From Gemmatimonadales bacterium (GTDB lineage Bacteria > Gemmatimonadota > Gemmatimonadetes > Gemmatimonadales > GWC2-71-9): a stretch of 56,592 bases of DNA. The notes beneath the pieces are model-generated. The model was not told where the DNA came from. It saw only the letters and a list, made by a program, of their open reading frames with translations, and searched no databases. Location: the NCBI GenBank assembly GCA_025935995.1, contig JAICUF010000007.1:1-56592 (forward strand), written 5' to 3'. The stretch's first letter is position 1, and each line of letters starts with the position of its first letter. Shown one piece after another: positions 1-56,592 of this stretch. Both the position numbers and the translations under genes were made by a program.

Positions 1-3535
<3,535 letters not shown>

Positions 3536-3537
<2 letters not shown>

Positions 3538-5098
3538 GGCTGATCTCACTGGCTCGGGGTCCAGAAGCGTAGCCGGACCGGCGCGCGCCGTCATCCTCCT
3601 CGCGGTGCTGCTCGTCCTGGCCCACGTCGCCGTCAACCTCACGACGCCGTGGGGATTCCACCGGGACGAGCTCCTCTACCTCGCCATGGGCCGGCACCTC
3701 CGCGTCTGGTCCATGGACTTCCCGCCGCTCATCGCCATGCTGGGACGCGGCACTCGCGCGCTCTTCGGCGACTCGCTCGCGGCCATCCGCCTCGCGCCCG
3801 CGCTCGCCGCGGCCGCACTCATCCTCGTGACCGGCATGATCGCGCGGGAGCTGGGCGGTGGCCGTACGGCACAGGCCGTCGCCGCTGTCGCGCTCGTCAC
3901 GAGCCCGCTCTTTCTCCGCTCGGGCAGTCTCTTCCAGCCCGTCGTGCTCGACCAGCTCGCGTGGACGGTGGCGCTCTACGCGCTGGTCCGACTGGGGACC
4001 GCGCGACAGAACGAAGAGGACGAGCTCCGCTGGTGGCTCGTGCTCGGGGCCGCCGGCGGCTTCGGCCTCCTCGCCAAGTTCAGCATCGTCCTCCTCGGCG
4101 CCGGCGTGCTCGGCGCGATCCTCCTGACCCGGTTCCGCCGCTCGCTCCTCGCGCCCGGGCCCTGGATCGCGCTGCTCGTCACCTTCGCGATCGGGGCGCC
4201 GAGCGTCGTGGGGCAGATCCGGCTCCACTGGCCGGTGGTCGCGCAGATGGCCGATCTCCGCAGCAGTCAGCTCGAGCGGGTGACGGCGGCCGCGTTCCTC
4301 TCGAACCAGCTCCTCTGGGGGCCCATCGTGCTGCTGGCCCTCGCCGGCGCCGCGTGGCTCCTCGCCGCTCCGGCCGCCAGGCCGTGGCGCATCGCGGGAT
4401 GGGCCGCCGTGGTCACCTTCCTCCTGGTGATGGCGCTGCACGGCAAGTCCTACTACGCGGGGCCGGTTTATCCCGCGCTCATCGCCGCCGGCGCCGTGGC
4501 CCTCGAGCGGCTGCCCGCCGGCGCCGCGCGCCCGCTCGCTGCCGCGATGACGCTGCTCCTCGTCGCCTACGGCGCGGTGGCCCTGCCGCTCGGCCTGCCG
4601 ATGCTCACGCCCGCGGCCATGATCCGCTACGGCCAGGCCCTCCACCTCACCGCCGCCAACACCACCAATACCGGCGAGGTGCTCCCCCTGCCGCAGGACT
4701 ACGCCGACATGCTCGGCTGGCCCGAGCTCGCGCGGGCGACGGCCGACGTCTACCGCGGGCTGCCACCCGCCGACCGCGCGCGCGCCGTCGTCGTCGCGGA
4801 CAACTACGGCGAGGCCGGCGCCCTCGACCTCTTCGGGCCGCGGCTCGGCCTTCCCCCCGTCGTGAGCGCCGCCGGCAGCTACTGGTTCTTCGGGCCCGGC
4901 CCGCTGCCGGGCGACGTCGCCATCGTCGTCGGCGCCGACTCGACCGATCTCCTCCCCTTCTTCGGCGCCGTCCACCGCGCCCGCACCGTCCTCAACCCCC
5001 TCGGCGTCCACGAGGAGATGCGGGTGCCGATCTGGGTCGCCCGCGCGCCGCGCGCCACGCTGCAGCAGGTCTGGCCCTCGCTCGCGGGACGCAACTGA
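3536..5098 (+). CDS. GT39 / ArnT-like membrane glycosyltransferase
   Basis: Polytopic membrane protein of 520 residues resembling family 39 glycosyltransferases (PMT_2), which use polyprenyl-phosphate sugars at the periplasmic face. Evidence is an N-terminal transmembrane helix followed by the first-loop motif WGFHRDELLYLAMGRHL with the acidic DE pair, then about ten further hydrophobic helices and a soluble C-terminal domain of roughly 150 residues. ATG 3536 is preferred over ATG 3512 because it gives a normal short cytoplasmic N-terminus, but no strong ribosome-binding site is seen at either. The acceptor (lipid, protein or cell-surface glycan) cannot be inferred from the neighbours. Confidence 0.85.
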
Positions 5099-5193
5099 CC
5101 TCCGGGTGACCGCCGTCACCGTCCGCGTCGGCGCGGAGTGAGATGATGAGGGTCCGACTTTTCGATCGTACCCCCGAGCAGGGAGAGCGTATC

Positions 5194-5637
5194 ATGAAGG
5201 CCAAGGAACTCATGACCCCCACGCCCAAGGTCTGCACCTCGGACGACCGCATCGTGGACGCCGCGCGGATGATGCGCGACTACGATGTGGGCTCCCTCCC
5301 CGTGGTGGAGAACAGCGGCACCAACCGCCTCATCGGCATCATCACCGACCGCGACATCGTCGTCGGCCCCGTGGCCGACGAGCTGTTCACCGCGACCGTC
5401 GGCGACGTGATGTCGCCCAATCCCCATACCGTTCGCACCGACGACGGCGTGGAGCAGGTCGAGCGCGTGATGAAGGAACAGCAGGTCCGCCGCATCCCGG
5501 TGGTGGACGAGATCGGGAGCGTCGTCGGCGTGATCGCCCAGGCCGACCTGGCGCTCAAGGACCGCGGCGCCAGCGATCGCGACGTGGGCCGCGTGGTCGA
5601 GGAGATCTCCCGGCCGAAGGAAGGCGCGAACGCCTGA
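5194..5637 (+). CDS. Tandem CBS-domain protein
   Basis: Small cytosolic protein of 147 residues made almost entirely of two CBS domains (about residues 1-60 and 68-130). Typical boundaries are visible: MTPTPKVCTSDDRIVDAARMM, VGSLPVVE, LIGIITDRDI, then VMSPNPHTVRTDDGVEQV, VRRIPVVDEIGSVVGVIAQ. Stand-alone CBS pairs usually bind adenine nucleotides and act as energy or ligand sensors. ATG 5194 is chosen because GGGAGAG lies 7 nt upstream; the 17-residue extension to 5143 is not CBS-like. A large GC hairpin follows the stop. Confidence 0.93.
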   Translation: MKAKELMTPTPKVCTSDDRIVDAARMMRDYDVGSLPVVENSGTNRLIGIITDRDIVVGPVADELFTATVGDVMSPNPHTVRTDDGVEQVERVMKEQQVRRIPVVDEIGSVVGVIAQADLALKDRGASDRDVGRVVEEISRPKEGANA

Positions 5638-5643
5638 TCCTTT

Positions 5644-5676
5644 CCGGGGCCGGGCGGCGCAGCCGCCCGGCCCCGG
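5644..5676. terminator. 15-bp perfect GC hairpin after the CBS gene
   Basis: Arms 5644-5658 and 5662-5676 pair perfectly around a GCA loop, 6 nt after the CBS stop. There is no T-tract on either side, so it may be an RNA stabiliser or a Rho-linked end rather than a classical intrinsic terminator. Confidence 0.6.
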
Positions 5677-5777
5677 GTTCCTCGCCCGTCCGGCCCGTCC
5701 CGCCCGTCATTCCTGCCCTTCGTCTGTCAACTCTGCCTCCTCCCCGGTCAAAGTGGCAAATCCCCGCCCCTCCGGAC

Positions 5778-5793
5778 TGGCACACCCGCTGCA
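5778..5793 (+). promoter_or_regulatory. Sigma-54-like -24/-12 promoter for hsp20
   Basis: TGGCAC at 5778-5783, then five bases and CTGCA at 5789-5793, match the RpoN consensus TGGCAC-N5-TTGCA with correct GG/GC spacing and one mismatch (C for T). The predicted start is near 5804, leaving a 60-nt leader before the Hsp20 ATG. No enhancer-binding protein gene lies nearby. Confidence 0.5.
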
Positions 5794-5863
5794 TACCGCT
5801 CCGGCATTGCCGCGGGATGCGGCGAGACCAGCACCAGTCGATCACAGCAACGGAGGATGCGCC

Positions 5864-6316
5864 ATGTACGTCACCACCACCCGTCGCGCCGCCGACCTCA
5901 ACAGCGGGCTGCGCCGCCTCAATTCCATGCTGGGCGAGGCTTTCTCCAACTGGCCCGGGACCGAGAACGGCGACGCCATCACGTCGGCCTGGCTCCCGCC
6001 CTGCGACGTCTTCGAGGACAAGGAGGCCGTCCGGATCATCGCCGAGATTCCCGGCGTCAAGGCGGAGGACGTGAAGCTCTCGCTCGAGAACAATCTGCTG
6101 ACCATTCGCGGCGAGAAGAAGCAGGTGGCCGAGGAGAAGGTGGACCGCGTGCACCGCTACGAGCGGACCTACGGCGTGTTCGAGCGCTCCTTCGCGCTCC
6201 CGAGCACGGTGGATCCCGAGCGGATCGAGGCCCGCTATGACAGCGGCATTCTGACCGTGACGCTGCCCAAGGCCGAGCGCGCGCGGCCGCGGCAGATCGA
6301 AGTGAAGAGCGCCTGA
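5864..6316 (+). CDS. Small heat-shock protein, Hsp20/alpha-crystallin family
   Basis: ATP-independent holdase chaperone of 150 residues. The alpha-crystallin domain spans about residues 45-140, with the ordered signatures PPCDVFEDKEAVRIIAEIPG, VKLSLENNLLTIRGEK, the central RVHRYERTYGVFERSF, and the A-x-x-x-(D/N)G-(I/V)L box as ARYDSGILTVTLPK. ATG 5864 follows GGAGG by 7 nt. The upstream 225-bp region carries a sigma-54-like promoter and no CIRCE element. A short hairpin (6309-6325) overlaps the stop codon. Confidence 0.96.
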   Translation: MYVTTTRRAADLNSGLRRLNSMLGEAFSNWPGTENGDAITSAWLPPCDVFEDKEAVRIIAEIPGVKAEDVKLSLENNLLTIRGEKKQVAEEKVDRVHRYERTYGVFERSFALPSTVDPERIEARYDSGILTVTLPKAERARPRQIEVKSA

Positions 6317-6331
6317 CGCAGGCGCCGGCGG

Positions 6332-6362
6332 CCACATCCCGGCGTATACTTCCGGGATGTGG
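6332..6362. promoter_or_regulatory. 11-bp inverted repeat enclosing the cls -10 box and start codon
   Basis: Arms 6332-6342 and 6352-6362 are exact reverse complements separated by 9 nt that contain TATACT (6345-6350). The right arm covers the ATG at 6357. The geometry fits an operator for a dimeric repressor, or an RNA hairpin hiding the start. Confidence 0.6.
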
Positions 6363-7616
6363 ATCGCCGTCGCGGCTGTGGCGGGGGCGCTCGTCGCGCT
6401 CATCGCCCTCAACCTCTCGTCGAGCGAGCGGAAGATCGAGCACGCCGTCCGCCCGCTCTACGCCGCGGGCGACGACGAGTTCGTCCGCTCGATGGGTGCG
6501 CTGCTCGGCCCGGGGATCGTCCGCGGCAACCGCGTCACCTCCTACCTGAACGGCGACCAGATCTTCCCCGCCATGCTGGACGCCATCCGCTCCGCCCGCC
6601 GCACCATCACCTTCGAGACCTACATCTACTGGTCCGGCGAGATCGGCCGCGAGTTTGCCGAGGCGCTGTCCGAGCGGGCGCGCGCGGGCGTGCGGGTCCA
6701 CGTCCTCCTCGACTGGCTGGGCACGGGGAAGATGGATCAGCAGGTCCTGGACGAGATGGAGGAGGCCGGCGCCGAAGTCTGCAAGTATCACCCGCTCCGG
6801 TGGTACACCATCGGCCGGATGAACAACCGGACCCACCGGAAGCTCCTCGTCGTGGATGGCCGGGTCGGCTTCACCGGCGGCGTCGGCATCGCCGACAACT
6901 GGCTGGGCCACGCCCAGGACCCGGAGCACTGGCGCGACTCGCACTTCCGGATCGAGGGGCCCGCCGTCGCCCAGATGCAGGCGACGTTCATGGACAACTG
7001 GATGAAGTGCCGCTCCCTCGTTCTTCACGGCGACGACTACTTTCCGTCCCTCGACCACGCGGGCGACTCCTGCGCCCAGGTCTTCCGGAGCTCGCCGGGC
7101 GAGGGGTCCGAGAGCGTGCGACTCATGTATCTGCTCTCGATCGCCGCGGCGCGCGAGCGGATCCTCCTCGCCAACTCCTACTTCGTGCCCGACTCGCTGG
7201 CGGTGCGGGAGCTGGTGGCGGCGCGCGAGCGCGGGGTCCGGGTCGAGATCATCACGCCGGGCGCGCACATCGATACCGAAGTGGTGCGGAAGGCGTCGCG
7301 CTCGCGCTGGGAGCCGCTGCTCGAGGCGGGGGTCGAGATCTGGGAGTACCAGCCGACCATGTACCACTGCAAGGTGATGGTGGTGGACGGGATCTGGGTC
7401 TCGGTCGGGTCCACCAACTTCGACAACCGCTCCTTCCGCCTCAACGACGAGGCGAACCTGAACGTACTGGACCGCGCGCTCGCCGCCGAGCAGGCGGCAG
7501 TCTTCGAGGCCGACAAGGGCCGCTCCCGCCGCATTACCCTCGAGATGTGGCGGCGGCGGCCCGCCGCGGAGAAGTTGAAGGAGCGCCTCGCGGGACTGAT
7601 CAGGGCCCAGCTCTAG
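6357..7616 (+). CDS. Cardiolipin synthase / phospholipase D family (ClsB-like)
   Basis: Membrane-anchored transphosphatidylase of 419 residues, predicted to make cardiolipin from phosphatidylglycerol or related lipids. It has one N-terminal transmembrane helix (residues 2-20) and two PLDc domains. Both HKD motifs are present: NRTHRKLLVVDG (about residue 158) and MYHCKVMVVDG followed by VGSTNFDNRSF (about residue 338). The single N-terminal helix and spacing resemble ClsB/ClsC more than the two-helix ClsA. The start has no Shine-Dalgarno; TATACT ends 6 nt before ATG, and an inverted repeat covers both. A HEAT-repeat gene follows after 20 nt and is probably co-transcribed. Confidence 0.93.
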   Translation: MWIAVAAVAGALVALIALNLSSSERKIEHAVRPLYAAGDDEFVRSMGALLGPGIVRGNRVTSYLNGDQIFPAMLDAIRSARRTITFETYIYWSGEIGREFAEALSERARAGVRVHVLLDWLGTGKMDQQVLDEMEEAGAEVCKYHPLRWYTIGRMNNRTHRKLLVVDGRVGFTGGVGIADNWLGHAQDPEHWRDSHFRIEGPAVAQMQATFMDNWMKCRSLVLHGDDYFPSLDHAGDSCAQVFRSSPGEGSESVRLMYLLSIAAARERILLANSYFVPDSLAVRELVAARERGVRVEIITPGAHIDTEVVRKASRSRWEPLLEAGVEIWEYQPTMYHCKVMVVDGIWVSVGSTNFDNRSFRLNDEANLNVLDRALAAEQAAVFEADKGRSRRITLEMWRRRPAAEKLKERLAGLIRAQL

Positions 7617-7636
7617 CCGCCCGGAGAGAAGAACGG

Positions 7637-8602
7637 ATGGACGATCGCCGTACCCAGCAGCGCGAAGGAGCCGAAGACCGCATCGCCGGCGTGCTCGTGG
7701 CCGCCGCCGACGCCTTTGCCCGGAAGCAGGGCGCCGAGCTGCTGGGCTGGGCCGAAGCGGCGCGCGACCTGACCGAGGGCCGCAGTCCCGAGGAGCGGCG
7801 AACGATGATGATCGCCGCCCGCCGCACCTTCAATCCGACGGTGCTCCGGATCATGGTCGAGCGGTCGCTCCGGCGGCCCGAGGAGCAGCAGCGCACCGCC
7901 GCGATCCTCCGCTGGATCGGGCCCGAGGGCCTCGAGGCCATGATCGACGGCGTGAGCGAGTCGGAAGCGGCCGGCCCGCGGCAGTTCCTGCACGATGCGC
8001 TCGCGGCTGAGCCCGCGGCCTTTCCGCTCATCCTCCCCTTGCTGTCGAACTCCCGTCCCCACGTCGCCCGCCACGGCGCCGAGCTGCTGGGCCGCCTGGG
8101 CGACAGCCGGGCGGTGGCGCCCCTCGTGGCGCTGGTGGAGCATCCCGCCGAGCGCGTGCGGGCCGCCGCCATCCGCGCCCTCGCCGGCTTCGACGACCCC
8201 GCCGCGATCCACGCGATTCAGGCCGCGCTCAGCCACGCCTCGCCCGACACCAGGTCCGAGGCGGCGCGCGCCGCGGCCGATCACGGCCGGGAATCGCTGA
8301 TCGGCCGGCTGCTGCTGGCCTTCAACCGCGAGGAAGATTCGCCGGTGCGCCGCGAGCTCGCGACCGCCGCCGCACGCCTCGGCGCCGCGGGCGACCTGGC
8401 CGAGATCGCGCTCGACAAGCGATCATTGCTGAGATGGATGGGGCGGACGGTGGAACAGCGGCTGGACGCGGTGGCCGGGCTGGCCGCGGCGGGAACCCCC
8501 GAGTGCCGCCGCCTGCTCGACCGCCTGGTGCGACAGGGCGACGCACCGATCCGCGACGCCGCCGACCGGGCCCTCTCGGTCCGGCGCGCCGCGGAAAGCT
8601 AG
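7637..8602 (+). CDS. HEAT-repeat protein
   Basis: Soluble all-helical protein of 321 residues. HEAT/PBS-lyase-like repeats of about 31 residues are visible from roughly residue 110, for example HVARHGAELLGRLGDSRAV, ERVRAAAIRALAGFDDPAAI and SPVRRELATAAARLGAAGDL. It probably acts as a protein-binding scaffold. ATG 7637 follows GGAGAG and a purine-rich stretch; earlier in-frame sequence is a shadow of the cardiolipin synthase gene. Position 20 nt after that gene suggests one operon, but no specific partner is evident. Confidence 0.85.
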   Translation: MDDRRTQQREGAEDRIAGVLVAAADAFARKQGAELLGWAEAARDLTEGRSPEERRTMMIAARRTFNPTVLRIMVERSLRRPEEQQRTAAILRWIGPEGLEAMIDGVSESEAAGPRQFLHDALAAEPAAFPLILPLLSNSRPHVARHGAELLGRLGDSRAVAPLVALVEHPAERVRAAAIRALAGFDDPAAIHAIQAALSHASPDTRSEAARAAADHGRESLIGRLLLAFNREEDSPVRRELATAAARLGAAGDLAEIALDKRSLLRWMGRTVEQRLDAVAGLAAAGTPECRRLLDRLVRQGDAPIRDAADRALSVRRAAES

Positions 8603-8614
8603 AGCGCGATCGCC

Positions 8615-9295
8615 CTACTGGTGCAGGGCGAACCCGGCGACGTGGACGTCGAGGTTGTGGTTCACCCGGAGGCCTACGATGCCGCGGACGCTCGCGTCGG
8701 CCGGCATGGAATAGACCTCCTGCCCGTTCGCCTTGAAGGTGACTTTCGACGGATCGCTCTTGTTGTCGATCTCGAGCATGTTGGTGGCCTTCCCCGCCGA
8801 ATCGGGCTTCACCACCGCCGGGCTCTCGGTCCAGTCCCTGATCACCGAGGTCTGCGCGCCGTCACGCCGCTTGATCAGGAACTTCCCGTCGCCCCGCACG
8901 AGGAAGTAGGTGTACTGCTGGGTCGGCGCGTTGAGGCTCCGGCCGCCCACGAAGAGGCCGTAGCCCTCGGCATGCGTCGGCTCCTTCGTCTGCGTGAAGG
9001 TCGCCAGGGTGTGGAACGGGCCGTTCGCGTTGTCGGCCGCGCGGTAGAGGATCGTCGCGGGCCCCAGCGTCACGTGATAGCCGCTGCCCATCGTGACGAA
9101 CTTGACGTTCGCGACGCCGGCGGGGTTGTCGGTGCGCGCCATCCAGCCGGCGGGCAGGGTGCCGCCGCCGGTCACGGGCTTGTCGTGATCGTCCATCGCG
9201 TGTTCGTGCGCGGGGGCGGCGGGAGTGTTCGGCTTCTGCGCCGCCAGCGGCAGGGCGGCGGCGCTCAGCGCGGCGAGAGCGGTCAGTATCCGCAT
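8615..9295 (-). CDS. Secreted protein, possible ConA-like beta-sandwich
   Basis: Exported protein of 226 residues. A signal peptide is clear (MRILTALAALSAAALPLAAQ) followed by a His-rich linker (HEHAMDDHDK). The rest is beta-rich with repeated Gly and aromatic residues (GSGYHVTLGPATILYR, GYGLFVGGRSL, YTYFLVRGDGKFLIKRR), like a laminin-G/ConA or DUF1080-type fold, but no catalytic residues can be named. GGAGG lies 7 nt before ATG 9295, which favours it over the ATG two codons earlier. It is convergent with the HEAT gene, with a 12-nt gap. Confidence 0.75.
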   Translation of the reverse strand: MRILTALAALSAAALPLAAQKPNTPAAPAHEHAMDDHDKPVTGGGTLPAGWMARTDNPAGVANVKFVTMGSGYHVTLGPATILYRAADNANGPFHTLATFTQTKEPTHAEGYGLFVGGRSLNAPTQQYTYFLVRGDGKFLIKRRDGAQTSVIRDWTESPAVVKPDSAGKATNMLEIDNKSDPSKVTFKANGQEVYSMPADASVRGIVGLRVNHNLDVHVAGFALHQ

Positions 9296-9427
9296 CGTCA
9301 TTCCTCCAAAAGGTGCTGCTGGGGTGGTCGAAGGTCGCGGGGAGCCCGCCGCGGTTGCGGAGGGTCAGGTGCCCGCAGTAAGCTAATGCGACCGGCAGAC
9401 GGCCGCCGCACCTCCCGGAGACGCTTC

Positions 9428-9595
9428 ATGCTCTACTGGATCGACATGTTCTTCGCCATCATCGGCGCCGGCGCCATCCTCTTCGCGCTGGCCTTCGTCT
9501 CGTCGGTCATCGGCGGGCTGGTGAACGGCATGGTGGCCCTCATGTCCGGGCCGATCATCGACGGCATCATCGCGAAGCGGTCCGCACGCCGCTAG
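9428..9595 (+). CDS. Small membrane protein, 55 residues
   Basis: Single hydrophobic stretch (residues 7-42, long enough for one or two helices) with a short basic tail (AKRSARR). GGAG lies 8 nt before ATG 9428. Its stop codon shares the tetranucleotide CTAG (9592-9595) with the stop of the convergent gene, which supports the reading frame. No function is recognised. Confidence 0.65.
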   Translation: MLYWIDMFFAIIGAGAILFALAFVSSVIGGLVNGMVALMSGPIIDGIIAKRSARR

Positions 9596-9930
9596 GCCTC
9601 GGGCGTGCTCGCCGCCTTCAGCGCCGCCTCGTAGTTGATCTTCAGGCTTCCCAAGAGCTCGCGCAGTCCCCGGACCTTCATCTGCAGCCCGCCGTTCCGC
9701 CGGCTCATCGTTCCCATCAGGCCGCAGGTTTCGGCGAACCCCGTGAGGCCGAAGCCCTGGCCGTTCGCCTTGAGCTCGTCGAGCATCCGCGCGAGCCCGC
9801 GGACGGTCACGTCGTCCGCCTGGAGCGCCGACATCTGCTCGATCACGGAGTGGATGCGCGCCAGCTTGGGCGGCACCGTCTGGAGGAAGCCCAGCTGCGC
9901 CTGCTGCCGCGACGAAAGCTTGAGGGCCAT
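9592..9930 (-). CDS. Small helical protein, downstream member of a coupled pair
   Basis: A 112-residue soluble, helix-rich protein (MALKLSSRQQAQLGFLQTV...). A segment near residues 45-75 (MLDELKANGQGFGLTGF followed by ETCGLM) loosely resembles the phosphotransfer-helix region of HPt domains, but no His sits in the expected place, so any such link is structural at most. Its ATG overlaps the TGA of the upstream gene, which implies translational coupling. Function is unknown. Confidence 0.7.
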   Translation of the reverse strand: MALKLSSRQQAQLGFLQTVPPKLARIHSVIEQMSALQADDVTVRGLARMLDELKANGQGFGLTGFAETCGLMGTMSRRNGGLQMKVRGLRELLGSLKINYEAALKAASTPEA

Positions 9931-10259
9931 CAGAAGATCCCGGACTTGGCCGACTGCCAGAGCCGCGTGAGCCGCTCGAAGCCGTCCTGCAGGATCTCCA
10001 CCTGCTGCGGGCTGGGCGAGGCGCCGGCGGCCGTCTGCATCTCGTCCACCAGCCGCGTCATCTCCCGCCGTCCGGACTTGACCGCCTCCGTCCGGATCTC
10101 GGCGAGGATCTCCACGATGCGGCCGCGCACCGCGGCGTCGTCGGGCACCTGCCAGAGGTATGTGGCGCTGTCCCGGCCAGCGACGCACAGCTCGCCCAGA
10201 CGGTCCATCAGCGGCTGGAAGGGCGGGCGGGGTGCCGGCCCTTCGGAATCTTCTGTCAT
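9930..10259 (-). CDS. Small helical protein, upstream member of a coupled pair
   Basis: A 109-residue soluble protein with a disordered, proline-rich start (PAPRPPFQP) and a helical body (DDAAVRGRIVEILAEIRTEAV, then LVDEMQTAAG and ILQDGFERLTRLW). GGAG lies 8 nt before ATG 10259. Its stop overlaps the start of the next minus-strand gene, so the two products are probably made together and may interact. The family is not recognised. It is divergent from the HEXXH protein gene, with 49 nt between starts. Confidence 0.68.
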   Translation of the reverse strand: MTEDSEGPAPRPPFQPLMDRLGELCVAGRDSATYLWQVPDDAAVRGRIVEILAEIRTEAVKSGRREMTRLVDEMQTAAGASPSPQQVEILQDGFERLTRLWQSAKSGIF

Positions 10260-10308
10260 CGGGGATCGCTCCGGATTGCGCGGCGACGGCCGCGGGCTCC
10301 TTCAATCT

Positions 10309-12240
10309 ATGCGTCTGGCGCTCGTTCTGGGCCTGCTCGCGCCCGCACCCGCCGCGGCGCAGCTCGCCGGCCGCTGGATCGTCACCATCCCGAGCTTCTC
10401 CTCAGCCGGCTATCGCGGCGAGCTCCGGCTCCGGCAGGCCGGTACCACGCTCACCGGCACCCTCTGGCTCGGGAACGCTGACCAGCCCCTCCCGCTCACC
10501 GGCTCGGTGCGGGGGGATACCATCGCCTTTGCCGCGGCATCGGGCCCGCGCTTCACCGGCCGGGCCGTGGGCGGGGGGCTCTCGGGACGGGTGACGGTCG
10601 CGGGGCAGGAAGGCCCCGAGTGGGAAGCGGCTCCGCTGGCGGAGAACACCGAGTATTACCCCGTGCTGCCGCGCTTCACGGTGCGCGGCGTCGTCACCGG
10701 CCGGCGCGATTCGCTGATCCGGCTGCCGGGCCCGTGGCTCGCCGCCGCCGCGAGCGCCGGCGCCGCCGACAGTCTCGTCGCCGCCTACACGCGCGCGGCC
10801 GCCGCCGCGGGCATCCCGGCTCTTCGGGGCGACACGCTCGCCTCGACGGCGCCGCTCCGCGTACTGGGCGTGGCGCAGCGGGAGGAGATGCGCGCGGCGG
10901 CGGTCCGCACCCTCGAGTCGATCCGCGCGGGTCTCGCGGGCGCGGCGGCGGGCCGCTTCGACCGTCTCTTCCGCCCGCGGGGCCAGTGGCAGGTGGACCT
11001 GCACGACGTGGCGCTCGCTCGCGCCCGCGCCGCGTCCCCCGCGCTCACTGTCGTTGCCGCCGCCCCGGCCCTCCGCGCCGTCGGCTGGCTGCCGCCCGCC
11101 GACTCCGCCGACGCCGCGACGGACGCCGGCACGCTGGACCTCGCGCTCTACCGCGTCTTCACGCTCCGGAGCACCGACAGCACGGCCGCCGGCGCGCTCG
11201 CTCGGCGCATGGCTTCGGCCGATCCGGTCTCGGCGCGCGCGGTCAGTCTCCTCATGGGCGGCTACGACTCCGCGACGCTCTGGTACGCGGATGCGCTCCG
11301 CTTCTTCCTGGACGAGGCGTGGCTGCCGGGACGGCCGGCCCGCTCGATCGGCGATGCCGTCCGCGCCGCCTGGCACGACTCCGCCTCGACACCGGCGATC
11401 GAGGCTCGCGCCTTCGGCTACGCGCAGGCCGTGCCCCGATACGGCGTTCCCGACCGGCTCTTCGACAACCTGGTGCATGCCGACAACTGGGCCGCGGGCG
11501 AGTGGCTCCGCCGCCACGGCCGCGGCGGCTTCCTCGAGGTGCTGCACCGCGTCGCGGTGGAGTTCGGGCCCGCCGCGACGCTCGAGCTGCCGGGGGAAAC
11601 GATGCGGCTCGCGAGTCCCGGCGGTCTGACCGGCCAGAACGGAAACGGCTTTCTCGAGGCGCGGGACGTGATCGCGATCGATCCCGGCTACATGCCGCTC
11701 CTCGCCGTGGGCGCGGTGGTGCACGAGTGGCAGCATCTCCTCTTCCAGCGGCGGATCCTCGCCGCCGTTCCCCTCGACGGCGACGGGCCCGCGGTCCTGC
11801 CCGGCGTCGATCCCTTCGTGGTGGAGGGGCTCGCGGAGTGGCGGGCCGAGGAGATCCTCGCTCCGTTCGTGGCCCGCGAGCCGCTCCTCGGCGTGGCCGA
11901 AGCGGAGAAGCGGGCGCGGCTCGCGCGGGCGCGCCGGGACGACCAGCACGTGCTCGGGTACGAGCTGGTCCGCTCTCTCAGCAGCGCCCTGGGCGGCGAC
12001 GACAGCGTGGTCGTCGGCCTCCTCGCGCGGGCCGCCGTGCCGCCCGGCGCCGCCACCGTCCTCGCCGATCCCCGCGTGCGGCGCGCGTGGAGCGCCTTCC
12101 TCACCACCCCGGATCGCGTCATCCAGGCGCCGTCGCGCCGTGCGCTTGTGCCCGAGCTCACATTCACCATCGAGGACGACTACCCCGACCTGGTTCGGAC
12201 CCGCGTCGTGGCACCCCCGGAGAATTCCCGCCGAAAGTGA
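10309..12240 (+). CDS. Secreted HEXXH protein, putative zinc metallopeptidase
   Basis: Exported protein of 643 residues with a signal peptide ending near PAAAQ (residue 19). The N-terminal 110 residues form a beta-rich domain (RWIVTIPSFSSAGYRGEL). The C-terminal part holds VVHEWQHLLFQRR, a zinc-binding HEXXH helix, and about 45 residues later VVEGLAEWRAEEI, whose Glu suits the third zinc ligand of a gluzincin. The middle third is alanine-rich with no recognised domain. Activity is inferred from these two motifs only. ATG 10309 has no good ribosome-binding site. Confidence 0.75.
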   Translation: MRLALVLGLLAPAPAAAQLAGRWIVTIPSFSSAGYRGELRLRQAGTTLTGTLWLGNADQPLPLTGSVRGDTIAFAAASGPRFTGRAVGGGLSGRVTVAGQEGPEWEAAPLAENTEYYPVLPRFTVRGVVTGRRDSLIRLPGPWLAAAASAGAADSLVAAYTRAAAAAGIPALRGDTLASTAPLRVLGVAQREEMRAAAVRTLESIRAGLAGAAAGRFDRLFRPRGQWQVDLHDVALARARAASPALTVVAAAPALRAVGWLPPADSADAATDAGTLDLALYRVFTLRSTDSTAAGALARRMASADPVSARAVSLLMGGYDSATLWYADALRFFLDEAWLPGRPARSIGDAVRAAWHDSASTPAIEARAFGYAQAVPRYGVPDRLFDNLVHADNWAAGEWLRRHGRGGFLEVLHRVAVEFGPAATLELPGETMRLASPGGLTGQNGNGFLEARDVIAIDPGYMPLLAVGAVVHEWQHLLFQRRILAAVPLDGDGPAVLPGVDPFVVEGLAEWRAEEILAPFVAREPLLGVAEAEKRARLARARRDDQHVLGYELVRSLSSALGGDDSVVVGLLARAAVPPGAATVLADPRVRRAWSAFLTTPDRVIQAPSRRALVPELTFTIEDDYPDLVRTRVVAPPENSRRK

Positions 12241-12283
12241 CCGGCGACACCATGCGTGACGCCGGGATATCCGACATTGCACC

Positions 12284-14233
12284 ATGGACGAGAGCCGGAG
12301 CGTCGCGGCCCCGCCGGAGTCGGTCGATAGCATCTATCGGACGCTGGTCGAGCAGGTACGCGACTACGCGATCTTTCTGGTGGACCCGAAGGGCTGGATC
12401 AGGAGCTGGAACCAGGGCGCCGAGCGCGTCTTCGGTTATCCGCGCCAGACCTTCCTGACCCTGCACGGCAGCGCCCTCTTCACACCGGAGGACATCGCCG
12501 CCGGCGTGCCGCAGCGCGAGCTCGAGACCGCCCGCCTCCATGGGGAGGCGAACGACGACCGCTGGCTCGCGCGGCAGGACGGCAGCCGCTTCTGGGCCAA
12601 CGGCATGACCACGGCACTGCGCGATCCGTCCGGCGAGCTGCTCGGGTTCGCCAAGGTGGTCCACGACCGCACCGACCAGAAGCGGACCGAGGACGCGCTC
12701 CGGGAAAGCGAGGAGCGGCTGAATGCGGCGCTCCACGCCGCCCAGATGGGCACCTGGCGCTGGGACATCGCGAACGACACCTACATGTTCGACGAGAGTC
12801 TCCGCGCCCTCTTCGGCCTCCGCCCCGACGAGCAGATCCGCACCTTCGCCGACTTCCTCGATCATCTGCATCCCGAGGACCGCTCCGCGGTCGTGATCGC
12901 CTTCCAGCGCGCGGTGGACGAGGGCAGCAGCTTCAACGTCGAGTTCCGGGTGCCGCTTTCCGGCGGCGGGCTCCGCTGGCTCCGCGACCAGGGCACCGTG
13001 GTGCGCGACGAGGACGGCCAGGCGCAGTCGCTCACCGGCGCGTGCGTGGACGTCACCGAGCGGCGCCGCACCGAGGAGCGGGTGCGGCACGCGCAGCGGA
13101 TGGAGGCGGTGGGCCAGCTCGCCGGCGGCGTCGCCCACGAGATCAACAACATGATGCAGGGCGTGCTCGGCTTCAGCGAGCTCCTCATGCACGGGCTTCC
13201 CGCGGGGGACGAGCGGCGGAACGACGTCGAGCAGATCCGCCGTGCCGCCGGCCGCGCCGCGATGGTGACGGGCCAGCTCCTCGCCTTCAGCCGCCGGCAG
13301 GTGCTGCAGGCCGAGGTGCTGGATCTCAACGCCGTCATCACCGGCATCGAGCCGATGCTCCGCCGCCTCCTGGGCGAGGACCGGCAGCTCGTGGTGAGCC
13401 GCGCGTCGGGCGTGGGGCGCGTGCGCGCCGACCAGGGGCAGGTGGAGCAGGTGCTCATCAATCTCGCCCTCAACGCCCGTGACGCGATGCCGAGCGGCGG
13501 CCGGCTCACCCTGGCGCTCCGGAACGCCGCCCTCGATCGCGACTACGGCGACCGCCATCCCGGCGTGGAGATCCGCCCCGGACCCTTCGTGATGATCGCG
13601 GTGAGCGACAACGGCAGCGGGATGGACGCGGAGACGCAGAGCCGCATCTTCGAGCCCTTCTTCACCACCAAGCCCACGGGGCAGGGCACCGGCCTCGGCC
13701 TCGCGACGGTGTACGGGATCATCCGCCAGAGCGGCGGATACATCTGGGTGTACAGCGAGCTGGGGCACGGGACCACCTTCAAGGTGTATCTCCCCGTGCT
13801 GGAGGAGCCGCGCGCCGAAGCGATCGACCGGCCGCAGCAGATCGGCCAGGCGCCCGCGCTGCTGGTGGTGGAAGACGAGGAGATGGTGCGCCGCTGGATC
13901 GTCCGCGTCCTCACCCGCGAGGGCTATGAATGCCTCGAGGCCCGGAACGGGATCGAGGCGCTTCGCCTGCTCGAGCAGCGCGGCGGACGGGTGGACCTCA
14001 TCGTGAGCGACGTGGTGATGCCCGAGATGGGCGGGCGCGCGCTGGCCGGCCGCGTCGAGGAGCTGGGCTACGAGGTGCCGGTCCTGTTCATGTCGGGCTA
14101 TACCGACGACGAGGTGCTCCGCCGCGGGCTGCTCGAGCCGGGCTCCCGCATGATCGAGAAGCCGATGCAGGTCGAGGTGCTGCTGCAGAAGGTCCGCGAA
14201 TTCGTGCCGGAGCACCCTCGCCCCGGCGGGTAG
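12284..14233 (+). CDS. Hybrid sensor histidine kinase (PAS-PAS-HisKA-HATPase-REC)
   Basis: Cytosolic hybrid kinase of 649 residues with no transmembrane segment. In order: PAS (about 20-130), PAC/PAS (about 140-265), HisKA with GVAHEINNMMQG and phospho-acceptor His285, HATPase_c with the N box INLALNARDAMP, the G1 box SDNGSGMD, F box FEPFFTTK and G2 box GTGLGLATVYG, then a C-terminal receiver (about 520-640) with acidic VVEDEE, phospho-acceptor Asp in LIVSDVVMPEMGG and Lys in IEKPM. PAS ligands are not predictable. No separate response regulator is adjacent, so phosphotransfer may be internal or to an HPt protein. Confidence 0.95.
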   Translation: MDESRSVAAPPESVDSIYRTLVEQVRDYAIFLVDPKGWIRSWNQGAERVFGYPRQTFLTLHGSALFTPEDIAAGVPQRELETARLHGEANDDRWLARQDGSRFWANGMTTALRDPSGELLGFAKVVHDRTDQKRTEDALRESEERLNAALHAAQMGTWRWDIANDTYMFDESLRALFGLRPDEQIRTFADFLDHLHPEDRSAVVIAFQRAVDEGSSFNVEFRVPLSGGGLRWLRDQGTVVRDEDGQAQSLTGACVDVTERRRTEERVRHAQRMEAVGQLAGGVAHEINNMMQGVLGFSELLMHGLPAGDERRNDVEQIRRAAGRAAMVTGQLLAFSRRQVLQAEVLDLNAVITGIEPMLRRLLGEDRQLVVSRASGVGRVRADQGQVEQVLINLALNARDAMPSGGRLTLALRNAALDRDYGDRHPGVEIRPGPFVMIAVSDNGSGMDAETQSRIFEPFFTTKPTGQGTGLGLATVYGIIRQSGGYIWVYSELGHGTTFKVYLPVLEEPRAEAIDRPQQIGQAPALLVVEDEEMVRRWIVRVLTREGYECLEARNGIEALRLLEQRGGRVDLIVSDVVMPEMGGRALAGRVEELGYEVPVLFMSGYTDDEVLRRGLLEPGSRMIEKPMQVEVLLQKVREFVPEHPRPGG

Positions 14234-14249
14234 CGGGATATATTCCCGC
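14233..14249 (+). promoter_or_regulatory. -10 box TATATT inside a small inverted repeat
   Basis: GCGGGA (14233-14238) and TCCCGC (14244-14249) flank five bases; TATATT spans 14239-14244 and ends 6 nt before the ATG at 14251. There is no Shine-Dalgarno. The arrangement echoes that at the cardiolipin synthase gene. Confidence 0.5.
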
Positions 14250-14250
14250 C

Positions 14251-15819
14251 ATGCGCCTCTCCATTGCCGCGCTCATCGTGGCCGCGCCGGCCCTCGCGGC
14301 GCCGGCCGCCGCGCAGACCACCCGCCCCGAGCGCACCGCCTTCGCCGAAACCTCCACGCACGTCGACGTCCTCGAGTTCCTGGATTCGCTCCAGGCGCGC
14401 GGGGCGGGCCTCCGGATCTGGACGCTCACCAGGAGCCCCGAGGGGCTCGAGGTGCCGGTCGTGCTCGCCGCGCGGCCCATGGTCTCCGGCGCCGACGCGG
14501 CGCACCACAGCGGCAAGCCGATCGTCTACATCCAGGCGAACATCCACGCCGGCGAGGTCGAGGGGAAGGAGGCCGCGCAGATGCTGCTGCGCGACCTCAC
14601 GCTCGGCTCGCTGCGGCCGCTGCTGGACAGCGTCATCCTGCTCGTGGTCCCGATCTACAACGCCGACGGCAACGAGAAGCTGGCGCCGCAGGAAGTGAAC
14701 CGGCCCGAGCAGAACGGGCCGCCGCGCGTCGGCCGCCGCGCCAACGGGCAGGGCCTCGACCTCAACCGCGACTACGTGAAGCTCGAGGCGCCCGAGACCC
14801 GCGCCTCCGAGGAGCTGCTCGACCGCTGGAACCCCGACCTGCTCCTCGACCTGCACACCACCGACGGCAGCTACCACGGCTACAACCTGACCTATTCGCC
14901 GGGCCTCAACGCCAACCACAGCCGCGTCAACGCGTGGGTGCAGGACGTGTTCCTTCCCGCGGTCGCCGAGCGCATGCGCAAGCGCCACCGCGAGCGGATC
15001 TTTCCGTACGGGAATTTCCGGAACCAGAATCCCGATTCGCTGAAGCTGGGCTGGGAGACCTACGACGGGCGCGCGCGCTACGGCACCAACTGGTTCGCGC
15101 TGCGCGGGCGGATGGCCATCCTGAGCGAGGCCTACAGCCACGACCCCTTCGCCACCCGGATCCGCGCCACCTACGACTTCGTGCGGGAGACGCTGAGCCT
15201 CCTCGCCGAGCGGCGGAACACCTGGATGCCGCTCCTGGCCGAAGGCATTCACGGGGACTCGGTCGCCATCCGCCAGCGCTTCGCCGATTCCACCATGCGC
15301 GACGTGATCGCCGAGCTCACGACCGCCGATTCATCGGGACGCTCGGGCGGGTTCGCGCCGCGGAAGCAGAGCGGGAAGTTCCGCACCGTGCGGATGCCGG
15401 TGTGGGACCGCTTCGCCGCCGCCCGGAGCGAGGCGCTGCCGGCCGCCTATCTCATTCCCGACCGGCTGCAGACCGTGGTGGCCCTCCTCCGGCGCCACGG
15501 CGTCGCGGTGAAGCCGCTGCCCAGCGGGTGGAAGGCGCCGGCCGAAGTCTTCACCATCGACAGCGTCCGCCGCTCGCCCCGGAAGTTCGAGGGGCACAAC
15601 ACGCTGAGCGTCGACGGGCGCTGGGCCGCCGGCGCCGATACGGCGAGCGGCGCCTGGTACCTCGTCTCCACCACCCAGCCCCTCGGCGTGCTGGCGGGAT
15701 ACCTCCTGGAGCCCGGCTCGGAAGACGGCGTGGTGGCCTGGAATTTCCTCGACGACGAGATGGTGCCGGGCGCCTCGTATCCGATCCGCCGGCTCCGCTC
15801 GCCGCTTCCCGGCAGCTGA
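14251..15819 (+). CDS. Secreted M14-family metallocarboxypeptidase
   Basis: Exported zinc peptidase of 522 residues with signal peptide MRLSIAALIVAAPALAAPAAAQ. The M14 core is shown by the zinc motif HAGEVEGKEA (HxxE), the substrate-binding region GQGLDLNRDYVKLE, the third zinc ligand in LLLDLHTTDGSYHGYN, and a later LSEAYSH that could hold the catalytic Glu. It is longer than a catalytic domain alone; the last 200 residues form an additional beta-rich region. It follows the kinase gene by 17 nt but has its own promoter-like box. Confidence 0.9.
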   Translation: MRLSIAALIVAAPALAAPAAAQTTRPERTAFAETSTHVDVLEFLDSLQARGAGLRIWTLTRSPEGLEVPVVLAARPMVSGADAAHHSGKPIVYIQANIHAGEVEGKEAAQMLLRDLTLGSLRPLLDSVILLVVPIYNADGNEKLAPQEVNRPEQNGPPRVGRRANGQGLDLNRDYVKLEAPETRASEELLDRWNPDLLLDLHTTDGSYHGYNLTYSPGLNANHSRVNAWVQDVFLPAVAERMRKRHRERIFPYGNFRNQNPDSLKLGWETYDGRARYGTNWFALRGRMAILSEAYSHDPFATRIRATYDFVRETLSLLAERRNTWMPLLAEGIHGDSVAIRQRFADSTMRDVIAELTTADSSGRSGGFAPRKQSGKFRTVRMPVWDRFAAARSEALPAAYLIPDRLQTVVALLRRHGVAVKPLPSGWKAPAEVFTIDSVRRSPRKFEGHNTLSVDGRWAAGADTASGAWYLVSTTQPLGVLAGYLLEPGSEDGVVAWNFLDDEMVPGASYPIRRLRSPLPGS

Positions 15820-15925
15820 GCCCCCGAAACCCCCGGCCTGTCGTCCCGTTATATCTTTCGCTGCCCGGTCGAGCGGCCGGGCGCGCTGTCGCCGTCGCGC
15901 CCACCACTCGCCGCCGAGGACCACG

Positions 15926-16993
15926 ATTCGCCGCCTGCTCGCCGCCGCCGCGCTCACGGTATTGCCCGCGTGCACCGCGTCAGCACCGCCCGCTTCGTCC
16001 GCCGCGCCCGCTGCGTCCGCCGCTCTGATCCGGCCCGGCGAGCGCCACCTCCGGAACGTCCGCCAGCTCACCTTCAGCGGCAACAACGCGGAAGCGTATT
16101 TCTCGCGGTCGGGCCGGCAGCTCATCTTCCAGCGGCAGGAGAAGGTGGACGCGGGCTGCGACCAGGAATACATCATGGACATCGACGGCTCGCACCTCCG
16201 CCGGATCTCCAACGGCGCGGGCCGCACCACCTGCGGCTACTTCTACGACAACGACCGCCGCGTCCTCTACAGCTCGACGCACGAGTTTTCCCGCGAGTGC
16301 CCGCCGCCGGTGGATCGCTCGAAGGGCTACGTCTGGCCCCTCGGCCACTTCGAGATCTACACGCAGCGGGTGGACGGCAGTGACCAGCGGAAGCTCACCA
16401 GCAACGGCGCCTACAACGCCGAGGCCACGGTCTCGCCCGACGGGAACCGCATCGTCTTCACCAGCACTCGCGACGGCGACATCGAGCTGTACACGATGAA
16501 CACCGACGGGAGCGACGTCCGGCGGATCACCCACCGCATGGGCTACGACGGCGGCGCCTTCTTCTCGCCCGACGGGAAGCACCTCGTCTGGCGCGCGCAG
16601 TATCCCGAGACCGCGGCCGACACCGCCGACTACCAGCGCCTCCTGGCCGAGCGGCTGGTGCGCCCCACGAAGCTCGAGCTCTGGATGGCCGACGCCGACG
16701 GCGGCAACGCCCGGAAGGTCACGTCGCTGGGCGGCGCCAACTTCGCGCCGTTCTTTCATCCCGACGGGCGCCGGATCATCTTCGCCTCCAACTACCTGAA
16801 CCCGCGAGGTCGGAACTTCGACCTCTACCTCGTCAACACCGACGGCACCGGGCTCGAGCAGGTCACCAACGACCCCGACTTCGACGGCTTCCCGATGTTC
16901 AGCCCCGACGGCCGGAAGCTCGTCTGGGCCTCGAACCGTCACGGCGCCGAGAGCGGGGAGACGGACCTGTTCATCGCCGACTGGGTGGAATGA
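15926..16993 (+). CDS. TolB-like beta-propeller lipoprotein, apparent ATT start
   Basis: Exported lipoprotein of about 355 residues with WD40-like/PD40 blades: AEATVSPDGNRIVFTSTRDG, MNTDGSDVRRITHRMG, AFFSPDGKHLVW, FHPDGRRIIFASN and FSPDGRKLVWASNRHG. The signal peptide and lipobox (RRLLAAAALTVLPAC) run in frame back to ATT at 15926, with GAGGA 5 nt upstream. No ATG, GTG or TTG starts that signal peptide; the first standard start in frame is TTG at 15962, which would delete it. Either a rare ATT start is used or the base call is wrong. It overlaps the next gene by ATGA. Confidence 0.8.
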   Translation: MRRLLAAAALTVLPACTASAPPASSAAPAASAALIRPGERHLRNVRQLTFSGNNAEAYFSRSGRQLIFQRQEKVDAGCDQEYIMDIDGSHLRRISNGAGRTTCGYFYDNDRRVLYSSTHEFSRECPPPVDRSKGYVWPLGHFEIYTQRVDGSDQRKLTSNGAYNAEATVSPDGNRIVFTSTRDGDIELYTMNTDGSDVRRITHRMGYDGGAFFSPDGKHLVWRAQYPETAADTADYQRLLAERLVRPTKLELWMADADGGNARKVTSLGGANFAPFFHPDGRRIIFASNYLNPRGRNFDLYLVNTDGTGLEQVTNDPDFDGFPMFSPDGRKLVWASNRHGAESGETDLFIADWVE

Positions 16994-17652
16994 GCGGCCC
17001 GGCGCGGAGCCACTCGGCGCTCCGCGTCTGGACCTGGGCGATCGTCGCGACGATCGCGGTGTGGCTGGTGCTCAGGACGTTCGTGATCGAGGCGTTCCGG
17101 ATCCCGTCGGGCAGCATGGAGAGCACGCTGCTTCCCGGTGATCTCGTCTTCGTCCGGAAGCTCCACTACGTGCCGCGGCGCGGCGACCTCGTCGTCTTCC
17201 AGTCGGTGGAGGACAGCGGCCGCAAGCTGGTGAAGCGGCTCATCGGCCTCCCGGGCGATACGCTCCTGATGGAAGCGGGTGCCCTGATCCGGAACGGCGT
17301 GCCGCTGTCCGAGCCGTATGCCGTGGGGACCGATCCGTTCCGGTCGGAGTCGCCCGCGACGCGGGAGCGGATGCGCGCATGGCAGCTGCCGCACCTGGCC
17401 GGCGGCGACCCCGGCGGGTATCTGCCGGACCTGCACGACTGGGGTCCGATCGTGGTGCCGCCCGACTCGCTCTTCTTCCTGGGCGACAACCGCGATGCCT
17501 CGTACGACGGGCGCTACTGGGGATTCGCGTCGCGGGAAAGCGTGCGCGGCCACCCCTTTCTCATCTATTTCAGCTGCGAGCCCGCGGGCTCGCACGCACC
17601 CCCGTTTCCGGAGCGGATCCGCTGGCGGCGCATCCTGAGCTCCCCGGAGTGA
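16990..17652 (+). CDS. lepB: Signal peptidase I, first of two tandem copies
   Basis: Membrane-bound S26 peptidase of 220 residues that removes signal peptides at the outer face of the inner membrane. One N-terminal transmembrane helix (about 14-32) is followed by box B, AFRIPSGSMESTLLPGD, with nucleophile Ser42. The Lys general base is in RKLVKRLIGLPGDT and box E is FFLGDNRDASYDGRYWG. The start overlaps the stop of the TolB-like gene, so translation is probably coupled. Confidence 0.96.
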   Translation: MSGPARSHSALRVWTWAIVATIAVWLVLRTFVIEAFRIPSGSMESTLLPGDLVFVRKLHYVPRRGDLVVFQSVEDSGRKLVKRLIGLPGDTLLMEAGALIRNGVPLSEPYAVGTDPFRSESPATRERMRAWQLPHLAGGDPGGYLPDLHDWGPIVVPPDSLFFLGDNRDASYDGRYWGFASRESVRGHPFLIYFSCEPAGSHAPPFPERIRWRRILSSPE

Positions 17653-17654
17653 GC

Positions 17655-18407
17655 ATGGCAAGTTCGATGGAAAGCTCGGCGGAAGCGAAGAAGGGATCGG
17701 TTCGGGCCTGGCTCTGGGACTGGGCCAAGTCGATCGGCGTGGCGCTCGTGGTCTGGCTCTTCCTGAGAACCTTCCTGGTGGAGGCGTTCCACATTCCGTC
17801 GGAGAGCATGGAGCGCACCCTCCTCGTGGGCGACTGGCTCTTCGTCAACAAGGCGCTCTACGGCGCCGAGGTCCCGCTCGTCCACCGCCACCTGCCCGCC
17901 GTGCGCGAGCCGCGCGTAGGAGACGTGGTCGTGTTCGATTCGCGCGATGCGCCCGAGGTCGGCGAGTACGCGGGGATCAAGGTCGTCAAGCGGCTCATCG
18001 GCGTGGCCGGCGACACCCTCGCCATGAAGGGAGCGCGGCTCTACCGGAACGGCCACGCCGTCGCCGAACCGTACGTGCAGCACGTCAATCTCCAGGAGTC
18101 GGCGCCGCCGTCGATGCGCGACTACATGCGGAGCTGGCAGCTGCCGCACCTCGCCGGCGGCGATACGACGGCCTACCATCCGGACGTGCAGGACTGGGGG
18201 CCGATCGTGGTCCCGCGCGATTCGCTCTTCGTGATGGGAGACAACCGCGAGAACTCCCTCGACAGCCGCTACTGGGGCTTCCTCCCGCGGGAAAACCTGC
18301 GGGGAAGCCCCATGTTCATCTACTACAGCTACGACAAGTCGAGCTACCGGGCGCTGCCGTTCCTCACCGCGGTGCGGTGGGGACGGATCTTCACCGGGGT
18401 GCGCTGA
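17655..18407 (+). CDS. lepB: Signal peptidase I, second tandem copy
   Basis: A 250-residue paralogue of the preceding gene, starting 2 nt after its stop. One N-terminal transmembrane helix (about 25-42), AFHIPSESMERTLLVGD with Ser51 and Glu in place of the usual Gly before it, IKVVKRLIGVAGDT with the Lys base, and FVMGDNRENSLDSRYWG. Compared with copy one it has an extra loop between the first two boxes (ALYGAEVPLVHRHLPAV). Both keep all catalytic residues, so both should be active; divergence around the substrate pocket suggests different client sets. Confidence 0.96.
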   Translation: MASSMESSAEAKKGSVRAWLWDWAKSIGVALVVWLFLRTFLVEAFHIPSESMERTLLVGDWLFVNKALYGAEVPLVHRHLPAVREPRVGDVVVFDSRDAPEVGEYAGIKVVKRLIGVAGDTLAMKGARLYRNGHAVAEPYVQHVNLQESAPPSMRDYMRSWQLPHLAGGDTTAYHPDVQDWGPIVVPRDSLFVMGDNRENSLDSRYWGFLPRENLRGSPMFIYYSYDKSSYRALPFLTAVRWGRIFTGVR

Positions 18408-18410
18408 GCG

Positions 18411-18662
18411 TCAGGGGAGGCGGGGCGCCTCGGGAAGCGAATCGCGGCCGGGCTGGCGATCGATGTAGACCGCGCTCCGGCCGCAGGCGTTGCAGTGCAG
18501 GGTGACTCGGCCCGCAGGGGCGTCATCGCCCTCGCGGCGGGGGGAGCGGTCCACGCCCGCGGAGCCGCAGGAAGGGCACACGAGGAGCTTGTGCTCGCGA
18601 TCCGCCGCGATCAGGATCAGGGCTTCCGGCGCCCGATATTCCTTGATACCCCTGCGTCCCAC
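18411..18662 (-). CDS. Small four-cysteine zinc-ribbon protein
   Basis: An 83-residue protein with VCPSCGSAG (CPxC) and LHCNACGRS (CxxC) about 25 residues apart, a classical zinc ribbon. It begins MGRRGIKEYRAPEALIL from GTG 18662, with GGAGGGG 6 nt upstream; the longer frame upstream lacks coding character. The role (nucleic-acid or protein binding) is unknown. The stop lies 3 nt from that of the convergent signal peptidase gene. Confidence 0.7.
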   Translation of the reverse strand: MGRRGIKEYRAPEALILIAADREHKLLVCPSCGSAGVDRSPRREGDDAPAGRVTLHCNACGRSAVYIDRQPGRDSLPEAPRLP

Positions 18663-18722
18663 GGCCGGCCCCTCCGGCGGGAAGGAGTGCTCCGAAACCG
18701 GATCATCCCGCCTCTTGTTCAA

Positions 18723-18728
18723 TATTAT
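18723..18728 (+). promoter_or_regulatory. -10-like TATTAT before the cupredoxin gene
   Basis: TATTAT in an unusually AT-rich 18-bp stretch, 42 nt before the ATG at 18771. No clear -35 is seen. Confidence 0.45.
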
Positions 18729-18770
18729 CGATTCCGCCGGTACTGGAAAGCCGGATCTCCTGGAGGTCAC

Positions 18771-19190
18771 ATGCCGGAATGCGTCCGACCGCTTCGCCTG
18801 CTGTTCGCCCCGCTGGTCGCGCTGGCCACCGCATCCGCGGCGCCGGCCCACGCCCAGAAGGTCCACGAGATCCGCCTCGAACACGACGCCGCGACCCACG
18901 AATACCGCTTCAGCCCGGCCACCGTCACGGCCCGCGCCGGCGATGTGCTCGTGTTCAAGGTGACCGGCGGGGGCGACCACGGCATCGTGTTCGAGGGCAA
19001 CATGCCGCCTGCCGCCCGTGCGGCACTCAGCGCCGCCATGCCCCGCCGCGTCGGCGACCTGTCCGGACCGATCCTGGGACCACGGGCCGAGTACCGCATC
19101 ACCCTGCCCGCGCTTCCCGCCGGCGACTATCGGTTCTACTGCCTCCCTCACCGCGCCTACGACGAGGTCGGCACCCTTCGGATCCAGTAG
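18771..19190 (+). CDS. Secreted cupredoxin (plastocyanin-like)
   Basis: Periplasmic protein of 139 residues with a cleavable signal peptide (ends near APAHA-Q, about residue 28). One cupredoxin domain: GDVLVFKVTGGGDHGIVFEG carries the first His ligand, and the C-terminal DYRFYCLPHRAYDEVGTLRI carries the Cys and second His. The usual axial Met after that His is not evident (YDEV occupies the place), so the copper site may be atypical. GGAGGT lies 4 nt before ATG. Probably a small electron carrier or copper-binding protein; the partner is unknown. Confidence 0.88.
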   Translation: MPECVRPLRLLFAPLVALATASAAPAHAQKVHEIRLEHDAATHEYRFSPATVTARAGDVLVFKVTGGGDHGIVFEGNMPPAARAALSAAMPRRVGDLSGPILGPRAEYRITLPALPAGDYRFYCLPHRAYDEVGTLRIQ

Positions 19191-19247
19191 CAACGTCAGT
19201 TGTAGCCATGGGTACTACTGAAAAATGGCGGACAGCGCGACACCTGC

Positions 19248-19276
19248 TTGACGAGGGGCGTAACGCGGGGTAGGTT
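19248..19276 (+). promoter_or_regulatory. Sigma-70-like promoter TTGACG-N17-TAGGTT
   Basis: TTGACG at 19248-19253 and TAGGTT at 19271-19276 with 17-bp spacing, 23 nt before the GTG start at 19300. It is the best two-box promoter in the window. Confidence 0.6.
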
Positions 19277-19299
19277 GCCGCCTTAGCCTGGGAGGCGAC

Positions 19300-19698
19300 G
19301 TGGGTACTGAGCTGGGCAGTTCACAGATCTCGACGCTGCTGGAAACACTGCCGGGCATCGCCAACGTGCTCCGCAGTCCGGTGGCTGATGCCCTGTCCCA
19401 CGTGATCCGTGCGGCCGCCCGGCTCGAGGAATTCCGCCTGGCCGATGCGGAGGAGCTCACCCGCTACGCCGTGCGCCGGAGTCTCATGGCCGCCGACGAG
19501 GCCGACCGCATCGTGGCCGAGGTGCAGCAGGCCCAGCAGAAGCGGGCCGACAAGGCCGCCGACCGCGTGAAGGCGCAGAAGGTCCGGGCCCGCGCCGCCA
19601 AGACCAAGCCCAAGCCGAAGCCGGCCGCCAAGCCGCGGCCCAAGGCCGTGAAGCGCCGGCCCGCCCCGGCCGCCCGCGCCAAGGCGAGGAAGCGCTAG
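19300..19698 (+). CDS. Unknown protein with histone H1-like basic tail
   Basis: A 132-residue protein starting at GTG with GGAGG 4 nt upstream. Residues 1-85 are acidic to neutral and helical (ISTLLETLPGIANVLRSPV, LEEFRLADAEELTRYAV). Residues 86-132 are almost purely Ala, Lys, Arg and Pro (KTKPKPKPAAKP and similar), like the tails of H1-like and AlgP-type proteins. This suggests nucleic-acid binding, but the globular part belongs to no family I recognise. Confidence 0.8.
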   Translation: MGTELGSSQISTLLETLPGIANVLRSPVADALSHVIRAAARLEEFRLADAEELTRYAVRRSLMAADEADRIVAEVQQAQQKRADKAADRVKAQKVRARAAKTKPKPKPAAKPRPKAVKRRPAPAARAKARKR

Positions 19699-19703
19699 TC
19701 AGC

Positions 19704-21392
19704 TCAGGTCTGGAATTCCTGCATCAGGGCGGTAAGACGGGTGGCACCCTGCAGCAGCTCGCCCGCCGACGCCGCCATCTCCTCCGTCGAAGCACTCTGC
19801 TCCTCCGCCGCCGCCGTCACTTCCTCGCTGGCCGAGGCATGCTCGCCGGCTGACTGGCTCACCTCGACCGTCTTCCGTCCCAGCTCGTCCACCACCTGAC
19901 GGTTCGCATCGGCGTCGCGCGCCACCTCGGTCGCGGCCGTGTGGACCTCCCGCACCGCCTGGGTGATCTCCTCCAGCGCGTGGGCGGCCGCGGTCGCGAC
20001 GTGCTCGATCCCCGCCACCTTGGTCGACCCCAGCTCCATCGTGCCCGACACCTCGCGGACCTGGCGGCGGATGAACTCCACCGTCTTGGTCACGTCCTCC
20101 GCGGCGCGGGCGCTCGAGTCGGCGAGGCGGCGCACCTCTTCCGCCACCACCGCGAAGCCGCGGCCGTGCTCGCCCGCGCGCGCCGCCTCGATGGCCGCGT
20201 TGAGGGCGAGCAGGTTGGTCTGCGACGAGATCTGCTTGATGAGATCGATGAAGTCGGTGATCGTCTCGCTGAGCTTGGCGAGCTCCCGCACCTGGCCCGC
20301 CGAGGTCGTGACGACCTCGCGAACGTCGAGCAGGGTGCGCCCCGCCGTCGCCACGTCGCCCTGATGATGCTCGGCCAGCTCGCGGATCCGGTCGCCCAGG
20401 GCGACGAGGCGCTTCGACGCTTCGGCATTGGTGTTCGCGGCCTCGTTGAGGCCCGCGAGCAGGGAGCCGGCCTCCTCCATGCCCCGGCGCTGCTGATCGG
20501 CGCTGCTCGCGATCCGCACCATCGCGGTCGAGATCTCGCCGCTGCTCGCGGCAAGCTCCTGGCTCATGGCCGAGAAGTCGCTCGCGCTGCTGCCGATGTC
20601 GGTGGCCTCCTTGACGACGGCCCCCACCACGGTGCGGAGCCGGGCTCCCATGTTGTCCATCGCGCCGGCCAGGCGGCCCAGCTCGGTCGGCATCTCGCCC
20701 AGCTGCACGGGACGGAGGTCGCCGGCGCCGAAGCGGTCCGCCGCGCCGACGAGGCGACGGAGCGGGACGTCGATCGAGCGCACCGTCGCGGCCGACGCGC
20801 CGACGCCCACCAGCGACACCATGCCGAAGAGGAACCAGAGCATGCTCCGCCGCTGGCTCGCGTTCCGCTTGAGGTCGGTGGCGCGGGCGTGGGCGCGCGA
20901 GGCCTGCCCGATCGAGAGCGCGTGCACATCGGCGACCAGGGTGTCCGACGGGTCGCGTGCGCGGTCGGCGGCGGTCCGCGCGTCATCCAGCCGGCCCAGA
21001 TCGGCCAGCGCATGCGCGGTGGCGTAGGCCACCTCCGCCTGCGCCTGCGAGGTCGCGATGCGGTTGAGGGTCACGCGGTCGGCCGTGGTCAGCTCGCCCA
21101 GGTCGCGGTAGCGCCGCTGGAACGCGTAGGCCGAATCGCCGTCGGCGATGAACTCGGCCTTGAGCTCACCGGCGGGCCGCACCAGATACTGCTCCGCCGA
21201 GCGGATCTCGCTGGTGGCGGTGCTGACGAGGCCGTTGCTGAGCTGCGTGCCGGCGAGGAGGAGGTTCAGCTCGCGGTCCACCGACCGGTCGAGCGAGTGG
21301 ATCGAGTTGACGCCGATGGCGGCGATCACCAGCACGAGGGCGATGAGGAGCGCCATCGTGGCGATCACCTTGGCGCGAAGGCTTCGCAGCAT
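19704..21392 (-). CDS. Methyl-accepting chemotaxis protein
   Basis: Chemoreceptor of 562 residues. N-terminal transmembrane helix (about 8-30), a roughly 150-residue periplasmic four-helix sensor, second transmembrane helix (about 185-205), HAMP, then the long signalling coiled coil. The hairpin tip is clear: [20 protein letters not shown] followed by [20 protein letters not shown], the CheA/CheW contact region. The start lies 1 nt after the stop of the binding-protein gene, so the two are co-transcribed. No other che genes are in view. Confidence 0.96.
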
Positions 21393-21393
21393 C

Positions 21394-22530
21394 TTACTGG
21401 CCCTCCGCGAGCTGCACCGCGCCGCCGTGCACCACGCCGATGTAGACCTGGCGGTTGGGGACGTCGCCGAGCGAGTCGAAGGCGATCGCGCCGGTGACGC
21501 CCTGGAACGGATTGGCGGGATTCACCTGCTCGACCGCGGCGCGCACGCTCTTGCGGTCCGGACCCGACTTCGCGATCACGTCGCGGAGCAGGTAGATCGC
21601 GTCGTAGGTCGCGGCGGCGGGCTGGTTCGGGGCCGCCGCATCGGGATAGTGGGCGCGGTACGCGGCCACGAACTTCCGGTTGGCCGGCGTGTCGAGCAGG
21701 GAGATGTAGGCCATCGAGGTGTAGACGCCTTCGGCGAGCGTGCCCGCGCCTTCGATCCCCTCGAGGCCGTCGCCGCCCAGCACCGGGACGTTGATCCCGC
21801 GGCGGTGCGCCTGCTGCAGGATCTCCTCGGCCTCCGGGCGGTTGCCGGCGATCACGAGGAACTGCGAGCGCCCGTCCTTCACGAACCGGTCGAGATAGGC
21901 GGAGACATCGGGCTTGTCGCCCAGATAGGGACTCTGCCACAGCACCTCGCCGCCCCGGCGGACGAACTCGTCCACGAAGCGCTGGCGGACGCCGCGGCCG
22001 TACTCGTTGTTGAGATAGAGCACGGTGCCGCGGATGAGGCCGAGGCGGTCGCGCACCCAGCGCGCGAGCGCGGCGCCGTGGGCGTCGTCGCTGGGGCAGA
22101 CCCGGAAGGTCCAGGGCCCGGCGCCCGACACTTCGGGCGACGATGATGACGGCGAGATCGCGACGACCGGCTGGCTGCCCGCGTTGTAGACGGGAGCGGC
22201 GGCGAGGGTGGTGCCGGAGAAGAGGTGGCCGACCACGGCGCTCACATCGGACTGATAGAGGGCATTGGCCACGACGACCGCGGAGTCGGGGTCGGCGTAG
22301 TCGTTCTTCTCGACCAGCTCGATCTTCGACCCGTTGATGCCGCCTGCGGCGTTGATCTCCGATGCGGCCAGCTCGGCGGCGAGCCGCATGGGGCGGCCGA
22401 TGGGGTCGTCGAACGCGCCGGCGACGCCGATCCGGACGGTGCCGCCGCTGCTCGCGCCGCAGCCGGCGACGGCCGCGAGCACCGCGGGGGCGACTAACGC
22501 GAAAAGCGTGGAACGCTCGAACAATGCCAC
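21394..22530 (-). CDS. LivJ-type periplasmic binding lipoprotein, orphan, paired with a chemoreceptor
   Basis: Type I periplasmic ligand-binding protein of 378 residues, of the branched-chain amino acid / amide ABC transporter group. It has a lipobox signal peptide ([13 protein letters not shown]), [40 protein letters not shown] and [10 protein letters not shown], all typical of the family. GTG 22530 is chosen because GGAG lies 7 nt upstream and the signal peptide then begins directly. There are no permease or ATPase genes around it; the next gene, 1 nt away, is a chemoreceptor. A sensing rather than transport role is inferred. Confidence 0.92.
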
Positions 22531-22676
22531 GGCAGTCTCCAGGACGGTTGCACTTGGCTGGTCAGCGCGGTGTTGCCGCACAAGCGGCGCGGGGACAACG
22601 GCTTGGGCCAGGAGGCCGGCACGCGTCCCCGCCTCGGAGACTGCAGGAAAGCAAGAGCGGTGCTACAAAGCTTGCA

Positions 22677-23237
22677 CTACCCCCGCGCCCGGGCGCGACC
22701 GCGCCCCCACGCATCGAGGACGTGGCCGTCGATCAGGCTGACCGACGCGACGCGGTTGCCGTTCTCGAGCCGCCAGGTGAGCCGGATCATCCGGCCCCGG
22801 CGCACCCACTGCATCATCCACTGGGTGCCCTGGACCTGCGCGCCGACTCTGCCGTACGCCTTCTCGAGCGCCGACCGCCAGATGTCGAGCTGGTCCGGGC
22901 TCACATCGGCCGACAGCGTCATCACGCCGCTCAGACTGTCGATGGCGGACATCCAGAGGTTGACCGGTCCGCCGAGGGCAGGATCACCGACGGTGGCGCG
23001 GCACTCGGTCACGTGGGCGTCGGCGTGGGCGCGGTCGCAGCGGAGCCGCGAGCCGTCGACCGCCTTGAGATGCGCCGACACGTCGGCCAGCGAGGCCCCC
23101 GCGGCGAATCCGAAGAAGGCCAGGGTGGTGTCGGGAGTGGGCGCGGGCGCCGCCGCGGACTGCGAGGCGGCCGGGAGGGATGCGAGAGCCAGGAGGAGTC
23201 CGGCGATGGCGCCGGAGCGAGCGTGGGTCCGGTTCAC
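22677..23237 (-). CDS. Secreted protein of unknown function
   Basis: Exported protein of 186 residues with a signal peptide (AIAGLLLALASLPAASQSAA) from GTG 23237; GAGGA lies 8 nt upstream. The mature part has two Cys (LRCDRA, VTECRA) that could form a disulfide, and a mixed alpha/beta pattern ending in a basic tail. No family is recognised. A 146-nt gap separates it from the binding-protein gene downstream, and the region upstream holds a 30-bp palindrome. Confidence 0.72.
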   Translation of the reverse strand: MNRTHARSGAIAGLLLALASLPAASQSAAAPAPTPDTTLAFFGFAAGASLADVSAHLKAVDGSRLRCDRAHADAHVTECRATVGDPALGGPVNLWMSAIDSLSGVMTLSADVSPDQLDIWRSALEKAYGRVGAQVQGTQWMMQWVRRGRMIRLTWRLENGNRVASVSLIDGHVLDAWGRGRARARG

Positions 23238-23294
23238 GGGCGGGATCCTCGTCAGAGGGGAAATGGCGGGACCTGGCCAGCAAGAGACACGCCG

Positions 23295-23324
23295 CCGCCC
23301 CGCGGACGGCCGTCCGCGGGGCGG
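23295..23324. repeat. 30-bp perfect palindrome
   Basis: Every base from 23295 to 23324 pairs with its mirror about a centre between 23309 and 23310, with no loop. It lies between the 3' end of the cold-shock gene and the start of the next minus-strand gene. No T-tract follows on either strand. Confidence 0.9.
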
Positions 23325-23374
23325 GGGGTGCGACAATGCGTGCTGAGGATGGGAGTGGGGCGGGGCCCCGGGCG

Positions 23375-23575
23375 TCAGACCTTCCGGACGTTCGACGCCT
23401 GAAGGCCCTTGGGACCCTCGACGACCTCGAACTCTACCTGATCACCCTCGGCGAGCGACCGGAAGCCCTCGGCCACGATTGCCGTGTGGTGCACGAAGAC
23501 ATCCTTGCCGCCGTCCTGCGCGATGAACCCGAACCCCTTGGCGTCATTGAACCACTTGACGGTGCCCTTCGCCAT
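23375..23575 (-). CDS. Cold-shock protein (CspA family)
   Basis: Single-stranded nucleic-acid-binding OB-fold protein of 66 residues, acting as an RNA chaperone. RNP1 is KGFGFIAQ and RNP2 is DVFVHHTAI; the start [14 protein letters not shown] is typical. GAGG precedes ATG 23575 by 8 nt. The upstream region holds two consecutive hairpins on the coding strand, consistent with a long structured leader. Confidence 0.98.
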
Positions 23576-23619
23576 TGCCGCAACCTCTTCTGTGGGGAGC
23601 CCAGGGGCTCCGGTAAAAC

Positions 23620-23664
23620 CCCGGTCGGAGTGACCGGGCGAAAAAAAACCGTCGGACCGGACGG
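23620..23664 (-). terminator. Two tandem hairpins upstream of the cold-shock gene, first with T8
   Basis: Read on the minus strand, the first hairpin pairs 23660-23664 with 23649-23653 (CCGTC/GACGG) and is followed by eight T (23648-23641). The second pairs 23632-23638 with 23620-23626 (7 bp, 5-nt loop) and is followed by G and four T. It may terminate the four-helix-bundle transcript, or act as an attenuator in the cold-shock leader. Confidence 0.6.
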
Positions 23665-23748
23665 CCCAAGCGGTGGCAACTCAGAGGGGAGGATCAGGCA
23701 AGACCCAGCGAATGCATGGCATAACGTTGGGGCGGGGGTGGGGGAAAG

Positions 23749-24165
23749 TCAATAAGAGGCGGGCGGGGCGGGCGCGGCGGGCGGGGCGGACGAGCGGCGG
23801 CCAGCGGCCGTCGCGAGGAGCACCGAGCGGTAGAGAGGCCACAGCGTTTGGCCGGTGGATGTGCGCAAGGCTGCGAGCCGGGCTGCGTCGGGGTCGGAAA
23901 GAATGTTCAGGTCCTGAGCGAGGCGGAGGAGGTAATGCAGCTCGCCGAGGGAGCCGAGTGCAATATCGAGGAAGCGCCGAAACTCGCGAGGTCCCCGGCG
24001 AGCCGCTCCTTCCGCAATGTTCGCCGGGACCGAGATTGCCGCGCGGCGCGTCTGCGCGGTGAGCCCGTATTTCGCTTCGTTCGGCCAGGCGGCTGTTAGC
24101 CGGTACACCGCCAGCGCAAGCTCATGGGCGCGCTGCCACGCCACGAATCTTTCGTGCGACCGCAT
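23749..24165 (-). CDS. Four-helix-bundle protein (23S rRNA IVS family)
   Basis: A 138-residue protein of the family first found in 23S rRNA intervening sequences and now common as a free gene (TIGR02436/S23). Signatures: FVAWQRAHELALAVYRLTAAW, ISVPANIAEGAARRGPREF and FRRFLDIALGSLGELHYLL. The C-terminus is a Pro/Ala-rich tail. The biochemical role is unknown for the family. TAGACT lies 5 nt before ATG with no Shine-Dalgarno. Confidence 0.93.
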   Translation of the reverse strand: MRSHERFVAWQRAHELALAVYRLTAAWPNEAKYGLTAQTRRAAISVPANIAEGAARRGPREFRRFLDIALGSLGELHYLLRLAQDLNILSDPDAARLAALRTSTGQTLWPLYRSVLLATAAGRRSSAPPAAPAPPASY

Positions 24166-24170
24166 CCGCT

Positions 24171-24176
24171 AGTCTA
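24171..24176 (-). promoter_or_regulatory. -10-like TAGACT, possible leaderless start
   Basis: TANNNT box 5 nt before the ATG at 24165; no ribosome-binding site. Confidence 0.4.
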
Positions 24177-24269
24177 CGGAAGCATGGCCCGGATCCACCG
24201 TCGTATTCGCGGCGACCGTACCATTCCGATTCCAGGTCCGCCCCGCCCGCCCTCGTCCGCCGCGTCCGC

Positions 24270-24794
24270 CTACCTCAGGACTACCCCCTCCCCCCTCAAC
24301 TCATGATCCAGCAACCACCGCTTGGCCCTGAGTCCGCCGCTGTAGCCCACCAGGCTGCCGTCCTTGCCGACCACGCGGTGGCACGGGATGAGAATCGCGA
24401 GGTGATTGGAGCCGACCAGCTGGCCGATCTGGCGGGGGTGGAGGCCGGTGGCGCGCGAGAGGTCGTCGTAGGAGCGGATTTCGCCCGCAGGGATGGAGCG
24501 GAGGGCGCGGAAGATGAGCATCTGCGCCGGCGAGACGTCGAGCCAGCGCGGGAGCCAGGAGGGGAAGGGGTAGCGGCGGATCCGGCCGCCGCCGAAGTAG
24601 GCGTCGAGCCAGCGGCGGGTCACGGCGCAGCCGCCCTCGGTCACCGTCACCTCGGGCACGCCGCCCCGGGAGCGGACGGCCCAGGGGATGCGGGCGGTGC
24701 GCGAGGGAAACTCGACCACGAGCGGCCCCTCGTCCGACTCGATCAGGGTGAGCGGGCCGATCGGCGACTGGTAGGTGTCCCACTCGAGCCGCAT
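24270..24794 (-). CDS. ogt: Methylated-DNA--protein-cysteine methyltransferase (Ogt)
   Basis: DNA-repair protein of 174 residues that transfers alkyl groups from O6-alkylguanine to its own Cys. The active site ILIPCHRVVGKDGSLVGYSGG is complete, preceded by the winged helix RSYDDLSRATGLHPRQIGQLVGSN with the arginine-finger region. The N-terminal domain (SPIGPLTLIESDEGPLVVEF) is intact. There is no Ada-type regulatory domain, so this is the stand-alone Ogt form. ATG 24794 is preferred over one 20 codons upstream; TACCTT ends 6 nt before it. Confidence 0.95.
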   Translation of the reverse strand: MRLEWDTYQSPIGPLTLIESDEGPLVVEFPSRTARIPWAVRSRGGVPEVTVTEGGCAVTRRWLDAYFGGGRIRRYPFPSWLPRWLDVSPAQMLIFRALRSIPAGEIRSYDDLSRATGLHPRQIGQLVGSNHLAILIPCHRVVGKDGSLVGYSGGLRAKRWLLDHELRGEGVVLR

Positions 24795-24800
24795 GCCGAT

Positions 24801-24806
24801 AAGGTA
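24801..24806 (-). promoter_or_regulatory. -10-like TACCTT, possible leaderless start of ogt
   Basis: TANNNT box 6 nt before the ATG at 24794; no ribosome-binding site. Confidence 0.4.
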
Positions 24807-24871
24807 CCCCGCGGCGGTACCGGCCGCTACATTGGTGGATCCATTCCCAACCATAGGCCGAGGTCACTCCA

Positions 24872-26866
24872 ATGCTCGTGCTCCTGAGCCTGGTCGCGCT
24901 CGCGCAACAGCCGGCCGCACCGCCGGTTCCGATGTCCGTGCAGTCACCCATCGCGCGCGTCGCGGTCGAGCCGGTCGAGGCCGCCGTGCAGGTGGGCGAC
25001 ACCGTTCGCCTTCGCGCGGTCGCCTACGACTCGGCCGGGAAGAAGCTCGACGCGGTGCGGGTCCGCTGGTTCCAGACGGGCGGCCGCTTCGAGGGGTCGA
25101 TCGACACGACGGGTCTCGTGACCGGCGGCTCGACGGGCACGCTCACCTTCTCGGTGGCCGTCAGTCCCGCGGCCGGCGGCCGTGCGCGCGCCGCCTTCAG
25201 CCGCATCACGGTGGTGCCGCAACCGGCGGCCCGGATCGCGATCGAGCCCGCGGTCAGCCGCCTGTATGCCGGCCAGTCACTGAGCGTGAGCGCCATTCCC
25301 TACGCGGCGAACGCCGACCGGCGCTACGACGACGTCGCCTGGACGTCGGACCAGCCCGCGGTGGTCTCGGTCGCGGCGGGCCCGCGGCTCGTCGCCGGTC
25401 GTCCCGGACGCGCGACACTCACCGCGCGTGCCGGCCGCGCCACCGAGCGCCTCACGATCACGGTGGTCCCGAACCCCGTCACCCGCGTGTCGCTCGAACC
25501 GGCCACGGCGTCGGCCCGCACCGGCGACGTCGTGTCGTTCCGATTCACGGCGCGCGATGCGAGCGGCCGCGCCGTGGCCGACGCGACGCCCGACTGGCTC
25601 ATGAGCCCCGGCCATGGCGAGATCGGCCCGGACGGCGCCTTCGTCGCCGCGGTGCCGGGGACGTACCGCGTCGCCGCGAGCTTCGGCGGCCGCACCGCCG
25701 AGGCGTCGGTCGAGGTGAAGCCGCGTGACGCGCGCCGGCCGCTGACGCTCGTCGGCCGTCTCCCGATCCGGCTGGAAGCCGCCGAGTTCTGGCTGCACCC
25801 CGACGGGCGCCACGGCTATCTCACCACCATCGGCGACCGGATCTACGCCATCGACCTGAGCAACCGCGGCGCGCCCGTCATCACCGATTCGGTCGTCGTC
25901 GATGCGCGCGCCGTGAACGATCTGATGACGACCGAGGACGGGAAGTTCGGCGTCCTCACGCGCGAGGGCGCGTCCACCCGCAAGAACGGCATCGTCGTCC
26001 TCTCCTTCGAGGATCCCGCGCATCCGAAGCCCATCGCGGAGTTCACCGAGACCGTCACCGGCGGCGTGCACAGCACCTACGTCTACCGTGGCTACGTCTA
26101 TCTCACCGATGACGCCACGGGCTCGATGCGCGTGATCGACCTCCGCGATCCCTATCATCCCTCGCAGGTGGCGCGCTGGGAGACGCCGCGCTCCGAAGCG
26201 GGGCGCATGCTGCACGACATCGCCGTCACCGACGGCCTCGCCTACCTGAGCTACTGGAACGACGGCCTGGTGATCCTCGACGTCGGAAACGGCGTGAAGG
26301 GCGGAAGCCCGGAGAAGCCGGTGCTCGTGTCGCAGTACAAGTACGATCTCAACGGGCTCTACCGCGATGTCGAGGCGGTGGGCGGTCCGGGGTTCATCCG
26401 CGGCACCCACACCGCCTGGCGCGCCGGCCGCTACGTCTTCGTGGGGGACGAGGTCTTCTCGGCCCGGCCGCGGCCGACGGACGGGGGTGGCGTGGTGGGA
26501 CTGGGCCGCGCGTTCGGCCGGCTGCACGTGATCGACGTGTCGAACCTGGCCGCGCCGCGCGAGGTGGCGTGGTACGAGCCGAAGGACGGCGGCAGCCACA
26601 ACGTCTGGGTCGCGGGCGACACGCTCTACATGGGCGACTACCAGGGGGGCCTCCGCGTGCTCGACATCTCGGGCGAGCTCCGGGGGGACCTGCTCGCCCA
26701 GGGCCGCGAGATCGCGCACGCCGTGACCGGTGATACGAAGGGGTCGGTCCCCAATTCGCCCAATGCGTGGGGCGCGATCTACCGGGACGGATACATCTAC
26801 GTACCGGACATGAACAGCGGCCTCTGGATCGTGAAGGTGGATGGCGCGCCGGCGGTGACACCGTAG
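24872..26866 (+). CDS. Secreted BIG2 / LVIVD-repeat protein
   Basis: Exported protein of 664 residues with a short signal peptide (MLVLLSLVALAQQ). Residues about 28-285 are three Ig-like BIG2 domains, each starting R(V/I)xxEPA and ending VVP (IARVAVEPVEAAVQVGD, ARIAIEPAVSRLYAGQ, TRVSLEPATASARTGD). Residues about 290-660 are a beta-propeller of LVIVD repeats (RVIDLRDPYHPSQVARW, LHVIDVSNLAAPREVAWY, LRVLDISG). Such proteins are usually surface or periplasmic binding scaffolds; no catalytic motif is seen. GAGG lies 8 nt before ATG. Confidence 0.88.
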   Translation: MLVLLSLVALAQQPAAPPVPMSVQSPIARVAVEPVEAAVQVGDTVRLRAVAYDSAGKKLDAVRVRWFQTGGRFEGSIDTTGLVTGGSTGTLTFSVAVSPAAGGRARAAFSRITVVPQPAARIAIEPAVSRLYAGQSLSVSAIPYAANADRRYDDVAWTSDQPAVVSVAAGPRLVAGRPGRATLTARAGRATERLTITVVPNPVTRVSLEPATASARTGDVVSFRFTARDASGRAVADATPDWLMSPGHGEIGPDGAFVAAVPGTYRVAASFGGRTAEASVEVKPRDARRPLTLVGRLPIRLEAAEFWLHPDGRHGYLTTIGDRIYAIDLSNRGAPVITDSVVVDARAVNDLMTTEDGKFGVLTREGASTRKNGIVVLSFEDPAHPKPIAEFTETVTGGVHSTYVYRGYVYLTDDATGSMRVIDLRDPYHPSQVARWETPRSEAGRMLHDIAVTDGLAYLSYWNDGLVILDVGNGVKGGSPEKPVLVSQYKYDLNGLYRDVEAVGGPGFIRGTHTAWRAGRYVFVGDEVFSARPRPTDGGGVVGLGRAFGRLHVIDVSNLAAPREVAWYEPKDGGSHNVWVAGDTLYMGDYQGGLRVLDISGELRGDLLAQGREIAHAVTGDTKGSVPNSPNAWGAIYRDGYIYVPDMNSGLWIVKVDGAPAVTP

Positions 26867-26877
26867 GCGCACCAGTC

Positions 26878-26883
26878 TAGATT
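26878..26883 (+). promoter_or_regulatory. -10-like TAGATT, possible leaderless start
   Basis: TANNNT box 7 nt before the ATG at 26891; no ribosome-binding site. It lies 12 nt after the previous stop. Confidence 0.4.
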
Positions 26884-26890
26884 TCACGCC

Positions 26891-27502
26891 ATGACCACTC
26901 CCTCCACCCTGGTCGTCCGCACCTTCTCGGATCGCGCCGAGGGGCTGTCGCATTTCGTGCTGCGGGCGGGCGAGGCGCCGCGGCTGCTCGCGTTCGACGA
27001 CGCCTTCGGGTGTCCGATCGAGACGGCGCTGTCGGCACTGGAGTGGACCGGAGCGGTGGGCATCCTGCAGGACGACGACCTGCTCCATGCCGGTCGCCTC
27101 ACGAGCGAGACGGCCGCCGCGGTGATCGAGCGGAAGACCGAGCGCGGGCGCCGCTACGTGTACCTGGGCCCGCGGCTCGACGCGCCGCCGATGGACGTCT
27201 TCGAGGGTGCGGTGCTGTTCGACGAGCCCGGGGTCAAGGCCGTCGAGTTCAGCCAGCGGGCGCATGCGCTGGCGCATTTCCTCCGCGCCACCGCCGGTGC
27301 CGGCGCGCTGCTCGCGCTCCTCGGCCGCCGCGCCCCCGAGCTGCGCCACATGCGGCGCTGGCTCCCGTCCGTCGTCCGCGAGCTCGATCTGCCGCGGCCG
27401 CTCGTCGGCGGCTGGTTTGCCGCGAGCGCCGCCGGATGTCTCTTCACCTCCACCGAAGGCGAGCCGGACTTCCGCTACATCGAAGTCGGCCTGGAATCAT
27501 GA
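26891..27502 (+). CDS. Protein of unknown function
   Basis: Cytosolic protein of 203 residues, mixed alpha/beta, with no recognised domain. Segments such as FSDRAEGLSHFVLRAGEAPR and EFSQRAHALAHFLRATAGAG look globular. There is no signal peptide. Its TGA overlaps the ATG of the next gene, so the two are translationally coupled. Confidence 0.75.
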   Translation: MTTPSTLVVRTFSDRAEGLSHFVLRAGEAPRLLAFDDAFGCPIETALSALEWTGAVGILQDDDLLHAGRLTSETAAAVIERKTERGRRYVYLGPRLDAPPMDVFEGAVLFDEPGVKAVEFSQRAHALAHFLRATAGAGALLALLGRRAPELRHMRRWLPSVVRELDLPRPLVGGWFAASAAGCLFTSTEGEPDFRYIEVGLES

Positions 27503-28062
27503 AGCGCACTGCCGTCCTCCTTGCTCTGTGCCTGGCCGCCGGACCCTCGCTCCGCGCCCAGGCGATCGTGCGGCCTGCCGCGCCGCTCGACGCCGGCCGC
27601 GTCCGGCTTCGCGACGCCATGCTCAACCTCCGCGACTCCCTCATCACGATCAACGGCGCCGCCGCGCGCCTCCAGCGTGACTTCCGGAATACGTCCGCTG
27701 CGGCGCTCACCGCGCGCGCGCGGGAGATTGCGCGGGCGTGCGTCCGCTCGACCCATGTGCTGCCGGCCACCCGCGACGTGATCGCGGCCGCTGCCGCACC
27801 GGCCGGCGCCCGCCGCCGCACGCAGACCGACATCCTGCGCTCGCTGGACTCGCTCGAGACCGCGCTGGCACGCTGCGACAGCGAGTTCGGCGCCCTCTCG
27901 AGCCCCGGCAAGGGGGAAGAGGTGCGCGGCTACGGCAACCGGCGGGCGGAGTCGGTTCTGCGGGCGCTCGGCGACTACGACAGCGCGGCGCGGAACTTCT
28001 TCATGGCGTGGGAGATCGAGGTCCGGCCCCTCGGCGGCCGTCCGAGCCCGATGGCGGGTTGA
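27499..28062 (+). CDS. Small secreted protein of unknown function
   Basis: Exported protein of 187 residues with signal peptide MKRTAVLLALCLAAGPSLRA-Q. The mature part is helical, with three Cys (ACVRST, ARCDSEF and the one in the signal peptide), and ends EIEVRPLGGRPSPMAG. It starts inside the stop codon of the previous gene (ATGA). No family is recognised. Confidence 0.75.
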   Translation: MKRTAVLLALCLAAGPSLRAQAIVRPAAPLDAGRVRLRDAMLNLRDSLITINGAAARLQRDFRNTSAAALTARAREIARACVRSTHVLPATRDVIAAAAAPAGARRRTQTDILRSLDSLETALARCDSEFGALSSPGKGEEVRGYGNRRAESVLRALGDYDSAARNFFMAWEIEVRPLGGRPSPMAG

Positions 28063-28091
28063 TCCGTCCACCAGGCTGCGGGGTGGGGAAT

Positions 28092-28177
28092 TGTGGATAC
28101 ACATCTCCACAAAATGTGGACGCGGGGGCGCAAGTTACCGCCCCGTGAATGAGTTGAGATTCCACAGACGATCCACA
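28092..28177. promoter_or_regulatory. Five TCCACA/TGTGGA hexamers in 86 bp
   Basis: TGTGGA at 28092, TCCACA at 28106, TGTGGA at 28115, TCCACA at 28161 and TCCACA at 28172. The second and third form a perfect inverted repeat with a 3-nt spacer. The first, extended to TGTGGATAC, matches the DnaA box TGTGGATAA at 8 of 9 positions; the others match less well. They lie just upstream of the putative RNA gene. Confidence 0.65.
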
Positions 28178-28204
28178 GACAAATCGCGTAACCCGAATAA
28201 AATC

Positions 28205-28238
28205 AGGCACTTGCGAGCTTTTCGCAGGTGCCTATCTT
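28205..28238 (+). promoter_or_regulatory. 12-bp hairpin overlapping a promoter-like TTGCGA-N16-TATCTT
   Basis: Arms 28205-28216 and 28222-28233 pair over 12 bp with one G-T pair and a 5-nt loop. The same bases can be read as a -35 (TTGCGA 28211-28216) and -10 (TATCTT 28233-28238) with 16-bp spacing. It may be a terminator for the preceding gene, an operator, or the promoter of the RNA below. Confidence 0.45.
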
Positions 28239-28244
28239 ATTGGC

Positions 28245-28666
28245 ACGTCAGTCGGCGAGCGGTTCTGGCCCCCGGCCAGGACAGCGACCTGAAGGACGGT
28301 TCGGGCGGCACGTCAGGGGAGATCGCCGACGCTTCCCAAGGGCTCAGGCGATCGTTGATCCTGGTGCACGCCGTTCGAACAGGTGAAGCCTATCGCGTGC
28401 TTCATCCGCCCCGATCTTGCGCCTCGGGATGCCGTGCGAATGGCCGGTCCGCGATTCGGCCTGACTCGCAGCGCTCATGGTAACGAACCAGGTGGGACGG
28501 CCATCCGGCCTGGGGATCGAAGCCGAGGCCCGCATGTCGCCCTCTCGAGCGGCTCACCAGCCGACGACGGTGACTGGGAGAAGAACAGCGGCAGCAATGC
28601 TCTGACCTCGGGATAGTTATCATGCGGAACGGCCGCGCAGCCACGACTGCGCGGCCTTTCTTTTTG
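28245..28666 (+). ncRNA. Putative structured non-coding RNA, about 420 nt, family not recognised
   Basis: A 610-bp interval between stop codons (28063-28672) contains no convincing protein gene. From about 28245 it is dense in local hairpins: 28265-28270/28274-28279 (6 bp, CCC loop), 28382-28389/28399-28406 (8 bp), 28410-28414/28424-28428, 28442-28446/28457-28461, 28488-28492/28509-28513 enclosing a 3-bp inner stem, and 28550-28554/28559-28563. It ends at a strong intrinsic terminator on the plus strand with no plus-strand gene nearer than 560 bp. I looked for RNase P, tmRNA, SRP and 6S signatures and did not find them. The 5' end rests only on the promoter-like site at 28211-28238. Confidence 0.5.
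28631..28665 (+). terminator. Strong intrinsic terminator, plus strand
   Basis: GGCCGCGCAG (28631-28640) and CTGCGCGGCC (28647-28656) form a perfect 10-bp stem with a 6-nt loop, followed by TTTCTTTTT. It works in the plus direction only, since no T-tract follows on the minus strand, so it is not the amidase terminator. Confidence 0.92.
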
Positions 28667-28672
28667 TATCCC

Positions 28673-30256
28673 TCAGAGCTCGGCGGTGGGGAGGAAGCGC
28701 GGGGGGCGGCGGAGCTTCGTGGCCTGCTCGAACGCGTGGGCAACGCGGATGAGCCGCCCCTCGCTCCACGCGGGCCCGAAGAACGAGATGCCGACCGGCA
28801 GCCCGAAGCTGTAGCCCGCGGGGACGGTGATGCTCGGATACCCGGCCACCGCGGCGGGCGTGGTGCTGGAGCCGCCGGCGCCGTGATCGCCGATCACCAG
28901 ATCGATCGGCCAGGGCGGCGCGTTGGATGGCGCCACGATCGCATCGAGCTTGTGCCGCCGGACGACGGCATCGATGCCCTCGGCACCGGCAAGACGGCGG
29001 TTGGCGGCGAGGGCGCGCCGGTAGGCCGGCGTGGTGAGCGGCCCCTTCTTCTGCGCCATCACCATGATCTCCTGCCCGAAGTAGCGGAGCTCGTCCTCGG
29101 CGTGGCGCTCGTTGAAGGCGATGATGTCGGCCAGCGACCGCACGGGTGAACTGGTGAGAGCGCCGAGGTACGCGTCGAGGTCGGCCTTGAATTCGTAGAG
29201 CAGGACCTGGAACTCGCCGTCGTCGTACTTCCCGGTGGTGGTGAGGTCGGCGGGGTCCACGATCACCGCGCCCGCCGACTTCATCGCCGCGATCGCATCC
29301 TCCATCAGCTTGTCGGTGCGCGGGTCGCTGCCGAAGAAATGCTTCCGCGCGACACCGATCCTGGCGCCCCTGAGGCCGGCCGGGTCGAGGAAGCGCGTAT
29401 AGTCGGCGGCGGCACCGGTCCGGCTCTGCGTGATCGCGTCGCGCGGATCCGCCCCGGCGAGGATGCCGAGGAGGGCGGCGGCGTCGGCCACGGAGCGGGC
29501 CATGGGGCCGGCGGTGTCCTGGCTGTGCGAGATCGGCACGATGCCGGAGCGGCTCACCAGCCCGATCGTGGGCTTGATTCCGACCAGCGACTGCACGCTC
29601 GACGGGCAGATGATGGAGCCGTCCGTCTCGGTGCCGACCGCAATGGCGCAGAAGTCGGCCGCGACGCCGGTGGCCGAGCCGGAGCTCGAGCCGCAGGGGG
29701 TCCGGTCGAGCGCGTACGCATTCCGCGTCTGGCCGCCGCGCCCGCTCCAGCCGCTGGTCGAGTGGGTGGAGCGGAAGTTGGCCCACTCGCTCAGGTTGGT
29801 CTTGCCCAGGATGACGGCGCCCGCCGCGCGGAGCCGCGTGACGATGAAGGCATCGCGCGGCACGGTCGAGCCCACCAGCGCGAGCGATCCCGCGGTCGTC
29901 TGCATCCGGTCGGCGGTGGCGATGTTGTCCTTGATGAGGACGGGAATGCCGTGCAGGGGGCCGCGCGCCCCGCGCGCCTTGCGCTCGGCATCGAGCGCCG
30001 CGGCCTGGGCGGGGGCATCGGGGTTGAGCTCGATGACGGCGCGGACGGCGGGCCCGCGGCGGTCCAGCTGGTCGATGCGGGCGAGATAGTTCGCGGTGAG
30101 CGCGGCGGAGGTGAGCGATCCGGCCGCCATCGCCCGGCCGAGCTCGGCGAGCGAAGCGTTCTGCCACCCGGCCTGGGGCGGAAGATCGAACGGCACGCGG
30201 AGCCCGGCGACGGCGGCGCCCGCCAGGGTGGACTGCAGGAAGTCGCGCCGCTTCAC
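28673..30256 (-). CDS. Amidase signature-family hydrolase with Tat-like signal
   Basis: Amidase-signature enzyme of 527 residues. The Ser-cisSer-Lys triad region is clear: Lys in GIPVLIKDNIATAD, then TPCGSSSGSATGVAADF and GTETDGSIICPSS carrying the two Ser. The N-terminus KRRDFLQSTLAGAAVAGL is a twin-arginine-type signal, so the protein is probably exported folded. The substrate cannot be told from sequence. GTG 30256 overlaps the TGA of the upstream HD-nuclease gene (GTGA), so translation is coupled. GGAG lies 5 nt before GTG. Confidence 0.93.
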   Translation of the reverse strand: MKRRDFLQSTLAGAAVAGLRVPFDLPPQAGWQNASLAELGRAMAAGSLTSAALTANYLARIDQLDRRGPAVRAVIELNPDAPAQAAALDAERKARGARGPLHGIPVLIKDNIATADRMQTTAGSLALVGSTVPRDAFIVTRLRAAGAVILGKTNLSEWANFRSTHSTSGWSGRGGQTRNAYALDRTPCGSSSGSATGVAADFCAIAVGTETDGSIICPSSVQSLVGIKPTIGLVSRSGIVPISHSQDTAGPMARSVADAAALLGILAGADPRDAITQSRTGAAADYTRFLDPAGLRGARIGVARKHFFGSDPRTDKLMEDAIAAMKSAGAVIVDPADLTTTGKYDDGEFQVLLYEFKADLDAYLGALTSSPVRSLADIIAFNERHAEDELRYFGQEIMVMAQKKGPLTTPAYRRALAANRRLAGAEGIDAVVRRHKLDAIVAPSNAPPWPIDLVIGDHGAGGSSTTPAAVAGYPSITVPAGYSFGLPVGISFFGPAWSEGRLIRVAHAFEQATKLRRPPRFLPTAEL

Positions 30257-31236
30257 CGCGGCTCCGCCCCCCAGTCGCTCCGGCCGCGATAGCCGCGGCG
30301 GCGGTCGATCCGCCAGTCGGGTCGTGCGCTCACCATCTCGTCGCCGGTGAAGCCGTCGCCGTCGCTCAGTACCTCGGCCATGCTGGCGGTCTTGGCACTG
30401 GCGTTGTCGGCGTAGTGGAGCACTTCGGCCTCGAGCGTCATCGGCGCCACGGGCGCTCCGAACTCGAGCTTCCCATGGTGCGAGAGGATGAGATGCTGGA
30501 GCAGCATCATCTCCTGATCGGTGCAGGGCCGGGGTTCGATGGGCGCGAGCCGCCGCTCCAGCATGAGCGACCCCAGCACCACGTGGCCCAGGAGCGAGCC
30601 GCATTCGGTGTACTCGAACGCGCCGTCCCAGGTGTACGACTCGAGCTTCCCGATGTCGTGCAGGAGCGCGCCGGCGAGCACGAGCTCCCCGTTGGCGCGG
30701 CAGACGCGACTGATCTGCCGACCGATCGTCGCCACTTCGCAGGTGTGACGGAGGAGACCGCCCAGCTCCGCGTGATGCCCGGCGAGACTGGCGGGGCACT
30801 CCTCGTAGCGGCGGCGGAAGTCGTCGTCGTCGTAGAAGAGCGCCAGCACACGCGCGAGTCGCGGCGCCGTGATCTCCGCCCGCCAGCCGTCGAGCGTCTT
30901 CCAGTAGCCGGAGACGTCGCCCACGGAGGGGAGGAGCTGGCGGCGGTCGACGCTGTCGCGGGGCAGGGGGCGGATCGAGGAGACGCGGAGCTGCCGCTTG
31001 CCGCGGAACTGGTCCACCTCGCCGATCACCTGCACCACGTCGCTCCGCGCGAGGCCGGCCACGGCGGTCTGGTCGGCGCCCCAGAAGGGCGCGGTGGCGA
31101 GGCGGCCGGTGGCGTTGCCCAGGGTGAGGACGGTGCAGTCCTTGTCTCCGAAGCTCTTGCGCTCGACCTCGAGCACCAGCAGCGGATCCTGCAGCCGCTC
31201 GCCCAGCGGCGCGCGCTTCAGATCTGGCATTGGCAT
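30253..31236 (-). CDS. YhaM-like OB-HD 3'-5' exoribonuclease
   Basis: A 327-residue protein with an N-terminal OB fold (about 15-95: VLTLGNATGRLATAPFWG, VVQVIGEVDQFRGKRQL) and an HD phosphohydrolase domain (about 150-290). HD metal ligands are visible in LLRHTCEVATIGRQI, GALLHDIGKLESYTW and LSHHGKLEFGAPV. This order is that of YhaM/CBF1, which trims RNA and single-stranded DNA 3' ends in Firmicutes. It starts with ATG 31236 or 31230; TAACTT lies 8 nt before the former. It is divergent from a Fis-type regulator. Confidence 0.88.
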   Translation of the reverse strand: MPMPDLKRAPLGERLQDPLLVLEVERKSFGDKDCTVLTLGNATGRLATAPFWGADQTAVAGLARSDVVQVIGEVDQFRGKRQLRVSSIRPLPRDSVDRRQLLPSVGDVSGYWKTLDGWRAEITAPRLARVLALFYDDDDFRRRYEECPASLAGHHAELGGLLRHTCEVATIGRQISRVCRANGELVLAGALLHDIGKLESYTWDGAFEYTECGSLLGHVVLGSLMLERRLAPIEPRPCTDQEMMLLQHLILSHHGKLEFGAPVAPMTLEAEVLHYADNASAKTASMAEVLSDGDGFTGDEMVSARPDWRIDRRRGYRGRSDWGAEPR

Positions 31237-31244
31237 GGAGACCC

Positions 31245-31250
31245 AAGTTA
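31245..31250 (-). promoter_or_regulatory. -10-like TAACTT, possible leaderless start
   Basis: TANNNT box 8 nt before the ATG at 31236; no ribosome-binding site. Confidence 0.35.
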
Positions 31251-31280
31251 GCGCGGAATGGCCAATCCCGCAGCGGCCAT

Positions 31281-31286
31281 TAGCTT
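31281..31286 (+). promoter_or_regulatory. -10-like TAGCTT, possible leaderless start
   Basis: TANNNT box 7 nt before the ATG at 31294, divergent from the box at 31245-31250. Confidence 0.4.
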
Positions 31287-31293
31287 CCGAGCC

Positions 31294-31683
31294 ATGCGGC
31301 CGCTGCACATTCTGCTCGTGGAGCCCGACCCTGACCGGCGGCAGGCCGCCGGTGACGCGCTCCGCACCGCCGGCCACGTGGTCGTGGCGGTGGAGGACGG
31401 GACGCTGGCCGCGGAGGCGCTGGTGGCGGAGCCCGGCGGCGCGGCACCGCCCTTCGACGCGGCGATGGTGGACCTCTCGCTCCCGGGGCTCGACCTCGCG
31501 GCGCTCCGCTCGGCACTCGCCCCCGCGGATCCGGGGGTGCCGGACACCCTCGACGCGGCGGAGCGCCGGCAGATCGTCCTCGCGCTGCTGCACACCGGCG
31601 GCAACCGCCGGGACGCGGCGCGGCTGCTCGGCATCGCGCGGTCGACGCTGCTCAACAAGATCCGCCGCTACGGCCTCACCTGA
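31294..31683 (+). CDS. Shortened receiver joined to a Fis-type DNA-binding domain
   Basis: A 129-residue regulator. Residues 1-65 match only the front half of a receiver: ILLVEPDPDRRQAAGDAL (acidic pocket) and AAMVDLSLPGLDL, where Asp is the expected phosphorylation site. The second half (Thr/Ser and Lys switch residues) is missing. Residues 85-129 are a Fis/NtrC-type helix-turn-helix (IVLALLHTGGNRRDAARLLG, RSTLLNKIRRYGL), as in RegA/ActR regulators. There is no frameshift sign and the DNA-binding part is complete, so it may work without standard phospho-switching. It overlaps the convergent pilin gene by 8 bp. Confidence 0.82.
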   Translation: MRPLHILLVEPDPDRRQAAGDALRTAGHVVVAVEDGTLAAEALVAEPGGAAPPFDAAMVDLSLPGLDLAALRSALAPADPGVPDTLDAAERRQIVLALLHTGGNRRDAARLLGIARSTLLNKIRRYGLT

Positions 31684-32104
31684 TCCGAAGCCGCCCCAGT
31701 CGCGACACGATCACGTCACGCGAGGCCAGCCCGTAGGCCAGGTGCCAGGTGCCGTTCGACACGCCCATCGCGAGGCCGAGCGGCGAATAGACGAGACCGT
31801 GCGCCGGGCCGGTGAGGGTGATGCCGTCGGCGGCCGGGCCGCGGCCCTGCCAGGTGAGCGACGTGTCGGTGCCGGACACGCTCCGGATCCGGAGCGTGTC
31901 CGGGCTGAGCTCGAGCAGTGTTACCTGTCCGAAGGCGACGGCGTGCATGCGTGCGCGGAAGTGCGCGGCCCGGATCTGCCGGGCCCCGTTCTCCACGGCG
32001 ATGCCGTCGAGGATGCGGCGCACCGGCGGCAGGGCGAGTGCCGTGAGCAGTCCGGCGATGACGAGGGCGAGCATCAGCTCGGGAAGCGAGAAGCCGCGGC
32101 GCAT
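31676..32104 (-). CDS. GspH/FimT-type pseudopilin
   Basis: A 142-residue type IV pilin-like protein. The class III signal is short and basic with cleavage before Phe (MRRG-FSLPELMLALVIAGLL), and Glu5 of the mature protein is present, followed by the hydrophobic helix. The C-terminal beta domain (LLELSPDTLRIRSVSG, LVYSPLGLAMG) is GspH-like. It stands alone, with no pilus assembly genes nearby. TACCCT lies 7 nt before ATG with no Shine-Dalgarno. Confidence 0.88.
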   Translation of the reverse strand: MRRGFSLPELMLALVIAGLLTALALPPVRRILDGIAVENGARQIRAAHFRARMHAVAFGQVTLLELSPDTLRIRSVSGTDTSLTWQGRGPAADGITLTGPAHGLVYSPLGLAMGVSNGTWHLAYGLASRDVIVSRLGRLRIR

Positions 32105-32111
32105 GGCATCC

Positions 32112-32117
32112 AGGGTA
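32112..32117 (-). promoter_or_regulatory. -10-like TACCCT, possible leaderless start
   Basis: TANNNT box 7 nt before the pseudopilin ATG at 32104; no ribosome-binding site. Confidence 0.4.
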
Positions 32118-32155
32118 GCCACTGGACGCGGAGCGCCGGCGTCGTTATCACGCCG

Positions 32156-32200
32156 CGGCCGGCGATTTCGCGCGCCCCTTGTCAGGGGCGCCACCGGCCG
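32156..32200. promoter_or_regulatory. Nested GC hairpin between divergent pilin and MerR-type genes
   Basis: Outer arms 32156-32162 and 32194-32200 (7 bp) enclose inner arms 32172-32178 and 32185-32191 (7 bp, 6-nt loop). It ends 52 nt before the TTG start of the MerR-type gene, so it may be in its leader or an operator region. Confidence 0.5.
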
Positions 32201-32251
32201 GCATGATATCCCATCCCCTGTTGATCCACGGCATCGGCGGAGAGGATCGCC

Positions 32252-32908
32252 TTGCACTCGACACCCGGCGTACCGGCCACGCCGCCCGCGGCCCCGCTCA
32301 ACGTCCTTCGCGAGTACCAGGCGCTCGCGCCCTGGGGGCTCCGGGACCTGACCGCGGTGGCGGCGGGAATTCTCGAGGCGTCGTCCGTCGTGCCCGTGAA
32401 CGCCGCGGCGGCCGCGCGGCCGAGCGAGCGGACCATCCGCTTCTACGTCACGCGCGGGCTCGTGAGCAAGCCGGACGGCCGCGGCACATCGGCGATCTAC
32501 TCCTACCGGCACCTGCTGCAGGTGCTGGCGGTCAAGCTCCGCCAGATGGAAGGCGCGACGCTGGACACGATCGCGCGCGAGGCCGCGGGCTTCACCGGCG
32601 ACGTGATCGAGCGCCGCGTCGCACTGGCCCTGGGGCCGTCCCTCGTGCCGCCCTCGGCGCTCCGCATGCTCCGCGACCCGGGCACGGCGCGCGGCCGCGT
32701 CGGCCGCGCGATTCAGGGATGGTTCGCGGCGCCGGAGCCGTCGGACGCGGCCGGCGCGAGCTGCCGCCGCATTCCCGTCGGCGCGGGGGTCGAAGTGCTG
32801 GTGGACGAGCAGCATCCGCTGCTCCGCGCTGGCATCGAGCCCGACGCGATCGCCGCCGCGCTGCGCGAGCGGCTCACCGCGCTCATGCCCGGCTCCGACG
32901 CCGGGTGA
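32252..32908 (+). CDS. MerR-family transcriptional regulator
   Basis: A 218-residue protein with a MerR-type winged helix at about residues 58-125: RPSERTIRFYVTRGLVSKPDG, then SAIYSYRHLLQVLAVKLRQMEG. The N-terminal 55 residues are an extension beyond the usual MerR start, and the C-terminal 90 residues contain no Cys-rich metal loop, so the effector is unknown. The start is TTG 32252 with GAGAGG 8 nt upstream. The LemA gene begins 40 nt downstream and may be in the same operon. Confidence 0.85.
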   Translation: MHSTPGVPATPPAAPLNVLREYQALAPWGLRDLTAVAAGILEASSVVPVNAAAAARPSERTIRFYVTRGLVSKPDGRGTSAIYSYRHLLQVLAVKLRQMEGATLDTIAREAAGFTGDVIERRVALALGPSLVPPSALRMLRDPGTARGRVGRAIQGWFAAPEPSDAAGASCRRIPVGAGVEVLVDEQHPLLRAGIEPDAIAAALRERLTALMPGSDAG

Positions 32909-32948
32909 GTCAGCACCACACTCCGAACGATTCTGAAAGGGGCGGGTC

Positions 32949-33524
32949 ATGGCACTGATCATCCTGCTGGTGATCATCGCGGCGGTGATGTTCTGGGTCC
33001 TGAGCGCCTACAACGGACTGATCGCGCTCAAGAACCAGGTGCTGAACGCGTGGAAGCAGATCGACGTGCAGCTCAAGCGGCGGCACGACCTGATTCCGAA
33101 CCTGGTGAACACGGTGAAGGGGGCGATGGACTTCGAGCGGGGCACGCTCGAGGCCGTCATCGCGGCGCGGAACCGCGCCGTGAACGCGAACGGCGTCCAC
33201 GACACCGCCCGCGCCGAGGGCGAGCTCACCCAGGCGCTCGGCCGGCTCTTCGCGCTGACCGAGGCCTATCCCGATCTCAAGGCGACGGGCAACGCGGCGC
33301 AGCTCCAGGAGGAGCTCACCAGCACCGAGAACAAGATCGGCTTCGCCCGCCAGCTCTACAACGATCTGGCGACCCAGTACAACACCCGGCAGATGCAGTT
33401 CCCCACCAGTCTCGTCGCCGGCATGGCGAAGGCCTCCCCCGCCGAGCTCTGGGAGATCGAGGACGCGGGCGAGCGCGCCGTGCCGGTGGTGGATCTGGGC
33501 GCGCCGCGGCCGCCGGCCGCCTGA
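32949..33524 (+). CDS. lemA: LemA family protein
   Basis: Membrane-anchored protein of 191 residues: N-terminal transmembrane helix (about 2-20) followed by the helical LemA domain. Signatures are AYNGLIALKNQVLNAWKQID, RRHDLIPNLVNTVKG, FERGTLEAVIAARNRA and the late FARQLYNDLATQYN with MQFPTSLVA. The function is not settled; LemA genes often lie next to an M48 protease, as here (16-nt gap), suggesting a joint envelope role. AAAGGGG lies 6-7 nt before ATG. Confidence 0.95.
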   Translation: MALIILLVIIAAVMFWVLSAYNGLIALKNQVLNAWKQIDVQLKRRHDLIPNLVNTVKGAMDFERGTLEAVIAARNRAVNANGVHDTARAEGELTQALGRLFALTEAYPDLKATGNAAQLQEELTSTENKIGFARQLYNDLATQYNTRQMQFPTSLVAGMAKASPAELWEIEDAGERAVPVVDLGAPRPPAA

Positions 33525-33540
33525 GCCGCCCGCGCCGCCG

Positions 33541-34581
33541 GTGAGCGACGCCAATCTCTTCGCCCAGCAGGAGGCCAACCGCCGGCGATCGTCCTGGCTG
33601 ATCGCCGGCTTCATGCTCTTCTTCGGCTGGGTCGGCTTCGGCGGCGACATCGGGCTCGCGCTCCTCACGATCGACGCGCCGCCCACCTCCTACCACCACG
33701 TCTTCCCCTTCATCGGCATCATCACCACGGTCTTCGCGGCGGTGACCTGCCTCTACGCCTGGTTCAAGGGCCCCGAGCGCGTGCTCTGGTCCACCGGCGC
33801 ATGGGAGATCCTGGAGCCCACGACACCCGAGCTCCGGCAGCTCTTCAACGTGGTCGAGGAGATGGCGATCGCCTCGGGCATGCCCCGCCCGCGCATCTGG
33901 GTGGTGCCCGACGACGATCCCAACGCCTTTGCCACCGGCCGCGATCCGGCGACGGCGAGCATCGCGGTGACGGAGGGACTGCTCGACAGCCTGAACCGCG
34001 ACGAGCTGCAGGCCGTGATCGCGCACGAGATGGCGCACATCCAGAACTACGACGTGCGCCTCACCACGCTCCTCGCGTCGATGGTCGGCGCGATCGCGCT
34101 CATGTCGGACGGGATGGGACGGATGATCCGGGGCGGGGCGCGGGTGGGGGCTGGTGGACGGCTGGGCGGCGGACGCGGCGGGGGCGGCGGGAAGAAGGGC
34201 GGCGCGGGGATGCTCGGCCTCGTCATCCTCGTCCTCTGGCTGCTCACGCTGGTGGTGGCGCCGATCGTCTCGCGCGTCCTCGCGATGGCCGTGAGCCGGA
34301 AGCGCGAATTCCTGGCCGACGCCACCGGCTCCCAGTTCACGCGCAATCCGGGCGCGCTCGCGTCGGCGCTCGAGAAGCTCACGGCGGCGTCCGGGCCGAC
34401 GAAGACGATCTCCCGCGGCACCGCGCATCTCTGCATCGTGGATCCCGCGGCCCAGCCGCTCGCGGCGCCGACCGGGCGGCTCGCGCTCATGCTCGCGTCG
34501 CATCCGCCGATCGCCGAACGCATCTCCCGGCTTCACGCGATGGCGTTCGCGCCTCCCGCCGCTATGCCCTCCGCCCGCTGA
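33541..34581 (+). CDS. M48-family membrane metalloprotease (HtpX-like)
   Basis: Zinc endopeptidase of 346 residues with three or four transmembrane helices (about 18-36, 57-78 and 225-260). The zinc motif is AVIAHEMAHIQNYDV and the third ligand Glu lies in SRKREFLADATGSQF; HPPIAERISRLHAM closes the domain. HtpX-type proteases clear misfolded membrane proteins. A glycine-rich loop (GAGGRLGGGRGGGGGKKGG) just before the last helices is unusual. GTG 33541 follows lemA by 16 nt with no clear ribosome-binding site. It overlaps the convergent GT2 gene by 20 bp. Confidence 0.94.
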   Translation: MSDANLFAQQEANRRRSSWLIAGFMLFFGWVGFGGDIGLALLTIDAPPTSYHHVFPFIGIITTVFAAVTCLYAWFKGPERVLWSTGAWEILEPTTPELRQLFNVVEEMAIASGMPRPRIWVVPDDDPNAFATGRDPATASIAVTEGLLDSLNRDELQAVIAHEMAHIQNYDVRLTTLLASMVGAIALMSDGMGRMIRGGARVGAGGRLGGGRGGGGGKKGGAGMLGLVILVLWLLTLVVAPIVSRVLAMAVSRKREFLADATGSQFTRNPGALASALEKLTAASGPTKTISRGTAHLCIVDPAAQPLAAPTGRLALMLASHPPIAERISRLHAMAFAPPAAMPSAR

Positions 34582-36112
34582 CCTGGAAGCCCAGTCGTCC
34601 GAACTTCTCCCAGTCGGTCTTGCCCCGCCATGCATCGAGGAGCCCGCGGAGCCGCCAGTAGAGCGTGAGCTGGCGGAAGCCGACGTTCTCGAGCACCGCG
34701 TAGGCCAGGAGCAGGAGAACGTGGCGCCGCCGCTCGAAGGGCAGGAGCCCGCGCTGCAGCCGGTCGGCCAGCCCGAGCCGGAAGCGCCACGCGCCCACGA
34801 GCACGGCGAAGACGTTGACCAGAATGCCGTATCCCATCGACGCGAGGAAGAAGGCGCCGAGGAAGTCGTAGTTGAGGAAGCGATAGCCGGTCACGAGCTC
34901 GAGCAGCCAGAAGAAGAGGACGAAGGCGTAGCCCGCAAGCTCGATCAGCGGCCCGTAGTACTCGAAGAGCCAGAAGGTGGGGAGCGCGAACCAGCCGATG
35001 CGTCCGAACTTCCGCCGGAAGAGCATCGCGCGGTGATAGAGGAGCGATTCGCGGAGCCCGCGGTACCAGCGCCCGCGCTGCTTGCGGAGCGACTCGAAGC
35101 TCTCCGGCACCTCCGTCCATGCCACCGGATGCGGCAGGAAGGCGATCCGCTTCTCCTGCAGCTTGTCGCGGACGAAGCGGTGGAGCCGCACGACCAGCTC
35201 CATGTCCTCGCAGACCGTGCCCGTCTCGGTGCCGACGTACTCCTGCGTGATGCGGCTGGTGACGAACGGCGTGAGATAGCCGCCCGCCCGGATCACCGTC
35301 TCCTTCTCGAAGACTGCGAAGACGCCTGAGAGGATGAGGATCGACTCGATCCGATCGAGGCCGGTGCGCCCGGTGGTGAAGGAGCGGAGGTACTCCACCA
35401 TCTGGAAGCGTGCGAGGTCGTCGGTGGGAAGCCCGACGCTGACGACCCGGTTGTTCCGGATCACGCAACCGTTGGCGATCGCGACCTGTCCGCCGACCGC
35501 CACGACGCGCGGGTCCTCCTGCACCACGCGCATCAGCTCCTTGAGCGCGCGCTGGTCGAGGATCGAGTCGGCGTCGAGGGAGACGAAGTAGGGCGCGGTG
35601 GACGCGTTGATGCCGGCGTTGAGCGCGTCCGCCTTGCCCGCGTTGGCCTTGTCGATCACGATCACGTGGGCCACGCCGTTCGGCAGCGGGATCGACGCCT
35701 CGTAGAGCCCGTGCACCGGCGCGGTCGAGATCGCCTCGCGGTAGGGGCGGTCGCTCCGGCGGAGCCGGAGCGCGTCACGCAGGCGCTCGAAGGTCCGGTC
35801 GGTCGAGCCGTCGTTGATGACGACCACCTCGAACCGCGGGTAGTCGCAGTGGAGGAGGTTCATCACGCTGTCCACGATCGTCACTTCCTCGTTGTACGCC
35901 GGGACGACGAGGGTGAGCGGCTTGGTGTAGCCGCTCGCGTCGAGGAGGTCGAGGTCCTCGACGAAGTGCCCCGCAACCCGCCGCCGCACCTGGCCCGCCG
36001 AGAGCGCCACCAGGATCAGCGTGTAGGTGTTGTAGAGCAGGAAGTAGACGAGGAAGAAGGGCTGCACGAAGAGCCCGACGTTCACGACCGCGTGCAGGAG
36101 CCACTCGCTCAC
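34562..36112 (-). CDS. Processive family 2 glycosyltransferase (exopolysaccharide synthase)
   Basis: Inner-membrane GT2 of 516 residues in the cellulose/PNAG/hyaluronan synthase class. One or two N-terminal helices, cytosolic catalytic domain with LVVPAYNEE, VVINDGSTDRT, YFVSLDADSIL, TVCEDMEL (base Asp) and QRGRWYRGLRES (Q-x-x-R-W), then at least three C-terminal helices. This set implies repeated sugar transfer coupled to export. There is no PilZ domain. Its GTG overlaps the TGA of the HEAT-repeat gene (GTGA), a close link. A GTG 15 nt upstream is the alternative start. The sugar used is unknown. Confidence 0.93.
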   Translation of the reverse strand: MSEWLLHAVVNVGLFVQPFFLVYFLLYNTYTLILVALSAGQVRRRVAGHFVEDLDLLDASGYTKPLTLVVPAYNEEVTIVDSVMNLLHCDYPRFEVVVINDGSTDRTFERLRDALRLRRSDRPYREAISTAPVHGLYEASIPLPNGVAHVIVIDKANAGKADALNAGINASTAPYFVSLDADSILDQRALKELMRVVQEDPRVVAVGGQVAIANGCVIRNNRVVSVGLPTDDLARFQMVEYLRSFTTGRTGLDRIESILILSGVFAVFEKETVIRAGGYLTPFVTSRITQEYVGTETGTVCEDMELVVRLHRFVRDKLQEKRIAFLPHPVAWTEVPESFESLRKQRGRWYRGLRESLLYHRAMLFRRKFGRIGWFALPTFWLFEYYGPLIELAGYAFVLFFWLLELVTGYRFLNYDFLGAFFLASMGYGILVNVFAVLVGAWRFRLGLADRLQRGLLPFERRRHVLLLLAYAVLENVGFRQLTLYWRLRGLLDAWRGKTDWEKFGRLGFQVSGRRA

Positions 36113-39100
36113 GCGCCGGCCCCCCACTCGAGCATCGCGGCGACGCGGCCGCGGACGAGCGGCATCGGATCGGAGCGCACGACTTCGGTGGCCACCGCGT
36201 CGCCGATGATGGCGAGGGCGAGCCCGGCGGCGAGCCGGCGGCGCTCGTCGGGCGACGTGCGTGCCGTTTCCCGCAGCTCGGCCAGCGGGGCCACGTCCAT
36301 CACCGCCTCGGCCGCGTCGGCCCGGCGGACGTCGGCGGGCAGGGTGTCGGCCTCGCCGCGGAGGAGCCGCGCCACGGCCGCGGCGGCGCGGACCCGCGTC
36401 TCGCCGTCGGCGCGAAGCTCGTCGAGCGCGTCGGCCGCGGGGCCCTGCGGCGCCGCGTTGGCCAGGAGCAGCGCGACCCCGCGCCGCGTGTCGGGATCGG
36501 GGTCGGCCGCCATCCCGGCGACGAGATCCTCGCGACCGGTGACCGCGGCGGCCCGCGCGGCCTGGCGACGGACGGCGGTCACCGGATCGCGCGTGAGCGC
36601 CGCAAGCTGCTCGCCGTCGGCGAGGTCGGGCCGTTCGAGCCAGAGCGCGACGAGCGCGCCCCGCGCGGCGGGCGATGCGCTCCGGCCCAGCGGTGCCGCG
36701 AGCGCCGCGACGCCGGGGTGGCGGATCTGCGCCAGCACGCGGGTGAGCGTGGGGAGGTGCCGCTCCGACTCCATGAGCGGTGCCGCGGCGGCGGCGAAGC
36801 CTTCGAACGAGTGCTGCGCCCGCGACGCGATCTCGCGGAGCACCGCCGGATCCTCGTCGGGCCGGAGCGAGCGAAGGAGCGCCGGCATCGTTTCGCCGGC
36901 GTCGGCCCGGTCGAGCAGTGCGATGCCCTGCTGCCGCACGAGCACGCTCGGATCGGCCACCGCCGTCCGCGCCGCGGCCACGAGCGCCTCGCCCTCGAGC
37001 ATCGGCGTCACCGCGGCCAGCGCGGCCGCCCGCACCTCCGCGCTCGGATCGCCGCGGAGCACGGCAAGGAGCGCGTCCCGGCTCCGCTCGCCGTGGAAGG
37101 CGCGGAGCCCCGCCACCAGCCGCGCGCGCTCGGGCGCATCGAAGGTGCTCCGCATTCCTTCCGCCAGCTCCTGAGCGACGTCCTCCCGCGTGGATGCGGA
37201 CAGCGCTCGCAGCTCGAGACTCCTCGACTGGCGGAGCCGCTGGCCCAGGACCCGGTACTCCGGGTCGTCGCGGAGCCGGCTCTGAATGAGTGCGCGCACC
37301 GGGCCCTCGTCGGCCATCGCGGCGATCTCGCCCACCATGCTTTCGCCCTCGAACGCGCCCAGCGCGAGCGCGGCCGCGGCCCGCACCGCGGCCGGCTGGT
37401 CGCTCCGCCCCGCGGCGACGAGCGCCGACTCGCCGCCGGGCGCCTCGAGAATTCCGGTGCCGAGAGCGGCGCGCTCCCGCACCTCCGCGGACGGGTCGGC
37501 GGCGAGCAGCTGCAGGAGTCTGGGCCCCTGGTCGGCGCGGCCGAGCCGCACGACGGCGTCCACCGCGCGCGCGCGGACGTCGGCGTCGGGATCGTCGAGC
37601 GCGGTGACGGCCAGCGGCGCCGCCGCTTCGCCGAGCGCGCCGAGCGAGGCGACCGCTTCCCGCCGCACGGCGGGATCGGGATCGCCGGCGAGGGGACCGA
37701 TCAGCGGCAGGGGGTCATCGGCATGCACCTGGCGCAGCGTCCGGATGAGCGCGATCCGGCTGGCGGAGTCGTGGCCCGCGATCAGCGTGTCGAGGAGGGC
37801 CCGCACCCGCCCGGGCTCGAGCTGCGCCACGGCGCCGACGATCGCCTCGCGCAGTTCGGGGCCGGCCGTCTCGAAGGCCCGCATCAGCGCCGGCACCGCG
37901 CCGACGTTGCCCGCGCGGGTGAGCGCGCGCGCGGCGGCGACCTGCACGGAGGGCTCGGTGTCGGTCAGGAGCGGCACCAGCTCGTCGCCCAGCTGCCGCG
38001 CGCCGGCGTCGGCCACGGCGAGGGCGGCGGCTTCGCGCACCGCCGGCACCGGATCGGCCAGGAGCCGGCGGAATTCGGCGGCGCCGTTGGGCGCCCGGAT
38101 CGCGCCCAGCGCACGGACCGCCGCCGCGCGCACCGCCGGCTCGGGATCACCGGTACGACTCCGGAGCGCGGGCGCCGCCTCGGCGGTGCCGAGCTCGCCC
38201 AGGAGCTCGACGGCGGCGCTGCGCACCGGCTCCGCCGGGTCGGTGACGGCGCCGAGTGCCGCGGGCACGGCGTCGCGTGCGCCGAAGCCGCGGAGGGTGT
38301 CGAAGGCCGCGGCGCGCACCGCCGCGTCGCTGTCGCTCGACGCCGTGCGGATGAGCTCGGGCGCGAGATCCCGGCGGCCGGCACGGCGGACCGCGTCGAC
38401 CATCGCGAGCCGCACGCGGGGCGAGCGGTGGAGCAGCAGCTCGGCGAGGAGCTCCCGTGCGCCGGCGATGGCGAGCTTGACCAGGAGCTCGCCGGCATCG
38501 CCGGCGCGCTCATCGCGCTCGATCATCCCCACCAGCCGGGCCGGCACCCCGAGTCGCTCGAGCGCGACGGCGGCACGGCTCCGGATCTCGGGATCGGCGT
38601 CGTCCAGCGCCACGAGGAGCGGACCCTCGGCGATCTCGCCGATCTGCTCCAGCGCCTCGACGCTTCGCATGCGAACCCACCAGGCGGGATCGCCCAGCGT
38701 GCGCACCAGCCGGTCGATCACGTCGGCGCTGCCGAACTGCCCCAGCGCTCCGGCGATCCGCGCGCGCACGAACGGCGCGGGATCGCTGAGGAGGTGCTCG
38801 AGGAGATAGGGGACGGCGCGACGGTCGCCCAGCCGGCCGAGGGCGGTGGCGGCCTTGGCGCGGACCTCGTCCTGGAGATCGCCGAGACTCCGCACCAGCA
38901 CCGGGAAGGCGCGCTGCGCGCCGACGTCGCCCAGGACGTTGGCGGCCCACGCGCGGGCCGGCTCGCGGCCCGGCTGTTCCAGCAGCGGAAGCAGCGGATC
39001 CACCACGAGCTCCCCGTGGCGGCTCAGGATGTCGGCGATGCGGGGCGCGAGCCACGCCTCCGAGGTCCGGAGCGCGTCGATCAGCGGTCCCACCGCCTGC

Positions 39101-39603
39101 GGGTCGGCGATGCGCGCCAGCGCGCGCAGCGCGATCTCCCGGACGTCCGCGTCCTCGGTCCGCGTCGCCTGCACCGTTTCGAGGAGGACCGGGACCGCCT
39201 TGGCGCTCCCGACCCGGCCGAGCAGCTCGGCGGCGAAGGCGCGGTCGCGCCACTGCCGCGCGTTCCGGAGCCGTTCGATGTACTTGTCCACGAGCCCCAG
39301 CCGATCGTACGCCTCGAGGAGCCACGCGGGGCGGTCGGTCGCGTTCCGCGCCTGCTCCTCGAGCACCGCCTCCAGCGCCTCGAGATCGTAGAGGGTGTCG
39401 GCGCGGAGGATGGCGGGATTGAGGAGGGCGCGCTCGTCGGCGGCCAGGCCCGCGACCATGTCGCGATAGACGCCCTTCCGCACCGCGAGCCGCCGCTCGA
39501 GCCGCGTGAGCCAGGCGGTGTAGAAGAACCACGCCGCCACCGCGATGACGCCGAGGACGACCATCGCCGCCGCGGCGATGAGGATGATGGTGAGGGCGCT
39601 CAC
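36109..39603 (-). CDS. Large membrane-anchored HEAT-repeat protein
   Basis: A 1,164-residue protein with one N-terminal transmembrane helix (about 5-30) and then an almost unbroken solenoid of about 30 HEAT repeats of 31 residues, each with the pattern D-x-x-VR-x-x-A-x-x-ALG (DVREIALRALARIADPQAV, DEVRAKAATALGRLGDRRAV, PAVRREAVASLGALGEAAAP). GTG 39603 lies 7 nt after the HD-GYP gene, and the stop overlaps the GT2 start. Context suggests a scaffold for the polysaccharide synthase. The Ala/Glu/Arg-rich repeats create a long false open frame on the other strand. Confidence 0.93.
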   Translation of the reverse strand: MSALTIILIAAAAMVVLGVIAVAAWFFYTAWLTRLERRLAVRKGVYRDMVAGLAADERALLNPAILRADTLYDLEALEAVLEEQARNATDRPAWLLEAYDRLGLVDKYIERLRNARQWRDRAFAAELLGRVGSAKAVPVLLETVQATRTEDADVREIALRALARIADPQAVGPLIDALRTSEAWLAPRIADILSRHGELVVDPLLPLLEQPGREPARAWAANVLGDVGAQRAFPVLVRSLGDLQDEVRAKAATALGRLGDRRAVPYLLEHLLSDPAPFVRARIAGALGQFGSADVIDRLVRTLGDPAWWVRMRSVEALEQIGEIAEGPLLVALDDADPEIRSRAAVALERLGVPARLVGMIERDERAGDAGELLVKLAIAGARELLAELLLHRSPRVRLAMVDAVRRAGRRDLAPELIRTASSDSDAAVRAAAFDTLRGFGARDAVPAALGAVTDPAEPVRSAAVELLGELGTAEAAPALRSRTGDPEPAVRAAAVRALGAIRAPNGAAEFRRLLADPVPAVREAAALAVADAGARQLGDELVPLLTDTEPSVQVAAARALTRAGNVGAVPALMRAFETAGPELREAIVGAVAQLEPGRVRALLDTLIAGHDSASRIALIRTLRQVHADDPLPLIGPLAGDPDPAVRREAVASLGALGEAAAPLAVTALDDPDADVRARAVDAVVRLGRADQGPRLLQLLAADPSAEVRERAALGTGILEAPGGESALVAAGRSDQPAAVRAAAALALGAFEGESMVGEIAAMADEGPVRALIQSRLRDDPEYRVLGQRLRQSRSLELRALSASTREDVAQELAEGMRSTFDAPERARLVAGLRAFHGERSRDALLAVLRGDPSAEVRAAALAAVTPMLEGEALVAAARTAVADPSVLVRQQGIALLDRADAGETMPALLRSLRPDEDPAVLREIASRAQHSFEGFAAAAAPLMESERHLPTLTRVLAQIRHPGVAALAAPLGRSASPAARGALVALWLERPDLADGEQLAALTRDPVTAVRRQAARAAAVTGREDLVAGMAADPDPDTRRGVALLLANAAPQGPAADALDELRADGETRVRAAAAVARLLRGEADTLPADVRRADAAEAVMDVAPLAELRETARTSPDERRRLAAGLALAIIGDAVATEVVRSDPMPLVRGRVAAMLEWGAGA

Positions 39604-39610
39604 GGGAGGC

Positions 39611-40666
39611 TCATCCGTCGTCCACGAAGGTCAGCATCTGCCGCTGGGTGACGACGCGCTCGAGGGCGCGGTGGACGGCGGGATCGAGCGCGCTGCCGAT
39701 CAGATCGCGCAGCCGCTCCACGGCGAAATGCGCGTCCATCTTTTCCTGATAGGGACGCGAGGTGGTGAGGGCATCGTAGATCTCCACCGCGCCGATCACG
39801 CGCGCGCCGAAGGGGATCGCCGGACCCGCGAGCCCGTCCGGGTAGCCCAGGCCGTCCCAGCGCTCGTGGTGCCCGCGCACGTATTCGATCACGCCCTGAA
39901 GGTGCACCAGCGGACTCAGGATCTGCGAGCCCACCACCACATGCCGCTTGACCTGCTCGTACTCCTCGTCGGTGAGCGGGCCCTGCTTGTTGAGGATGTC
40001 CTCGCGGATCCCGATCTTGCCGATGTCGTGCAGCCGGCCGGCGGTGCGCACCCGCTCCACTTCCTCATCGTCCGAGCCGAGCTCCGAGGCGACCATCGCC
40101 GAGAGATCGGCGACCCGCGCGGAGTGCCCGCGGAGAAACGGGTCCTTCGCCTCGAGGGCGTTGACGAGGGCCTCGAGGGTCGCGATCGAAATGCGCTCCA
40201 GGCTGGCCCGCTCCCGGGTGAGCTCGGCCGAGCGCGCCGCCACTTCCTCCTCGAGCTGCCGGTGCGCGCGCTGCTCGCCGAGCTGCACGGCGCGCGCGGC
40301 GAGCGCCCGCTGGATGGCGCGCCCGAGCACCGCGAGATCCACCGGCTTGGTGAGGTAGTCCATCGCACCGCGCTGCATGCAGAGCGCGGCGGTGGTCGCG
40401 TCGTTGACGGCGGTGAGCATGAGGATCGCGGTGCCCGGCAGCGCCTCGAGGATTCGGGGAACCAGCTCGATGCCGTTCACGTCGGGGAGGCCGACGTCGA
40501 GCAGGACGCAGGCGGGCCCGGCGGCCAGCGCGCGGAGGGTCTCGTCGGCGGTGGCGGCGGTGGCGACGTCGAAGCCCTGCTGCTGAAGGTAGCGCCGGAG
40601 GGGACCGCGGATGGATTCCTCGTCGTCCACGACGAGTATGCTCACCGGTGCATCGGCCAGGGTCAC
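39611..40666 (-). CDS. Response regulator with HD-GYP c-di-GMP phosphodiesterase domain
   Basis: Cytosolic protein of 351 residues: receiver (about 8-125) with VVDDEE, phospho-acceptor Asp in CVLLDVGLPDVNG, Thr in LMLTAV and Lys in YLTKPVD; a coiled-coil linker; and HD-GYP (about 160-345) with RGHSARVADL, RLHDIGKIGIREDIL and HHERWDGLGYPDGL. HD-GYP proteins hydrolyse c-di-GMP to pGpG or GMP. The start is GTG with GGAG upstream. It heads an operon with the HEAT and GT2 genes, so it may tune polymer synthesis. No cognate kinase is adjacent. Confidence 0.96.
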   Translation of the reverse strand: MTLADAPVSILVVDDEESIRGPLRRYLQQQGFDVATAATADETLRALAAGPACVLLDVGLPDVNGIELVPRILEALPGTAILMLTAVNDATTAALCMQRGAMDYLTKPVDLAVLGRAIQRALAARAVQLGEQRAHRQLEEEVAARSAELTRERASLERISIATLEALVNALEAKDPFLRGHSARVADLSAMVASELGSDDEEVERVRTAGRLHDIGKIGIREDILNKQGPLTDEEYEQVKRHVVVGSQILSPLVHLQGVIEYVRGHHERWDGLGYPDGLAGPAIPFGARVIGAVEIYDALTTSRPYQEKMDAHFAVERLRDLIGSALDPAVHRALERVVTQRQMLTFVDDG

Positions 40667-40723
40667 GGGCGCTCCAGCGCGGGCGGGAGGTCGAGGAAGC
40701 TTAGGCGCGGCCGGTCGGGAGAG

Positions 40724-41515
40724 CTAGGGCGCGGCCCGCCGGCGAAGGTCGGCCAGCACGTCGGCGTGCTCGGTGTATTCCGGCCGGCGTGCCGCCGACT
40801 CGGCCGCATCGTGCGCGCGGAAGTCGGCCAGCGCGCGCCGGAGCGCGGTGCTGTCGCGGTCGAACTCCGCGACCTGCGCCCGCACGGCATAGGCGAGGAG
40901 ATATCCCGGGGAACGGAGCAGCATCGAGTCGGCCAGGGCTCGCGCCTCCGGGAGCTCGCCGACCTCCGCGTGCAGGATCGCGGCATGATAGCGCTCGTCG
41001 TTCGTCGCGCTGTCGAGCTGCGCGTAGGCGCCGAGCGCCATGGGGGTGAAGTTCACCACCGTGGCGCTGTCGCCGCGGGCCGCCGCCTCCATCACGCGGT
41101 TGTTGAGCCGGAGAAACCGCTCCGACGGGCTCAGCTTGCTGATGTCGGGCGCGCGGCCGCTCGGAAGAGTGCCACCGGGATCGCCCGAGCGCGGCGCGCC
41201 CGACGGCGCGGCATTGCCCGCGTTCGCCATGTCGGGCACCGCCGCCGCCGGCCGATCGTGCAGCACCTTCATCGCGATGATCGCGAGCAGCGCGGCCACC
41301 GCGGCGCCGGCGAAGATCCAGGCCTTGCGTTCGGAGCCGCGGCTCGAGCCGCCGGTCGGTTGCCCGCACCGGTGACAGAACCGGGCCTGCGCCGACAATT
41401 CCGCATGACACGCCGCGCACGTCCGGGGGCCCACGCGGGCGCCGCAGGCGCTGCAGTAGGCCCCCGTCGCCGGGGCACCGCAGGAGGGACAGGTTCTGGC
41501 CGTCTGGTCGCTCAC
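40724..41515 (-). CDS. Double zinc-ribbon, single-pass membrane protein
   Basis: A 263-residue protein: CPSCGAPATGAYCSACG and CAACHAELSAQARFCHRCG form two zinc ribbons (residues 9-52), then a transmembrane helix (about 66-84, AWIFAGAAVAALLAIIAMKV), a disordered Pro/Gly/Ser linker and a TPR-like helical C-terminus (GELPEARALADSMLLRSPGYL). GGGAG lies 5 nt before GTG 41515. It ends 57 nt before the HD-GYP gene and could be the first gene of that operon, with the periplasmic TPR part as a binding module. Confidence 0.85.
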   Translation of the reverse strand: MSDQTARTCPSCGAPATGAYCSACGARVGPRTCAACHAELSAQARFCHRCGQPTGGSSRGSERKAWIFAGAAVAALLAIIAMKVLHDRPAAAVPDMANAGNAAPSGAPRSGDPGGTLPSGRAPDISKLSPSERFLRLNNRVMEAAARGDSATVVNFTPMALGAYAQLDSATNDERYHAAILHAEVGELPEARALADSMLLRSPGYLLAYAVRAQVAEFDRDSTALRRALADFRAHDAAESAARRPEYTEHADVLADLRRRAAP

Positions 41516-41630
41516 ATCCGCTCCCGGAACGAGATCAATGGGATGTCAAAAATCTAATCAGGTGATGCCGCCGCCGCCTCTGGCGCGGGCCTCTGGCTGG
41601 TGTTAGGATCAGGCCAGCCAGGAGATCTCC

Positions 41631-41933
41631 GTGGCGCTTTCCCCACAACCGCATTTCGGCTCGCTTGCCACCTCGCTCTCGGCGCAGGCCGAGCGGCATA
41701 TGGGCGATCTTGCCCGGAGCGACCGCTGCTGGAGCGTGTACCTCGAGACCCGCCTCGATCCCCTCGGCGGGATGCGCGGGCGCGCCTGCCTCGCCGGCCG
41801 GCTCCACTTCGTGGACGGGCCGCGCCGGCTCACCACCGCGTGGATCTTCGTGGGCGACAGCGACCAGGAGATCGTCTCGCGCTTCAACGAGTTCAGCCCG
41901 ATGGAGCTCTGGCGGCTGGCCGAAAGCCTGTAG
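41631..41933 (+). CDS. Small protein of unknown function
   Basis: A 100-residue soluble protein starting at GTG with GGAG 7 nt upstream. The pattern is mixed (SVYLETRLDPLGGMRGRACL, RRLTTAWIFVGDSDQEIV) with no signal peptide or known domain. It is divergent from the zinc-ribbon gene; a TAGGAT at 41605-41610 could be its -10 box. It ends 46 nt before glnA. Confidence 0.72.
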   Translation: MALSPQPHFGSLATSLSAQAERHMGDLARSDRCWSVYLETRLDPLGGMRGRACLAGRLHFVDGPRRLTTAWIFVGDSDQEIVSRFNEFSPMELWRLAESL

Positions 41934-41966
41934 CGCCGTGCCGTAGCGCCCCCTCCGGGCGCCCTC

Positions 41967-41972
41967 TACATT
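41967..41972 (+). promoter_or_regulatory. -10-like TACATT, possible leaderless start of glnA
   Basis: TANNNT box 7 nt before the glnA ATG at 41980; no ribosome-binding site. Confidence 0.45.
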
Positions 41973-41979
41973 GGGGCCC

Positions 41980-43362
41980 ATGACTCCCCCGCCGCCGGCT
42001 CCGCGCGCCCTCACCGACTTTCCCACCGATCTCTCCGGCGCCTCGCGCGCCGATATCCTCGAGCTGGCCGGCGGCTACGGCGTGGACTTCCTGCGCCTCC
42101 AGTTCACCGACATCCTCGGCGTCAACAAGAACGTCGAAGTGCCGCGGAGCCAGTTCGCCAAGGCGCTCGACGGCGAGATCATGTTCGACGGCTCGTCGAT
42201 CGAGGGCTTCGTGCGGATCGAGGAGTCGGACATGCTGCTCAAGCCCGAGCTGGCCACCTTCCGCGTCCTCCCGGGCGACGACGAGGGCGGACGGATCGCG
42301 CGACTCCTCTGCGACATCTACACGCCCGACGAGGCGCCCTTCGCCGGATGCCCGCGGCTCACCCTCAAGCGCCAGCTTGAGCGCGCCGCCGCCATGGGCT
42401 ACTCGATGATGGCGGGCTGCGAGGCGGAGTTCTTCCTCTTCGAGCGGAGCGCCGCCGGGGGGCCCAGCACCGTCACCCACGACGACGCGGCCTACTTCGA
42501 CCTCGGCCCGATCGACAAGGGCGAGGAGATCCGGCGCGTCATCGTCGAACAGCTCGTGCTCATGGGCTTCGAGGTGGAGGCGGCGCACCACGAGGTGGCG
42601 CGGGGCCAGCACGAGATCGACTTCCGCTACGCCGACGCGCTCACCACCGCCGACAATCTCGCCACCTTCAAGTTCATCGTCCGGAACGTGGCGAGCCGGT
42701 ACGGGTACTTCGCGTCGTTCATGCCCAAGCCGATCCAGGGGATCAACGGCAGCGGCATGCACACGCACCAATCGCTCTTCCGCGGCCGCGACAACGCCTT
42801 CTTCGATCCCGCGGCCGAGCACCAGCTCTCGCGGGTGGCGCTCAGCTACATCGAGGGCCTGCTGCAGCACGCCCGCGGATTCTGCGCCATCACCAACCCC
42901 CTGGTCAACAGCTACAAGCGGCTGGTTCCGGGCTACGAGGCGCCGGTGAACGTCGCCTGGTCGATGCGGAACCGCTCCCCGCTGGTGCGCATCCCCGACC
43001 GGCGCGGCGCCGGCACGCGCTGCGAGCTCCGCATGCCCGACCCGAGCTGCAATCCGTACCTGGCGCTCGCCGTGCAGCTCGCCGCCGGCCTCGACGGCAT
43101 CGAGCACGAGCTCGAGGCGCGCGAGCCGGTCAACCGCAACATCTTCCGCATGACGTATCGCGACCGCCGGAAGTACCGGATCGACGAGCTGCCGCGCGAC
43201 CTGCACGAGGCGCTCGAGATGCTGGAGAAGGACGACGTGGTCACGGCCGCGCTGGGTCCGCACCTCACCGAGCGGTTCCTCGAAGCCAAGCGCGAGGAAG
43301 TGCTGCAGTACAATCTGCAGGTGAGCCAGTGGGAGATCGACAGCTACCTGGGTCGCTACTAG
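41980..43362 (+). CDS. glnA: Glutamine synthetase, type I (alpha class)
   Basis: Catalyses ATP-dependent ligation of ammonia to glutamate. At 460 residues it fits the short GSI-alpha class. Motifs: FTDILGVNKNVEVPRSQF, MFDGSSIEGFVRIEESDM, GCEAEFFLF, the ATP region HQSLFRG and GMHTHQS, NPLVNSYKRLVPGYEAPV, the Glu flap NRSPLVRIPD, and a C-terminal WEIDSYLGRY. There is no adenylylation-site Tyr box, so feedback is probably direct. A Pro-rich 20-residue N-terminal extension is present. Its TAG stop shares CTAG with the convergent gene. Confidence 0.97.
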   Translation: MTPPPPAPRALTDFPTDLSGASRADILELAGGYGVDFLRLQFTDILGVNKNVEVPRSQFAKALDGEIMFDGSSIEGFVRIEESDMLLKPELATFRVLPGDDEGGRIARLLCDIYTPDEAPFAGCPRLTLKRQLERAAAMGYSMMAGCEAEFFLFERSAAGGPSTVTHDDAAYFDLGPIDKGEEIRRVIVEQLVLMGFEVEAAHHEVARGQHEIDFRYADALTTADNLATFKFIVRNVASRYGYFASFMPKPIQGINGSGMHTHQSLFRGRDNAFFDPAAEHQLSRVALSYIEGLLQHARGFCAITNPLVNSYKRLVPGYEAPVNVAWSMRNRSPLVRIPDRRGAGTRCELRMPDPSCNPYLALAVQLAAGLDGIEHELEAREPVNRNIFRMTYRDRRKYRIDELPRDLHEALEMLEKDDVVTAALGPHLTERFLEAKREEVLQYNLQVSQWEIDSYLGRY

Positions 43363-44129
43363 GGCCGGCGCAGCGTGAGCCGCACGCGTCCCACCGTGAG
43401 CGGCAGGTCGAGCTGGACCGGCAGGCGCCGCGCGTCCTCCGTGAGCCAGACGCGACTGGTGGTGCCGGCGGCGGTGAGGCGAAGCGCGAGGCAGGGGACC
43501 GCGCGGCCGTCGCCCAGGGTGACCGACTCGCGGCCGGTGACGTTCAGCATCACGGGATTGTAGCCGTTCCGGAAGTAGCCGCGGAGCACACGCGCGTCGC
43601 CGGGCGAGAGCGGGAGGGTACGCAGGTAGTAGAGGAAGGCGAGCTCGTCCAGCGGCGTCGCGGGGGCGACCCAGTCGCGCGCGTTCGCGGGATCACCGGT
43701 CTCGCGATACCGGAGGGAGTCGGGGACGATCTCGTAGTGATGCTCGTCGGTGCGGCCGGCCACGGTGACCGAGCGGTCGAAGCGGCGCGACACGAAGGGC
43801 TCGATGCCGGTCCAGGACGTCATCGCGTACGACGACCGGAGTCCGGGCGGCCCTCCCGCGCCGCGCAGCGTGAAGACATAGACGGGGCGGCCGCGCACCG
43901 CGTCCATCCGGACGACGGTGATCGACGCCGAGCCGGCCGCCATCAGGCCGATGCGGGCATCGTAGTCGAGCGTCTCGCCCACGGCGAACGGGACCGGCGC
44001 CGCCGGCGGCCGGATCCGCCAGCCGGCCAGCAGCACGACCCCCGCCGCCAGCAGGATCCCCGGCGTCGTGGCACGCCGCCGAAATCGGGTTATTCTATCC
44101 GGTATGACGACCCCGGCCGACGACACCAT
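43359..44129 (-). CDS. DUF3108-type membrane-anchored or secreted protein
   Basis: A 256-residue protein with a basic N-terminus and one hydrophobic helix (TTPGILLAAGVVLLAGW), followed by a beta-rich domain resembling DUF3108: FAVGETLDYDARIGLMAAGSA, FVSRRFDRSVTVAGR, ELAFLYYLRTLPLSPGD, and TSRVWLTEDARRLPVQLD. Such proteins are periplasmic with unknown role. The start is uncertain; ATG 44129 is used, which overlaps the divergent gene by 26 bp. Confidence 0.78.
   Translation of the reverse strand: MVSSAGVVIPDRITRFRRRATTPGILLAAGVVLLAGWRIRPPAAPVPFAVGETLDYDARIGLMAAGSASITVVRMDAVRGRPVYVFTLRGAGGPPGLRSSYAMTSWTGIEPFVSRRFDRSVTVAGRTDEHHYEIVPDSLRYRETGDPANARDWVAPATPLDELAFLYYLRTLPLSPGDARVLRGYFRNGYNPVMLNVTGRESVTLGDGRAVPCLALRLTAAGTTSRVWLTEDARRLPVQLDLPLTVGRVRLTLRRP
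44091..44096 (+). promoter_or_regulatory. -10-like TATTCT, possible leaderless start
   Basis: TANNNT box 7 nt before the ATG at 44104; no ribosome-binding site. Confidence 0.42.
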
Positions 44130-44526
44130 CCCGCCGCCATCGCCGCCGCCGGTCCATCGGCGCCGCTCGAGGGTTCCGCTCGTCATCGCGCTGCTCATTC
44201 TGTCGCCCATCCTGGTCCTCGCGCTCTACACCGTGCTGGTGCTCAACTGGTCCTACTCCGACGGCGACCGCTCCGGATATCTGCAGAAGTTCTCGCGGCG
44301 CGGCTGGGTCTGTAAGACGTACGAGGGCGAGCTCGCCATGTCCACGGTGCCCGGTGTCGCCCCGACGATCTGGACCTTCAGCGTCCGCGACAAGGCGGTG
44401 GCCCGGAAGCTCAACGAGAACCTGGGCCGGAAGGTCGTCCTCCACTACAGCGAGCATCGCGGCGTGCCGACCACGTGCTTCGGCACCACCGACTACTACG
44501 TGGACAGCGTCCGCGCGATTCCGTAG
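44104..44526 (+). CDS. Conserved-looking single-pass membrane protein
   Basis: A 140-residue protein with a Pro-rich N-terminus (PPPSPPPVHRRRSRV), one transmembrane helix (about 25-46) and a small extracytoplasmic domain (SGYLQKFSRRGWVCKTYEGE, FSVRDKAVARKLNENLGRKV, VLHYSEHRGVPTTCFG) with two Cys that may pair. The domain resembles conserved unknown proteins sometimes labelled, I think wrongly, as phosphogluconate dehydrogenase. Function is unknown. The DUF72 gene follows after 6 nt. Confidence 0.78.
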   Translation: MTTPADDTIPPPSPPPVHRRRSRVPLVIALLILSPILVLALYTVLVLNWSYSDGDRSGYLQKFSRRGWVCKTYEGELAMSTVPGVAPTIWTFSVRDKAVARKLNENLGRKVVLHYSEHRGVPTTCFGTTDYYVDSVRAIP

Positions 44527-44532
44527 GCCGCG

Positions 44533-45534
44533 GTGAACCCGCACGATCCCGGGCCGGCCGCCGCCCGCGCGCGGGCCGACGCACTGCTGCCGGCGGACCC
44601 GCGCCCCATTCGCCTGGGAGACGGCGCGACCATCTCGATCGGCACGGCGGGCTGGACCGACGCCACGCTGACGACACCGGGCGTCTTCTACCCCGCACAT
44701 GCGACGTCGGCTGAAGACCGCCTCCGCTACTACGCCGAACTCTTCCCGCTCGTCGAAGTGGACTCCAGCTACTATGCCCTGCCGAGCCGCCGCTCGGCCG
44801 AGCTGTGGGTGGAGCGCACGCCCGCCGGCTTCACGATCAACCTGAAGGCCAACGCCCTCATGACCGGTCAGCCGAGCGAGGTGAGCCGGCTGCCGAAGGA
44901 CCTCCGGGAAGCGCTGCCCACCGCGCTGAGCGGCCGCGCGCGGATCTACGGCAAGGACCTGCCCGCCGAGCTGTACGATGCGGTGTGGGAGCGGTTTCGC
45001 CAGGCGCTCGAGCCGCTGCATGCGGCGGGCAAGCTGGGCGTCGTGCTGCTCCAGTACCCGCGGTGGTTCGTCCCGTCCCGCGAGAGCGCGGCCGAGCTGG
45101 TCGACGCGAGGCGCCGCCTCGGCGAGTTCGACGCGGCGGTCGAGTTCCGGAATCATCGGTGGCTCACCGGGCGGGTGCGCGCGCGGACGCTCGAGTTCCT
45201 GAGGGAGCACGATCTGCCGCACGTCATGGTGGACGGGCCGCAGGGACTGGAGAGCAGCGTGCCGCGCGAAGCGGCCGTGACCTCGCCGCGGCTGGCGGTG
45301 CTGCGCTGGCACGGACGGCGGGCGGAGACGTGGGAAATCCCGAACGTCTCCGTGGCCGAGCGCTTTCGCTACCTCTACGACCGGGAGGAGCTCTCGGAGT
45401 GGCTGCCGGGGATCATCGAGGCGGCGCGGGAGGTGAAGCGGCTGCACGTCATTCACAACAACTGCTACGCCAACTACGGCACCACCAACGCGCTCGAGCT
45501 GATGGCGCTCCTCCGCGACCGCGCGGCGGGCTAG
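44533..45534 (+). CDS. DUF72 family protein (YecE-like)
   Basis: Soluble TIM-barrel-like protein of 333 residues. DUF72 signatures are ISIGTAGWTDATL, GVFYPAHATSAEDRLRYYAE, LVEVDSSYYALPSRRSAELW, FTINLKANALMTGQ, LLQYPRWFVPSRES, DAAVEFRNHRW and IHNNCYANYGTTNALEL. The family has acidic residues in a barrel pocket suggesting metal or phosphate chemistry, but the reaction is unknown. It starts at GTG with no clear ribosome-binding site; probably coupled to the previous gene. Confidence 0.94.
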   Translation: MNPHDPGPAAARARADALLPADPRPIRLGDGATISIGTAGWTDATLTTPGVFYPAHATSAEDRLRYYAELFPLVEVDSSYYALPSRRSAELWVERTPAGFTINLKANALMTGQPSEVSRLPKDLREALPTALSGRARIYGKDLPAELYDAVWERFRQALEPLHAAGKLGVVLLQYPRWFVPSRESAAELVDARRRLGEFDAAVEFRNHRWLTGRVRARTLEFLREHDLPHVMVDGPQGLESSVPREAAVTSPRLAVLRWHGRRAETWEIPNVSVAERFRYLYDREELSEWLPGIIEAAREVKRLHVIHNNCYANYGTTNALELMALLRDRAAG

Positions 45535-45839
45535 CGATCGGCCGTCAGCGAGCCGATCGCCACCGCCGCCATGCAGAGCGACGCGGCCAGGGCGAGGCCG
45601 CGCCCGGTGAGCGCCCGGGCCAGACGCGCGGGGGCCCGGCGGAACTCCAGACAGTTGTCGGGCACCAGCATCCGGTTCGTGCCGAGGTTCAGCAGCACCA
45701 TGCCGCTGCGACGGTCGTCACGGCGTTGCCCGCGGCAGACGTCGTACCATGCCTCGAGCCGTACGCCGGCGGGAACGATGACCTGGTCGCGCAGAAAGCG
45801 GGCCTGACGGCGCCCGGGCACGTTGGTCTTGTGGGTCAC
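45531..45839 (-). CDS. Small protein with C-terminal membrane helix, unknown
   Basis: A 102-residue protein from GTG 45839. The N-terminal 60 residues are soluble (RQARFLRDQVIVPAGVRLEA, MVLLNLGTNRMLVPDN), with one hydrophobic helix near the end (GLALAASLCMAAVAIGSL). Its stop shares CTAG with DUF72. Coding status is moderately supported by length and spacing; no family is recognised. Confidence 0.6.
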   Translation of the reverse strand: MTHKTNVPGRRQARFLRDQVIVPAGVRLEAWYDVCRGQRRDDRRSGMVLLNLGTNRMLVPDNCLEFRRAPARLARALTGRGLALAASLCMAAVAIGSLTADR

Positions 45840-45903
45840 ATCTCACATCCTCGATCAGGTGGCAGCCGGCCCGCCGCCCGGCGGACGCGGAGAGCGAATA
45901 TAC

Positions 45904-46611
45904 ATGGAACCCGCCACTGAGGTCGAAGCCCCCGCCCAGCCGCAGGCGGTCAAGCGCTCGGAGCGATTCGTCGGCCTCGCCCTGCTGGGCGGCATCATCG
46001 CGGCCGTCATCGTGCTCGCGCTCCTGTCCTGGCTCGCGCACGAGATGCTCGAAGGCGAGACGGTGGCGTTCGACGATGCGGTGCGCGGGGCGGTCCACCT
46101 CCTCGCCGGCACGGGCATGACGCGGTTCATGCGCGGAGTGAGCTTCGTCGGCGGGCCGACGGTGCTCGCGCCGGTGGGCGGGCTCGTGGCGATCTGGTTC
46201 TTCAGCAAGGGCTGGTACCGCGCCGCGGTGCTGATGGCGATCACGCTGGTCGGCGGGGCGCTGCTCGACTCGGTCCTCAAGTCGGGGTTCCACCGGGCGC
46301 GTCCGGCGGCATTCTTCGAGTATCCCCTGCCGACCTCGTACAGCTTTCCGAGCGGCCACGCGATGTTCGGGTTCTGCTTCTTCACCGTGCTCGCGGCGCT
46401 GCTCTCGCCGCGGCTGCGGTATCCGTCGCGGCGTCCGGCGCTCTGGATCTGCGCGGTGATCGCGGCATTTCTCGTCGGGCTCTCCCGCGTCTATCTCGGC
46501 GTCCACTATCCGAGCGACGTGGTCGCGGGCTGGGGCGCGGGGTTCGTCTGGGTCGTGATCGTGGCCTTCGGCGACCGGGTGGCGCACCGCATCAAGCACG
46601 GGCTCGCGTAG
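45904..46611 (+). CDS. PAP2-family membrane phosphatase
   Basis: Integral membrane phosphatase of 235 residues with about five helices. The three PAP2 motifs are present: KSGFHRARP (K-x6-RP), YSFPSGHAMFGF (PSGH) and SRVYLGVHYPSDVVAG (SR-x5-H-x3-D). Substrates in the family are phosphatidate, phosphatidylglycerol phosphate or undecaprenyl pyrophosphate. The adjacent lipid kinase gene, 13 nt downstream, fits a phospholipid role. ATG 45904 is used; upstream in-frame sequence is not hydrophobic. Confidence 0.94.
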   Translation: MEPATEVEAPAQPQAVKRSERFVGLALLGGIIAAVIVLALLSWLAHEMLEGETVAFDDAVRGAVHLLAGTGMTRFMRGVSFVGGPTVLAPVGGLVAIWFFSKGWYRAAVLMAITLVGGALLDSVLKSGFHRARPAAFFEYPLPTSYSFPSGHAMFGFCFFTVLAALLSPRLRYPSRRPALWICAVIAAFLVGLSRVYLGVHYPSDVVAGWGAGFVWVVIVAFGDRVAHRIKHGLA

Positions 46612-46624
46612 TGCGGGTATCCTA

Positions 46625-47506
46625 GTGCGCATCACCGTGCTGCTCAACGCGGCCTCCGGCACCGGCGGGGCGCCGGCCGCGCGCGAGGAGATCGAGCGGC
46701 TGCTCTCGGAGGCGGGTCACGAGGTGCAGGTCCAGGTCGCCGCCGGCAGGCGTCTGCCGGAGCTCGCGCGCAAGGCGGTGGACGATGGCGCCGAGGCGCT
46801 CCTCGCGGGCGGCGGCGACGGCACCATCAGCGCCGTGGCCGGCGTGCTGGCCGGCACCGGCGTTCCGCTCGGCGTTCTTCCCCTGGGCACGCTCAACCAC
46901 TTTGCGCGCGACCTCGGCATCCCGCTCGCGCTCGCCGATGCCGTCGCGGTCGTACTCGCGGCCGTCATCACGGCGATCGACGTGGGAGAAGTGAATGGCC
47001 ACGTCTTCCTCAACAACTCGAGCATCGGGGTCTACCCGCGCGTGCTCCGGCTCCGCGAACGGTACCGCCGGCGCGGCCGCTCGAAGTGGATCGCCGCCTT
47101 CTGGGCGATCCTGGCCGTGCTGCGGCGGCATTCGTTCATGGGTGTGCGGGTGGAGGCGGACGGGGAGACGATCGTCCGGCGCACGCCGTTCGTGTTCGTG
47201 GGGAACAACGCCTACCGGATGGAAGGACTCAGCGCCGGCAGCCGGGATTCGCTCACCGACGGCCGGCTCGTGCTCTACATGATGAACGCGAGCGGGCGCC
47301 GGAATCTTCTCTGGCTCGCGTGGAACGTCCTGATCGGCCGGGCGCGCCAGCTGGCCGAGCTGGAGGAGCGCTCGGTGCTCGAGGCGCAGGTCGAGCTCCG
47401 CCGCGGCGATATCCAGCTCGCCCTCGACGGCGAAGTGCTGACCGAGCGCGGGCCGCTGGAATACCGGGTGCGGCCCGCCGCGCTCCGCGTGTTCACCCCC
47501 GCCTAG
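46625..47506 (+). CDS. Diacylglycerol/lipid kinase (YegS/DagK-like)
   Basis: Cytosolic lipid kinase of 293 residues. Signatures: VLLNAASGTGG, the nucleotide loop LLAGGGDGTISAVAG, GVLPLGTLNHFARDLGIP, the second domain's NNSSIGVYPRVLRLRE, and the C-terminal LALDGEVLTERGPLEYRV. It phosphorylates diacylglycerol or a similar lipid. Together with the PAP2 phosphatase it forms a kinase/phosphatase pair. It starts at GTG 46625. Its TAG shares CTAG with the TonB receptor stop. Confidence 0.95.
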   Translation: MRITVLLNAASGTGGAPAAREEIERLLSEAGHEVQVQVAAGRRLPELARKAVDDGAEALLAGGGDGTISAVAGVLAGTGVPLGVLPLGTLNHFARDLGIPLALADAVAVVLAAVITAIDVGEVNGHVFLNNSSIGVYPRVLRLRERYRRRGRSKWIAAFWAILAVLRRHSFMGVRVEADGETIVRRTPFVFVGNNAYRMEGLSAGSRDSLTDGRLVLYMMNASGRRNLLWLAWNVLIGRARQLAELEERSVLEAQVELRRGDIQLALDGEVLTERGPLEYRVRPAALRVFTPA

Positions 47507-50500
47507 AAGGGCCGCCCGCCGCCACCGCCGCCCTCGGCGCCGCGCCCGCCGGGGCCATCGCCGCCCGGCCCCCGTCGCCGCGGCACCCGGATCCGCTCGG
47601 GCACCTTCTCCCACTGCTCCGGCGTGAGCACCGCCTTCACGTCGGCCAGCGCCTTCTGCACGCCGGTCTGGGCCTTCTGCAGCGTCGGCCTGAGCGCCGC
47701 GAACAGCCGCGCCGGATCCGGGCTCGGCCCCGCCTTGGTCACTTCGGCCTGGATCGTGTCGGCCAGCGCCTTGTGCTCGGCCGTCACCGAGTCGGCCAGG
47801 GCCCTGAGCCGTGCCTGCTGGTCCGCCGTGAGCGCGAGAGAATCGCGGAGCGCCAGGACCGAGTCGGCCGGATTCGGAAGGAACGACGCCATCCGGTTGA
47901 CGAGCCCTTGTGCCCCAGGCGCGCCGCGCCGGAGCCCCTCGAGCGCCTGCCGCGTCCGGTCGGGGCCGATCGTGAGCCGCGCCTGGATGCCCACCTGGAA
48001 CGGCGAGCGCACCGCGGTGGCACCGCCGCCCGTCGCGCCGAAGCGTTCGTTCACGGCGTACGTGAAGGCGTGCGTGGTCGAGTCGAAGCCGGTGACGTAG
48101 AGGAGCGTCGGATCGGGCCGCGCGTTGAGCCCCCAGCCGTGCGCGTTGGCGGATCCGTGCAGCAGGTCGTCCATCCCCCGGAGCAGGTTGACGGTCACCA
48201 CCGAGATCATGAGCTGGCGGCGCAGGCCGAGAATCGTCGGACGGTAGTTGAGCTGCAGGTCGAACGAGCCCTGCCACGGTCCCTTGCAGCTGTTGCGGCC
48301 CGCGATCGCCCCGAGCTGCCCCGTGAGGCAGTCGCGAATGCGTCCCGGGGCCGCGGCGAGGAGCCGGTCCATCGCCGCCGCCACATCGGGGGTGGCCGAG
48401 GCGGCGGGGAAGATGAACGCGCGGTCGTTCCGGAGGCCATCGCCATTGACGTCGGAGCCCACGCGCGGCGTGAACGGCGTGCCCGACGTGACGCGGGCGA
48501 TCGTGGTCAGCTCGAGCGAACGGCCGATCGGATAGGTCACCGTCGCGAGGAATGAATGGCGACGCTCGAGGTCGCTCGTGGCCCACTCGGGGATGTTGGG
48601 GTTGCCCGCGGTCGTGGCGGACCCGAAGCCCTGCGTGCCGAACCCGCTCGACGAGAGCTGGTCCCGCGAGCGCGAGAGGGTGTAGGACGCGTTGAACACG
48701 ACGCCCTTCCGCGTGATGCCGCCGAGCGAGGCCGTGAGCTGCTTCGAGCTGGAGGCGAGCGCCGAGTTGGCCTCGATCACCTGCCCGAAGGCCGGATCGC
48801 GCCGCGAGGCGGTGAAGCCGACGGCCCCGGTGGCGGGATCGATCTGCGACGGCGCCACGAAGACCGGCCGGTTCCCCTCGGCCGCGAGCGTGAACTGCGG
48901 CGTGTCGTTCAGGTTGAGGTCGGTGAACCCGGTCTGGCTCACGCCCCGCGCGTAGCTCGCGTCGAGCGAGAAGCGGATGAGCTGGGTCACCGACCGCTGC
49001 ATGCCGAGCGATCCGCGCCACGAGCGCGGCGCCTCGTAGCGGTCGGCAAAGACGAGCGCGTTCGGCGCCGTCGTCGCCGCCGCGGGGCTCCCCGGCAGGC
49101 ACTCGGCCGGGATGGTGGCGGGGTCGGCGAGGTAGGAAGTCCAGTCCGGCGCGGGCGCGCCCTCGCCCACACAGACGAACTGCGCCTCCGAGTTGACGAG
49201 GCCGGTGGACGACTGCGCGAACGACGCGAGCGAGAGCGGCATCGGGCTTCGGAACTCGCCCGCGCCTCCGCGGAGGATCCCCGCGGGCGGCGCCCCTTCC
49301 TGCTGTCCCAGCGTCCAGGTGAATCCCGCCCGGGGGCTCAGGTGCGTCTCCGAGGGCAGCACGTCGGTGCGCCGGCCGAAGTCGGCGTCGAGCGCCGGGT
49401 TGTACGCCGGCGGGTTGTGAAAGCGCGATCCTTCGCCGCGGAGGCCGTAGGTGAACTGGAACGCCCGCGCGACGCGCCAGGTGTCGCCGACGTAGAGGGC
49501 GTAGTCGATGCCGGTGGCGTTCCGCCCCTGCGGGGCCAGGGTGCGCTGGAAGCTCGCGGGACGGCCGGCCTCGAGGTCGGTCAGGGAGTTGAACTGGAAC
49601 GAGCCGAGCGTGTTGGCCGACGCCACGTCGCTCGATCGCTGCGTGTTGTACATGAGGCCGAGCTTGAGACGGTGCGCGCCGGTGCCGGGCAGCCACGAGA
49701 GCTCGTCTCCGGTCTGGAGCGCCCGGCTCCGGGTCGCCTGCGGAAAGGCGGTGCTGCCGCCGAAAGCGAGCGAGCTGATGCCGGTGCTGCCGTCGGCCAG
49801 GAGCGACGCGACCTGCACGCGCCCCGCCGGCAGCAGGGTAAAGGCGTCGCCGTCGCGGGAGGAGCCGGTCAGATAGGCCCGCGCCTCGTTGATGAAGTGG
49901 ATGCCGAAGCGCGACGTGAGTGTCACCATGCCGCCGCCGCCGTCGGTGTCGAGCGTGCCGCCCGTCTGGGGCAGGGAGAGCGAGCCCACGCGCGAGGGAT
50001 CCTGGCTCGAGCCGCGCCAGTCGCCTCGGAGGGTGAGGGTGTGGGCATCCGACAGCAGATAGTCGAATCGGAGGAGCGCCGAGTAGTTGTTGCTCTTCCG
50101 GCTCGCGGGGAAGATCTGCGCGGCGGACGTGATGCCCTGGGACTCGAGGATCGCGAGCAGCCGCGCGACCGAGTCGGGCGAGACGCCCAGCCGCTCGAGA
50201 TCGGTCGGCGTCGCGTCGAGCAGCGTGGGCTGCGCGTCGGTCCGGAAGGTGCCCTGCGCCGAGCCGAAGACGAAGAGGCGGTTGCTGATGAGCGGCCCGC
50301 CAAGGCCGCCGCTCAGCGTGTTCTGGGTGAAGCCGCTCGTGAACGGCGAGTCGCCGCCGTCCACGGTGAGCCCGTTGTCGCGAAGCGAGTAGTTGGACGA
50401 TCCCTGGATCACGTTGGTGCCGCTCCGCGTCGTGGACGCGACGAGACCGCCGCTGAACTGGCCTCGCGCCACATCGTAGGTGCTGGTCACGACGCGCGTG

Positions 50501-51150
50501 GCGCGCACCGCGTCCTGCGGCACGGAGCCCGAGCCGAAGAGGAGGCCGTCGAGCGTCACCGCGTTGGCGTCGGCCCGCTGTCCCGCCACGGAAAAGGCCG
50601 CGGCGGTCGAGTCGGTGCCCTGGAGCGCCACCACGCCGGGCACGAGCGTGGCCAGCGCGGTGAGGTCGTTGGCGTCGATCGGCAGGCGGGCCACGTTGTC
50701 GGGCGTGAGCACGCGCTCGGTCGATCCCGGGGTCGGCAGGTCGGGCGCCCGCACCGGCCGGCGCACGCCGCGCACCGTCACCGCCTCGAGCTCGATGATC
50801 GAGGTCCCGAGCTTCACGTTCCAGACCAGCCGGTCCTCGTCCGCCTGCCGCGTGAGCGTCGCGCTGTGCGGCGCCATGCCGATCATGCGCGCCGTCATCT
50901 GATACTGCCCGCCGCCGTCGGGGAAGACGATCGTGAAGCGTCCGCGGCCGTCGGTGGTCTGCCGGCGGGTGATCTGCGTCTCCAGCGAGAGCGCCTCGAC
51001 CGTCGCGTCGGCCAGGGGCCGGCCGGCGGTGTCGCTGATGACGCCGGTGATGATGTCGGTCGTGGCGCCGACCTGGGCGCCGAGACCCGCCGGCAGCGTC
51101 AGGGCGGCGAGCAGAACCGGCAGGAGCAGCCGGCGGAGCGGGTGCGGCAT
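47503..51150 (-). CDS. TonB-dependent receptor with N-terminal CarboxypepD-reg domain and C-terminal LTxxQ-type helical tail
   Basis: Outer-membrane receptor of 1,215 residues. Signal peptide ([19 protein letters not shown]), carboxypeptidase-regulatory domain (about 32-115, [20 protein letters not shown]), plug (about 130-245, including [12 protein letters not shown]-like and [17 protein letters not shown]), then a beta-barrel ending near [14 protein letters not shown] (about residue 1060). A further 154 residues (47506-47967) are helical with [12 protein letters not shown] and [10 protein letters not shown], like Spy/CpxP LTxxQ proteins, ending in an Arg/Gly-rich tail and Phe. GAGAGG lies 9 nt before ATG. 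There is no SusD-like partner. Confidence 0.93.
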
Positions 51151-51255
51151 GCGGAACAGCCTCTCGGTGGGATGGGCGGGTACCGGAACGAGAGCTAGTA
51201 CGGATCAGCCAGGGCGGCCGTTGGCCCTTCGCGAACCGTTTGGGGCCCGCCGGCG

Positions 51256-51261
51256 TATACT
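51256..51261 (+). promoter_or_regulatory. -10-like TATACT upstream of msrB
   Basis: TATACT 35 nt before the GTG start of msrB, in the 146-nt gap after the divergent TonB receptor gene. No good -35. Confidence 0.45.
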
Positions 51262-51296
51262 GGTGGGTATCCGAAGAAACCCTGCACGGAGGATCT

Positions 51297-51845
51297 GTGA
51301 GCCCGTCGAGAACCCTTTGGACCCGAGCCGCCCTGGCCCTGGGCGCGGCACTCGCTCTTCCGGCCGTCGGCGCCAGCTGTCAGGCCCGGAATCCCCGCCC
51401 GGATGATGCCGCGCTCCGCCGCCGGCTGACCCCGATCCAGTACGAGGTGACCCAGCACGACGCGACGGAGACTCCGTTCCAGAACGCCTTCTGGAACAAC
51501 CACGAGGCCGGGATCTACGTGGACATCGTCTCGGGGGAGCCCCTCTTCAGCTCGCTCGACAAGTTCGATTCCGGGACCGGCTGGCCCAGCTTCACGAAGC
51601 CGCTGGAGCCGAAGAACCTCGCGACCCGCTCCGATCACCAGCTCGTCGAGGATCGGACCGAGGTGCGGTCGGTGCACGGCAACTCGCACCTGGGCCACGT
51701 CTTCAACGACGGCCCCCGTCCCACCGGGCTCCGCTACTGCATGAACTCGGCGGCGCTCCGGTTCATTCCGGCCGCGAAGCTCAAGGAAGCCGGCTACGCG
51801 CAGTACGAGCGGCTCTTCGCCGCGAAGGGAGAAAAGACCCGGTGA
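51297..51845 (+). CDS. msrB: Exported methionine-R-sulfoxide reductase MsrB
   Basis: Reduces methionine-R-sulfoxide in oxidised proteins. A 182-residue product with an N-terminal export signal ([22 protein letters not shown]), so it acts in the periplasm. Conserved MsrB parts: [38 protein letters not shown] and [13 protein letters not shown] with the catalytic Cys. The four zinc-binding Cys of many MsrBs are absent (SGEP and HGNS occupy those places). GGAGG lies 4 nt before GTG 51297. Its stop overlaps the msrA start (GTGA). Confidence 0.95.
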
Positions 51846-52537
51846 TCAGACTCAACGGTGGGGCGCTCGTGGCGTGCGCCGGAGTCGTGGTGGGCCTGGT
51901 CGGGCTGACGCGGCGCGCCGCCCCGGCGCAGCTCGGACCGCTGCCCGCCGCGGTGGTCGGCGCGGCTCAGCCGGCGCCGGACCGCGCGGCGGACGAGGTG
52001 GCGGTGTTCTCCGGTGGCTGTTTCTGGGGCATCGAGCTCGTGTTCGAGCACGTCAGGGGCGTGAAGCTGGCGGAATCGGGTTATGCGGGCGGTGGCGCCG
52101 CGACGGCCGGGTATGAGGCCGTGAGCACCGGCGCCACCGGGCATGCGGAGTCGGTTCGCGTCGTGTTCGACCCGTCGCAGGTGACCTACGCAGAGCTGCT
52201 CCGGGTGTTCTTCTCGGTGGCGCACGATCCGACGGAGCTCAACTACCAGGGCCCCGATCACGGCCCGCAGTACCGCTCCGCCATCTGGTACACCAGCGAC
52301 GCGCAGAAGCGCACCGCCGAGGCGTACATCACGCAGCTCAACCGGTCGAAGGTGTTCGCCAAGGCGATCGTGACCCAGGTGAACCCGCTGAAGGGATTCT
52401 ACCTGGCCGAAGCGTACCATCAGGACTACGCCGATCATCACCCCGACCAGCCGTACATCGTCTACAACGATGCACCGAAGCTCGAGCGGTTGAAGCGGGA
52501 GCTTCCGGCGCTCTACCGCGGGGCCAGGAGCAGCTGA
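51842..52537 (+). CDS. msrA: Exported methionine-S-sulfoxide reductase MsrA
   Basis: Reduces methionine-S-sulfoxide. A 231-residue product with an N-terminal hydrophobic segment ([16 protein letters not shown]), making it exported or membrane-tethered. The active site [17 protein letters not shown] is complete; YNYQ-type residues appear as [16 protein letters not shown] and the C-terminal [15 protein letters not shown] is typical. Coupled to msrB, so both stereoisomers are repaired by one envelope system. It overlaps the convergent DUF4153 gene by 25 bp. Confidence 0.96.
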
Positions 52538-54234
52538 CCCGACCACCAGCCGGGCGCGCTGTCGCGCCCGTTGCGGCTTACCTGCTCGAGCGCAAGTAGC
52601 CCCCGGAGGCGCGCCGAGCGCGCGGGGATCCGGGCCGCCGTGCTGTCCCACACCGGCTCGCCGCGCCCGCTGTCAGCCACCATCGCGAGTGCGGGCCGCA
52701 CATCGAAGCGGAGGGTGTCCCCCGCGCCGCTCGTGACCGTGAGCGTGGTCCGCGCCGGATCGCTCGCGTACCGCACCGAATCTGCCCCGATCCGCACCGT
52801 CCCGGTGTCGCTGGCGTTCATGTCGACGAGCCACACGTACCCTGCCGTCTCGAGCGCGGAATGTGAGGGACGGGACGCGGTGCGGTAACGCCCGGCCGGC
52901 TCCTCCGGCTCGTAGGGGATGTTCTTCGCCGCGAGAAGCCGCGCCGCGATCGAGTCTGCCCTGCCATAGCCGAGCCGGCCCGTGTCGGCGGGCATCGGCA
53001 CTCCGAAATTCCGCTGGAGCACTCCGCGGGCGTGGCGCTCCACGAGGTAGCGCGTCGCCGCGGCGAGCTCGCGCCGGGCATCGGCGCCGTTCGGCCGTGC
53101 AAGCAGGTGCTCGAGCCGTCGCGTCTGGCTCCGGACGGAGAGCCGGGTCGCGTTCATCGGCCCCGCCATGAGGACGGCCAGAATCGCGGCGAGCGAGAGC
53201 GGGATGAGCCGGATGCCGCTCGCCGGCCGGAGGGTGTACGTCACCGCGACGGTGAGGAGCCAGACGCCGAGCACGAGGGCGATCACGCGGAGCTCGGTCA
53301 GTCCGTACGGCCCGATCCGCTTGCCGAGTGCCAGGAGCAGCATGATCGCCGCCGGAATGAGTCCCACGAAGAGCCACCGCGCGTAGATCCTGATCCATCC
53401 CTCGTGCTCGCTCTGCCTGAGCGGGTGGGCCAGCAGGAATCCGAGAATTCCGCTGACCGACACGCTTCCCACCAGCCAGCCGATCCATCCCGAGGGCCAC
53501 TCGCGCGTGATGATGATCTTCGCGAGATACGCCGTGAGGATGACGAGATAGACGCCGACCAGCGGGGTCAGCACGTACTGCGTGAAGATCTTGAGCGCGC
53601 GCGGATAGGCGGGGTCGTCGCGCGTCGTCACGTCCTCGGGCAGCGCCGCGAGGAAGAGCCAGGTGTTGCCGAGCAGGGCGATGACGAGCCAGAGCTGCAG
53701 GTAGGTGTCGGGAGGCACGTGCACGCCGAACAGCTTGTCGAGCGCGCCCAGCGCAATCGCGAGGCCGACGAAGAGGACGGCGGAGAAGACGCCGGCCCGG
53801 AGGAACGCCAGAAAGAGCTGGCGGTTGTAGTCCCAGAAGGCGCCGGTCTCGGGCCCGCGGATGAACGGCAGCACCGCCACCAGCAGATGGAACGCGGCGC
53901 TCAGCTGGAGATAGCGCACCATCTCCCAGTCCTCACCGGGCCCGGGCCAGGTCCGGTAGAAGAGGGCGATGAGCGCGATACCGGCGAGCTGCAGCCCGAC
54001 GACCGTCATTCGCCGCCACCCGCGCCGCTCGGCCGTGAGCGAGACGGCGGCGGACAAGGGGATCGCCAGCATCACGCTGAGTGCGAGTCGCACCCAGCGG
54101 TCCTCGTGGCCGTCGTCCACCGTGCCGGTGCAGGCCAGGGCGGCGGCGAGCGCCGCGGCGGTCAGGGTCCAGGGGAAGCGCCGTGCCGCAGCGCCGGCGC
54201 GATCGACGAGCGCGCTCACCGAGGGGAATCGCAT
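52513..54234 (-). CDS. DUF4153-type polytopic membrane protein
   Basis: A 573-residue protein with about eleven transmembrane helices in the first 380 residues (LTAAALAAALACTGTV, WVRLALSVMLAIPLSAAVSL, AFLRAGVFSAVLFVGLAIALGALDKL, IGWLVGSVSVSGILGFLLAHPL) and a soluble C-terminal domain of about 190 residues. The helical region matches the DUF4153 pattern (WDYNRQLFLAF, LTPLVGVYLVILTAYLAKI). Function is unknown. ATG 54234 is used; the extension to 54306 is not supported. Confidence 0.86.
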   Translation of the reverse strand: MRFPSVSALVDRAGAAARRFPWTLTAAALAAALACTGTVDDGHEDRWVRLALSVMLAIPLSAAVSLTAERRGWRRMTVVGLQLAGIALIALFYRTWPGPGEDWEMVRYLQLSAAFHLLVAVLPFIRGPETGAFWDYNRQLFLAFLRAGVFSAVLFVGLAIALGALDKLFGVHVPPDTYLQLWLVIALLGNTWLFLAALPEDVTTRDDPAYPRALKIFTQYVLTPLVGVYLVILTAYLAKIIITREWPSGWIGWLVGSVSVSGILGFLLAHPLRQSEHEGWIRIYARWLFVGLIPAAIMLLLALGKRIGPYGLTELRVIALVLGVWLLTVAVTYTLRPASGIRLIPLSLAAILAVLMAGPMNATRLSVRSQTRRLEHLLARPNGADARRELAAATRYLVERHARGVLQRNFGVPMPADTGRLGYGRADSIAARLLAAKNIPYEPEEPAGRYRTASRPSHSALETAGYVWLVDMNASDTGTVRIGADSVRYASDPARTTLTVTSGAGDTLRFDVRPALAMVADSGRGEPVWDSTAARIPARSARLRGLLALEQVSRNGRDSAPGWWSGQLLLAPR

Positions 54235-54371
54235 GGGGATCCGGGTGGAGGGTGCCCCAAGATCGGAGCCGGGCGGGGCGACCGCAACCCGTGTGGTGGG
54301 GGACACCGCCCGCCGGAGGCACTCCGCGCTATATAGCGGCCAGCGAACCCCCGATGAGTGGAGCGAAAGCC

Positions 54372-55082
54372 ATGCGACGAATGACGTTGATCTCGATCGG
54401 CGCCCTCGCCCTCCTGGCGTGCGGCCGGGGCGACCGGCAGGATGCCGCCGCCGACAGTGCGGGCCGCGACCTCAGCATGCTGCCCGGCGACAGCACGCAC
54501 CCGCTGGGAGACAGGGACGCCGGCGGCGGCGGCGCGAAGGCGTCCGGCAGCCGCAGCGAAACCGGCCACGCTCTCGCGGCGGGCACCACCATCACCGCCG
54601 TCACCAGCTCCCGCATCTCCTCCGCCACCGACAAGGCCGGCGAGTCGGTCACCGCCCGCGTGTCGGCCGACGTGAAGGACGGCGACGGCCGCGTGGTGAT
54701 CCCCGCAGGGTCCACGGTGCGTCTCCGCATCTCTGCCATTCATGAATCGGAGAACAAGAGCGACGAGACCGGCACGCTGCGGCTCGCGGCCGAGAGCGTC
54801 GAGATCGGCGGGCAGAGCTATCCGCTGGCGGGCACGGTGCGGGTGCCGCGAACGCTGGTGGGACGGAAGACCAACGTGAATGACGTGGCCAAGGTCGGCG
54901 CCGGCGCCGGAGTCGGCGCGGTCGCGGGGCGGGTGCTCGGCGGCAGCAAGGGAACGGTGATCGGCGGCGTGCTCGGCGGTGCCGTCGGCGCTCAGCGCGC
55001 GGTGGAGACGAAGGACCGCGACGTGGTGGTCGCCGCCGGCTCGACGGCGCGGATCGAGCTCACGAGCCGCTTCGAGCGGTAG
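54372..55082 (+). CDS. Lipoprotein with glycine-zipper segment
   Basis: A 236-residue lipoprotein: RRMTLISIGALALLACG gives a good lipobox. The middle is a beta-rich domain (GTTITAVTSSRISSATDKAG, VVIPAGSTVRLRISAI) like domains that follow BON or YMGG repeats. Residues about 188-222 are a glycine zipper (GAGAGVGAVAGRVLGG, GVLGGAVGA), suggesting membrane interaction. GGAG lies 8 nt before ATG 54372. A DUF3293 gene follows after 11 nt. Confidence 0.86.
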   Translation: MRRMTLISIGALALLACGRGDRQDAAADSAGRDLSMLPGDSTHPLGDRDAGGGGAKASGSRSETGHALAAGTTITAVTSSRISSATDKAGESVTARVSADVKDGDGRVVIPAGSTVRLRISAIHESENKSDETGTLRLAAESVEIGGQSYPLAGTVRVPRTLVGRKTNVNDVAKVGAGAGVGAVAGRVLGGSKGTVIGGVLGGAVGAQRAVETKDRDVVVAAGSTARIELTSRFER

Positions 55083-55093
55083 CGGGCGCCGCG

Positions 55094-55579
55094 GTGAGCC
55101 GATCCGAGGCACGGAGCCCGAGGTCGCGGAGTCCTGCGGCGCAGGACCCCGCGTGGCCGGAATACAAGGAGGCGGTGCTCGAGTTCCGGGTGGCCGAGCC
55201 GTTCCGCATCTGGCTGGCGGAGCCGCTCGTGCCGGCCGACCGGAAGCAGCTGCGGGCGCTGCTGCCGGCCGGAGCGTTCGGGATCGTGACCCCGTTCAAT
55301 CCGCACGGCCGGCCGGCCCCCGCGGCGGAAAACGAGGCGCGGCTCCGGCGCGAGGCACAGGAGCTCTCGGCGCGCGGCGTCCGGCACGTGCGAGTGGATG
55401 GGCTCTCACCCGACGGCTCCCACTGCGAGGAAGGGTACGCCGTGGAACTCGGCCGCGAGGAGGCGCGGGCGCTGGCGGAGCGGTGGGGGCAGTCGGCGCT
55501 GTTCTGGTTCGACGGCGACGCCTTCTGGCTGGTGCCGGCGGCGATCGACGCCGAGCCGGTGCGGCTCCCCGCCGGGTAG
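55094..55579 (+). CDS. DUF3293 family protein
   Basis: Soluble 161-residue protein. The DUF3293 pattern is clear: YKEAVLEFRVAEPFRIWLAE, FGIVTPFNPHGRPAPAAENE, ARGVRHVRVDGLSPDGSHCE, EGYAVELGREEARALAERWG and LFWFDGDAFWLV. The reaction is unknown. It starts at GTG 55094. There is no gene partner beyond the preceding lipoprotein. Confidence 0.9.
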   Translation: MSRSEARSPRSRSPAAQDPAWPEYKEAVLEFRVAEPFRIWLAEPLVPADRKQLRALLPAGAFGIVTPFNPHGRPAPAAENEARLRREAQELSARGVRHVRVDGLSPDGSHCEEGYAVELGREEARALAERWGQSALFWFDGDAFWLVPAAIDAEPVRLPAG

Positions 55580-55619
55580 GGCGTCCCGGCCGCGACTGGA
55601 CCGGTGGTGCAGACTTGCC

Positions 55620-55625
55620 TATCTT
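55620..55625 (+). promoter_or_regulatory. -10-like TATCTT before the toxin-antitoxin operon
   Basis: TATCTT 26 nt before the antitoxin ATG, leaving a short leader with GGAGG at 55645-55649. No clear -35. Confidence 0.45.
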
Positions 55626-55651
55626 TCTGAGCAACTCTGCACTGGAGGCCC

Positions 55652-56086
55652 ATGTCCGCACCCGCCATCAAGGTTGCCGAGCAGCTCGGGGGGGCGCCCG
55701 TGCTGCACCGGCGGGTCCGCTCCGAGCTCGACCTCATGCGCACCCTGCGCGACGGCATTCCCGCCGCCGCGGTCGAGCAGTTCGTCACCCGCGGCAGCCT
55801 GACGCGGGACGAGGTCTACAGTCTCATCATCCCCCGCCGCACGCTCATGCTCCGGAAGCAGAAGCACCAGCCGCTCACGGCCGAGGAATCGGAGAAGGCC
55901 GCGCGGGTCGCGCGGACGCTGGCCTCGGCGGAGGCGACCTTCGGCGACACCGAGAAGGCGCGCGCCTGGCTCCGCCGGCCGAGCCGGGGGCTGGGCGGCG
56001 TGGTGCCGCTGGCGCTCCTCGACACCGAGGCGGGCGGTCGCATCGTCGAGGAGGAGCTGCTCCGCATCGCCGGCGGCGTGTACTGA
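55652..56086 (+). CDS. Xre/MbcA/ParS-type antitoxin
   Basis: A 144-residue DNA-binding antitoxin of the type II RES/Xre family. The helix-turn-helix region is about residues 35-75 (VEQFVTRGSLTRDEVYSL, IIPRRTLMLRKQKHQPLT), and the C-terminal toxin-binding MbcA/ParS domain is about 80-144 (KAARVARTLASAEATFGD, KARAWLRRPSRGLGG, DTEAGGRIVEEELLRIAGG). GGAGG lies 2-3 nt before ATG 55652. It precedes the RES toxin by 3 nt and should repress the operon. Confidence 0.95.
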   Translation: MSAPAIKVAEQLGGAPVLHRRVRSELDLMRTLRDGIPAAAVEQFVTRGSLTRDEVYSLIIPRRTLMLRKQKHQPLTAEESEKAARVARTLASAEATFGDTEKARAWLRRPSRGLGGVVPLALLDTEAGGRIVEEELLRIAGGVY

Positions 56087-56089
56087 GCC

Positions 56090-56563
56090 ATGCGCGTCTG
56101 GCGCCTCGGCCCGGCCCGGCATCCGCCGCTCGACGGTGAAGGCGCGCGCCGCGCGAGCGGGCGCTGGAATCCGCGCGGCACGCCGATGGTCTACACATCG
56201 GCCCACCTGTCGCTCGCGGTGCTCGAGAAGCTGGTGCACGTGGACTTCGACACCTTCCCGGCCGACGTCGTGAGCTACGAGATCGAGATCCCCGACGACC
56301 TGCCGGTCCAGTCGCTCGAGCTCACGGCGATGCCGCGCGGATGGGATGCGATGCCGGCGCCGGAGTCGACGCAGGCACTGGGGCGCGCGTGGGTCGAGGG
56401 CGCCGGGAATCCCGGAATCCTGTCGGTGCCCTCCGTCGTAGTGCCCCGGGAGCGGAACTTCCTGCTCAACCCGTCCCACCCGGATGCGAAGCGCTGGAAA
56501 GTGGTGCACCGCGAGCCGTTCCGGCTCGACGGGCGGCTCGTCCGCGCGCTACCGCCTCCGTAA
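56090..56563 (+). CDS. RES-domain toxin
   Basis: A 157-residue toxin of the RES family, which degrades NAD+ (phosphorolysis or hydrolysis; ParT also ADP-ribosylates). The domain's named residues are visible: RRASGRWNPRGTPMVYTS (conserved Arg), SLAVLEKLVHVD (Glu) and ILSVPSVVVPRERNFLLNP (Ser). The end is complete, 29 nt before the window edge. Gene order (antitoxin first) is normal for this family. Confidence 0.95.
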   Translation: MRVWRLGPARHPPLDGEGARRASGRWNPRGTPMVYTSAHLSLAVLEKLVHVDFDTFPADVVSYEIEIPDDLPVQSLELTAMPRGWDAMPAPESTQALGRAWVEGAGNPGILSVPSVVVPRERNFLLNPSHPDAKRWKVVHREPFRLDGRLVRALPPP

Positions 56564-56592
56564 CCGCCTGGGCCGGCCACCGTCACCGGAAG

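Follow-up and report, generated by a model that had tools for sequence, protein, structure and literature searches.

The RNA locus

The window, that is, the whole stretch of DNA analyzed here, comprises 56,592 nucleotides from a Gemmatimonadales bacterium. At the locus of interest, the overlapping genes for the proteins designated c0 and c22 are followed by a gap that extends from the end of the upstream reading frame at 28062 to the end of a convergent amidase frame at about 28673 and contains a putative gene for a structured RNA of about 420 nt (Table 1). An earlier note on this DNA, made from the sequence alone, had claimed that this gap encompasses no convincing protein gene and ends in an intrinsic terminator that acts only in the plus direction, with a promoter-like site upstream. 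All three statements stand, the position of the promoter being refined to one that is conserved in 62 homologs. The gap is real, and an open reading frame at the locus was rejected because no frame is consistently open across the homologs; near the RNA core, the stop-free runs span 14-46 codons in each frame, and the substitutions in the core track base pairing. A terminator scan detected the terminator (28631-28656 and the adjacent T-run) on the plus strand only. Folding of the single sequence yields a z-score of -2.2, with 2 of 100 shuffled sequences folding equally well; because one sequence folds only moderately better than its shuffles, the case for the RNA rests on comparison of homologs. 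In this comparison, the locus combines a conserved promoter, a terminator, a covarying fold and the lack of a conserved reading frame, the hallmarks of a stand-alone structured non-coding RNA gene.

Table 1. Features of the RNA locus and the adjacent genes (positions in the window)
Feature	Position	Strand	Description
c0	26891..27502	+	203 aa; apparent tandem duplication; putative RNA partner
c22	27499..28062	+	187 aa; signal-peptide-like start; overlaps the end of c0
TCCACA/TGTGGA hexamer array	28092..28177	.	copies at 28092, 28106, 28115, 28161, 28172; blocks conserved in the alignment
Upstream promoter element	28189..28214	+	conserved, TAACCCGAATAAAATCAGGCACTTGC; 38 occurrences, in 37 of the 61 genomes
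Promoter	28211..28238	+	-35 TTGCGA, 16-nt spacer, -10 TATCTT
RNA gene	~28245-28666	+	~420 nt; own promoter and terminator
5' domain	28245..28380	+	variable; absent from short forms; from the helix map
P1	28254-28258/28287-28291	+	5' domain
P1a	28262-28269/28275-28282	+	5' domain
P2	28299-28309/28370-28380	+	5' domain
P2b	28314-28318/28359-28363	+	5' domain
P2c	28321-28332/28342-28353	+	5' domain; significant pair 28323-28351 (phylogenetic null)
Pseudoknotted core	28382..28475	+	P3, P4, P5 with P5a, pseudoknot
P3	28382-28390/28397-28406	+	core
P4	28407-28414/28424-28431	+	core; pair 28410-28428 significant
Pseudoknot	28419-28422 with 28471-28474	+	core; first strand in the P4 loop
P5	28435-28439/28466-28470	+	core; encloses P5a; pair 28439-28466 significant
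P5a	28441-28449/28453-28462	+	core; inside P5
3' domain	28476..28624	+	closed by P6, with P7-P10 inside; conserved GAACC, GGGGAU and AGAAGAAC
P6	28476-28484/28616-28624	+	pairs 28478-28622 and 28481-28619 significant
Intrinsic terminator	28626..28666	+	stem 28626-28642/28646-28661, then T-run; pair 28638-28649 significant against the phylogenetic null

Promoter and upstream elements

The geometry of the promoter is retained across the 62 homologs: the -35 box is mostly TTGCGC, TTGCGA or TTGCGG, the spacer is 16 nt long in 57 of them, and the -10 box reads TATATT, TATCTT or TAGATT in 56. Another promoter, proposed by a consensus scan at 28176-28203, was set aside given that the one kept in the homologs is at 28211-28238, and a hairpin at 28205-28233 that was scanned as terminator-like overlaps the promoter and is not conserved as a hairpin in the homologs. 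Just upstream of the promoter, and overlapping it, is the element TAAVCCGAANNAANNNNNGCRCTTGC, which was detected at the RNA loci in 37 of the 61 compared genomes, with one occurrence per genome except for the two in G005, a genome with two RNAs; a reversed-pattern control produced zero matches in the 61 genomes. The hexamers of the upstream array are strongly enriched. Within the 230 nt that precede the -10 box of the 62 homologs, TCCACA occurs 9.6 times per kb compared to 0.22 per kb in the flanks (44-fold), and TGTGGA occurs 6.2 times per kb compared to 0.21 (29-fold). The hexamers contain a DnaA-box-like core without the full DnaA box consensus.

Conserved secondary structure

In the alignment of the homologs, a short promoter block is conserved and is followed by a 5' domain that varies and by a core and a 3' domain that are both highly conserved; the terminator varies in sequence, with its pairing kept. 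At three loci (L012, L040 and L041), the 5' domain is missing, and the core comes immediately after the promoter. Among 38 sequences of the 98-nt core, 98.0% of the cells are paired, and both sides are altered in 21 of the 31 pairs, one of these compensatory changes being in the pseudoknot. None of 500 shuffles matched the fold of the core, and versions of the structure slid along the alignment drop to about 40% pairing, a comparison that is inflated because the structure (four helices and the pseudoknot) was drawn on the same alignment, which does not affect the double-sided changes. The pseudoknot pairs in all core sequences, and the C-G to U-A exchange observed in seven of these may go back to a single event in one clade. 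For the complete RNA, the null for covariation in 62 sequences was a set of 200 alignments that were simulated on the inferred tree. At E <= 0.05, significance was reached by six column pairs, which are located in five helices and all belong to the RNAalifold structure, and at E <= 1, all 10 of the 10 column pairs fell within the predicted structure. The P3 loop (UCGCG) is complementary to the P5a loop (CGCGA), and both are almost invariant; a loop-loop contact between them is possible.

Comparison with known RNA families

The RNA locus and 12 homologous loci were compared to Rfam 15, at the gathering threshold and also at E <= 10. There was no match at the gathering threshold at any of these loci, and nothing credible at the locus at E <= 10. 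More specifically, no match to RNase P RNA (RF00010) was detected at 28000-28750 even at E <= 10, none to tmRNA (RF00023), SRP RNA (RF00169) or 6S RNA (RF00013) was found at the RNA locus, and there was none to OLE RNA at the locus or the 12 homologous loci; the consensus fold differs from that of 6S RNA in being a multi-hairpin structure with a pseudoknot. The genome has its own RNase P RNA (G000:C99:15839-16223), and RNase P is encoded elsewhere in 56 of the 61 genomes, as is a full-length tmRNA in most of the 61, in both cases in families with and without the new RNA; SRP RNA was identified elsewhere in 40 of 46 genomes. A search of the 61 genomes (families f1, f2 and f3) for 6S RNA found none above the Rfam cut-off, and it was detected in control genomes such as E. 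coli and B. subtilis. 6S RNA may be missing or diverged in the order Gemmatimonadales; replacement of 6S by the new RNA is not indicated, given that a family without this RNA is also devoid of detectable 6S. The sole Rfam match in the window at the gathering threshold is a TPP riboswitch at 1125-1229 on the plus strand. We found no paper on the RNA in the literature.

Distribution and additional copies

A DNA search identified the region, from about 28092 to 28665, in 39 of the 61 genomes, the window's own included; in G017, which this search missed, a shortened RNA is located beside c0. With a covariance model of the core, applied to 395 sampled genomes of the phylum Gemmatimonadota, the RNA was detected in 80 genomes, 74 of family f1 and 6 of family f3. 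Among these 395 genomes, the core covariance model found no RNA outside the two families, although the filters of the genome search are strict, so that remote homologs may be missed. In a broader search of 84,980 species genomes, the core pattern produced 57 matches, all under Gemmatimonadota or unspecific titles save three (L058, L061 and L095, titled Actinomycetota, Verrucomicrobiota and Acidimicrobiaceae, respectively), which have no full-profile match and were attributed to chance. These sequence searches support the restriction of the RNA to a single clade.

Eight genomes contain a further copy of the RNA away from c0, mostly reduced to the core and in most cases with a terminator-like hairpin at the end. 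The second copies L038, L162, L163, L164, L165, L166 and L167 are mostly of this core-only type, away from c0, and no neighbor gene common to more than two of the second copies was found. G005 encodes two RNAs (L040 and L161): the copy next to c0 is short, and the full-length copy lacks c0; both have the conserved promoter element.

The linked protein and other neighbors

The gene most commonly found next to the RNA is c0. A profile of this protein detected it in 82 of the 395 genomes, and the RNA and c0 are present together in 79 (phi 0.97), a co-occurrence that is new here and was not seen in the earlier note. The four discordant genomes are explained by the location of one of the two genes at a contig end: in G375, the RNA is within about 530 nt of the end, and in G009, G337 and G390, c0 is at or near it. 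In all 78 assessable genomes, those with both genes on the same contig, the gap between the RNA core and c0 is 172-940 nt; in 72 of them, c0 precedes the RNA on the same strand, and in the other 6, which are the f3 genomes, it is downstream and convergent. The RNA and c0 are found in one clade only, so that one acquisition may be enough to explain why they occur together. The stronger argument, and the main independent support for the linkage, comes from f3, where c0 is on the other side of the RNA and on the opposite strand and is nonetheless next to it.

The c0 protein belongs to no Pfam or NCBIfam family and has no clear PHROGs match. The AlphaFold2 model is confident (pLDDT 86.8) and looks like a tandem duplication; in agreement with this, the two halves of the protein form an internal repeat (hhalign E 3.5e-5). 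Searches for similar folds and solved structures returned no match at E <= 0.001, and the clamp-like (DnaN/PCNA) and CYTH-like matches, which are weak (TM about 0.2-0.27), were not credited. The protein is acidic (pI 5.1-6.1) and contains a conserved RRAPELRHxRRW stretch.

The c22 gene was found at only a few RNA loci and is not a fixed part of the arrangement; one c22 homolog has a weak HEPN match below the cut-off (E 0.004). An HD-domain protein that resembles the 3'-5' exoribonuclease YhaM, although below the family cut-off, is encoded at 30256-31461 on the minus strand, and the cluster to which this YhaM-like exonuclease belongs recurs near the RNA in both f1 and f3. The genes c4, c6, c7 and c8 also recur around the locus, in line with general synteny. 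The genes downstream of the RNA vary and are often convergent, so that the fixed same-strand downstream gene typical of a riboswitch or a cis-acting leader is not observed.

Interpretation and alternatives

The locus almost certainly harbors a genuine and independent gene for a structured RNA whose family is absent from Rfam 15, as judged by sequence comparison. The earlier note had proposed a structured non-coding RNA gene without a recognized family and without signatures of RNase P, tmRNA, SRP or 6S RNA. Both proposals are substantiated: the covariance-model searches are negative at the locus and, at the gathering threshold, Rfam is silent on the 12 homologous loci as well, homologs exist across two families of Gemmatimonadales, the covariation is strong in the core and against a phylogeny-aware null, and the promoter and terminator fit a gene of this kind. 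Comparison of genomes supports the boundaries of the gene, its promoter, the fold of the RNA, its confinement to a single clade and its linkage to c0. We favor, with a probability of roughly 0.6, the reading that this independent gene encodes a trans-acting structured RNA of about 420 nt that probably works with c0 in the manner of OLE RNA with OapA. The dedicated promoter would drive transcription of a stable RNA, and the RNA's own intrinsic terminator would end the transcript; the RNA would then act in trans, either within a small ribonucleoprotein or as a regulator, with the neighboring c0 as its predicted partner. We infer expression and abundance of the RNA, its binding to c0, and a role in housekeeping or growth control. 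Joint function is suggested by the fact that the RNA almost always adjoins c0.

Several observations are at odds with such a partnership. Both the RNA and c0 are confined to one clade, where a single gain may account for their co-occurrence; acidity of the kind seen in c0 is not common among RNA-binding proteins, and the fold of c0 is without a match; and other neighbors, such as the YhaM-like exonuclease, are kept in both families as well. The main rival, which we regard as possible but doubtful, is a stand-alone, ModT-like trans-acting RNA, be it a regulator, a scaffold or a ribozyme, that has no need of c0, the latter being only a clade-specific neighbor in a syntenic region. The acidic character of c0 fits this alternative, as does the general synteny that extends to c4, c6, c7 and c8, and the extra copies in eight genomes, which count against the partnership, suggest that the RNA may function without an adjacent c0. 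This rival is difficult to reconcile with the presence of c0 less than 1 kb away in every assessable genome, with its persistent adjacency in f3 despite the swap of side and strand, and with the near-identical distribution of the two genes. The alternative raised in the earlier note, a long 3' UTR of the gene ending at 28062, or else a cis-acting leader of a downstream gene, appears very improbable. In 72 of 78 genomes, the RNA and the gene upstream of it do share a strand, but a private conserved promoter separates the two, the same neighbor gene is downstream and convergent in f3, copies of the RNA occur elsewhere, away from c0, and in the window, the RNA is followed by a terminator and a convergent gene.

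A strongly diverged RNase P, tmRNA, SRP or 6S RNA, which the RNA resembles in its size, compact fold and origin-proximal location, is likewise highly unlikely, given that the genomes have RNase P, tmRNA and SRP RNA genes at other positions, that Rfam is negative, and that 6S RNA is below the cut-off in all 61 genomes, including those of the family without the new RNA. The location itself is to be read with caution: in the 9 genomes in which a single contig carries both genes, the RNA and dnaA are 36-362 kb apart, a proximity that is suggestive only because one-contig sampling favors short distances. In G035, the GC-skew switch is found at about 650 kb, dnaA at 671 kb and the RNA at 855 kb; in G019, the respective positions are about 990, 1016 and 947 kb. 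This is suggestive of a locus that is origin-proximal but is not the origin. That the locus is a replication origin or a DnaA-titration site, with the hairpins being DNA structures, is scarcely credible, despite the TCCACA/TGTGGA array upstream of the RNA and the origin-proximal position: an origin at the locus was rejected because the GC-skew switch is by dnaA and not at the RNA in both genomes, and covariation that accepts G-U pairs, along with the promoter and the terminator, points to an RNA.

Relation to known systems and implications

OLE RNA is about 600 nt long, and OapA is a membrane protein. The nearest analog of the arrangement described here is that of OLE RNA in Bacillota, a large structured stand-alone RNA whose gene is often located beside a gene for an uncharacterized protein, an adjacency that led to the identification of OapA (PMC11332333). 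As in the OLE/OapA case, the RNA gene neighbors a protein gene, c0, and shares its distribution; unlike OLE, the RNA is about 420 nt long, shows no Rfam similarity and comes from Gemmatimonadota, and c0 is without a Pfam or NCBIfam family. The raiA-motif RNA is represented in Bacillota and Actinomycetota. This RNA, ModT, is likewise structured and conserved, and it acts in trans (PMC11706538). In contrast to ModT, the RNA analyzed here has no Rfam match and a fixed protein neighbor. RNase P RNA and tmRNA are pseudoknotted and usually encoded by single-copy housekeeping genes; the new RNA is similar to them in size and in possessing a pseudoknot and differs in that both are encoded elsewhere, with no match at the locus. 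6S RNA is a stable stand-alone RNA of about 190 nt with a central bubble; the likeness is in the stand-alone gene, and the differences are in size, fold and the absence of a match.

Bacteria have few large structured RNAs with a conserved core, and the earlier examples proved to act as ribozymes, scaffolds or global regulators. In a more speculative version of the reading with c0 as the partner, unlikely in its full form, the locus would encode a ribonucleoprotein machine of Gemmatimonadales in which a pseudoknotted, possibly catalytic RNA joins an obligate protein of a new fold, with a dedicated origin-near promoter and a replication- or growth-linked regulator acting on the TCCACA array. The RNA and c0 constitute a concrete, testable pair, and the covariance model and the promoter signature make the RNA searchable. 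The RNA has no family in Rfam 15 and is near-universal in two families that are known mostly from metagenome-assembled genomes.
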